Positions 1 to 45,544 of a stretch of DNA of 45,544 bases are shown here, piece by piece. The DNA is taken from contig JAOUFN010000022.1 of NCBI GenBank assembly GCA_029858285.1, positions 1 through 45,544 on the forward strand. The letters are read 5' to 3'. Under the pieces are notes generated by a model that searched no databases, had not been told where the DNA came from, and saw nothing but the letters and a program-made list of their open reading frames with translations. The number at the start of each line of letters is the position of its first letter. Position 1 is the stretch's first letter. This DNA comes from Nitrospirota bacterium. GTDB taxonomy: Bacteria > Nitrospirota > JACRHL01. Position numbers and translations under genes: made by a program.

Positions 1-30
1 ATGGCACGTGATGCGGAAAGTGACTGATCG

Positions 31-147
31 GATTTGTCCCGCGTGGGACCGGCTGGAATAGCCGTCACGTATAGTTTGTCGTCGAACGGTGACACTGGCA
101 GGGGGACGGAAAAAGCGGAAGAAAAAGGCGCGGTCCGATTCGCGATG
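31..147 (+). repeat. Left copy of ~117-bp terminal inverted repeat
   Basis: Bases 31-147 match the reverse complement of 45428-45544 with only four mismatches that I can count. The sequence contains a short inverted pair (CGGCT...AGCCG) and a second one (GTCAC...GTGAC). It ends in TTCGCGATG, the reverse complement of the arm (CATCGCGAA) that also follows the dispersed hairpin repeat elsewhere. The right copy ends exactly at the window edge, as expected if a longer repeat stopped an assembly. No transposase is linked to it. Confidence 0.85.
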
Positions 148-161
148 GACGGGGCCGTGAC

Positions 162-218
162 GGGGGTTTTACGCGAATACCGCTGCGGGCCGTGCCCGCC
201 GCTGCGGGCCGTGCCCGC
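162..218 (-). repeat. Dispersed hairpin repeat, copy 1
   Basis: Read on the minus strand this holds the family core GTATTCGCGTAAAACC, preceded by two identical G+C hairpins (185-199 and 204-218; arms GCGGGC and GCCCGC around a 3-nt loop). It is the only copy seen in minus orientation and lies between the terminal repeat and lepA. Confidence 0.7.
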
Positions 219-245
219 TGCCAGCCGCTGGGGGCCGGGGCCACC

Positions 246-275
246 TTGCCGGAGGGGGGGTGAAAAACCTATACT
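246..275 (+). promoter_or_regulatory. Candidate promoter for lepA operon
   Basis: A TTGCCG -35-like hexamer (246-251) is followed after 18 nt by TATACT (270-275), close to the sigma-70 -10 consensus in an otherwise G+C-rich stretch. It lies about 47 bp before the lepA GTG start. The call rests on motif matches only. Confidence 0.45.
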
Positions 276-321
276 ATCCGGCTTCGCGGTCTTTCCGTGA
301 ATTCCCCCGCTGGAGCGCCCC

Positions 322-2118
322 GTGCTGTCGCACATCCGCAATTTTTCCATCATCGCCCACATTGACCACGGCAAGTCGACCCTTGCCGACCGCCTGCTGG
401 AGGTCACCGGCTCGGTGACCAAGCGCGACATGCAGGAACAGGTGCTGGACGACATGGACCTGGAGCGGGAACGCGGCATCACCATCAAGGCCCACGCGGT
501 GCGCATGATCTATCGCGCCGACGATGGCCGCGACTACATCCTGAACATGATCGACACCCCCGGCCACGTGGATTTTACCTACGAGGTGTCGCGCTCCCTG
601 GCCGCCTGCGACGGCGCCCTGCTGGTGGTGGACGCCACCCAGGGGGTGGAGGCGCAGACCCTGGCCAACGTCTATCTGGCGGTGGAAAACGATCTGGAGA
701 TCGTGCCGGTCATCAACAAAATCGACCTGCCCTCCTCCGATGTCGAAGGGGTGCAGTTGCAGATCGAGGAACTGATCGGCCTGCCCGCCGAGGACGCCAT
801 TGCGGTGAGCGCCAAGGAAGGGCTTGGCATCCACGAGGTGCTGGAGGCCATCGTGGCGCGCGTGCCGCCCCCCACCGGGGATCGCGCCGCCCCCCTCAAG
901 GCCCTGATCACCGATAGCTGGTATGACAACTACCGGGGTGTGGTGGTGCTGGTGCGGGTGATGGACGGAGAGTTGCGCGTGGGCGATACCATCCGCCTGA
1001 TGCACACCCGCAAGGAATTTGAAGTCACCGAGGTGGGGGTGTTCACCCCCGCCGTCCGTCCCGTAGAGTGCCTGTCCGCCGGTGAGGTGGGGTATATCAC
1101 CGCCGCCATCCGCGCGGTGGAGGACGCCCGCGTGGGCGACACCGTCACCAGCCGCTCCAACCCCTGCGCCGAACCCCTGGCGGGCTTCAAGCAGGTGCGC
1201 CCCATGGTGTTCTGCGGCCTGTACTGCGTGGACACCGGCCAGTTCGAGGAACTGCGCGAGGCGCTCAAGAAATTGCAGCTCAACGACGCCAGCTTCGTGT
1301 TCGAGCCGGAAACCTCGCTGGCCCTCGGTTTCGGCTTCCGCTGCGGCTTTTTGGGGCTGTTGCACATGGAGATCATCCAGGAGCGGCTGGAGCGGGAATA
1401 CAACCTGGACCTGATCTCCACCGCCCCCACCGTGGTCTACCGCATCACCTGCACCGACGGCTCGGTGGACGAAATGCACAACCCCGCCGACCTGCCGGAG
1501 CCCCAACGCATCGACCGCTTCGAGGAGCCGTTCATCAAGGCCGGCATCATCACCCCGGAGGAGTATCTGGGCAGCGTGATGACCCTGTGCCAGGAGCGGC
1601 GCGGCATGCAGACCAACCTGCATTACCTGACCGCCGACCGGGTGCAGGTGACCTACGAGATGCCCCTCAACGAGGTGATTCTCGACTTTTTTGACCGCCT
1701 GAAGAGCGTTACCCGTGGCTATGCGTCTTTCGATTACGAGCCCATCGGCTACCGCGACTCCCATCTGGTGAAGGTGGACATTCGCCTCAACGGCGAGGTG
1801 GTGGACGCCCTGTCGTTCATCGTGCACCGCGACAAGGCCGACTTCCGGGGGCGGGCGATTGCCGAAAAAATGCGCGAGCTGATTCCGCGCCAGATGTACG
1901 ACGTGGCGATTCAGGCCGCCATCGGCACCAAGATCATGGCGCGCACCACGGTCAAGGCGCTGCGCAAGAACGTGATCGCCAAGTGTTACGGCGGCGACAT
2001 CAGCCGCAAACGCAAACTGCTGGAGAAACAAAAGGCGGGCAAGAAACGCATGAAACAGGTTGGCAGTGTCGAGATTCCCCAGGAGGCCTTCCTGGCGGTA
2101 TTGCGGGTGGATGACTGA
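322..2118 (+). CDS. lepA: Elongation factor 4 (LepA) GTPase
   Basis: Ribosome-associated translational GTPase of the EF-G-like family. The 598-aa length is standard. The start is GTG, giving the typical LepA N-terminus. The P-loop (AHIDHGKST, residues 12-20), G3 DTPGH (78-82) and G4 NKID (132-135) are intact. The C-terminal LepA-specific domain is recognisable from the basic stretch [18 protein letters not shown]. The start of lepB overlaps the stop codon, the classical lepA-lepB arrangement. First gene of a long plus-strand run of envelope and lipid genes. Confidence 0.97.
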
Positions 2119-2830
2119 GATGCGGTGGCGCTTCGGCAGCAAGGCCGATCCCGACGCCGATGCCCGCACGGACGCCGGGCCAGCCGACGCCCCGCAGGGG
2201 GAGCCCGGCAGACAGGAAATTTCCCGCCGTTCCGCCCCCTCCAGGGTTCGCGAATATACCGAAGCCATCGCCATCGCGGTGGTGCTGGCGCTGGTCATCC
2301 GCCACTTTATCGTGCAGGCCTACCGCATTCCCTCCGGCTCGATGCTGGAAACCCTGCAGATCGGCGATCACCTGCTGGTCAACAAGTTCCTTTACGGCAC
2401 CATCATCCCGTTCACCGACAAGCGGGTGATGGAGGTGCGCCCGCCGCGCCGCGGCGACGTGGTGGTGTTCAAGTATCCCGAGGACGAGACCAAGGACTTC
2501 ATCAAGCGCGTCGTCGGCCTGCCCGGCGACACCATCGAGGTCATCAACAAGGTGGTCTACCTGAACGGCCAGCCCCACGTCATCGCCACCGAGCAGCATG
2601 TGGACCCGCTGACCTACCCGGCGGAGCTCAACCCGCGTGACAACATGGGGCCGGTCACGGTGCCGCCGGGGTCTTATTTCATGATGGGCGACAACCGCGA
2701 CCAGAGTCTGGACTCCCGCTACTGGGGGTTTGTGCGCCGCAACCAGATCCGGGGCAAGGCGGTGATGATCTACCTGTCGTGGGGGGACCACGGGCTGCGT
2801 CTGAACCGCATCGGCAACCTGATCCGGTAG
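2111..2830 (+). CDS. lepB: Signal peptidase I (LepB)
   Basis: Membrane serine protease that removes Sec/Tat signal peptides at the outer face of the inner membrane. From the ATG at 2111 (ATG at 2120 is an alternative) the protein is 239 aa. It has a low-complexity acidic N-terminal extension (about residues 8-40), one transmembrane segment (about 52-70), the PSGSM box with nucleophile Ser77 and general-base Lys132 in [11 protein letters not shown], then the [14 protein letters not shown] box. It overlaps the end of lepA by 8 nt, implying translational coupling. There is a single membrane anchor, whereas E. coli LepB has two. Confidence 0.96.
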
Positions 2831-2835
2831 GGCGG

Positions 2836-6150
<3,315 letters not shown>

Positions 6151-6154
<4 letters not shown>

Positions 6155-7179
6155 GCGCCGCCCGTCCGGAACCATCCGGCGGTCACGGCCACACCGGCGG
6201 TCACGGCCACACCGGCGTCGCCCAGGCCGTCGCGCGTGGACGGCGGGTGTTCGAGATCGAGGCCGAGGCGGTGTCGGAGCTGGGGCGGCGTCTGGGGGCA
6301 GAGTTCGAGCGCGCCATCGGGCTGCTGCTGGAAACCCGTGGCAAGGTGGTGGTCACCGGCATGGGCAAGAGCGGCCTGATCGGCCAGAAAATCGCCGCCA
6401 CCATGGCCAGCACCGGCACCCCGGCGTTTTTCCTGCATCCGGCGGAGGGGCTGCACGGCGACCTGGGCATCGTGGGCCGCGACGATCTGGTGGTGGCCCT
6501 GTCCAACAGCGGCGAAACCGCCGAGTTGCTGAGCATCCTGCCGTCCCTCAAGCGTCTGGGGGTGGCGATCATCGCCCTGACGGGAAAATCCGCGTCCACA
6601 CTGGGGCGCGCCGCCAGCGTGGTGCTCGACGTGGGGGTGGCGCAGGAGGCGTGCCCCCTGAACCTGGCCCCCACCGCCAGCACCACCGCCGCACTGGCCA
6701 TGGGCGACGCGCTGGCCGTGGCGCTGCTGGAGGCCAAGGGCTTCAGCGCCGAGGATTTTGCCCTTTCCCACCCCGGCGGCGCCTTGGGGCGGCGCCTGCT
6801 GCTGCGGGTGCGCGACGGCATGCACACCGGCGCCGACATTCCCCGGGTGACACCGGACATGCCCATGCGCGAGGCGGTGATGGAGATCACCAAAAAACGC
6901 CTGGGCATCACCACCGTGGTCGGCCCCGGCGGGGATTTGCTGGGGGTGCTCAGCGACGGCGACCTGCGCCGCCAGCTCGAGGCCGGCACGGCATTTCTGG
7001 AGCGCACGGCGGGCGAGGTGATGACCCGTGGCGGCCGCAGCATCGGCCCCGATCAACTGGCCGCCGAGGCGGTGGAACTGATGGAACGCCATTCCGTGTC
7101 GGCCCTGGTGGTGCTGGAGGAGGGCAAACTGGTGGGCATCGTCCATCTGCACGACCTGCTCAAGCTCGGGCTGGGCTGA
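6151..7179 (+). CDS. kdsD: Arabinose-5-phosphate isomerase (KpsF/KdsD)
   Basis: Converts ribulose 5-phosphate to arabinose 5-phosphate, the substrate of KdsA. 342 aa from GTG. An N-terminal SIS domain ([37 protein letters not shown]) is followed by two CBS repeats (about 215-342). The N-terminus carries a perfect 18-bp duplication (6181-6216) giving GHGHTG twice, a His/Gly-rich extension absent from typical homologues. The duplication is an in-frame minisatellite like those in other genes of this window. Confidence 0.96.
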
Positions 7180-7205
7180 GACTCACACAAAAGCGCTCCG
7201 ATTCG

Positions 7206-7739
7206 ATGCACCGTTTTTCCGCAGACATTGTCGCCCGCGCCCGTCGGATCAAGGTATTGCTGCTGGACGTGGACGGCGTGCTCACCGACGGCACCATTTT
7301 CCTCGACAACAACGGGCTGGAGGCCAAGGCCTTCAACATCAAGGACGGCCTGGGGCTGACCCTGTTGAAGCGCTATGGCGTGCCGTCGGGCATCATCACC
7401 GGCCGCGATTCGCATGTGGTGACGCGGCGCGCCGAGGAACTGGGCATGGAAATTCTGGTGCAGGGGTGCCCGGATAAACTGGCGGCGGTGCGGAAAATTG
7501 CCGCCGCCAACGGCTGGAGCCTGGAGCAGGTGGCCTATGTGGGGGACGACCTGATCGACCTGCCCCTGCTGTTGCAGGCGGGGCTGGCGGTGACCGTGGC
7601 CGACGGCGTGGCCGAGGTGCGCCAGCGCGTGCACCATGTGACCGCCGCACCCGGCGGCCGGGGCGCGGTGCGCGAGGTGTGCGAACTGATCCTCATGGCC
7701 CAGGGGCGGTGGGCGACGGCCTTGGCCCAATACTGCTAA
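7206..7739 (+). CDS. kdsC: Kdo-8-phosphate phosphatase (KdsC)
   Basis: HAD-superfamily phosphatase that releases Kdo from Kdo 8-phosphate. 177 aa from the ATG at 7206. HAD motif I is LLLDVDGVLTDGTIF, motif II is around SGIITGRDS, and the last motif is VGDDLIDLPLL. It is a C0-type cap-less protein of standard length. It follows kdsD by 26 nt and completes a set of all four Kdo/CMP-Kdo enzymes in one transcription unit. The lpt export genes that often follow kdsC are absent; phospholipid genes follow instead. Confidence 0.95.
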   Translation: MHRFSADIVARARRIKVLLLDVDGVLTDGTIFLDNNGLEAKAFNIKDGLGLTLLKRYGVPSGIITGRDSHVVTRRAEELGMEILVQGCPDKLAAVRKIAAANGWSLEQVAYVGDDLIDLPLLLQAGLAVTVADGVAEVRQRVHHVTAAPGGRGAVREVCELILMAQGRWATALAQYC

Positions 7740-7748
7740 ACTGTCGCC

Positions 7749-8318
7749 GTGGCCATCAACCTTCCCAACAGCATCACCCTGGCGCGCATCGCCCTGATCC
7801 CGGTGTTCGTGCTCCTGGCCTATGAGCCGGACCCGTGGTACGACTTCTGGGCCTCGCTGGTGTTTCTGGTGGCCGCCCTCACCGACCTGCTTGACGGCTA
7901 TCTGGCACGACGGCGTGGCGAGGTGACGCGCCTGGGCAAACTGCTGGACCCGGTGGCGGACAAACTGCTCATCCTGGCCGGGCTGGTCATGCTGGTGGAG
8001 CGTTCCCTGGTTCCGGCCTGGATCGTGATCATCATCCTGGGGCGCGAGATGGCCATTACCGGCCTGCGCGCCATGGCCGCCGCAGACGGGGTGGTGATGC
8101 CCGCCGACCGCTGGGGCAAGTGGAAGACCGTGGCCCAGGCCACCGCCGTTATCATGCTGCTGCTGGGCTGGCAACTGCCCATTTTTGGCATCAATCTGGA
8201 CGTCAGCCTGATCGGCATGGGGGTGCTGTGGGTGTCTGTGGCGCTGGCGTTGTATTCGGGCGCGCGTTACACCATTTCCTACCTGTCCGGCGCGGCGACG
8301 CGCGGCGCCGGAGCCTGA
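7749..8318 (+). CDS. pgsA: Phosphatidylglycerophosphate synthase (PgsA)
   Basis: Integral-membrane CDP-alcohol phosphatidyltransferase making phosphatidylglycerol phosphate from CDP-diacylglycerol and glycerol 3-phosphate. 189 aa from GTG, 9 nt after kdsC. The catalytic CDP-OH-P signature is complete (LDGYLARRRGEVTRLGKLLD, then PVADK). Several hydrophobic segments follow. The start MAINLPNSITLARI is typical of PgsA. Confidence 0.94.
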   Translation: MAINLPNSITLARIALIPVFVLLAYEPDPWYDFWASLVFLVAALTDLLDGYLARRRGEVTRLGKLLDPVADKLLILAGLVMLVERSLVPAWIVIIILGREMAITGLRAMAAADGVVMPADRWGKWKTVAQATAVIMLLLGWQLPIFGINLDVSLIGMGVLWVSVALALYSGARYTISYLSGAATRGAGA

Positions 8319-8442
8319 CACCGGGCATCCCATGCCCCGGCCCCGTATCGGGCATTCCATCCGGTCCCATGCCCTTTCCGGGCGTTGCGTCCGCAGCGGC
8401 GCGGCATCATTTTCCGCTTCAACCTTTCCTTCGAGGTGACCG

Positions 8443-9021
8443 ATGAGTGTTATGGACATCGCCCTGGTGGTGGTGGCGTACCTGGTGGGTGCGGTGCCCT
8501 TCGGGGTGTTGGTGGCACGGATGCTTGGGATCCACGACCTGCAGTCGCGGGGCAGTGGCAACATCGGCGCCACCAACGTCAATCGCATCCTGGGCAAGAA
8601 GGCCGGAGCCATCACCCTCCTGTGCGATGTCCTGAAGGGTTTTCTGCCGGTCTGGGCGGGGCAGTTGCTGGGGGCAACCGCCGAAGTTCAGACCCTCGTG
8701 GCGGCAGCGGCGGTAGTGGGGCACATCTTCCCCATTTATCTGCGCTTCCGCGGCGGGAAGGGCGTGGCAACCGGCTTTGGAGTGGTAATGGCCCTGCATC
8801 CGCCCACGGCGATTGCGGCACTGGTGATCTGGCTGGGAACGGCCCGCATCTCCCGCGTGTCGGCGGTGGGCGCCCTGTCGGCTTATGCACTGCTGCCGTT
8901 GCTGGCCTGGGGGATGGGACCGGGAGGGTGGTTCGTGCCGTTTGTCGTTGGACTTTCGGTACTGGTGCTGGTGCGGCACACCAGCAATATTCGCCAGCTC
9001 ATTGCCGAGCGGCGGGGATAG
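8443..9021 (+). CDS. plsY: Acyl-phosphate:glycerol-3-phosphate acyltransferase (PlsY)
   Basis: Multi-pass inner-membrane enzyme that acylates glycerol 3-phosphate with acyl-phosphate, the first step of phospholipid synthesis. 192 aa. The three conserved loops are visible: SRGSGNIGATNVNR, FRGGKGVATG and the C-terminal RHTSNIRQL. GAGGTGA lies 4-10 nt before the ATG as a ribosome-binding site. A 124-nt spacer from pgsA holds only short direct repeats, so it may share the same transcript. Confidence 0.95.
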   Translation: MSVMDIALVVVAYLVGAVPFGVLVARMLGIHDLQSRGSGNIGATNVNRILGKKAGAITLLCDVLKGFLPVWAGQLLGATAEVQTLVAAAAVVGHIFPIYLRFRGGKGVATGFGVVMALHPPTAIAALVIWLGTARISRVSAVGALSAYALLPLLAWGMGPGGWFVPFVVGLSVLVLVRHTSNIRQLIAERRG

Positions 9022-9034
9022 AGAGGGTGATCGC

Positions 9035-11149
9035 GTGTCTGCCCGCGTGACAATCCACACCAACATCCGTACGACTGCCCGTATTGCCGCCCGTTTCGGG
9101 GTGGTGCCGCTTGTGGCCCTGGCCGCCCTGCTGTGGGCGGTCCCGGCGGCCGCCCAGGATGCCCAGGTGCGTCCGGTGCAGAGCGCCTGGGAGAACCTGC
9201 GCCTGGTGATGCAGGCGGATTTGTCTGCCGAGACACCCGCCGTCGGGGCGCCCGCCGTGGAACTGCCCGCCGTGGAACTGTCCGCCGTCGGGGCGCCCGC
9301 CGTGGAACTGCCCGCCGTCGGGGCGCCCGCCGTGGAACTGCCCGCCGTCGGGGCGCTTACCCCCGAACAGGCCACCGCCAATTTTTCCCGCGCTGTGGAT
9401 CAACTGATACTGGCCCGCGACGCCGAGGGCATCGCCAATCTCGAAAGCGTTGCCCTGATTCTGTCCAAGCGGGCGCGGGAGGTCATGGCCAGGGGCGCCC
9501 ACGACAAGGCCGATCTGTACGCCGGTGCCGCCATCCGAGTGGCCCCGGATTCCCCCGAGGGATATCTGGTGCGTTCCTCGGTCGATTGGGAACGCGGCCG
9601 CTATGCGCCCGCCCTGGACTGGTTTTTGAAGGGTTCTGTCACCGGTATGCACCACTATTTTGTCGGCATGGCCTGGATGGCCTATCTGGCTGTGGTGATG
9701 TGGCTGGCCGCAGCCACCGCGCTGCTGGTGCTGCTGGTGCCGGGCATCGTGCGCACCATCAAGGTGGTGGAGCACCGGGGACGCGAAGTCACGCGCTTTG
9801 GCCTGCCCTCCTGGTTGCTGGTGGCGGGCTGCCTGGCCCTGCTGGCGTTGCCGGTGGCGGCCGGGGAGGGGGTCGGCTGGGTGGTGCTGGTGTGGACCGG
9901 TTTCACCTGGCTGGGCGATTCCTCGCGGGAGCGCAAGGCGCAAATGGCCCTGCTGCTGGCCATCCTGCTGGGGCCGTTCGTGCTGTCGCCGCTGATCGCC
10001 ATGACCGCCCCGCGCGCGGGCATCGTGGGCGCGGCGCTGGCGGAGAGCGGCGGAGCGTTTCCGGCCCCCCTGTCCGTTCCCAACGGACCGCAGGCGGGCA
10101 CGACGCCGGACAACTGGCTGGTGCCGTTCGCCATGGGCAACCAGGCGCTGCGGGAATCCCGCTATGTGGACGCGGTGCATTGGTACGACGAGGCCAGACG
10201 CATGGGCGGGGATACGGTGCGCATTACCAACAACATGGGCGTAACCTATTTCCGCGCCGGTCGTGAACAGGACTCCGCAGTGCTGTTCAAACAGGCCGCC
10301 GACGTCCCCGGCGCCCCCGCCGAGGCGCTGTTCAACCTGGCCAAGGTGCAGGCCCAGAACCTCGATTTTTCCGCCCAGCGCGAGACCTTCGCCACGGCCC
10401 AACTGCGGGACCCGGAAGGCTTTGCCAGGGTAACCCGGGGCGCCGAGCCGCAGGGGGCCCGCTTCGTCTATACCCTGGGCACCACCGGCAACGAGGCGCG
10501 TCTGCTGATGGTGACCGAGACCCGCGGCTGGCACCGTTTCATGGCGCCGCTGTGGCGCAGCCTGTTCGGCCCCGTGGTGCCGCTGCTGGCGGCCCCGGCG
10601 CTGCTCCTGGTGGCGGTGCTGATGTTCATGTTCGCGCCGCGCGCGTTCGTCGGCAGCGAGGTGTACGACTGCGACGTGTGCGGGGTTTCCACCTGCCACG
10701 CATGCATGAAGTTCGGGCAGAGCATGCACCTGTGCGTGCGTTGCAGCGGCAAACTGGCGGAAACCGCCGGACGACCCGAAGACGTGACCGCCCTGAAGGG
10801 GCAGTTCAACCGTACCACCAACCGCGTGGGCAAGGTGGCCATGCTGCTCATTCCCGGCAGCCGGGAACTGGTGCAGGGGCGTTACACCATCGCCGGGGCG
10901 CACCTGTTCGTGGTCGCTTTCGGGCTGTGGTGGATCGCCCTGCTGGGCACCATCCCCAACTGGGCGCTGGGTGTCACCCTGCCCGGCTGGCCGGTGGCTC
11001 GTCTGGTGGCGGCGGCCCTGCTGCTTTTCTATCTGGCGCTGGCCTTCCTGCTGTTACGCCTGCTGGCGAAGCGCTACGAGCGCGGTCGGCACGGCCGCCC
11101 GGTGCTGGCGGCGGCAGCGGCGCAGATTTCCTCCGGCAAGGGGGAGTGA
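9035..11149 (+). CDS. Exported multi-pass TPR / zinc-ribbon membrane protein
   Basis: 704 aa from the GTG at 9035, chosen because GAGAGGG precedes it and a clean signal peptide follows (cleavage near AAAQ, residues 38-41). Order: signal peptide; PAVGAPAVEL-type repeats (68-108); helical repeat-like region; about three transmembrane segments; a TPR-like region; a further transmembrane segment; a treble CxxC knuckle (YDCDVCGVSTCHACM...CVRC) typical of zinc binding; two C-terminal transmembrane segments. I do not recognise a named family for the whole. The tight link to the DUF4388 gene suggests they work together, perhaps as an envelope sensing or scaffolding pair (inference). Confidence 0.7.
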   Translation: MSARVTIHTNIRTTARIAARFGVVPLVALAALLWAVPAAAQDAQVRPVQSAWENLRLVMQADLSAETPAVGAPAVELPAVELSAVGAPAVELPAVGAPAVELPAVGALTPEQATANFSRAVDQLILARDAEGIANLESVALILSKRAREVMARGAHDKADLYAGAAIRVAPDSPEGYLVRSSVDWERGRYAPALDWFLKGSVTGMHHYFVGMAWMAYLAVVMWLAAATALLVLLVPGIVRTIKVVEHRGREVTRFGLPSWLLVAGCLALLALPVAAGEGVGWVVLVWTGFTWLGDSSRERKAQMALLLAILLGPFVLSPLIAMTAPRAGIVGAALAESGGAFPAPLSVPNGPQAGTTPDNWLVPFAMGNQALRESRYVDAVHWYDEARRMGGDTVRITNNMGVTYFRAGREQDSAVLFKQAADVPGAPAEALFNLAKVQAQNLDFSAQRETFATAQLRDPEGFARVTRGAEPQGARFVYTLGTTGNEARLLMVTETRGWHRFMAPLWRSLFGPVVPLLAAPALLLVAVLMFMFAPRAFVGSEVYDCDVCGVSTCHACMKFGQSMHLCVRCSGKLAETAGRPEDVTALKGQFNRTTNRVGKVAMLLIPGSRELVQGRYTIAGAHLFVVAFGLWWIALLGTIPNWALGVTLPGWPVARLVAAALLLFYLALAFLLLRLLAKRYERGRHGRPVLAAAAAQISSGKGE
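9236..9358 (+). repeat. In-frame minisatellite, 15/30-bp unit
   Basis: A 30-bp unit encoding PAVGAPAVEL (with a 15-bp half unit PAVEL) is repeated about four times inside the mature N-terminus of the TPR membrane protein. Units are nearly identical at DNA level, which suggests recent slippage expansion. Confidence 0.85.
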
Positions 11150-11189
11150 TTATGTTTTTTCCGGATCGGCAGTCAGGGAGGGATACGCA

Positions 11190-12293
11190 ATGGCACTGAT
11201 CGGGTCCGTACTCGATTTCACCATCACCGACGTGCTGCAGTTGATCAAGATGCAGCGCAAGGATGGCTTGCTGGAAGTCTATTCGCGGGACGAGACGGTC
11301 ACCGTCTGGTTCCGCAACGGCAACGTGATCTGGGCCGAGAGCTCCCTCCGCCCGATGGTGCCGAGCGTGTGCAAGTGGCTGCTGCGCAAGGGCGCCCTTT
11401 CGGAGGCCCACATGTCCACCGTGCAGGTGCGCATGGAGGCGGGCGGCGTCAAGTTTGACGAGGTGCTCACCGAAGTGGCGCGGGTGCCGGAGCCGGTGTG
11501 GAAGCCGATGGTCGAGCACTATATGAAGGAGACCGTCTACGGCCTGTTCCGCTGGCTGGAGGGCGACTATACCTTCGAGACCGAGGTGGAGCTCAACATT
11601 CCGGTGGCCAGCGAGCCGAAGTCGATCAACACCGACGATGTGCTGATGGACACGGCGGTGCGCTCCGACGAGTGGCCCTATATTCAGGACCGTGTGCCGT
11701 CGCTGGTCATCGTGTATGGCCGCAAGGCCGACGCCAGGCTGGCGGACGACGCCAACGAGGAAGAGCGTTATGTGTTTGGCCGCATCAACGGCGAACAGAA
11801 CGTGGAAACCATCGTCGACAGCAGTCCGCACGGCGCCTTTCAGACCCTCAGGGCCATGGCCAACCTGGTGGAAAAGGGGATGCTGGACAACCTTGGCGAG
11901 CACGACCCGCGCGCCGAGGCCCGTGCCCAGGAGCGAGAGGAGGCCGTCCGGAAGGAACAACTGGGAAAACCCGAGCGCCCGGGTAACCCGGGCCGTGCGC
12001 AATCCACCGGACTGGCCCTGCTGTGCGCCTCTCTGGTGCTGGGCTGCGGCTGGCTGTTCTACGCCCAGGCCGCCGAACCGCCCCGCGACCTGTCCTCGGG
12101 CTTTATCGAGTCCATGGCCACCTACAAGGAATACAAGGTGCGCCAGGCCATTTCGTCCTACCGCCTGCTGCATGGGGGGTTTCCGGATTCCCTGTCGGCG
12201 CTCCAGGCTCAGGGGTATCTGCCGGAGTCCATGGATTTTGGCGGTCTGACCTATGAACTGGAAGAAAACGGCTTTTCTCTTCACGCGGGATAA
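11190..12293 (+). CDS. DUF4388 (PATAN) protein with pseudopilin-like C-terminal domain
   Basis: 367 aa. The N-terminal 90 or so residues fit the DUF4388/PATAN family (GSVLDFTITDVLQLIKMQRKDGLLEV...GNVIWAES), known from response-regulator fusions and gliding or type IV pilus control. A second winged-helix-like region follows (to about 240), then a charged linker (about 243-272), one transmembrane segment (about 276-292) and an outside domain. That domain's pattern (AISSYRLLHGGFPDSLSALQAQGYL) recalls the globular part of GspG-type pseudopilins. A cytosolic PATAN module joined through the membrane to a pilin-like domain is unusual. Start: ATG with AGGGAGGG upstream. Confidence 0.72.
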   Translation: MALIGSVLDFTITDVLQLIKMQRKDGLLEVYSRDETVTVWFRNGNVIWAESSLRPMVPSVCKWLLRKGALSEAHMSTVQVRMEAGGVKFDEVLTEVARVPEPVWKPMVEHYMKETVYGLFRWLEGDYTFETEVELNIPVASEPKSINTDDVLMDTAVRSDEWPYIQDRVPSLVIVYGRKADARLADDANEEERYVFGRINGEQNVETIVDSSPHGAFQTLRAMANLVEKGMLDNLGEHDPRAEARAQEREEAVRKEQLGKPERPGNPGRAQSTGLALLCASLVLGCGWLFYAQAAEPPRDLSSGFIESMATYKEYKVRQAISSYRLLHGGFPDSLSALQAQGYLPESMDFGGLTYELEENGFSLHAG

Positions 12294-12415
12294 CCCCGCC
12301 GGTTAGAATGGTCCATTCCGCAGTCCGCACGGTCGATTTCCGGTCGCGTGGCGTGTGTCTACCGGTATCCGGGCGGGTGTGTGCCCGGCCGGGTCGTGGT
12401 CGCAGGAGTTTCCAT

Positions 12416-12922
12416 ATGTCGATGATCCGTTTTTCTGCCTTTACCCCCAAAGACCTGGAAACCGTCCGGGACTGGGAGGCCGCAGGGGACAACCCCGGCG
12501 CCGAGCTCGCCGAAAAATACCGCGTCCTGGTGAAGGACAATTTTGGCAAGCTGATGAGCACCATGATCGGCGAGATCGCCCGCTTTTTCGACATCACCAT
12601 CAAGCGCAAGCTCGACTGGGAGTCGTTTTACGGCTGGACCTTCTCGTATCACAACGACTTTGTCTGCTGGTACGGCATCTCCTACCGTTCCGACCGTTTC
12701 CTGCACTCCTGCTTTGGCGTGAAGTGGGACGACGCTCACAGCGGAACGTTGCAGCGCCTCCTCGACGACGAGGGGTATCGCAAGGTGGTCATGCCCCGCG
12801 ACAACGCCGAGTGGGTGGTGAAGGAGTTCCCCATGGAGGTGTTCGGCATCGCCGGGGACGAGGAGCAGATGACCACCTTCTCCAAGGTTGCCGAAGACCA
12901 GCTCGACCTGCTGGAGGGGTAA
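12416..12922 (+). CDS. Conserved-looking hypothetical protein, 168 aa
   Basis: I do not recognise this protein. The ATG at 12416 has CAGGAG 8 nt upstream, and ATG at 12422 is an alternative. It is predicted soluble, acidic and rich in aromatic residues in its centre (FYGWTFSYHNDFVCWYGISYRSDRF), with no signal peptide, membrane helix or known catalytic motif that I can see. It stands alone, 122 nt after the DUF4388 gene and 80 nt before a divergent-function regulator. Codon use matches its neighbours, so it is probably native. Confidence 0.7.
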   Translation: MSMIRFSAFTPKDLETVRDWEAAGDNPGAELAEKYRVLVKDNFGKLMSTMIGEIARFFDITIKRKLDWESFYGWTFSYHNDFVCWYGISYRSDRFLHSCFGVKWDDAHSGTLQRLLDDEGYRKVVMPRDNAEWVVKEFPMEVFGIAGDEEQMTTFSKVAEDQLDLLEG

Positions 12923-12966
12923 CCCGCCCCGGCATTTTGGCCGGTTCCGCAGGCACCCCCGCGCAT

Positions 12967-12996
12967 TTGACATAACCCCCTGTCGGCGGTTAAGTT
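12967..12996 (+). promoter_or_regulatory. Promoter of the winged-helix regulator, likely leaderless
   Basis: A perfect TTGACA -35 (12967-12972) is followed after 17-18 nt by a weak -10 (TTAAGT/TAAGTT, 12990-12996). Transcription would begin within a few bases of the GTG at 13003, so the message is probably leaderless; no Shine-Dalgarno precedes the GTG. Confidence 0.5.
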
Positions 12997-13008
12997 CACA
13001 TTGTGAAC
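12994..13008. promoter_or_regulatory. Palindromic operator over regulator start
   Basis: GTTCACATTGTGAAC is a perfect 7+1+7 palindrome. It overlaps the predicted -10 and the GTG start codon of the regulator. A dimeric winged-helix protein bound here would block its own transcription, so autorepression is the simplest reading (inference). Confidence 0.6.
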
Positions 13009-13617
13009 AACCGTGCCGAAAGCGAGGATACCAGCCGCACCCTCCGCCTGCTGGAACTGATCCATCAGGACGGCGGACTTACCCAGCGGGAGCTGTCGCG
13101 CCGCATGGGCATCGCCCTGGGACTGGTGAACCTGTCCCTCAAGCGCCTGATGCGCCTGGAACTGGTAAAGGTCCAGCACCTGTCGGCGCGGCGTGTGATG
13201 TACCTGCTCACCCCTCGGGGCATGACGGAAAAAGGGCGCCTTTCGACGCGCTACCTGACCGATTCCTTTTCCATGTACCGGGCCGCCCGGCGCGCCTTTT
13301 TGCGGTGTTTCGCGGCGCTGCGGGACGGTGGCGAACGGCGGGTCGTCCTGTATGGCGACGGCCCCCTGGCGGAAGCCGCCTATTTGACACTTCAGGAACT
13401 GAAACTGGAGCTTTGCGGGGTGGCCGGGGTGGGCGTCGCGTTTCTGGGGCACGCGCCGATTTCCCTGGCAGAGGTGGCGCAGGGGACCGTGGACCGGGTA
13501 TTGTTTGCGGGATCCACCGGGGAAGAGGCGCGGTGTCGCGAAGAAATGACCCGCGCGGGCCTGCCGCCCGAGGCCCTGGTGGACCTGTCCGCCCTGCTGT
13601 CAGAGGCGGATGGCTGA
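13003..13617 (+). CDS. Winged-helix (MarR-like) regulator with Rossmann-like C-terminal domain
   Basis: 204 aa from GTG. Residues ~8-75 form a winged helix of the type seen in EPS/capsule-linked MarR-like regulators (LLELIHQDGGLTQRELSRRMGIALGLVNLSLKRL). Residues ~110-200 look like a small alpha/beta domain (VVLYGDGPLAEAAYLTLQE...GVAGVGVAFLG...VDRVLFAG), recalling the nucleotide- or sugar-binding halves found beside polysaccharide epimerases. A ligand sensor joined to a DNA-binding domain is likely. The start codon sits inside a palindrome. The ligand is unknown. Confidence 0.72.
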   Translation: MNNRAESEDTSRTLRLLELIHQDGGLTQRELSRRMGIALGLVNLSLKRLMRLELVKVQHLSARRVMYLLTPRGMTEKGRLSTRYLTDSFSMYRAARRAFLRCFAALRDGGERRVVLYGDGPLAEAAYLTLQELKLELCGVAGVGVAFLGHAPISLAEVAQGTVDRVLFAGSTGEEARCREEMTRAGLPPEALVDLSALLSEADG

Positions 13618-13713
13618 CCTCCGGCCGGCTTGTCCCGTGGCGGTTTGCGCCGCGCGGGCCCGCTCCGCTTTCCGGCTGACGCCGGGCGGGCTTTATGTAA
13701 AGGAATTGACGTT

Positions 13714-14490
13714 TTGAATCCGCACGCCGACCTCGATCTTGCCACCCGTGCCGCCCACAAGGCCGGGGAGATCATCATGCGCTACTACAAGGAAGACTAC
13801 GAGGTGCGCGAGAAGGGCGTCGGCAACCCGGTGACGGATGCGGACGTGGAGGCCGACGGCATGCTGCGGGAGACTCTTTTGGGGGAGTGTCCGGAGGACG
13901 GCTGGCTGTCCGAGGAGACCAAGGACAATGCCGACCGCCTGTCGTGCCGTCGGGTGTGGATTGTGGACCCCATCGACGGCACCAAGGAGTTCATCAAGGG
14001 GGTGCCCCAGTTCGCCGTGTCCATCGCATTGGCGGTGGAGGGGGAAATCGCCCTGGGGGTGATCTTCAACCCGGCCAGACAAGAGATGTACACCGCCGTG
14101 CGCGGCCAGGGGGTGATGCTGAACGGCAAGAAAGTCGGCGTGACGGCGTGCGACTCCCTGGCGGAGGCCAACATTCTGGCCAGCCGCTCCGAGGTGGCGC
14201 GCGGAGAGTTCGACCGCTTCAAGGACTATCACATCACGCCGATTGGCAGCATTGCCTACAAACTGGCGCTGATCGGCGCCGGGCTGGCAGATTTGACCTT
14301 TACCCTTACCCCCAAGAACGAGTGGGATTTTGCCGCCGGTTCCCTGCTGGTGACGGAAGGCGGCGGGCGGGTGCAGGTGCTGGGGGATCACCCCCAGACC
14401 TTCAACGGCCCGGACCCGCTGGTGGAGGGGGTGGTGGCGACCAACCGCGCCCTGTTCGGGCAGGTGATGGAACTGATCGGCAAGGCCTGA
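13714..14490 (+). CDS. cysQ: 3'(2'),5'-bisphosphate nucleotidase (CysQ)
   Basis: Removes the 3'-phosphate of PAP/PAPS, recycling the by-product of sulfate activation. 258 aa from the TTG at 13714, chosen for AAGGA about 9 nt upstream and a typical CysQ N-terminus. Mg-dependent phosphatase motifs are present: EET for metal binding (WLSEET), DPIDGTKEF, and WDFAAGSLLVTEGGG. A Li-sensitive IMPase-fold protein of normal length. The spacing from the regulator (96 nt) allows either an operon or its own promoter. It converges with abiF, 19 nt apart. Confidence 0.92.
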   Translation: MNPHADLDLATRAAHKAGEIIMRYYKEDYEVREKGVGNPVTDADVEADGMLRETLLGECPEDGWLSEETKDNADRLSCRRVWIVDPIDGTKEFIKGVPQFAVSIALAVEGEIALGVIFNPARQEMYTAVRGQGVMLNGKKVGVTACDSLAEANILASRSEVARGEFDRFKDYHITPIGSIAYKLALIGAGLADLTFTLTPKNEWDFAAGSLLVTEGGGRVQVLGDHPQTFNGPDPLVEGVVATNRALFGQVMELIGKA

Positions 14491-14509
14491 CGGGCGGGGA
14501 GCGGGGAGT

Positions 14510-15424
14510 TTACAGGGTCCTGTCCCGCCAGATTTCCCGCTGCTCCCAGTTCGGCGGGAAGCCCATTTCTGCCGCCGGAATATTGTCTTGGCGAATGAGA
14601 TCCCTCAGCCGCGCACGCCAGTGGTGGCGGGGGGCGATCACGTCCATGCAGTGCAGCAGGATCACGAGGGTGTTGTAGAGCTTGTTGGGCTGGCCGGGAT
14701 GAAACTGCCCCGCTAATTCCTGCGGTTTGTTGTGTGGCAGCTGTGCCTTGATCGTGAACCCCCGATTCCACAACCGGCTGTGGTGGGCGCAAGTGTTGCG
14801 CACCAGCGAAAGGTGCTTCAGCCAAGACTCAAGCATCTGTTCGTCCACGGCGTAGACCGCTGCAATGGCCTTGCGGGTGGGCATGGGCTTGAGGTTGGAG
14901 TACCAGCGCGACAGCAGGCCCAGCGACATGACTTCGCACACGGCCCACACCGGGGGCAGTTCCTCGCTGTAGGTAGCGAGCAGGTGGAGGATGAACGTTT
15001 CACTGGAACGATTGACTTCCTTGTTCAGTTGGGCGCGATTCTCTTGCCAGTATTGGCCGTCGCTTGCGAGATTTTCGTCAAGGTGGGCGTGCGGGCCGTG
15101 CCGGTGCGCCATCTGGTAGGCCCATTGGCCGCGTATCGAGACTTCGATGCGCTCAATGGTGTCCAGTACCAGAAGCCGCAGTTCGCGGTCGAACACGTAG
15201 AGGTTCAGTACCTCGGAAAATCGGGCGCCATTCCGGAAAATGTGCGTGGTGTTGTCAATCTGGAAGTGACGCCAGTAGGCGCTGAGGCGGTAGTAGTTGA
15301 TGTGCTGGAGGTAGAACGCGGTCTCTGCGGGATCGTCAACGACCAAGCCACGCTCGCGGAGCAATTCGACCTGTTGGAGGTAGGTGGTGGCGGGCTTGGT
15401 GAAGGGGCGTTTCGTGTCCATCAC
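14510..15424 (-). CDS. AbiF/AbiD-type abortive-infection HEPN protein (Abi_2 family)
   Basis: 304 aa from GTG at 15424 (303 from the adjacent ATG at 15421). Abi_2 family signatures are KPATTYLQQVELLRERGL, HINYYRLSAYW, FDRELRLLVLDTIERIEVSIR and RNTCAHHSRLWNR. The last gives a HEPN ribonuclease motif R-x4-H at Arg209-His214. The gene is visibly lower in G+C than the flanking genes, a sign of transfer. It starts 5-8 nt after the U-run of an upstream terminator-like hairpin with its own promoter and has no Shine-Dalgarno. Likely an RNA-cleaving phage-defence toxin controlled by that RNA (inference from family knowledge). Confidence 0.88.
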   Translation of the reverse strand: MMDTKRPFTKPATTYLQQVELLRERGLVVDDPAETAFYLQHINYYRLSAYWRHFQIDNTTHIFRNGARFSEVLNLYVFDRELRLLVLDTIERIEVSIRGQWAYQMAHRHGPHAHLDENLASDGQYWQENRAQLNKEVNRSSETFILHLLATYSEELPPVWAVCEVMSLGLLSRWYSNLKPMPTRKAIAAVYAVDEQMLESWLKHLSLVRNTCAHHSRLWNRGFTIKAQLPHNKPQELAGQFHPGQPNKLYNTLVILLHCMDVIAPRHHWRARLRDLIRQDNIPAAEMGFPPNWEQREIWRDRTL

Positions 15425-15429
15425 CGGGC

Positions 15430-15490
15430 AAAAAACGACCCGCCAGTTTGAGGGTACGCTGTGCGCGCATAGCCTTGGCGGGTTCTGTTG
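15430..15490 (-). ncRNA. AbiF-associated structured RNA (candidate antitoxin / terminator)
   Basis: From the predicted start near 15490 the RNA runs about 61 nt. It forms a perfect 8-bp outer stem (15476-15483 with 15438-15445, TGGCGGGT/ACCCGCCA on the plus strand) and an inner stem of about 7 bp with one mismatch (GCTATGC/GCACAGC). It ends in a six-U run at 15435-15430. That is the form of a leaky terminator placed directly before the toxin gene. A structured RNA class upstream of abiF genes is known; identity with it is my inference. Confidence 0.65.
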
Positions 15491-15495
15491 AGCCG

Positions 15496-15524
15496 AATAT
15501 GCATTTGCGGGGGGAGTTTGTCAA
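15496..15524 (-). promoter_or_regulatory. Sigma-70-type promoter for the AbiF RNA and gene
   Basis: On the minus strand a consensus TTGACA (15519-15524) is followed by exactly 17 nt and CATATT (15496-15501, 4 of 6 to TATAAT). It is one of the best promoter matches in the window and lies just before the structured RNA. Confidence 0.65.
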
Positions 15525-15554
15525 GCTTTGCCTGACTCCGTCAAGAGGGGTTTT

Positions 15555-16673
15555 TCACCCCCCGACGTACCGCCGCACCGCCGCCACCACGGCGTCAATA
15601 TCCGCCTTTTCCGCCTTGTGGCCGGTGACTGAACCCACCGCAAACACCCCTGGTGTGGTGGTCGTGCCGTCCTTTTTGTCGGTCTTGATGGCTCCGTTGG
15701 CTCCCACGGTGACGGTGCCGCTGGCGAAATCCCCCGCCGGGCGTTCCCCCGTCAAATAGACAAACAGCGCGGCCACTTCCAGCACGTCGATGCCGCCGGG
15801 GCCGGTCACCTCCACCGCCTGCACTTCGTCCTTGCCGTGGACGCGGGTGACGCGGGTGGCGGTGACGCGCTTGATGTTGGAGGCGGCGTCCATCTGTTTG
15901 AGGGTCTCCGGGGCGATGTTCAGGCGCTCATCGGGGCACAGCAGGATGGTGGTGCGGCAGATGCTGGCCAGATGCAGCGCCGCCCTGGCGGTGCGCTCGT
16001 CGCACCCGGCAATGGCCACGTCGCGGCCGCTGAAGAACACCCCGTCGCACTCGGCGCAGCGCGACACACCCCGGCCCGCGAGATCAGCCTCGCCGGGAAT
16101 GTCCGCCGCCCGGTCGCGGGCGCCGGTGGCGATCACCACGGCGCGGGCGGCGGGGGCCGCGTCGAGTGTCACCAGCGTGGTGACGCCGCCCGCCTCCGCC
16201 TCCAGCCCGAATACCTCGGCGGAGACCCTTTCGACCCCTGTCGCGCCGGGGGCGGCATCGTCGTCCGTGGTGCGGGGGGCGCGCTCCAGCACCGCCACCC
16301 GGATTCCCGCCTTGCCCAGCCGCCGGGCCACTTCCAGACCGCTGTGGCCGCCGCCGATCACCGCCACGTCCCAGCGCGGGCCCGGTTTTTCTTCCGCGTC
16401 CGGGCCAGATACCCCGCCGGGGGCCGTGGGCGCGGGGTCCAGTTCACCGGCCTCCACCATGGCCACCAGTTCGTCGTCCTGGCCGATGTAGCGGCCATCC
16501 ACGAAGATCTGGGGCACGGTGCGCTCGCCGGTTTTGGCGTGCAGTTCGTCGCGCACCTGGGGGGTTTGGGTGATGTCTACCTCCCGGTAGGGGATGTGGC
16601 GGCTGTCCAGCGCGCGCTTGGCCACGATGCAGTAGGGGCAGGCGCGGGTGGTGTAGATCAGGATGTCTTTCAT
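15555..16673 (-). CDS. Glutaredoxin-thioredoxin reductase-like fusion flavoprotein
   Basis: 372 aa. Residues 1-75 are a glutaredoxin with active site CPYC (12-15) and the TVPQIF cis-proline loop. After a Pro/Gly linker comes a thioredoxin reductase-like part with FAD motif VIGGGHSGLEVA and redox pair CAECDG. The usual GGGDSA NADPH loop is replaced by AGCDERTA, the HRR NADPH-phosphate motif is missing, and the FAD-contacting GVFAxGD is GVFAVGS. The CxxC chemistry is thus kept but pyridine-nucleotide use is doubtful. It follows fdsA by 43 nt and is probably co-transcribed with it. Confidence 0.85.
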   Translation of the reverse strand: MKDILIYTTRACPYCIVAKRALDSRHIPYREVDITQTPQVRDELHAKTGERTVPQIFVDGRYIGQDDELVAMVEAGELDPAPTAPGGVSGPDAEEKPGPRWDVAVIGGGHSGLEVARRLGKAGIRVAVLERAPRTTDDDAAPGATGVERVSAEVFGLEAEAGGVTTLVTLDAAPAARAVVIATGARDRAADIPGEADLAGRGVSRCAECDGVFFSGRDVAIAGCDERTARAALHLASICRTTILLCPDERLNIAPETLKQMDAASNIKRVTATRVTRVHGKDEVQAVEVTGPGGIDVLEVAALFVYLTGERPAGDFASGTVTVGANGAIKTDKKDGTTTTPGVFAVGSVTGHKAEKADIDAVVAAVRRYVGG

Positions 16674-16716
16674 GCGGTTTTCCTCGCCGGTGCCGCCGGG
16701 GCGCGGCGACTTTGCA

Positions 16717-19485
16717 TTATCCCTTCGCCGCCGGGGCAGCGGCGGCTTCGATGTGCACCGCGCAGACCTTCAGTTCGGGAATCTTGCACTTGGGGTCCAG
16801 CGCGGTGTTGGTGAGGGCGTTGGCGGCGGCTTCGGCGAAGTGGAACGGAATGAACACCACCCCCGGCCGCGACCGGTGCGACACCAGCGCCCGCACAGTG
16901 ATGGTACCGCGCCGCGAGGTGACGCGCACCGGCTGATCCGCCACCACCCCGATCCGCTCCGCGTCGTCGGGGTGAATTTCGACAAAGCCCTCGGGCAGGG
17001 CCTCGTCAATACCCCTGGAGCGCCGGGTCATGCTGCCGGTGTGATAGTGCAGCAGCCAGCGCCCGGTGGTGAGCATCAGGGGGTACTCGGCGTCGGGCAA
17101 TTCCGCCGAGGGGATGAACTCCACCGGATAGAATCTGGCGCGCCCGATGGGGAAGGTTTCGGCATACAGGAAGGGGGTGCCGGGGTGGTCCTCCGACGGG
17201 CATGGCCACTGAATCCCGCCCTGTTCCAGCCGCGCATAGCTGATGCCCGCCACCCCCGGCCACAGGGAGCGGATTTCGTCCCACACATCCTCCGGGCTGC
17301 GGTAGTTCATGGTGAGGCCGATGCGGCGGCTGACCTCCATGATGATCTTCAGGTCGTCCATGGCCCCCGGCGGGGTGGGCAGTGCGGCGCGCACCCGCTG
17401 CACGCGCCGGTCGGTGTTGGTAAACGTGCCGTCCTTTTCCAGAAAGCTCGCCCCCGGCAGCACCACGTGGGCCAGGGCGGCGGTTTCGGTGAGAAAAATG
17501 TCCTGAACCACCAGCAGATCGAGGTTTTTCAGGGCCTCGGTGGTCTTGTTGACGTCCGGGTCCGAGAGAATGGGGTTCTCGCCCAGCACATAGATGGCCT
17601 TGATCTCTCCGGCGTGGGCCGCGTCGGTGATTTCCACCAGGGTTTTGCCGATCCAGTCGGGGATCGGCGTACCCCAGGCGTTGCCGAATTTTGCGCGCAC
17701 CGCGGGGTCGGCGATGAGCTGGTAGCCGGGCAGTTCGGTGGGGATGCCCGCCATGTCGCAGGAGCCCTGCACGTTGTTCTGGCCGCGCAGCGGGTTGACG
17801 CCGGTGCCCAGTCGGCCCACGTTGCCGGTGGCCAGCGCCAGATTGGTCAGGCACAGCATGTTGTCGGTGCCGGAGATGTGCTGGGTGATACCCATGCCGT
17901 TGTAGATGGCCGCCGCGTTGGCGCGGCCGTATAAACGCGCCGCCTCCATGATCTTGTGCGGGGCCACGCCGGTGATGGTGGCGGAAAACTCCGGGGTGTA
18001 GCGCTGCGCCGCCTGGCGGACCGCCTCGAACCCCTCGGTGCGGGCGGCGATGAAGGCGTGGTCCACCAGGTCCTCGGCCAGAATCACGTGCAGCATGCCC
18101 AGCAGCAGGGCCGAATTGGTGCCCGGTTGCAGGTCGAGCCAGATGTCCGCCCATTCGGCCAGTTCGATGCGGCGCGGATCGGCCACGATGAGCCTGGCGC
18201 CCTTGCGCACGGCGCGCTTGAGCTTGAGGGCCGACACCGGGTGGTTTTCGATGGTGTTGGTGCCGCAGCAGAAAATCACGTCGGCGGCTTCGAAGTCGTC
18301 GGTGGAGTTGGTCATGGCGCCGGTGCCCAGGGCCATGATCAGGCCCTTGGTGGAGGCGGCGTGGCAGAGCCGGGTGCAGTGGTCGATGTGGTTGGTGACC
18401 AGCCCGCCGCGCAGCATCTTCTGGAAGGCGTAGTTCTCTTCGTTGGTACACTTGGCCGAGGGCATCCCGGCAATGGCCTCGGGGCCGTGGGCGGCGCGGA
18501 TTTCCAGCAGCCTTCTGCCCACCATGTCCAGCGCCTCGTCCCAGCTTGCGGGTTCGAGTCGGCCATTTTTGCGGACCAGCGGGCCGGTGACGCGCTCGCC
18601 CTTGCCGGGAACCCCCAGCCGCTCGCGGTGCTGGATGAAATCGTAGCCGAACTTGCCCTTCACGCACAGGGCGCCGTCGTTGGAGGGGTTGCCGTATTCC
18701 GGGGTGATGCGCACCACCTGGTCCCCGGCCAGTTGCACGTGCATGCCGCAGCCGACGCCGCAGTAGCCGCAGATGGTGGTGACGGTGCGGTCGGGCTGCG
18801 GGGCGCCCTCGGCCATTTTTTCGCGCAGGGAGCCGGTGGGGCAAACGTCCACGCAGTGGCCGCAGAACTCGCAGTCCAGAACGTCGTCGAAGGGGGCGGT
18901 GACCTTGAGGTTGAAACTGCCCCCCTTCCAGCCGATGGCCACCACGCCCCGGGCCTCGTCGCACACCCGGATGCACTTGCCGCACTGGATGCAGGCGTTG
19001 TAGTCGCGCACGATGAAGGGATTGATGGTTTCCGCCGCCTGCTCCCGGCGCGTCCCGGCGAAGGGGTTGTCGCGGTCCGTGGCGGCCGCGCCGAAGGTTT
19101 CTGCCAGGTCGTGCAGGGCGGTGTGGCCGGAGGCGGCGCACACGGTGCAGTTTTCCGGGTGATCCGACATTTGCAGATTGAGCACGTCGCGCACCAGATC
19201 GCGGCTGCCCTGCGTGTCCACCACCATGCCGTCGCCGCAGGGGGTGGTGCAGGCGGCCACCGGCCGCTCGCTGCCCGCTACCTTCACCAGACAGACGCGG
19301 CAGCCGCCGAACGGTTTGGTTTTGGCGTCGTAGCACAGGGTGGGGATGTCTACCCCCACGGTCCGGGCCGCCTCCAGAATGGTGCGGCCCGCCTCCACGG
19401 TCACCGGCTGGCCATCGATGTTCAGGGAGACTGCCGGTGCGGTCGCGGTACCCGAATTCGTGCCCGAGTTCGTGCCGATGTTCAT
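16717..19485 (-). CDS. fdsA: NAD-type formate dehydrogenase, catalytic subunit alpha
   Basis: 922 aa molybdo/tungsto-pterin enzyme subunit oxidising formate to CO2 (or the reverse). NuoG-like [2Fe-2S] Cys51/62/65/79; degenerate His-Cys cluster (His109, Cys113, Cys116, then Thr122 where Cys is usual); two 4Fe-4S sets (Cys165/168/171/175 and 205/208/211/215); MopB 4Fe-4S (Cys239/242/246/274). Active-site Cys374 followed by His in TRLCHAAS, so it does not use selenocysteine. The N-terminus carries GTNS repeats from a 12-bp minisatellite. It overlaps fdsB by 4 nt. No fdhD accessory gene is present in the window. Confidence 0.94.
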   Translation of the reverse strand: MNIGTNSGTNSGTATAPAVSLNIDGQPVTVEAGRTILEAARTVGVDIPTLCYDAKTKPFGGCRVCLVKVAGSERPVAACTTPCGDGMVVDTQGSRDLVRDVLNLQMSDHPENCTVCAASGHTALHDLAETFGAAATDRDNPFAGTRREQAAETINPFIVRDYNACIQCGKCIRVCDEARGVVAIGWKGGSFNLKVTAPFDDVLDCEFCGHCVDVCPTGSLREKMAEGAPQPDRTVTTICGYCGVGCGMHVQLAGDQVVRITPEYGNPSNDGALCVKGKFGYDFIQHRERLGVPGKGERVTGPLVRKNGRLEPASWDEALDMVGRRLLEIRAAHGPEAIAGMPSAKCTNEENYAFQKMLRGGLVTNHIDHCTRLCHAASTKGLIMALGTGAMTNSTDDFEAADVIFCCGTNTIENHPVSALKLKRAVRKGARLIVADPRRIELAEWADIWLDLQPGTNSALLLGMLHVILAEDLVDHAFIAARTEGFEAVRQAAQRYTPEFSATITGVAPHKIMEAARLYGRANAAAIYNGMGITQHISGTDNMLCLTNLALATGNVGRLGTGVNPLRGQNNVQGSCDMAGIPTELPGYQLIADPAVRAKFGNAWGTPIPDWIGKTLVEITDAAHAGEIKAIYVLGENPILSDPDVNKTTEALKNLDLLVVQDIFLTETAALAHVVLPGASFLEKDGTFTNTDRRVQRVRAALPTPPGAMDDLKIIMEVSRRIGLTMNYRSPEDVWDEIRSLWPGVAGISYARLEQGGIQWPCPSEDHPGTPFLYAETFPIGRARFYPVEFIPSAELPDAEYPLMLTTGRWLLHYHTGSMTRRSRGIDEALPEGFVEIHPDDAERIGVVADQPVRVTSRRGTITVRALVSHRSRPGVVFIPFHFAEAAANALTNTALDPKCKIPELKVCAVHIEAAAAPAAKG

Positions 19486-21173
19486 GCTTCCCCCGCTGTT
19501 TGTTCCCGGTCGCAGGCCCCGGTGGGGCAGTGTCCGGCGATGTGGGCCTCGAAATCCGCATAAAAATGGGTCAGGGCGGTGGTCACCGGCGTGGGGGCGG
19601 CACGCCCCAGCCCGCACAGGGAACCGTCGCGGATCACCCCGCACAGGTGCTCCAGGGTGGTCAGTTCGGCACGGGTCGCCCGGCCCTGCACGATGCGGTC
19701 CAGCCGCTCCACCAGCCGGGTGGTGCCGACGCGGCACGGCACGCACTTGCCGCAGGAGGCGTCGGCCTCGAAGCGGGAAAAATAGCGCGCCAGCCCCACC
19801 ATGCAGGCGGTGTCGTCCACCACCACCAGCGCGCCGGAGCCGAGGGTGGAACCCACCGCCCGGAGCGCGGCGAAATCCACCGGGGTGTCGAGGAGGCTTG
19901 CGGGCAGAAAACCGCCGTCCGGCCCCCCCACCAGCACCGCCTTGAATTTTCTGGCGGCGTCCCCGTTGCCGTTGCCGCCGACGCCGCCGCCGATGTCAAA
20001 AATCACCTGGCGCAGGGGCGTGCCCAGGGGCACCTCCACCACGCCGGGGCGGGCGATGGCCCCGGACAGGGACAGCAGCTTGGTGGCGGCGGCGCCGCCG
20101 TCGGCCTGATCGGCGCTGTCGGGCGGGGTGACGAACTGGTGCGACACGCAGGCCAGGGTTTCCACGTTGTTGACCACCGTGGGGTGGCCCATGAAGCCAC
20201 GCTGGGCCGGGCGCGGCGGCTTTTCGTCCGGCATCGGCGGGCGCCCCTCGAGGGTGGCGATGAGGGCGGTTTCCTCGCCGCAGATGTAGCTGCCGCTGCC
20301 CTTGCGCAACTGGATGTCCAGCGCAAAGCCGCTGCCAAAGATGTTGTCGCCCAAATAACCGCGCTTGACGCAGAACGCCAGCGCCACCTCCAGCCGGTGG
20401 ATGACCGTGGCGTAGGCGGCGCGGGTGTAGATGAAGCCACGGCTGGCGCCGGTGGCCCAGGCGGCAATCATGAGACCCTCGATGACCGCGTGGGGATCGC
20501 TCTCCAGCAGGGTGCGGTCGGAGAACGCCCCAGGATCGCCCTCGTCGCCGTTGGCGATGACGTAGCGCTGGCCGTCGGGCTGGGAGGCGGCAAGCTCCCA
20601 CTTGTCGGCGGTCAGGAACCCGCCGCCGCCGCGTCCGCTCAGGCCCGAGCGGCGCACCCGGTCGCGCACTTCCTGCGGCTTCATCCCCAGCGCGGCGCGG
20701 ATGCCGCCATATCCGCCCTCGGTCTCGTAATCCACCAGTGAGTGGGGGTCGATGCGCCCGGCGCGGGCGAGCAGGCGCTGGCGCTGCCCGGAAAAGAACG
20801 CCAGTTCGGTCAGCAGGGGCACGTTTTCATAGGGGCGGGACTCGTGGTCCGGGGCGCGCTGGCCCACCACCTGCGGCACACCTTCCAGCTCGGGTTGGTA
20901 AAAATGCCGGGTGAGCAGGTCCGCCACCTGTTCGGCGCGCACCTCGCCATACACCACGCGGGAACGGCCCGGCAGGTGAATTTCCAGCACCGGCTCCCGG
21001 TGGCACATGCCCAGACAGCCGGTGCGCACCAGATGGATGTCCTGGCTGGCCTCGCGCACCCACTGGCGGGCGGCGTCGAACACCCCGGCGGCCCCGGCGG
21101 CCAGACCGCAGGATCCGGTGCCCACAAAGATGCGCGGATAGTTGTCGGGGGGGCGCTGGGCGTCGTCGCTCAT
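19482..21173 (-). CDS. fdsB: Formate dehydrogenase beta subunit (NuoF-like, NAD/FMN)
   Basis: 563 aa. An N-terminal thioredoxin-like [2Fe-2S] domain (GTGSCGLAAGA...TGCLGMCHREP) is followed by the NuoF 51-kDa core with FMN/NAD glycine loops (GLSGRGGGGFLTADKW, ANGDEGDPGAFSDR) and ICGEETALIATLEG. A C-terminal 4Fe-4S site (SCGKCVPCR) follows. It passes electrons between NAD and the iron-sulfur chain of the alpha subunit. It sits in a three-gene minus-strand operon, with 4-nt overlaps on both sides. Confidence 0.94.
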   Translation of the reverse strand: MSDDAQRPPDNYPRIFVGTGSCGLAAGAAGVFDAARQWVREASQDIHLVRTGCLGMCHREPVLEIHLPGRSRVVYGEVRAEQVADLLTRHFYQPELEGVPQVVGQRAPDHESRPYENVPLLTELAFFSGQRQRLLARAGRIDPHSLVDYETEGGYGGIRAALGMKPQEVRDRVRRSGLSGRGGGGFLTADKWELAASQPDGQRYVIANGDEGDPGAFSDRTLLESDPHAVIEGLMIAAWATGASRGFIYTRAAYATVIHRLEVALAFCVKRGYLGDNIFGSGFALDIQLRKGSGSYICGEETALIATLEGRPPMPDEKPPRPAQRGFMGHPTVVNNVETLACVSHQFVTPPDSADQADGGAAATKLLSLSGAIARPGVVEVPLGTPLRQVIFDIGGGVGGNGNGDAARKFKAVLVGGPDGGFLPASLLDTPVDFAALRAVGSTLGSGALVVVDDTACMVGLARYFSRFEADASCGKCVPCRVGTTRLVERLDRIVQGRATRAELTTLEHLCGVIRDGSLCGLGRAAPTPVTTALTHFYADFEAHIAGHCPTGACDREQTAGEA

Positions 21174-21928
21174 GGCTGGCCTTTTTCCCCAACCCCGCGC
21201 TGGCGGTGGCTGGCGATCAGGTCCGGCACGGCGGCCAGCTCCGGATTACCATAAATGTCGCTGTCCAGCATCAGCACCGGGGCCAGGGAGCAGGCGCCGA
21301 CACAGGCTGTGGTGAAGAAGGTGAACTCGCCGTCGGCGTCGGTGTCGCCGGTGGCCTTGACCCCCAGGGCGCGGGCGCAGGTTCCGGCCAGACGCGGGGC
21401 GCCCTTGACGTGGCAGGCGGTGCCGGTACACACCTTTACATAGTGGCGGCCCTTGGGGTCGAGGTAAATGTCGGCATAGAACGACGCCGCCGCGTAGACC
21501 TGCCCGGTATACAGTTCGGTGGCGCGGCAGAGAAACTCCACCATGGGGCGGGTCAGGCAGCCGTAAAGGGCATGCACGGCCACCAGCAGCCCCATCATGT
21601 CCACCGCCTCCGGGGTGCGTCCCTTGGGAGAGGGGGTGGCAAGAAGGTGGCGCTCGATGACCTTTTTCAACCGACCCTGGCGCTTGGGGTCCGGCTCCAC
21701 CGCCTGCACCGGCAGGGGGATGGGGGCAAGGGTGGCCCGGTAGGTACGCGGACTGGCCGACGGTTTGCCAGACAAGGCTGTGGCGTCCTTTTGAGCACTA
21801 TCGAGGGCGTTGCCGCCCTCGTCCAAAGGCGTTGCCGCCTTTGATGGGTTGTGGTGGGGGTGCCCAGACGGCCGGCGGGTTCCCGTTCGCGCTTCCCGGT
21901 GGTGCTCCACCTGGTATCCGTCAGTCAC
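21170..21928 (-). CDS. fdsG: Formate dehydrogenase gamma subunit (NuoE-like)
   Basis: 252 aa from GTG. The NuoE-type thioredoxin-like [2Fe-2S] fold starts near residue 82 and has the four ligands in CTGTACH and TTACVGACSLAP. The first ~75 residues are low-complexity and are encoded by two DNA hairpins (21802-21843) with identical loops, so the true start may be further in (for example TTG at 21775). First gene of the fdsGBA operon. Upstream lies the dispersed repeat. Confidence 0.88.
   Translation of the reverse strand: MTDGYQVEHHREARTGTRRPSGHPHHNPSKAATPLDEGGNALDSAQKDATALSGKPSASPRTYRATLAPIPLPVQAVEPDPKRQGRLKKVIERHLLATPSPKGRTPEAVDMMGLLVAVHALYGCLTRPMVEFLCRATELYTGQVYAAASFYADIYLDPKGRHYVKVCTGTACHVKGAPRLAGTCARALGVKATGDTDADGEFTFFTTACVGACSLAPVLMLDSDIYGNPELAAVPDLIASHRQRGVGEKGQP
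21802..21843. repeat. Twin stem-loops with identical GTTGCC loops
   Basis: Hairpin one (21802-21821) is CGAGGGC-GTTGCC-GCCCTCG. Hairpin two (21824-21843) is CAAAGGC-GTTGCC-GCCTTTG. Both have 7-bp perfect stems; the stems differ by compensating changes while the loop is invariant. They fall within the first part of the annotated fdsG frame, or in its leader if a later start is used. Confidence 0.75.
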
Positions 21929-21991
21929 GCGGCGGGTTGTCGGGCATTTTTAGCACGGGCCGGGGTGCTGGTCAAGCACCGCAGCGCCGCA

Positions 21992-22080
21992 GCCGGGGAG
22001 CCCCGGCGGGCGTATTCGCGCAAAACCCATGGAGACAGCCGCGTGCATCGCGAAACCGGCCGCAGCCGGGGAGCCCCGGC
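21992..22080 (+). repeat. Dispersed hairpin repeat, copy 2
   Basis: A GCCGGGG-AG-CCCCGGC hairpin (21992-22007) is followed by the core GGGCGTATTCGCGCAAAACCC, a spacer, the CATCGCGAA arm and a second identical hairpin (22065-22080). It lies between the divergent fdsG and ATP-grasp genes. Confidence 0.75.
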
Positions 22081-22316
22081 CCACATTTTTCTTGTGCGCG
22101 CGGAGCGCCGGGAGGAGTACGCTTGGGCGGTGTGCTGGCGGCTCCGGGGTGCCCTGTCCATTGCGGGCAAGGCCCCCTCTTTCCCGCTCCCTGGCGAAGG
22201 TTTGATTCGGGGGCCGGTGTGGGAGTAGATTGCGTAACCTTGGTCCAGTTATTCCGGGTATTTCGCGTATTCCGGTTGTCCCGGTTGTCCCGTTGGTGGT
22301 CTGGAACGGAAGTGTG
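22081..22316. other. Intergenic region before the ATP-grasp gene
   Basis: I see no gene in this stretch. It contains short direct repeats (TTCCGG/TTGTCCCGG, 22250-22295) in the same style as the coding minisatellites, and probably the promoter for the ATP-grasp trio. No clear -35/-10 pair stands out. Confidence 0.4.
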
Positions 22317-22445
22317 GTGAACGCCAACATGTCTGCACGTCGAACAAAACCGGATGCTTCCCCCGCCAGCGGGGTGTTCGGAAGCTACAATCCGGGTGAT
22401 TTCTATTGCGAAATGTTCGGGGAGCGCGGTTTCCGGAGCATCTAG
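22317..22445 (+). pseudogene. 5' part of ATP-grasp gene, ended by in-frame amber codon
   Basis: GTG at 22317 (or ATG at 22329) with GGAACGGA upstream begins an N-terminus matching the circularly permuted ATP-grasp family (GSYNPGDFYCEMFGERGFRSI). A TAG at 22443-22445 then interrupts the same frame that continues without a break as PIRDRLNRL and on into the conserved core. Amber is used as an ordinary stop by lepB, the alpha-E gene and the chemoreceptor gene here, so general reassignment is unlikely. Cause: point mutation, sequencing error or readthrough. Confidence 0.75.
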
Positions 22446-22517
22446 CCCATCCGCGACCGTCTGAACCGCCTCGACCTGCCGGCCCTGCGCCGCCGCGCGC
22501 GGGCCGCCGAGCGCGAA

Positions 22518-23795
22518 TTGTTTGATCTCGGCATCACCTTTACCGTCTATTCGGGCGAAAATTCCATCGACCGCACCTTGCCGTTCGATGTCATCCCGCG
22601 GGTGATTCCGGCGGAAGACTGGCACCGGATCGACACCGGAGTGCGCCAGCGGGTGGCCGCCATCAACCTGTTTTTGCACGATATTTATCACGATCAGAAA
22701 ATCCTCAAGGACGGCGTGGTCCCCTCTGAACTGGTGCTTGGCAACGCCAACTACCGTTCCGAGATGCAGGGCTTTTCCCCCCAAAAAGGGACCTATGTAC
22801 ACATCTGCGGAACCGACATCGTGCGCGACGACCGGGGCCTGTTCCGGGTGCTGGAAGACAACGCCCGCACCCCGTCCGGCGTCTCTTATGTGATCGAAAA
22901 CCGGCACCTGATGATGCGCTCGTTCCCCGATCTGGCCGAGGGCATCCCCATTGCCGACGTGGACGACTATGGTCGCCAACTGGCCAAGGCACTGGCCGAG
23001 GTGGCGCCGGAAGGCGTCAGCGATCCGGCCATCGCGCTGATGTCGCCCGGCGTCTTCAACAGCGCCTATTTCGAGCACATCTTTCTGGCCCGCGAGATGG
23101 GCGTCCCGCTGGTGGAAGGGCGTGATCTGGTGGTGGAGCGGGACCGGGTGTACATGCGCACCATCAAGGGGCTGGAGCCGGTACATGTGATTTACCGCCG
23201 CATCGATGACGAATTTCTGGACCCCACGGCCTTCCTGAAACACAGCGCGCTGGGCGTGCCCGGACTGTTCGATGCCTATCGCAAGGGCAATGTCACCCTG
23301 GCCAACGCCGTTGGCACCGGAGTGGCGGACGACAAGGCGGTTTATGCCTACATACCGCGCATCATCCGCTATTACCTGGCCGAGGACCCCATTCTCGACA
23401 ACGTGCCGACCCACATCTGCCGCGAACCGGAGGGGTTGGCCTTTACCCTGGAGCATCTGGCGGAACTGGTGGTCAAACCGGTGGGCGAATCCGGCGGCTA
23501 CGGCGTGATCATCGGTCCCCACGCCAGCAAGCGCGTTCTTGCCGACCTGCGCCGCAAACTCAAGTCCGATCCGGACAATTTCATCAGCCAGCCGATCGTG
23601 AATCTTTCCGTGTGCCCCACACTGACCCGCACCGGGGTGGAGCCGCGGCATGTGGACCTGCGGCCGTTCGCCGTCACCGGCGAATCCACCTGGGTGCTGC
23701 CCGGAGGGCTCACCCGCGTGGCGTTGCGGCGCGGCTCCCTGATCGTCAACTCGTCGCAGGGCGGCGGATCAAAGGATACCTGGGTCCTTGTCTAA
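22518..23795 (+). CDS. Circularly permuted type 2 ATP-grasp protein (core, after amber)
   Basis: 425 codons from TTG at 22518, the first usable start after the amber codon; the native frame starts at 22317/22329 and would give about 490 aa. Family signatures are GITFTVYSG, NLFLHDIYHDQKILKDG, YVHICGTDIVRDD, VLEDNARTPSGVSYVIENR and the terminal NSSQGGGSKDTWVL. The family is thought to ligate amino acids or peptides using ATP and is always near an alpha-E protein and a transglutaminase, as here. The catalytic core is intact; only about 60 N-terminal residues are cut off. It overlaps the alpha-E gene by 8 nt. Confidence 0.85.
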   Translation: MFDLGITFTVYSGENSIDRTLPFDVIPRVIPAEDWHRIDTGVRQRVAAINLFLHDIYHDQKILKDGVVPSELVLGNANYRSEMQGFSPQKGTYVHICGTDIVRDDRGLFRVLEDNARTPSGVSYVIENRHLMMRSFPDLAEGIPIADVDDYGRQLAKALAEVAPEGVSDPAIALMSPGVFNSAYFEHIFLAREMGVPLVEGRDLVVERDRVYMRTIKGLEPVHVIYRRIDDEFLDPTAFLKHSALGVPGLFDAYRKGNVTLANAVGTGVADDKAVYAYIPRIIRYYLAEDPILDNVPTHICREPEGLAFTLEHLAELVVKPVGESGGYGVIIGPHASKRVLADLRRKLKSDPDNFISQPIVNLSVCPTLTRTGVEPRHVDLRPFAVTGESTWVLPGGLTRVALRRGSLIVNSSQGGGSKDTWVLV

Positions 23796-24729
23796 CACAC
23801 TTTTAGCCCGTTTCGCCCAGAACGTGTTCTGGCTCGGCCGCTACATCGAGCGGGTGGACAATCTGGCGCGCATTCTGGACATCAACGAAACCTATGCGCG
23901 GGAGTCCCACGGTTCCCCCGACTGGCGCCGGGTGCTGGAAATTTACGGGGATACCGAACGTTTCGACGCGTCCCGTGTCCAGACCGGAGAACATGACGTC
24001 CTCAATTTCTATGTTCTGGACACCAAAAATTTCGGCTCGCTCGTCAGCAGCGTGAACATGGCGCGGGAAAACGCCCGCTCCATCCGCCACCTGATCAGCA
24101 CCGAAATGTGGACCCAGCTCAACACCTTTCACACCCGCGTCCTGCAATTGACCCAGCGGGACATCTGGCCGACCCACATCTCCCGACTGTGCAAGGAGAT
24201 GAAGGAGGCCTGCCAGACCTTCGAAGGGGTTGCCGAAGGCACCTTTTTCCGGGGCCCGGCCTGGCATTTCTACTCCATGGGCAAGTACATCGAGCGCGCC
24301 GACCAGACCACCCGGGTGCTGTATCTGGGCTGTGACCTGCTGGAGGAGGATCGGGACGCCGTCAACACGGTGCGCTGGAACGCGCTGCTGCGCTCGGTGG
24401 CCGCCTATCACGCCTTTCGCTGGGTGCGCCCGCGCGGGCACCGCCGCGGCGACATCATAAATTTTCTGCTGCATGACGAAGGCTTTCCGCGCTCGGTCAA
24501 ACTGTGCGTGGGGTCGGTGGAAATCCACATCGAAAATCTCGTGTTGCGGCGCGGACAACCCCGGGTTCCGGCGGTGGAAAACGCATGCACCCATCTGAAT
24601 TTTGTGTTGGAAACCGGGCTGGGGCACGAAATTTCCGCGCCCGCGCTCAGAAGCTTTCTCGACCAACTGGAAATCGGCCTGATCCGGGTTTCGGACGAGA
24701 TCGCGGCCGCTTACTTTCGAATGGGTTAG
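23788..24729 (+). CDS. Alpha-E domain protein (DUF403)
   Basis: 313 aa from TTG at 23788. The start LLARFAQNVFWLGRYIERVDNLARI is diagnostic of the alpha-E family, an all-helical protein with conserved Arg/Glu positions (FYSMGKYIERADQTTRVL). It is found with circularly permuted ATP-grasp and transglutaminase genes in predicted peptide-modification operons. The biochemical role is unproven. The start lies in the end of the ATP-grasp gene and the stop is 15 nt from the next gene. Confidence 0.93.
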   Translation: MSNTLLARFAQNVFWLGRYIERVDNLARILDINETYARESHGSPDWRRVLEIYGDTERFDASRVQTGEHDVLNFYVLDTKNFGSLVSSVNMARENARSIRHLISTEMWTQLNTFHTRVLQLTQRDIWPTHISRLCKEMKEACQTFEGVAEGTFFRGPAWHFYSMGKYIERADQTTRVLYLGCDLLEEDRDAVNTVRWNALLRSVAAYHAFRWVRPRGHRRGDIINFLLHDEGFPRSVKLCVGSVEIHIENLVLRRGQPRVPAVENACTHLNFVLETGLGHEISAPALRSFLDQLEIGLIRVSDEIAAAYFRMG

Positions 24730-24744
24730 GAATTTCCGCACACC

Positions 24745-25662
24745 GTGCAACGCCTTACTGTTGAACACAAGACAATCTACCGCTACCGCAAACCGGTCCG
24801 CTTTGGCGAGCATCGGCTCATGCTGCGACCGCGTGAAAGCCACGACCTGCGGCTGCTCAGCTCGCGTCTGGTCATCCAGCCGGAAGCGACCGTGCGCTGG
24901 ATGCACGACGTGTTCAGCAACTCTGTGGCGGTTGCCGAAATCCGCCAGCCGGCCAGCGAACTGCACATCGAAAACATCTTCGTCCTGGATCGTTACCCCA
25001 ACGAGGACCAGACCTTCTGCATCGACCCCTACGCCAAGAAATTACCGTTCAGTTATTCCGCACGGGAGATTCCGGACCTGGGGCGCAACATCGAGCGACA
25101 TCATCCGGACCCGGACCGGAAAGTCATCGAATGGACGCGGGAACGGCTTTCCCTTACCGGAGACATGGACACCGAGGATTTTCTCATCGGCGTCACCCGC
25201 GACATTCGCTCGTCATTCCGCTACGAGGTGCGGGAGGAGCCGGGGGTGCAAACCCCGGTGCAGACGCTGGAACTTGGCTCCGGCAGTTGTCGCGACTACG
25301 CCCTGTTCATGATGGAGGCGGTGCGCAGTGTGGGGCTGGCGGCACGCTTCGTGAGCGGATATCTGTACGATTCCGCCCTTGACGGTCTGAAAAATGGCAC
25401 CGTTGGCGCCGGGGCCACCCATGCCTGGGTGCAGGTTTATCTGCCTGGCGCCGGGTGGGTGGAGTTTGACCCCACCAACGGTTCCCACGGCGGCAGCAAC
25501 CTTATTCCCGTTGCCGTTGCCCGCGACCCGAGCCAGGCCATGCCGGTTTCCGGCACCTATGACGGCGACCCCGAGGATTTTCTGGGCATGGAGGTGGAGG
25601 TGGAGGTGCATTCCGTGATTGCCCCTTCGCCGGTGGCGCTGGAGCCGGAGCGCCGCGCATAG
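24745..25662 (+). CDS. Transglutaminase-like cysteine peptidase-fold protein
   Basis: 305 aa from GTG. The N-terminal bacterial transglutaminase-like beta domain (LTVEHKTIYRYRKPVRFGEHRLMLRPRE split over residues 2-30) is followed by the core with Cys in GSGSCRDYALFMMEAVRS, His in ATHAWVQVYLPG and Asp in WVEFDPTNG, a complete Cys-His-Asp triad. It has no signal peptide, so it is cytoplasmic and probably acts on the product of the ATP-grasp enzyme (inference from gene neighbourhood). Confidence 0.93.
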   Translation: MQRLTVEHKTIYRYRKPVRFGEHRLMLRPRESHDLRLLSSRLVIQPEATVRWMHDVFSNSVAVAEIRQPASELHIENIFVLDRYPNEDQTFCIDPYAKKLPFSYSAREIPDLGRNIERHHPDPDRKVIEWTRERLSLTGDMDTEDFLIGVTRDIRSSFRYEVREEPGVQTPVQTLELGSGSCRDYALFMMEAVRSVGLAARFVSGYLYDSALDGLKNGTVGAGATHAWVQVYLPGAGWVEFDPTNGSHGGSNLIPVAVARDPSQAMPVSGTYDGDPEDFLGMEVEVEVHSVIAPSPVALEPERRA

Positions 25663-25813
25663 GCAGCGGAAATCCGGGGAACCATTTCCGACCAGGCCCC
25701 CCTCCGCCGCTTGCCCCCTCCGCCGCTTGCCCCCGTCCGCCAAACCGTGCCACCATGCCCGGCGGGCCGACTCGACCGGCGCCCATGCACACAAAACGGG
25801 GAGGGAATTCACC

Positions 25814-26671
25814 ATGACCATGCGCGGGATCAGTCTTGCCTTTGCGGCCCTGTGCGCCGCCGCCATCCAGTTCGCCACCGTCGGCGTCGCCAGTGCCGAC
25901 GGGAACACCCGGATCACCTGGCACGGCCACGCCACCTTCACCATCACCACGCCGTCCGGCCATGTGCTGGCCGTGGACCCGTGGTTCCACAACCCGATGA
26001 ACCCCAAGGCCGCCAACAACGCCGATCCGCTGGCCGACATCGGGCGCGTGGACTTTATCCTGATCACCCACGGCCACTTCGACCACACCGCCGACGCCGT
26101 GGAACTGGCCAAAAAGACCGGCGCCCGCGTGGTGGGCAGCTTTGAACTGCTGTCCAACATGGTCAAGCTGCTGGGACTGCCCGAAAACCAGATCGGCTTC
26201 GACACCCTCATCAACCCCGGTGGCCGCATCACCCTTGCCGACGGCAACGTGGTGCTGGAAATGACCCCCGCCATCCATTCCTCCGGCTTCAAGAATCCCA
26301 AGGCGGGCGAAAACGACCCGGACATGGTCTATGGCGGCGCCCCCGGCGGCTTTGTCCTGCACATCAAGGACGGCCCCACCATTTATGACACCGGCGATAC
26401 CGCCTACTTCGACGACATGAAGCTGATTGGCGAGTGCGGCTGCATCGATCTGGCGCTGGTGAACATCGGCGGCCACTTCGGCATGGAGGCCGACATGGCC
26501 GCCCGCGCCGTGAAGGCCGTGGGGGCCAAATTCGCGGTGGCCCACCACTACGGCACCTTTCCGGTGTTGACCCCGAACGCCGACGGCTTCAAAAAGGCCG
26601 TAGGCAGCCGTTACCTCGACATGGCGCCGGGCCAGACCATCGCCTTTCAGGGCCGCAAGCCGGTGAAATGA
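25814..26671 (+). CDS. Exported metallo-beta-lactamase-fold hydrolase (UPF0173-like)
   Basis: 285 aa from the ATG at 25814. A signal peptide with cleavage near ASA (about residue 28) directs it outside the cytoplasm, which is unusual since most UPF0173 members are cytosolic. The metal-binding motif THGHFDHT, the later HSS, DTGDTAYF and the C-terminal AHHYGTFPVL are present. Substrate unknown. It follows the transglutaminase by 151 nt, which includes two copies of CCCCTCCGCCGCTTGC, so it probably has its own promoter. Confidence 0.88.
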   Translation: MTMRGISLAFAALCAAAIQFATVGVASADGNTRITWHGHATFTITTPSGHVLAVDPWFHNPMNPKAANNADPLADIGRVDFILITHGHFDHTADAVELAKKTGARVVGSFELLSNMVKLLGLPENQIGFDTLINPGGRITLADGNVVLEMTPAIHSSGFKNPKAGENDPDMVYGGAPGGFVLHIKDGPTIYDTGDTAYFDDMKLIGECGCIDLALVNIGGHFGMEADMAARAVKAVGAKFAVAHHYGTFPVLTPNADGFKKAVGSRYLDMAPGQTIAFQGRKPVK

Positions 26672-26764
26672 CTCCCCCGGCGCGGCCTGGTCCAGCGGCT
26701 GGCGACGCGGTAATTTGTCGGGGCGGCTCTTGCGCCAGCCATTGGGCCATGTCACATTTACGGA

Positions 26765-27391
26765 ATGGAAAAACGGTATGAAAAGCGTGGCGGTGTGCGT
26801 GGCGGCAAGGGGTGTGTGCCCCCTCCAACCGGCAACAAGCCGCCCCGGCGCGTGTCCGGCACGCTGACCATCATTGCCGCGCTGGTGGCGTCGCTGGCGG
26901 TGCTCGGCGCCTATCTGGTGCGGGCCTGGGCGGACGACCTGCTCCCCGAGGGCAGCCTCGCCCCGGCGTTTTCCCTGCCCAACCAGGACGGGGTGACGGT
27001 GGACAGTTCCGAACTGGCGGGGGACTGGTGGCTGATCTACTTCTATCCCAAGGACGACACCCCCGGCTGCACCAAGGAGGCCTGCGCCTTCCGCGACCAT
27101 CTGGACCGCCTGACCACCATGCAGGTGCGCATCTTTGGCGTCAGTTATGACGACGTGGCCTCGCACCGCGCCTTTGCCGACAAGTACGGCCTCAAGTTCG
27201 ATCTGCTCGCCGACCCCAAGGGCCGGGTAATTGCCGACTGGGGCGCGCGTTCGGCCATCCCCCGCGTGGCCCGGCGCGTGTCGTTCCTGGTGGACGGCAG
27301 CGGCACCATCCGCAAGGTGTATCCCAACGTCGCCCCCGCCGAACACGCCCTGGAAATCATCGCCGACGTCATCGCCCTGCGCGCCGGCTGA
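26765..27391 (+). CDS. Membrane-anchored peroxiredoxin (BCP/PrxQ type)
   Basis: 208 aa. After a basic N-terminus comes one transmembrane helix (about 31-53), then a thioredoxin-fold peroxidase of BCP type. The peroxidatic Cys is in DDTPGCTKEACAFRD, with the second Cys five residues later as resolving residue (1-Cys/atypical 2-Cys PrxQ pattern). The basic N-terminus points to the catalytic domain lying outside the cytoplasm. It would reduce peroxides at the membrane with a thiol donor. No regulatory site was recognised in the 93-nt gap before it. Confidence 0.9.
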   Translation: MEKRYEKRGGVRGGKGCVPPPTGNKPPRRVSGTLTIIAALVASLAVLGAYLVRAWADDLLPEGSLAPAFSLPNQDGVTVDSSELAGDWWLIYFYPKDDTPGCTKEACAFRDHLDRLTTMQVRIFGVSYDDVASHRAFADKYGLKFDLLADPKGRVIADWGARSAIPRVARRVSFLVDGSGTIRKVYPNVAPAEHALEIIADVIALRAG

Positions 27392-27477
27392 GGGGGGGGG
27401 AGAAACCCCTTACAACCTGCCGACAGGGCGCCTGCGGGTGCTATCCTTGAGGTGTGGGGGCATCAGGAGGCTTGTTC

Positions 27478-27633
27478 ATGGGAACTACCCAAAAAAACCA
27501 TCTCTGCCAGGTGTGCGCCAAGCCGTCGGAGCAGACCATCTGCCCCGCCTGCGAGGCCAAAATCCGCGGCGAGATCCTGGACGAAAAGGGCAAGGTCGAA
27601 AAGGCCGGCCACACCGAAACCACCCGCCACTAG
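27478..27633 (+). CDS. Small zinc-ribbon-like protein, 51 aa
   Basis: ATG at 27478 with a strong AGGAGG 7 nt upstream, ending at TAG 27631-27633. The product has two CxxC pairs (CQVC at about residue 10 and CPAC at about 23), a zinc-knuckle spacing, then a charged Lys/Glu-rich tail (EILDEKGKVEKAGH). Codon use is native. Function unknown; such proteins often bind RNA or regulatory partners. It follows the peroxiredoxin by 86 nt, and a dispersed repeat begins at its stop codon and may act as terminator. Confidence 0.75.
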   Translation: MGTTQKNHLCQVCAKPSEQTICPACEAKIRGEILDEKGKVEKAGHTETTRH

Positions 27634-27716
27634 GGGGGGCACGCCCCCCGGCGGCATTTGCGTAAAAGCGGGCACGGCCCGCTGCGACACGCCCCCCGGC
27701 GCGTGTGGCGCGGGGG
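27633..27716 (+). repeat. Dispersed hairpin repeat, copy 3
   Basis: The hairpin of G7-CACG-C6 form (27633-27649) begins at the last base of the stop codon of the small protein and is followed by GGCATTTGCGTAAAA. A second hairpin of the GCGGGCACGGCCCGC form (27668-27682) and a third G+C palindromic stretch follow. The position right after a gene suggests a role in transcript 3' ends. Confidence 0.7.
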
Positions 27717-28075
27717 GGGGGCGGTCTGTCACCTCCCGATCGCAGGGCGGGGGGGCTCCGGTCCGGGCACGGCTTTCAAATTGCTAATCATTTTAACCTG
27801 TTGAATTGGCGTGGGGAATTGCCCGTTCAGGTGTCTGTTGTGGGCTGTTTGTTTGTTTCAAAAATAACATAACAAATTGTTTTTGTTAATGTTTCTATCC
27901 ATCTTCCCCGAAGGGTGTCCAGTGGGGGGGGAAACCCCCGATCAAGTGGGTCCATTGCCACCCGGCGGCATCCAGCGCCGGGTGGCAATTCCAATCTGCG
28001 AAACATTGGCAATCCGCGCGCCGGGGGTTGACGCAAACTACGCACCCGTGTGCCGCGCACAAAAGGGGACAAACC
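27717..28075. other. Long A+T-rich and structured leader before the chemoreceptor gene
   Basis: There is no gene in this interval. Bases 27775-27895 are strikingly A+T-rich for this genome and could hold promoters, but I find no clear FliA-type site. Then comes a perfect 14-bp inverted repeat (27954-27967 with 27976-27989, loop 8), a 5-bp hairpin (27991-28009), and a GGCAATCC...GACGCAAACTACG stretch just before the ribosome-binding site. Confidence 0.6.
27954..27989. promoter_or_regulatory. Perfect 14-bp hairpin in chemoreceptor leader
   Basis: Arms ATTGCCACCCGGCG and CGCCGGGTGGCAAT are perfectly complementary around an 8-nt loop. No U-run follows, so it is not an ordinary terminator. It could be a DNA operator or an RNA control element. 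Confidence 0.6.
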
Positions 28076-29857
28076 ATGGGTAACATGACGATCAAGGCAC
28101 GTCTGATGATGATGGTCGGCTTTATGTCGGCCCTGCTCATCGTGGTGGGGGCAACAGGCATACGGGGGATGCGCGACATCGCCCACGACCTGGAAACGAC
28201 CTACAAGGACCGGGTGGTGCCGCTGGCGGACCTCAAGGAGGTGGGGGATCTGTACGGTGTCACCACTGTCTATGCCTCCCACGACGTGCGCGTCGGCAAG
28301 ATGCAGTGGGACGAGGGACTGCGCAATATTCGTGACTACCAGAAGCGGGTTGGCGAGCACTGGGCGGCGTTTGCCGCCACCGAGATGTCCACCCAGGAAC
28401 AACGGCTGGCGAACCAGGCCGAGGCGCAGATGGCCGACGCCAACCGTGCCGTGGCCACGGTGATTGGCATCATGGAGCAGCGCAACATGGAGGCCCTTAC
28501 CGAGTTCAACGCCCAGAAACTGTACGACGCCATGGGCCCCCTTCAGGAGACCCTGGACGAACTGGCCCAGTTGCAGGTGGACGTGGCCAAGGAGGAATAT
28601 GACAAGGCGGAAGCGGAGTACCACTCTCTGTTCCGCTGGACCATTATATTCATCGTGGGGGGCGTATTGTTGGGGGCGCTGGTGGGATATTGGGTGATCC
28701 GCGCCGTCACCGGGCCGCTGGACAACGCGGTGCGGGTCATGACCGACGTGGCCGATGGCAATGGCGACCTGACCCAGCGTCTGGACGATTCCGGCTCGGA
28801 TGAAGTTGCCTTGCTGGCGGGCGCCTACAACCGCTGCGCCACGCACCTGCAAAACGTGCTGCTGCAAGTGCGGCAGAGTGCCGAGACCCTGGCCCTCAGT
28901 TCCGGCGAGCTGGCGGAGGGGGCGGGCGGGCTGTCATCGCGCACCCAGGAGCAGAGCGCATCCCTGGAGGAAACCTCGTCGGCCATGGAGCAGATCACCG
29001 CCAGCGTGAAGCAGAACTCGTCCAGCGTCACCCAGGCCAACCAGCTCTCCTCCGGCGCCCGCACCCAGGCGACCACCGGCAGCGAGGTGGTGGGGCGCGC
29101 GGTGGCGTCCATGAACGAACTGAGCGAATCGTCGCGCAAGATCCGGGAAATCATCGGCATGGTGGGCGAAATCTCGTTCCAGACCAATCTGCTGGCGCTG
29201 AACGCGGCGGTGGAGGCGGCGCGCGCCGGGGAGCACGGGCGCGGCTTTGCCGTGGTCGCCTCCGAGGTGCGCTCGCTGGCCCAGCGTGCGGCAAACGCGG
29301 CCAGCGACATCAAGCGCCTGATCGAGGAGAGCGTGGGGCGGGTGAGCGGCAGCTCCGAACTGGTGGTGGCCACCGGCCAGGCCCTGACGGAGATCCGCGA
29401 GAGCATCACCCGGGTGAACGACATCGTGGCCGAGATTGACGCGGCCACGCGCGAGCAAGCCGACAGCATCACCCAGGTGAACAACGTGATGGGCAACATG
29501 GACGAGGTGACGCAACAGAACGCCGCGCTGGTAGAGGAGACTGCGGCGGCCACCGACAGCGTGGCCCAGGAGGCGGGACGCCTGGCGGAACTGATGGCGA
29601 TGTTCAAGCTGGACGAAGGGCGTACCCAGACCCATGCCGCCAAGGCCCATGCCCCTGCGGCTCAGTCCGCCGGACCCCGGCGGGCCGCCTCCACCGGCTT
29701 CGTTAACAAGTCGCTGCTGCGCGGCATCCGCAACGGCAAGCAGCCGCTGGTACGGCGCACGGCGGTGACCGGGCTGCACCACGACACCTCCGAAGGCCCC
29801 GAACCGGTGGCAGCAGCCATCCCCGGCGCCGACGGCAAACCCATGGAGGACTTCTAG
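28076..29857 (+). CDS. Methyl-accepting chemotaxis protein
   Basis: 593 aa transmembrane chemoreceptor. N-terminal transmembrane helix (about 10-30), a four-helix-bundle type sensor domain (about 31-185), a second transmembrane helix (about 190-212), HAMP (about 213-265) and the signalling domain whose hairpin tip is GEISFQTNLLALNAAVEAARAGEHGRG (split: EISFQTNLLALN then AAVEAARAGEHGRG). No NWETF CheR-binding tail; instead there is a basic Ala/Pro-rich C-terminus of about 90 residues. Start ATG with AAAAGGGGAC upstream. Stand-alone gene with a long structured leader; ligand unknown. No che or flagellar gene lies nearby. Confidence 0.93.
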   Translation: MGNMTIKARLMMMVGFMSALLIVVGATGIRGMRDIAHDLETTYKDRVVPLADLKEVGDLYGVTTVYASHDVRVGKMQWDEGLRNIRDYQKRVGEHWAAFAATEMSTQEQRLANQAEAQMADANRAVATVIGIMEQRNMEALTEFNAQKLYDAMGPLQETLDELAQLQVDVAKEEYDKAEAEYHSLFRWTIIFIVGGVLLGALVGYWVIRAVTGPLDNAVRVMTDVADGNGDLTQRLDDSGSDEVALLAGAYNRCATHLQNVLLQVRQSAETLALSSGELAEGAGGLSSRTQEQSASLEETSSAMEQITASVKQNSSSVTQANQLSSGARTQATTGSEVVGRAVASMNELSESSRKIREIIGMVGEISFQTNLLALNAAVEAARAGEHGRGFAVVASEVRSLAQRAANAASDIKRLIEESVGRVSGSSELVVATGQALTEIRESITRVNDIVAEIDAATREQADSITQVNNVMGNMDEVTQQNAALVEETAAATDSVAQEAGRLAELMAMFKLDEGRTQTHAAKAHAPAAQSAGPRRAASTGFVNKSLLRGIRNGKQPLVRRTAVTGLHHDTSEGPEPVAAAIPGADGKPMEDF

Positions 29858-29878
29858 GGAGGAAGGGACGCCCCGGCA

Positions 29879-29948
29879 GCGGGCACGCCCCCCGGCGGCA
29901 TTCGCGTAAAACATGTGGCGCGGCCAGCTTCATCGCGAATCTGGCTGC
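29879..29948 (+). repeat. Dispersed hairpin repeat, copy 4
   Basis: It starts 22 nt after the chemoreceptor stop. It has a GCGGGCACGCCCCCCGGC arm, the core GCATTCGCGTAAAAC, a small TGGCGCGGCCA hairpin and the CATCGCGAAT arm, which pairs with ATTCGCG. It lies between genes that converge from the plus and minus strand. Confidence 0.75.
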
Positions 29949-30000
29949 ATCTGTGGATGCCCCCCCCCTTCCCCTCTTCCGCAGGGGGAGGGGGGTGGCG

Positions 30001-32820
30001 TTACCGCCCGGAAGTCTCTCCGCTCAGGGCCGCCGCCACGCATTTGTATTCGGGGATTTTTGCCTCCGGGTCCAGTTGATCGTGGATGAGGCGGTTCACC
30101 GGCGCCTCGGCAAAGTGATTGGGGACAAAAATCACCCCCGGCAACGCCTCCGGGTCGGCCCGCAGGGTGATGGCCATCTCGCCGCGCCGGGTGCTGATGC
30201 GCGCCGTCGCGCCGTCCGTCACCCCGGCTTGACTCAGGGTGTCGGGATGGGCGGTTGCCCACGGTCCGGGAACCAGTTCATCCAGCACCGCCGACCGGCG
30301 CGACAGGGTGCCGGTCTGATAATGCTCCAGCAGCCGTCCGGTGGTGAGAATGAAGGGATAGGTGGCGTCCGGCGTTTCGGCGGGGGGCGTGAGCAGGGGC
30401 ACGACAAAACGCGCCCGGCCCCGCAGGGGACCGCCCGCATGCAGAATCGGCGTGCCGGGGTGGTCCGGCGCCGGGCACGGCCAGCAAACGCTTTCCCGCT
30501 CCAGCCGCCGGGCCGACAGGCCCCGATAGAGGGGGGTCAGGCGCGCCATTTCGGCCATCACCGCCGCCGCGTCGCCGTTGCCGTCCGAACCGGCCCCGCC
30601 CACCTGCGCCCGCTCCAGCAGCCAGGCCAGGATGTCGCCATCCGCCCGCGCCGCGCCGGGGGGAGGCAGCACCGGACGGGTGCGCTGCACGCGGCGCTCG
30701 GTGCTGGTCACCGATCCGGCCCGCTCCAGCACGCTGGCGGCGGGCAGGATGACGTCGGCCCAGGCGCAGGTTTGGGTAAAAAACACGTCCTGCACCGCCA
30801 GAAACTCCAGCCGGGTCAGGCCCGCGTGGACGTGCTCCAGATCGGGGTCGGAGAGGGCCGGATTTTCACCCATGATGTGCATGGCGCGCAGGTCGCCGTC
30901 GGCGGCGGCACGCAGCATCTCCACCACGGTCAGGCCGGGGGTTTCCGGCAGGGGACGGCCCCAGGCGGCCCCGAAGCGGGCGCGCGTGGCCGAGTCGGTG
31001 ACCGGCTGGTAGCCGGGCAGCACGTTGGGCAGCACGCCCATGTCGGAGGCCCCCTGCACGTTGTTCTGGCCCCTTAAGGGGTTCACCCCCGCGCCGGGCC
31101 GCCCCAGGTTGCCGGTGAGCAGGGCCAGACCGGCCACCGCCGCGCAGTTGATCGTGCCCGCCACATGCTGGGTGAGGCCCATGCCCCACGCCGTGAGCAG
31201 GTTTTTTGCGCCCCCCAGGTGGTGCGCGGCGTGGCGGATGGCGGCGCGGGGCACGCCGGTGACCCGCCCCACCTCCGCCATGTCCAGCGCCAGCAGTGCG
31301 GCGCGGTAGGCCTCGAAACCCTCGGTGTGGGCGGCGATGAAGGCGTTGTCCGCCAGATCGGCGTTCAGGATCTCCCGCGCCAGTCCGGCCACCAGCCACG
31401 GGTCGCTGCCGGGGCGGTGCTGCAGGTGCACGGTGGCCTCGTGGGCAAGGCCGATGCGGCGCGGGTCGGCCACCACCAGGCTGGCGCCTGCGGCGTGGGC
31501 CTGACGGATGAAGGTGGCGATCACCGGGTGGGTTTCAAGGGTGTTGGTGCCGATCAGGAAAATGGCGTCGGCGAGCAGAAAATCGGTGTTGGGATTGGTG
31601 CCCGCGCCGCTGCCGAGCATGGCGCCAAGGGCCGCCACCGAGGAGGAGTGGCAGAGGCGGGCGCAGTGGTCCACGTTGGGACTGAAGAGCCCGGCGCGCA
31701 GCCATTTCTGGAACAGGTAATTGTCCTCGTTGGTGCATTTGGCGGAGCCAAGGCCGCCCACCGCGTGGCCGCCGTGCCGCTGTGCAATGTCCAGCAGGGT
31801 GGTGGCCACCCGTTCCAGCGCGGTGTCCCACGGCACTGCCTCGAACCCTTCCGGCCCGCACGGTTTTGGAGCATCGGGGCGGCGCATCAGGGGCTGCGTC
31901 AGACGCTCCGGGCGGGTGACGAAATCCAGCCCGAAACGCCCCTTGACGCACAGGCGGCCCCGGTTGGCGGGCTGCCCCGGCTGGCTGGTGACGGCGTGGA
32001 TGCGGCCGCGGGTTTCGCCCCCGTGGCCGTCCCGCTCTGGCGCGACGTGGCAGGTGATGCCGCACCCCACACCGCAGTAAGGGCAGATTGTGTCGATGGC
32101 GGTCATGCCCGGCACCGGGGCGAGGGCGGGCAGCAGTGCCCCGGTGGGGCAGGCGGCCAGACATTGGCCACAGGCCACGCAGTCGCTGTCCGCCAGGTTT
32201 TTCTGGCCGGAAAACGCCAGCGTGCGGGTGATTCCCGCGCCGTGCCAGCCGATTACGTGGTGGCCCTGAATGTCGCCGCAGGCGCGGATGCAGCGGCCAC
32301 ACTCCACGCACGCCGCCGGGTGGAAATGCAGGGCCGGATGGCTGGTGTCCGGCGGGAAAGGGATCGGCACGGACGGGATCGGCACGGACGGGATCGGCAC
32401 GGACGGGATCGGCACGGACGGGATCGGCACGGACGGGGACGTTGCGGGTGGTTGCGACAGGGGCAGGCGCAGGCGGCGGGCCAACGCCTCCAGTTCGCAT
32501 TCGCCGCGTGGATCGCCGGGGGGGCGGCAGGGGGCGGGGTGGTCCGCCAGCAGCAGGCGCACCACCTGGGCGCGGGCGCGGTGCAGGGCGTCGCCGTCGG
32601 TGCGCACCACCATGCGCGGCGCGGCGGCGGTGCGGCAGGCGGGCATCGGCCGCGCCTGATCCACCAGGCGTACCGCGCACAGGCGGCAACCGCCCCCGGT
32701 GGGCAGACTCGCCCCGGCACACAGGGCGGGTACCCAGGAACCCGACGCGCGCACCGCGTCCAGCAGGGTGGCGCCGTCGTCCACCGTCACCGGGCGGCCG
32801 TCCACGGTCAGGCGGATCAT
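30001..32820 (-). CDS. Second formate dehydrogenase-like alpha subunit
   Basis: 939 aa, same architecture as FdsA: [2Fe-2S] Cys34/45/48/62; degenerate His-Cys cluster (His94, Cys98, Pro101 where Cys is usual, Cys108); five exact SVPIP repeats (130-154); 4Fe-4S Cys171/174/177/181 and 214/217/220/224; MopB Cys246/249/253; active-site Cys-His in ARLCHSSS. Sequence is clearly diverged from the first copy, so this is an old paralogue or separate acquisition. The start overlaps the upstream fusion gene by 4 nt. Formate is the likeliest substrate; the charged N-terminal linkers suggest a different partner or carrier. Confidence 0.88.
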   Translation of the reverse strand: MIRLTVDGRPVTVDDGATLLDAVRASGSWVPALCAGASLPTGGGCRLCAVRLVDQARPMPACRTAAAPRMVVRTDGDALHRARAQVVRLLLADHPAPCRPPGDPRGECELEALARRLRLPLSQPPATSPSVPIPSVPIPSVPIPSVPIPSVPIPFPPDTSHPALHFHPAACVECGRCIRACGDIQGHHVIGWHGAGITRTLAFSGQKNLADSDCVACGQCLAACPTGALLPALAPVPGMTAIDTICPYCGVGCGITCHVAPERDGHGGETRGRIHAVTSQPGQPANRGRLCVKGRFGLDFVTRPERLTQPLMRRPDAPKPCGPEGFEAVPWDTALERVATTLLDIAQRHGGHAVGGLGSAKCTNEDNYLFQKWLRAGLFSPNVDHCARLCHSSSVAALGAMLGSGAGTNPNTDFLLADAIFLIGTNTLETHPVIATFIRQAHAAGASLVVADPRRIGLAHEATVHLQHRPGSDPWLVAGLAREILNADLADNAFIAAHTEGFEAYRAALLALDMAEVGRVTGVPRAAIRHAAHHLGGAKNLLTAWGMGLTQHVAGTINCAAVAGLALLTGNLGRPGAGVNPLRGQNNVQGASDMGVLPNVLPGYQPVTDSATRARFGAAWGRPLPETPGLTVVEMLRAAADGDLRAMHIMGENPALSDPDLEHVHAGLTRLEFLAVQDVFFTQTCAWADVILPAASVLERAGSVTSTERRVQRTRPVLPPPGAARADGDILAWLLERAQVGGAGSDGNGDAAAVMAEMARLTPLYRGLSARRLERESVCWPCPAPDHPGTPILHAGGPLRGRARFVVPLLTPPAETPDATYPFILTTGRLLEHYQTGTLSRRSAVLDELVPGPWATAHPDTLSQAGVTDGATARISTRRGEMAITLRADPEALPGVIFVPNHFAEAPVNRLIHDQLDPEAKIPEYKCVAAALSGETSGR
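32359..32433 (-). repeat. 15-bp minisatellite encoding SVPIP x5
   Basis: Five identical 15-bp units in the linker between the N-terminal iron-sulfur clusters and the ferredoxin-like domain of the second alpha subunit. The units are identical in DNA, which implies recent expansion and probable length variation between strains. Confidence 0.9.
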
Positions 32821-34424
32821 GCCCCATCCCCCGTGTTGCGCGCTCCGGCCGCGGTCGGGCAGACCCCGGCAGCGCACTCCCCCCGCCCGTGGGCGGCCAC
32901 CTCGGTGGAAAAATGCCGCAGCAGGGTTTCCACCACCGTCGGGGCAAAGCGGCCCAGCCCGCAGATGGAAAGCTGGCGCAGGGCGATGGCGGTGTCCGCC
33001 AGCGGGGCCGGGTCCAGCGGTGTGTTTTGCGACGTCCCCCGGCAGAGGGCGTCCAGGGCACGGGCCTGATGGCGGGTGCCGAGGCGGCACGGATCGCACT
33101 GGCCGCAGGATTCGGCGGCCAGAAATTCCGCCAGATGGGCCGCCATGTCCACCACGCAGGCTCCCCGGGGCAAAAACACCATGCCGCCGGTGCCGGGGCC
33201 GGCGCCCCAGGGGGCCAGGGCGGTGGCGGTGAGGGGAACATCCAGCGCCGTGGCCGGAAGCAGCCCGCTGGAGCCGCCGCCAGGGATGAAGGCTGCCACG
33301 CCCCGGTTGTCCACCAGCCCCCCCGCGGCTTCCAGCACCTGACGGGCGCTGCTGTGGGCGGGCAACTCATAAATTCCCGGACGGCGCACCGGGCCGCTGG
33401 CCGAAAAGTGCCGCCTGCCGTTGCCGTCGCCCCGGTACCAGGCCGGGCCGTGGCGGCCGATGCGCGCCAGGTAGTAGAGGGTTTCCACGTTGTGCACCAG
33501 GGTGGGGTGGCCAAACAGCCCCGCGTCCACGGGATAGGGCGGCCCCGGCGCGGGCAGGCCCCGGCGCCCTTCCAGGGATGCGATGAGGGCGGTTTCCTCG
33601 CCGCAGATATAGGGGCCGCCGGCACGCACGATGGCGATGGACGGCAGCAGGGGATGGGCCGTGTCTGCGGCGGCGCCGATGCCGCGCAGCAGCCCGGCCT
33701 GTTCCATGGCGTGCAGGGCGGCCACCAGACGCGGTTCGGCGGCGGCGTACTCGTGGCGCAGGTAGATCAGGGCGTGGCGGGCGCCGGTGATGCGGCAGGC
33801 CAGATACAGTCCGGTGAGGACCGTGCCCGGATGGTGGTCGAGCAGCCAGCGGTCCTTGAAAGTGCCCGGCTCCCCCTCGTCGGCGTTGGCGATGAGCACC
33901 TTGTCCGGCGCGGGGTCGGCGCGCAGGGCGGCGAGCTTTTTGTAGGCCGGAAAACCCCCGCCGCCCATGCCGCACAATCCGGCGGCGGCCAGATCGGAGA
34001 GCAGGGCGTCGAGGCGCTGGCGCGGGGCGTCGGGGCCGTAGTGCTCCAGCCAGCGGGTGTCGGGTGGTGCGGGGGTGGGTATTTCGGCGTCGGCGGCGGG
34101 GATCACGGCGGGCGCCCGGTCGCAGTGCCCCAGACAGAAGGCGGCGCTGGCGCCGGGGGTGGCCAGTTGGCGCGCCAGATGGCGTGGGCCGTCGGCACCC
34201 TGCGCCAGACGGCAGGCGGGGCCGGTGCAGACCCGGAAGGTGCCCTCCGGGCGGGCCGAGAAGGCGGGAAAGAACGAAATAAAATCATCCAGTTGCGCCG
34301 CGCTCAGGCGGTATTCGGCGGCCAGCCGCCGACGCGCCTCGGGGGAGATCTCGCGGCGCCGGGCGTGGGCCTGATGCAGGGCGGTGAGCAGGGGGGTGCG
34401 GCGGATGTCGGCGAATGTGTCCAT
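32817..34424 (-). CDS. Fused NuoE-NuoF formate dehydrogenase-like subunit
   Basis: 535 aa. The N-terminal ~125 residues are a NuoE-like helical plus [2Fe-2S] domain (CTGPAC and CLGHC ligands). Then comes the NuoF-like FMN/NAD core (GLCGMGGGGFPAYKK, ANADEGEPGTFKDR, ICGEETALIASLEG) and the 4Fe-4S site SCGQCDPCR. It thus replaces the separate fdsG and fdsB of the first module by one polypeptide. It is divergently placed to ppsA, 135 nt apart. Confidence 0.9.
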   Translation of the reverse strand: MDTFADIRRTPLLTALHQAHARRREISPEARRRLAAEYRLSAAQLDDFISFFPAFSARPEGTFRVCTGPACRLAQGADGPRHLARQLATPGASAAFCLGHCDRAPAVIPAADAEIPTPAPPDTRWLEHYGPDAPRQRLDALLSDLAAAGLCGMGGGGFPAYKKLAALRADPAPDKVLIANADEGEPGTFKDRWLLDHHPGTVLTGLYLACRITGARHALIYLRHEYAAAEPRLVAALHAMEQAGLLRGIGAAADTAHPLLPSIAIVRAGGPYICGEETALIASLEGRRGLPAPGPPYPVDAGLFGHPTLVHNVETLYYLARIGRHGPAWYRGDGNGRRHFSASGPVRRPGIYELPAHSSARQVLEAAGGLVDNRGVAAFIPGGGSSGLLPATALDVPLTATALAPWGAGPGTGGMVFLPRGACVVDMAAHLAEFLAAESCGQCDPCRLGTRHQARALDALCRGTSQNTPLDPAPLADTAIALRQLSICGLGRFAPTVVETLLRHFSTEVAAHGRGECAAGVCPTAAGARNTGDGA

Positions 34425-34559
34425 GCGGCTTGTCTGCGGTTGCCCTCCGGAGCGGAAAAACACTGCGCGGCCTTTCAAACCCCTGTCGGGAGTGTTATAC
34501 CAGAAGCAGGGGCGCGCAGGGGGGTGGGTCTGCGTGCCCGGTGCCGGAAGGAGGGCCGC
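34425..34559. promoter_or_regulatory. Divergent intergenic region
   Basis: 135 nt between the fused subunit gene (minus) and ppsA (plus). It must hold both promoters. A short A+T-richer core (GTGTTATACCAGAAG, 34488-34502) is the best -10 candidate for ppsA. No recognisable operator was found. A strong GGAAGGAGGG ribosome-binding site precedes ppsA. Confidence 0.35.
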
Positions 34560-37063
<2,504 letters not shown>

Positions 37064-37067
<4 letters not shown>

Positions 37068-37870
37068 CCGCGGGCCACCGGCATCTTGTAGTGGGTCCAC
37101 TCCCACCACGAGCCGTCGTAGTTGCGCACCCGTGGATAGCCGAGCAGGTGCAGCAGCATGAACACCACCGCCGAACGCACCCCGCCGGTGCAGTAGGGGA
37201 TGATTTCCTTGTCCGGGGTGACGTCGGCGGCCTCGAACAGGGCGCGCAGGTCGTCGGCGGTGTGGAAGGTGCCGTCCTCGCGGTAGACCACGCTCCACGG
37301 CAGGTTGACGGCGCCGGGGATGCGCCCCTCGGCGGCGACCTCGTCGGTCCCCCGGGTATCGAGCACCAGGGTGTCCGCCTGCTGGCCGTTTACGCAGGCG
37401 GACACGCCCTCGCGGTTGATGGCGGCGTGGGCGCGTGGAGTGGGCACGAACGGCGCGGCGGGCCGGGGGCGGGTGGGGAGCAGGGTGGTGCCGCGCCTTT
37501 CGTCGCGCCATTTGGGGTAGCCGCCGTCCAGCACGCGCACGTCGTCCAGGCCCAGGTGGTGCAGCATCCAGAAAAAACGCCCCTCGGCGCCCCAGTTTTC
37601 CAGCGGATCGGAGTAGATCACCACGGGCTGCTGCGGATGCACGCCAAGGGCGGCAAAGCGCCCCGCCAGCACCGCCGGATCGGGGTGCAGGGCGCCCTTG
37701 ACCGGGCTGTTTGCATCACAAAAATCCTGCCAGCGGGCGGACACCGCGCCGGGGAGGTGCCCCTTGAGATAGGCCATGCCGCGCACGTCCAGCAGCACCG
37801 GAGCCGCGTCGGACGGAGATTCCTGAAGGATTGCCGCCAGTCGGGAGGTGGAAATCAGCCCCTTGTTCAT
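37064..37870 (-). CDS. Sulfurtransferase with two rhodanese domains
   Basis: 268 aa. An inactive N-terminal rhodanese domain (LLDVRGMAYLKGHLPGA, then SDPLENWGAEGRFFWMLHHLG) is followed by a catalytic one with the persulfide Cys in YCTGGVRSA. SseA-like thiosulfate/3-mercaptopyruvate sulfurtransferase; the active-site loop CTGGVRS fits thiosulfate:cyanide types more than CGSGVTA of mercaptopyruvate enzymes. The stop overlaps ppsA's stop by 4 nt, and the ATG overlaps the upstream phosphatase by 4 nt. Confidence 0.9.
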
Positions 37871-38700
37871 CCTGTCTCCGCCTTGAGCACCGCCACCATG
37901 GCGGCGTGGATGCGGCCGTTGCTGGCCAGTGTCTCGTCCCCGTCCAGTGTATGGGGAGAGCCGTCAAAACGCGATAGCGTGCCCCCCGCCTCGCGCACCA
38001 TCAGGGCGCCTGCGGCGGTGTCCCACGGCTTGAGGTTCAGTTCCCAAAAGCCGTCAAAGCGTCCGGCGGCCACGCAGGACAGGTCCAGTGCGGCGGAGCC
38101 GGTGCGGCGGGTGGCCTGGGCGCGGCGGGTGAAGGCGGCAAAGTTGTCCAGGTTGTCGCGTCGGGCGCTGTGGACGTTGTAGGCAAAGCCGGTGGTCAGC
38201 ATGGCGTCCACCAGCTTGTCCACCCCGGAGACCGCCAGCGGCGTGCCGTTGAGGGTGGCGCCGTGGCCGTGCCGGGCCACGAACAGTTCATCCAGCATGG
38301 GGGCGTGGACCACGCCGAGTTGGACCTCTCCCGCCACTTCCAGGGCGATGGAGACGCAGAAAAACGGAAAGCGGTGGGCAAAATTGGTGGTGCCGTCCAG
38401 GGGGTCGATGATCCAGCGAGAGGGGGACGCGGCACGGTTTTCGCCCCCCGGCCCACCCCCCATTTCGCCCCCCTCCTCGGCAAGGATGCGGTGCTCGGGA
38501 AAGGCCGCGCCGATGGTTTTGACCACTGCCGCCTCGCAGGCGGTGTCCACCTCGGTGAGCAGGTCGATGGCGCCCTTGCGGATCACCCCCACGTCGCGCG
38601 AATAAAAGCCCGCGCGCTGGATCGCTCCGGCGGCGCGCGCGGCGCTGACGGCCACGTTCAGGGCCAACTCCAGGTTCACGCTGTCCGGAGGGGTGGACAC
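37867..38700 (-). CDS. Inositol monophosphatase family protein (SuhB-like)
   Basis: 277 aa from GTG. Mg-dependent phosphatase fold with TEVDTACE, EEGGE, the IIDPLDGTTNFAHRFPFFCVSIAL signature (DPLDGTTNF) and WDTAAGALMVREAGG. Substrate may be inositol monophosphate or a related sugar phosphate. First gene of a two-gene operon with the sulfurtransferase. A paralogue of the same fold (cysQ) occurs at 13.7 kb. Confidence 0.92.
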   Translation of the reverse strand: MSTPPDSVNLELALNVAVSAARAAGAIQRAGFYSRDVGVIRKGAIDLLTEVDTACEAAVVKTIGAAFPEHRILAEEGGEMGGGPGGENRAASPSRWIIDPLDGTTNFAHRFPFFCVSIALEVAGEVQLGVVHAPMLDELFVARHGHGATLNGTPLAVSGVDKLVDAMLTTGFAYNVHSARRDNLDNFAAFTRRAQATRRTGSAALDLSCVAAGRFDGFWELNLKPWDTAAGALMVREAGGTLSRFDGSPHTLDGDETLASNGRIHAAMVAVLKAETG

Positions 38701-38942
38701 GGGGGGAGCGTCCTTTCGGCGAGGGGGAAAAGGGGGATTGTTGGGGGGCCGACCGGCTGGCTGGCCCGCTCAGGGTACCACGGCAGGGGCGGGAGGGGGA
38801 CGAAAAGTCCGCCGGTTCGACGGAATTTGCGAAGGGTGATACCCTGTGGGGGTGCAAGTGCGGAACCCGCTGGACGGTTTCCGGTAAAAATCGCAACAGA
38901 CTGTTTTTACAGTTTATTTCCAAACCAACCGGCGCTAATCTT
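38701..38942. other. Intergenic region, divergent promoters
   Basis: Between the phosphatase (minus) and the phosphoesterase (plus). The right half is A+T-richer (38883-38942) and has a short palindrome AACAGACTGTT at 38895-38905. No gene or clear RNA structure is visible. Confidence 0.4.
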
Positions 38943-39458
38943 TTGTCTGACTCCCTGCGCATCGGCGTGATTTCCGACACCCACGGGCGCATGCACCCCC
39001 GGGTGTTCGAACTGTTCGACGGCGTGGACCACATCCTCCACGCCGGGGACATCGGCACCGGGGAGGTGCTCATCGACCTGGGTGTGTTGGCCCCGGTCAC
39101 GGCGGTGCGGGGCAACGTGGACGAGTGTGGCGAGTGTGGCCGACACCCGGAGGAAATCGCCCTGGAACTGGGGGGCGTGCGCTTCCATCTGGTGCATCAG
39201 GTGGCTCCGCTGCTGACCCGGCTGCGCCTCGGCGACTGGCCGGGCGCGGTCCCGCAGGTGCTGGTGTACGGCCACAGCCATCAGGGGGCGGCGGAGCGAG
39301 TGGCTGACACACTGGTGTTCAATCCCGGCAGCGCGGGACCGCGCCGCTTTCGTACCATTCCCTCGGTGGGGCTGCTGGAGGTGACGGCCGGGCGGGTGAC
39401 TGCCCGCCTGCTCGCCCTGGACCCCGCCGAACAAAGGCATTTTTTGGCCCATGCGTAA
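38943..39458 (+). CDS. YfcE/MJ0936-type metallophosphoesterase
   Basis: 171 aa from TTG. Metal ligands are in ISDTHGR, HAGDIG, RGNVDE, LVHQVAP and YGHSHQ, all in the usual order. Calcineurin-like phosphoesterase of the small YfcE family; substrate probably a phosphodiester. No clear Shine-Dalgarno precedes the TTG. It overlaps the VCBS gene by 8 nt. Confidence 0.88.
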   Translation: MSDSLRIGVISDTHGRMHPRVFELFDGVDHILHAGDIGTGEVLIDLGVLAPVTAVRGNVDECGECGRHPEEIALELGGVRFHLVHQVAPLLTRLRLGDWPGAVPQVLVYGHSHQGAAERVADTLVFNPGSAGPRRFRTIPSVGLLEVTAGRVTARLLALDPAEQRHFLAHA

Positions 39459-40743
39459 CCTGTTCCCCCGCGTTCATCGCGTTTTCCGCTCTTTCCGCGT
39501 TTTCCGCGCCCGTCCGCACCTGCTGGTTTCCGCCGTGGCGGGGCTGTCCCTGCTGTTCGCCGCGGCCTGCGGCGGCGGCGGAAGCGGAACCGTGCAGCCC
39601 CCGCCCCCGCCGCCCCCCGCCGGGGTGACCTTGTACCCCACCACCGGCAGCGGCCCCGAAGATGTGGTGCTGGGGGACTTCGACGGCGACGGCGATCTGG
39701 ACGTGGCCACCGCCAACACCGGCGCCGTGGGCAGCACCAATGTGGTCACCCTGTTCGAAAACCCCGGCAGCGGACTGCTCAAGCCGGGGGTGTCGGTGGC
39801 CGTGACCCCGGCCAGTCTGGCCTGGTCCAGCATCGCCCTGGCGGTGGGCGACCTCGATGGCAATGCCTTCGCCGACCTGGTGGTGCTGTTCGTGGACGGC
39901 GACTCCTACGCCGTGGTGCCGGGGGCGAGCACCCTCGCGGGCATGACCGCCCTGACCGCCGTGGCGCCGTCGGCAATGGCGGGGTCGTTCCCGCAGGCGC
40001 TGGCGCTGGGCAATTTCGACGCCGACGCGGGTGGCAAGCCGGACCTGGCCGTGGCCCTGTCGGCAACGGATCAGGTGCTGATCTTTCCGGGCACCGGCAC
40101 CGGCAGCTTTGGCGCCACCCCTGTCACCATCGCCACCCCCATCGGCAGCTCTCCGTGGGGCGTCGCGGGGGGCGATCTGAACAGGGACGGCATGCTGGAT
40201 GTGGCGGCGGTGGGGCTGTCGGGCACGCCAGTCACCGGCGATCCGTTGGTGTACGGCTTTCTGGGCAGCGCCTTCACCGTGCCGGTGCTGGGCGAAAACC
40301 GTCCCGGATCGCAACTGGACGCCGACCTCGCGGTGGGCGACCTGAACGGCGACGGCTTTGCCGACGCGGTGCGCAGCTTTTACGACACCGGCAGCGTGGG
40401 GGTGTTCTGGGCCACCACCGTCGCCGGGGGCGGCCTGTCGCCCGGCGATCTTGCCTGGCACACCACCTATGGCGCGGTGAATGTCCCCCGTGACGTGGTG
40501 CTGGCGGATGACGACGGCGATAGCGATCGGGATATTTTTGTGACCGGGGGCGGCGCCAGCGGCGTGGTGGGCGTGCTGCACAACGGCCCGGCCCTGAACG
40601 CGGGCACCTTCACCTGGGCCACCACACTGGCCACCTATGCCACCCCGGTGGCACTGGCCGTGGGTGATCTGGACGGCAACGGGGTGCTGGACATCGTCAC
40701 TGTGCATCCCGCCAGCAGCCAGATCGCCGTGCGCCTGCGCTAG
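39451..40743 (+). CDS. VCBS/FG-GAP repeat lipoprotein
   Basis: 430 aa. An Arg/Phe-rich N-terminus and a hydrophobic stretch end in a lipobox (LLFAAAC, then GGGGSG), so it is lipidated and surface- or periplasm-anchored. A poly-Pro linker leads to about seven FG-GAP/VCBS-like calcium-binding repeats with DxDxDGxxD loops (DFDGDGDLDVA, DLDGNAFADL, DLNRDGMLDVA, DLNGDGFADA, DDDGDSDRDI, DLDGNGVLDI). It forms a beta-propeller typical of adhesion or exported proteins. Function unknown. A dispersed hairpin repeat begins at its stop codon. Confidence 0.9.
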   Translation: MRNLFPRVHRVFRSFRVFRARPHLLVSAVAGLSLLFAAACGGGGSGTVQPPPPPPPAGVTLYPTTGSGPEDVVLGDFDGDGDLDVATANTGAVGSTNVVTLFENPGSGLLKPGVSVAVTPASLAWSSIALAVGDLDGNAFADLVVLFVDGDSYAVVPGASTLAGMTALTAVAPSAMAGSFPQALALGNFDADAGGKPDLAVALSATDQVLIFPGTGTGSFGATPVTIATPIGSSPWGVAGGDLNRDGMLDVAAVGLSGTPVTGDPLVYGFLGSAFTVPVLGENRPGSQLDADLAVGDLNGDGFADAVRSFYDTGSVGVFWATTVAGGGLSPGDLAWHTTYGAVNVPRDVVLADDDGDSDRDIFVTGGGASGVVGVLHNGPALNAGTFTWATTLATYATPVALAVGDLDGNGVLDIVTVHPASSQIAVRLR

Positions 40744-40802
40744 CGGGCACGGCCCGCGGCGGCGGGGGAGCCCCCGCGGGCGTAATCGCGTAAACCCGTG
40801 GC
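40743..40802 (+). repeat. Dispersed hairpin repeat, copy 5
   Basis: It begins on the last base of the VCBS gene stop. Hairpin GCGGGC-ACG-GCCCGC (40743-40757) is followed by hairpin GCGGGGG-AG-CCCCCGC (40762-40777) and the core GGGCGTAATCGCGTAAACCCGTGG. The second hairpin is a covariant of GCCGGGG-AG-CCCCGGC used elsewhere: both arms changed together. Confidence 0.75.
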
Positions 40803-40955
40803 GGCGGGGACCATTTTCAGGGATATTCCCACTCCGCTCCGTGTCTTGCCCGTTGGCGCGGGAATGACATCCGCAACGGGTGTGCATCATCCACCGCACG
40901 TTTGCTCACTATTTAATCAAAACAAGCCGATAGGAAAGGGAAGGGAACCCGTGGA

Positions 40956-42776
40956 ATGCCCATGTCCGATTTTTCCATATCCCCCCGGTCTTCTCCCCAG
41001 TCCTCCCCCCGGTCCTCCCCCCCGGAGGCCACCGAGGAACTGCACCGCCTGATCCGGGTGGCGCGGGGCGAGGAGCCGGCCGATCTGCTCATCAAGGGCG
41101 GGCGGCTGGTCAACGTCGCCACCGGCGAGGTTTATCCGGCCAACGTGGCGATATGCGGCGGTCTGGTGGCCGGCATCGGCATGCACTACACCAACGGACA
41201 GCACGAACTGGACGCCACCGGGCGCTTTGTCATTCCGGGGCTGATCGATGCCCACATGCATCTGGAAAGCTCCCTGCTCACCCCCGCCGAATTCACCCGC
41301 GCCGTGCTGCCTCATGGCACCACCTCGGTGGTCATCGACCCCCACGAACTGGCCAATGTGCTGGGCCTGAAGGGGGTTCGCTATGTGCTGGAGGCCAGCC
41401 GTGAACTGCCCCTGAACCTGTTCGTGATGGCCTCTTCCTGCGTGCCCGCCACCAGCATGGAGACCTCTGGCGCCAGCCTGGGCAGCCACGAGATCGCCGA
41501 AATCCTCACCTGGGAACGGGTGCTGGGGGTGGCCGAAATGATGAACGTGCCCGCCGTGCTGAACGGCCACCCCGACACCCTGCGCCTTCTGGTGGCCGCC
41601 CGCGAGTGGCGCCTGCCGGTGGACGGCCACGCGCCGGGCCTGACCGGGCCGGACGTGGTGGCCTACGCCGCCGCCGGGGTGCGCACCGACCACGAATGCA
41701 CCACCGCCGAAGAGGCGCTGGAAAAGCTGCGTCTGGGCATGTATCTGATGATCCGCGAAGGCTCCGCCGCACGCAACCTGGAGGCCCTGCTGCCGGTGGT
41801 GAACACGGGCAACCACCGCCGCTGCCTGCTGGTGACCGACGACACCCACCCCCACGAACTGCTCACCCGCGGCCACCTGGACCACGCCCTGCGCAAGTCC
41901 GTGTCGCTCGGCATGGACCCGGTGCGCGCCCTGCAAATGGCCACCCTCAACCCCGCCGAGGCCATGGGCCTGCACCGTCTTGGCGCGGTGCTGCCCGGCT
42001 GGCACGCCGACATCAACGTGGTGGACGACCTGTCCGGGTTTGCCATGCACGCCGTGGTCAAAAGCGGCAAGCTGGCCTTCCACAAGGGGCGCATTCTGGT
42101 GCCGGTGCCCCAGCACGCCGACCCGCAGGTGCGGGGCCGGGTGAAGGTGGGCACCATCACCCCGGAATGTTTTTGCATCACCATCCCCGGTCGCCGCGCC
42201 CACGTGATCGGCATCACCGAAAACCAGCTCGGCACCCGCGATCTGGTGATGGACGTGACCGTGAAGGACGGCGAGGTGGTGGCCGATCCGCTGCAGGACA
42301 TCCTCAAGGTGGCGGTGGTGGAGCGTCACCACGCCAGCGGCAACATCGGACTGGGGCTGGTGCACGGCATGGGGCTGATGCGCGGCGCCATGGCCTCTAC
42401 CGTATCCCACGATTCCCACAACCTGATCGTGGTCGGCCAGAACGACGACGACATGGCCGCCGCCGTGCACGCACTGGAGAAAACGGGCGGCGGTTTCGTG
42501 GTGGTGGTGGACGGGCAGGTGGTGGAGTCCCTGCCCCTGCCGGTGGCGGGGCTGATGTCCGACGAGCCCGCCGAGGTGGTGGCGGAACGCGGCAAGCGCC
42601 TGCGGGACGCCGCCGGGCAACTGGGGGTGCGGCTGGAGGCACCCTTCGTCACCATGTCGTTCCTGGCCCTGCCGGTCATTCCCGAACTGCGCATCACCGA
42701 CAAGGGCCTCGTGGACGTGCGCCGGTTCCGCCTCATCGAACTGGGCGCGGACGCCACCGATCCCGCCCCGGCCTGA
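40956..42776 (+). CDS. ade: Adenine deaminase (Ade)
   Basis: 606 aa; converts adenine to hypoxanthine for purine salvage. Amidohydrolase metal motifs are GLIDAHMHLESS and HGTTSVVIDPHE; VNGLVNGHPDT-type motif appears as PAVLNGHPDT, with DGHAPGL and the C-terminal adenine deaminase domain ending in LPVIPELRITDKGLVDV. The first ~20 residues carry SSP repeats from a 12-bp minisatellite. Start ATG 40956 with AAGGGAACCC upstream; ATG 40962 is possible. Stand-alone gene. Confidence 0.95.
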   Translation: MPMSDFSISPRSSPQSSPRSSPPEATEELHRLIRVARGEEPADLLIKGGRLVNVATGEVYPANVAICGGLVAGIGMHYTNGQHELDATGRFVIPGLIDAHMHLESSLLTPAEFTRAVLPHGTTSVVIDPHELANVLGLKGVRYVLEASRELPLNLFVMASSCVPATSMETSGASLGSHEIAEILTWERVLGVAEMMNVPAVLNGHPDTLRLLVAAREWRLPVDGHAPGLTGPDVVAYAAAGVRTDHECTTAEEALEKLRLGMYLMIREGSAARNLEALLPVVNTGNHRRCLLVTDDTHPHELLTRGHLDHALRKSVSLGMDPVRALQMATLNPAEAMGLHRLGAVLPGWHADINVVDDLSGFAMHAVVKSGKLAFHKGRILVPVPQHADPQVRGRVKVGTITPECFCITIPGRRAHVIGITENQLGTRDLVMDVTVKDGEVVADPLQDILKVAVVERHHASGNIGLGLVHGMGLMRGAMASTVSHDSHNLIVVGQNDDDMAAAVHALEKTGGGFVVVVDGQVVESLPLPVAGLMSDEPAEVVAERGKRLRDAAGQLGVRLEAPFVTMSFLALPVIPELRITDKGLVDVRRFRLIELGADATDPAPA

Positions 42777-42790
42777 CCCTTGGCCCGACC

Positions 42791-42808
42791 GGTTTCCCCC
42801 CGGAAACC
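42791..42808 (+). terminator. Hairpin after ade
   Basis: GGTTTCC-CCCC-GGAAACC is a perfect 7-bp stem with a 4-nt loop 14 nt after the ade stop. It lacks a U-run, so it may be a weak or factor-dependent terminator. Confidence 0.35.
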
Positions 42809-42833
42809 GCGGCGCACATCAGAATTCCATTCA

Positions 42834-42855
42834 CTTTTCGTGAGCTTTTCGTGAG
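42834..42855 (-). promoter_or_regulatory. Candidate Pho-box-like direct repeat before phoB
   Basis: Two exact tandem copies of CTTTTCGTGAG (42834-42844 and 42845-42855) give, on the minus strand, 7-bp units (CTCACGA) separated by AAAG, the 7+4 spacing of a PHO box. The unit differs from the standard CTGTCAT, so it could be an own variant for PhoB autoregulation. Position just before phoB supports it. Confidence 0.45.
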
Positions 42856-42917
42856 GGCCGAGACAAACGGCCCTGCGCCGTGGCACCATGGCCTCCGGCA
42901 TGGGAAAGGCAGACCAA

Positions 42918-43667
42918 ATGGCCGCAGCACACATTCTGGTGGTCGAGGACGAGGCGGACATCCGCGAACTGGTGCGCTACAACCTGGAGCGCGCCGGGTA
43001 TCGGGTGGACTGTGTCGGCACCGGCGAGGCCGCCCTGCGCGAGGCCCGCGCCACCCTTCCCGCGTTGATGGTGCTGGACCTGATGCTGCCCGGCACCGAC
43101 GGCCTGAGCGTGTGCCGCACCCTCAAGCGCGACCCGGCCACCCACGCCATCGCCATTTTGATGCTCACCGCCCGGGGCGCCGAGGCGGACGTGGTGAACG
43201 GACTGGAGAGCGGCGCCGACGACTATGTGGTCAAGCCGTTCTCGCCCCGCGTTCTGGTGGCGCGGGCGCGGTCCCTGCTGCGGCGCGTGGAGGAGGCGTC
43301 GGGCACCCTCCGGACCCCGGCGGCTCCCGCCGCAAACCCGCACCCCGCCGCACGGCCGCCGGAAGCCGCGGACGCCCGCGAACTGCACCACCACGGCATC
43401 GGCATGCACCCCGGTCGCCGCGCGGTTACCGTGGGGGCGGAAAAACTGGACCTGACACGCACCGAATTCGATCTGCTCTATTTTTTGCTGCGCCGCCCCG
43501 GCTGGGTGTTCACCAGGGGACAGATCGTGGACGCCATCAAGGGCGAGGGGCATCCGGTGACCGAACGCAGCGTGGACGTGCAGGTGGCCGCCATCCGCAA
43601 AAAACTCGGCGCGGCGGGACGGGTGATCGAAACCGTGCGCGGCGTCGGCTATCGGGTGGGCGAATAA
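42918..43667 (+). CDS. phoB: PhoB-type response regulator
   Basis: 249 aa from the ATG at 42918, chosen for GGAAAGG 9 nt upstream and the MAAAHILVVEDE start; ATGs at 42888 and 42900 are in frame. Receiver domain with Asp54 (LDLMLPG), Thr84 and Lys106 (VVKPFSP); then a long Ala/Pro-rich linker (about residues 118-152) and an OmpR/PhoB winged-helix DNA-binding domain (LTRTEFDLLYFLLRRPG, SVDVQVAAIRKKL). Its stop overlaps phoR's start by 1 nt. Likely phosphate-starvation control; pst/phoU genes are not in the window. Confidence 0.92.
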   Translation: MAAAHILVVEDEADIRELVRYNLERAGYRVDCVGTGEAALREARATLPALMVLDLMLPGTDGLSVCRTLKRDPATHAIAILMLTARGAEADVVNGLESGADDYVVKPFSPRVLVARARSLLRRVEEASGTLRTPAAPAANPHPAARPPEAADARELHHHGIGMHPGRRAVTVGAEKLDLTRTEFDLLYFLLRRPGWVFTRGQIVDAIKGEGHPVTERSVDVQVAAIRKKLGAAGRVIETVRGVGYRVGE

Positions 43668-45190
43668 TGGGCGCCATCCCCGGCAGGGGAAAAGCGGCCA
43701 ACCGCCACCTGCGTTACCGGGTGTTCGTGCCCGCCGCCGCGACCGTGGCGGGCGCCCTGCTCCTTTTTGGCCTGTACGCCCGCTGGCTGCTGTACCACGG
43801 CCTGTCCGCATCGGCGGCCTCGGCGGAGTTGCTGGGGGCGGGGGCCATTATCGGCGGCGTGGCGTTGCTGATTCTGTACCGTAGCGCCCGAGACACCGCC
43901 GAGCCCTACGAAGAGGCCGCCGAGGCCGCCTCGCGGCTGCTGGCGGGGGAGGCCGGGCATCGGTTGTCGGGCGGCCCGGAGGGGGAACTGGCGGTGATCG
44001 CCGATGCCGCCAACCTGCTGGCGCGCCAGCGGGAATCCGGCGCCACCGAGGGAAAACTGCGCGAGCGCGAGTACGCGGCGATCCTGTCCGGAATGTCGGA
44101 GGGGATGGTGGCGGTGGATCCGGCGGGCAACCTCATTACCCTGAATCCGGCGGCGGTGCGGCTGTTCGGCGGTCGCACCGGGATGCCTCCCGGACGTACC
44201 CTGGCAGAACTGGTGCGCGCCCCGGAACTGCTGCACTTTGCCGCCGAGGTGACGTCAAATGCAGGCAAACCGGGCGGCAGCCCGCAGAGCCGCACCGAAG
44301 ACGGCGTATCCCGCGAGACCGAGATCACCCTGGCCGGGCGCGAGGGGGCGCGCCACCTGCGGGTCACCGCCGCCCCGCTGCGCGTGGCCGGAGAAACCGT
44401 GGGCGCGGTGCTGGTATTTGCCGACATCACCCGCATACGCCAACTGGAGCGCATGCGCCGCGATTTTGTGGCCAACGTCTCCCACGAGATCAAGACCCCG
44501 ATTACCGCCATTCAGGCCGCCGTGGAAACCCTCTGCGACGGTGCGGCGGAAGATCCCGAAACGCGCACGCGGTTTCTGGACATCCTTTCCCGCCAGTCCG
44601 AGCGACTGAGCCTGCTGGTCTCCGATACCCTGAGTCTGGCCCGCATCGAGCGCGACGTGGACAGCGGCGTGCCACTGACCCTGACTCCCCTGGCCCCGGT
44701 GCTGGAAGCGGCGGTGGAGGCGTGCCGTCCCCACGCCGAAAAACGCGCCACGGTGGTGGGGCTGGAGTGCCCGGCGGAACTGAACGTGGCCATGGACCGG
44801 GCGTTGCTGGAGCAGGCGGTCATCAACCTGGTCCACAACGCCGTGACCTACAGCCCTTCCGGCACTCCGGTGACGGTGCGCGCCGCCCGTGCGGCGACAG
44901 CCGGAGGGGCCGACGAGGTGGTGATCGAGGTGATCGACAGAGGGCCGGGCATCGCCGCAGAACACCTTTCGCGGCTGTTTGAGCGCTTTTACCGCGTGGA
45001 CGCCGGGCGCAGCCGGGAACTGGGCGGCACCGGCCTGGGGCTGGCCATCGTCAAGCACGTGGCCCTGGCCCACGGGGGGAACGTGTCGGTGGACAGCACC
45101 CCCGGCAGCGGCAGTACCTTTCGCATTCATCTGGGAGGCGGCCGGGGTGCCCCCGCGGGCCGGGGAGCCCCGGCGGGCGTATTCGCGTAA
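43667..45190 (+). CDS. phoR: PhoR-type sensor histidine kinase
   Basis: 507 aa. Two transmembrane helices near the N-terminus (about 22-40 and 52-70), a HAMP-like region, a PAS domain (about 135-265), HisKA with phospho-His273 ([16 protein letters not shown]) and the HATPase domain (N box [16 protein letters not shown]1 [11 protein letters not shown]2 [13 protein letters not shown]). The last ~15 residues ([18 protein letters not shown]) are not kinase sequence: they are translated from the dispersed hairpin repeat, which also provides the stop TAA. Confidence 0.93.
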
Positions 45191-45437
45191 AACCCAGGGG
45201 GGGACGCCCCCCGGCGGTATTCGCGCAAAACCCGTGGCGCGGCCAGCTTCATCGCGGCCGGGGAGCCCCGGCGGGCGGCGGGCACGGCCCGCAGCGGTAT
45301 TCGCGCAAAACCCAGGGGGGGACGCCCCCCGGCGGTATTCGCGTAAAACCCCCGTCACGGCCCCGTCCATCGCGGCCGGGGAGCCCCGGCGGGCGTATTC
45401 GCGTAAAACCCATGGCAATTCCGGGTTCATCGCGAAT
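45143..45437 (+). repeat. Dispersed hairpin repeat, cluster of five core units
   Basis: Core GTATTCGCG(T/C)AAAACCC begins at 45179, 45217, 45297, 45335 and 45394. Each is preceded by one of several interchangeable G+C hairpins: GCCGGGG-AG-CCCCGGC (45159-45174, 45257-45272, 45375-45390), G6-ACG-C6 forms, and GCGGGC-ACG-GCCCGC. The last unit ends in CGGGTTCATCGCGAAT, whose arms pair with the core. The cluster starts within phoR and lies next to the terminal repeat. Confidence 0.85.
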
Positions 45438-45544
45438 CCGGCCGCGCCTTTTTCTTCCGCTTTTTCCGTCCCCCTGCCAGTGTCACTGTTCGACGACAAA
45501 CTATACGTGACGGCTATTCCAGCCGGTCTCACGCGGGACAAATC
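45191..45544. other. Non-coding right end of the window
   Basis: No gene seen. It holds the repeat cluster and the right copy of the terminal inverted repeat. Confidence 0.7.
45428..45544 (-). repeat. Right copy of ~117-bp terminal inverted repeat
   Basis: Reverse complement of the left copy with four mismatches. It ends precisely at the last base of the window. Direction is opposite to the left copy, so the two could act as recombination sites that invert the whole 45 kb. Confidence 0.85.

Follow-up and report, generated by a model that had tools for sequence, protein, structure and literature searches.

A PATAN and pseudopilin-like membrane protein and a neighbouring TPR protein, kept together in Nitrospirota and Acidobacteriota

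The gene pair and its spread

The window analysed here, a stretch of 45,544 nucleotides from a Nitrospirota bacterium, carries two adjacent genes, referred to below as A and B, downstream of plsY and a pgsA-like gene. The features discussed are the following:

7749..8318, forward strand: pgsA-like CDP-alcohol phosphatidyltransferase gene, the next gene upstream of plsY (Pfam PF01066, E 2.5e-44)
8443..9021, forward strand: plsY, 13 nt 5' of A (Pfam PF02660, E 4e-50), a conserved neighbour in Nitrospirota
9035..11149, forward strand: gene A, an ORF of 704 aa with a GTG start at 9035 and a stop ending at 11149; TPR, multi-membrane-helix and Cys-knuckle protein
9035..9154, forward strand: A signal peptide, residues 1–40, with a hydrophobic stretch at 21–39 and, by eye, a signal-peptidase-I-like site AAA/Q
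10016..10450, forward strand: A TPR solenoid, residues 328–472, predicted periplasmic (AF2 model, VIA, Pfam TPRs)
10670..10744, forward strand: A Cys knuckle, residues 546–570, CxxC-x4-CxxC-x9-CxxC, predicted cytosolic and presumably metal-binding
11190..12293, forward strand: gene B, an ORF of 367 aa with an ATG start at 11190 and a stop ending at 12293; PATAN, winged-helix, transmembrane and pseudopilin-like protein (AF2 mean pLDDT 89.4)
11202..11675, forward strand: B PATAN (DUF4388) domain, residues 5–162 (Pfam PF14332, E 5.9e-20)
11364..11522, forward strand: position of the MshEN motif in B, 53 residues (59–111), degenerate in the window
11676..11900, forward strand: B winged helix, residues 163–237 (VIA match to 9v0j_A)
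12009..12065, forward strand: single membrane helix of B, residues 274–292 (hydropathy 1.89; model helix 271–294)
12090..12290, forward strand: B GspG/pseudopilin-like domain, residues 301–367, without the calcium loop (model, VIA, family-level T2SSG/GspG matches)

The ORF coordinates place A and B 40 nt apart, as the sequence-only reading had it, and the gene-neighbourhood search that it proposed finds the two together elsewhere. Public loci were retrieved with Nitrospirota B proteins as queries, and the 80 considered here are the best among 259 confirmed and 302 pattern matches, ranked by similarity of B. A homologue of A, complete or truncated at a contig end, lies 5' of B in 80 of these best 80 of 259, which rules out a chance neighbourhood; the median gap is 2 nt. 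By a hand count of record titles, in which classes such as Holophagae and Thermoanaerobaculia were placed in what we take to be their phylum, Acidobacteriota, the 80 comprise 40 Nitrospirota, 37 Acidobacteriota and 3 other loci: this is a membrane protein pair kept together across two bacterial phyla. Acanthopleuribacter pedis is one carrier in culture. The A ORF is shorter than 500 aa in seven of the 80, several of these at contig ends. From the 73 A proteins of at least 500 aa we aligned 70 with that of the window (alignment A6; L115, L122 and L136 omitted), and 74 public B proteins were likewise aligned with the window's (alignment A5; L108, L133, L144, L147, L164 and L168 omitted). The literature covered, with subscription journals mostly outside it, held no description of the A–B pair, named DUF4388 only in work on nitrite reductase in Chloroflexi, and nowhere joined any three of PATAN domain, pseudopilin, Acidobacteria and tetratricopeptide.

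Domain architecture of A and B

The signal peptide and TPR-like repeats proposed earlier for A are both borne out. The TPR matches of window A are weak, all below the Pfam cut-offs; at E ≤ 1 TPR_2 matches every one of 20 aligned A proteins, that of the window among them, and VIA superimposes a solenoid of the AF2 model (328–472) on the TPRs of OGT (Z 14.5, rmsd 2.6, 132 aligned). The treble-CxxC knuckle is likewise real, with four Cys invariant in 71/71 aligned A proteins and the middle CxxC kept in 63 of the 71. Of the 'six or so' membrane helices suggested before, hydropathy recovers six in addition to the signal peptide; a seventh (around 278–294), added by eye from the alignment, brings the total to about seven. 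The resulting prediction is of periplasmic TPRs and a cytosolic Cys knuckle.

The proposal that B joins DUF4388 to one membrane helix is confirmed: the domain scores 72 bits against a Pfam cut-off of 25 and is found in 75/75 A5 members at E ≤ 0.001. The winged helix that follows resembles one in the GATOR1-KICSTOR complex (9v0j_A; VIA Z 9.1, rmsd 2.6, 72 aligned). The charge bias around the membrane helix favours N-in in the window; in the family the preference is not clear, with 33 of the best 80 of 259 loci for N-in, 21 tied and 26 against. The PATAN domain is shared with the cyanobacterial response regulators PixE, PixG and LsiR, of which the available text indicates a PATAN-CheY make-up; B differs from them, since Pfam finds no receiver domain in the window protein or any A5 member and B carries a membrane helix and a pilin-like domain. 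In the parts of the two reports available, PATAN response regulators of Synechocystis are described as binding the motor PilB1 (PMC7690835, PMC9090330).

The pseudopilin-like assignment of the B C-terminus is supported for the family and is less direct for the window. T2SSG is matched in 41 of the 75 A5 members at E ≤ 0.001, and profile A3 finds the GspG chains 5WDA (1.1e-5) and 2KEP (5e-5), the latter more weakly with the wider profile A5 (0.0015); such matches support a GspG-like C-terminus at family level. In the window copy, the AF2 model shows a long helix and a hairpin (block-mean pLDDT 92–97 from residue 311), and VIA aligns residues 270–367 with the pilin PilA4 at Z 6.7 but with an rmsd of 8.2 over 90 aligned residues. 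Window B by itself gives no Pfam T2SSG match, its C-terminus no match to PDB sequences at E ≤ 10, the whole B model nothing in Foldseek at E ≤ 0.001, and the 50 VIA matches listed for the model include no MshEN or GspG chain. The GspG-like identity of window B is thus reached through homology and its own model, not its own sequence alone. We do not take the null PDB and Foldseek searches as refuting a pilin domain, as the family profile does find GspG chains; relatives and model support a pilin-like C-terminus and the pairing is real, so that neither outcome named beforehand as refuting was seen.

B resembles GspG (PulG/EpsG) in its membrane helix and C-terminal helix and hairpin, and many relatives share a further trait: the calcium motif GxDGxx[GN][TN]xDD, which equals the consensus of the Ca-coordinating loop of pseudopilin 3G20 in the available text of its report (PMC3396595). 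Among the best 80 of 259 loci the motif is strict in 23, relaxed in 14 more and missing from 43; its strict form occurs in 0/16000 shuffles. Unlike GspG, window B (by eye) and the Acidobacteriota-titled loci of this set lack the loop. B also differs in its large, predicted cytosolic N-terminus and in having no prepilin-peptidase cleavage motif that we could see before the window membrane helix, which rules it out as an ordinary pseudopilin. A prepilin-like pattern is present in one of the best 80 of 259 (L161), about ten residues N-terminal of the helix.

An MshEN motif in the family and its degeneration in the window

Within the PATAN domain of family B lies a two-motif MshEN site, tested as two 24-residue motifs (RLGxx..Q) separated by a 5-residue spacer. 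In all 80 B ORFs of the best 80 of 259 loci the 24-5-24 motif totals 18–22 of 22, against a maximum of 15 among 4000 shuffles, which rules out a chance pattern. Furthermore, NF053729 is matched in 74 of the 75 A5 proteins, and the B profile matches MshE (5HTL) with E 3.6e-11 at profile positions 55–119. The heads of family B proteins may bind c-di-GMP. GGDEF was found in 61/61 genomes, with 10 matches in the window's own.

The one A5 member missing from the NF053729 matches is that of the window. Its best two-motif scores are 7 and 4 of 11, and the RLG and both Gln are gone; this copy seems to have lost the messenger-binding site. The exceptions among relatives are the window's own family and, outside it, L088, whose second motif is not intact. 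L144 scores 10+10 over its whole ORF and 10+2 when its start is mis-called.

The same motif pair and spacer define the MshEN (GSPII) receptor domain of MshE, PilB and PilF (PMC5013675). There the domain sits on an ATPase; in B its carrier is a membrane-anchored, pseudopilin-like protein in which the motifs are embedded in a PATAN domain, and in the window the site is degenerate. In the available text of papers with both MshEN and PATAN, the former is a PilB domain or a mention in a reference list and the latter belongs to other proteins.

Neighbouring genes and candidate functions

In Nitrospirota, plsY lies directly 5' of A in 28 of 30 loci (for the most part drawn from genomes that also supplied the relatives above), and in seven of the same 30 PlsY and A share one ORF. 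The fused PlsY is the only PF02660 match in each of the seven genomes, four of which are 98–100% and three 71–85% complete. The six fusions in family f8 probably reflect one event, and those in f8 and f15 together may reflect two. Among the 40 Nitrospirota-titled loci in the best 80 of 259, 35 have a homologue of the pgsA-like gene upstream. These glycerol-3-phosphate acyltransferase operons would suit a pair that regulates or scaffolds phospholipid synthesis by acting on PlsY (and PgsA), with lipid supply following c-di-GMP or envelope state. We consider this unlikely: phmmer (E ≤ 1e-5) finds no match to window PlsY in the sequence retrieved for any of the 37 Acidobacteriota-titled loci among the best 80 of 259, housekeeping operons can persist without a functional link, and fusion carriers may separate PlsY from A by cleavage, because the linkers carry signal-peptidase-like AxA sites (by eye). 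No account of a PlsY/TPR-protein fusion was found in the literature covered, with subscription journals mostly outside it.

In loci from outside Nitrospirota the genes next to the pair have no part in lipid synthesis: among the best 80 of 259, DUF1844 lies upstream in 16 and dnaK downstream in 14. LapD is an inside-to-outside c-di-GMP receptor, and the domain order and predicted topology of A and B, together with these neighbours, would fit a similar relay in which inner c-di-GMP, through the periplasmic domain of B, controls some unrelated target, in the periplasm or the outer membrane, that the TPRs of A hold. No target gene common to both phyla was found among the clusters scanned, and we regard such a relay as doubtful.

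Each part of B has kin in type IV pilus or T2SS machinery: the MshEN of MshE/PilB/PilF, GspG and, in the text available, the PilB1-binding PATAN regulators. According to the parts of one report available, two PATAN proteins and one TPR protein are among the 10 that co-occur with the T4aP regulator SgmX in M. xanthus, of which SopA alone was followed up there (PMC11580455). The pair could thus be an assembly accessory, with a PATAN/MshEN head that attaches to the motor ATPase and a tethered, uncleaved pseudopilin domain that primes or caps the pseudopilus, although the missing cleavage motif speaks against it. Of 27 genomes that have the pair, 25 contain PilM at E ≤ 1e-40; we rejected this as proof of a pilus role, as nearly all of the phylum carries PilM and strong matches also occur in families f5, f7, f9 and f11, where no pair was found. 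A Pfam scan of 20 neighbour-cluster representatives (the remaining clusters were viewed as sequence starts) found no pilus or secretion protein (T4P/T2SS, pil/gsp), so any pilus role is an inference. We rate the accessory reading as unlikely.

The reading that we prefer, tentatively and at a little less than an even chance, is a two-protein module of A and B in the inner membrane that serves signalling or assembly; in most relatives it would be gated by c-di-GMP, and in the window it would be remodelled. The sequences show the domains, the linkage, and where motifs are kept or lost, while complex formation, ligand binding, topology, output and any tie to pilus/T2SS machinery or lipid synthesis are inferences. 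The N-terminus of B (PATAN with internal MshEN repeat, then winged helix) would be cytosolic, with one helix linking it to the GspG-like domain in the periplasm; A would be held by its membrane helices, with the solenoid outside and the knuckle inside. In most relatives, c-di-GMP on the MshEN repeat would alter the contact of the B head with A or another cytosolic partner, and the change would be relayed to the pseudopilin domain, which may dock on the A TPRs or on periplasmic pilin-type subunits and so control envelope assembly or export. The ligand part of this mechanism does not apply as written to window B, because both ligand motifs are missing; with a degenerate ligand site and no calcium loop, the window copy may be constitutive, protein-controlled or decaying. 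The 'trans-envelope sensor or pilus-related assembly' suggested initially remains the best class of reading, its pilus half being conjectural given the neighbours scanned. The MshEN motif and its loss in the window, the calcium motif, the plsY linkage and the PlsY–A fusions had no part in that sequence-only reading.

A bolder and, in our view, improbable extension is a trans-envelope device in which one polypeptide reads cytosolic c-di-GMP and, through an uncleaved pseudopilin domain, periplasmic calcium. It would work with its dedicated TPR/Cys-knuckle membrane partner and, through coupling to PlsY, put lipid synthesis under one signal with envelope or pilus assembly; the window lineage would have been rewired to do without either ligand.

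The preferred module would amount to a type of c-di-GMP effector that extends through the inner membrane to a pilin-like domain and is conserved in two phyla poor in model organisms, and DUF4388 proteins of the B type would gain a ligand that can be tested. Given the gene pair, the motif and the copies that have naturally lost it, the idea can be tested directly, and the PlsY–A fusions point to a testable link from c-di-GMP signalling to phospholipid synthesis.

Conservation of the gene pair and its linkage to plsY

The sequence-only reading placed two genes 40 nt apart and proposed a search for their co-occurrence elsewhere. The ORF coordinates confirm the spacing, with both genes on the + strand of our 2.56-Mb genome (G000):

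7749-8318, +: pgsA-like gene, upstream of plsY (Pfam match)
8443-9021, +: plsY, upstream of A (Pfam match)
9035-11149, +: gene A, GTG start, 704 aa
11190-12293, +: gene B, 367 aa
12416-12922: 168-aa ORF directly downstream of B, no Pfam match at E <= 1
14510-15424, -: abortive-infection-like gene on the opposite strand (Abi_2, PF07751, E 2.7e-56)

The pair does recur. Twelve B proteins, used as queries against public species genomes, yielded 259 confirmed relatives, and in all of the best 80 an A homologue lies upstream of B on the same strand (80/80; the A ORF is <500 aa in seven). The median A-B gap in these loci is 2 nt, with 76 gaps of <=33 nt; the remaining four measure 72, 89 (L144, B start mis-called), 134 and 372 nt (L122, A ORF split). 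A hand count of record titles gives 40 loci titled Nitrospirota and 37 titled Acidobacteriota, with 3 left as other or unassigned. Genome searches found adjacent B and A matches, order unchanged, in 60 relatives. Among 28 regions fetched from relatives (two of them, L084 and L085, being contigs of a single genome), simple phmmer found both genes in 22; ORF reading and a family profile recognised A in three more (L086, L087 and L088), and no A was found in the region of L089, a PATAN paralogue. At E <= 1e-20, 49 of 148 genomes from the phylum match the A profile, counting two TPR-only matches (G051, G078) and a partial one (G009). The Acanthopleuribacter pedis locus (L110) carries a second B-like and a second A-like ORF, at 3003-3902 and 13776-15200, the latter running to the end of the fetched stretch.

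Of the 40 Nitrospirota-titled loci, 32 have plsY close to A, against 0 of the 40 others; in 28 of 30 Nitrospirota loci it lies immediately upstream of A. Judged by coordinates, six of the eight Nitrospirota-titled loci lacking it sit at contig ends; no plsY occurs within the fetched stretch of L108 or L121, the remaining two. A single ORF spans PlsY and A in 7 of those 30 loci (L175, L178, L180, L183, L186, L192 and L194; six genomes of family f8 and one of f15), and the fused copy is the sole match to PF02660 (PlsY) in each of these genomes, four of which are 98-100% and three 71-85% complete. Since the linkers contain signal-peptidase-like AxA sites (read by eye), the fused product may be cut apart, and the fusion is therefore evidence of co-translation, not of lasting attachment. 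Such a frame, with an internal signal-peptide-like linker and no second PlsY copy found, is a possible natural polyprotein. In family f6, G017 and G025 (92% and 89% complete) carry the pair, and a PF02660 search of both gave no match; in G017 the A ORF overlaps at its start with a pgsA-like ORF. The pair has other neighbours outside Nitrospirota: a DUF1844 gene precedes it in 16 loci (15 of them Acidobacteriota-titled), and dnaK follows it at 27-167 nt in 14 (13 of them Acidobacteriota-titled). A Pfam scan of 20 representatives from the 40 commonest neighbour clusters returned no pilus or secretion protein.

Architecture of proteins A and B

The signal peptide, TPR repeats and six or so membrane helices proposed for A hold up. 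By hydropathy A has six helices after a signal peptide; a conserved stretch near 278-294 in the alignment brings the number to seven. In the AlphaFold2 model (71 sequences; mean pLDDT 81.5, pTM 0.79), residues 328-472 fold as a TPR solenoid (VIA Z 14.5 to OGT). From seven helices and a cleaved signal peptide we infer that the TPRs are outside and that the C-terminus, like the Cys knuckle, is inside; this predicted topology also places loops 236-256 and 675-704, the most basic two, on the inside. Cys 546, 549, 567 and 570 are invariant in 71/71 aligned proteins, while Cys 554 and 557 are retained in 63, His247 in 65 and Glu251 in 64; the knuckle is a putative metal site. Within gene A, a 30-bp tandem repeat (9250-9356; 3.6 copies, 92% matches) encodes a Pro/Ala/Val/Glu-rich 10-residue unit; alignment A1 has a gap here in all 19 other A proteins.

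The sole Pfam match of the window's B is DUF4388 (PATAN; E 5.9e-20). Its AlphaFold2 model (75 sequences; mean pLDDT 89.4) comprises a PATAN domain of strands and a four-helix run (56-119), a winged-helix domain at 163-237 (VIA Z 9.1 to a GATOR1-KICSTOR complex chain), a helix at 240-258 and a membrane helix at 271-294. Its C-terminal part is built of one long helix (301-328), one short helix and a hairpin of two strands. The proposed pseudopilin-like end is partly upheld: residues 270-367 reach Z 6.7 against type IV pilin PilA4 (VIA), but with an rmsd of 8.2. We call this last domain GspG-like because relatives match T2SSG (at E <= 1, 18 of 25 aligned B proteins from the phylum; at E <= 0.001, 41 of 75 in the wider set A5). 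Profile A3 finds GspG chains 5WDA (1.1e-5) and 2KEP (5e-5), the wider A5 profile only 2KEP (0.0015), and the C-terminus of L090 by itself 2KEP (4.4e-5), but the window's own C-terminus, searched against PDB sequences at E <= 10, matched nothing. PMC3396595 describes GxDGxx[GN][TN]xDD as calcium-coordinating in pseudopilin 3G20. This motif is strict in 23 of 80 public B proteins, relaxed in 14 more and absent from 43 (0 of 16000 shuffles contain the strict form); for the 32 plsY-linked loci the counts are 20, 8 and 4. Read by eye, the window's B lacks it.

A c-di-GMP receptor motif in relatives of B

MshEN, the c-di-GMP receptor domain of MshE/PilB/PilF, consists of two motifs of 24 residues each, separated by 5 residues (PMC5013675); we scored 11 positions per motif, for a maximum of 22. 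The 80 public B ORFs score 18-22, and the highest of 4000 shuffles 15. With an NCBIfam c-di-GMP model related to MshE, 21 of 25 B proteins from the phylum give a match at E <= 1, as do 74 of the 75 in A5 at E <= 0.001, where the single miss is the window's. That protein scores 7+4, the three other members of its family 6+5, 4+6 and 7+4, and L088, from a different family, 9+2. Given these low scores against near-universal retention, the window's B, by its sequence, has lost a c-di-GMP-type site kept by nearly all relatives examined. The other PATAN protein of our genome (L002, from contig C29; positions 1501-2193 of L002) retains the motif (11+9). Motif pairs are clear in this and one further DUF4388 protein (L019), weak in L027 and L029, and not found by motif scoring in L022-L024 and L030; in many proteins the helices of PATAN may make up a c-di-GMP domain.

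A possible pilus connection and a possible signalling module

GGDEF domains occur in 61/61 genomes, with 10 matches in ours. Of 27 genomes that carry the pair, 25 have PilM at E <= 1e-40; the other two (G029 and G053; 79% and 81% complete) give weaker matches. The eight genomes of f10 have neither strong PilM nor the pair; f5, f7, f9 and f11 have strong PilM, and initial searches there did not find the pair. This distribution is compatible with a pilus connection without demonstrating one. A review and a discussion state that Synechocystis PilB1 is bound by PATAN regulators (PMC7690835, PMC9090330), and PMC11580455 links the M. xanthus T4aP regulator SgmX, by co-occurrence only, to one TPR protein and two that contain PATAN.

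Each single domain of A and B is already known. In the literature searched, where subscription journals are poorly covered, we found no description of a B protein combining PATAN with an MshEN motif, winged helix, membrane helix and GspG-like domain alongside a TPR/Cys-knuckle A. The domains, the fixed A-B pairing, and the MshEN motif of relatives with its loss here are what the sequences themselves establish. Beyond these, c-di-GMP would bind B, A and B would form a complex, and the signal would be transmitted to B's pseudopilin domain. Our general reading of the pair as an inner-membrane signalling or assembly module is tentative, and we put it a little short of even; the combination is a predicted c-di-GMP effector, by its domains related to type IV pilus and T2SS proteins.
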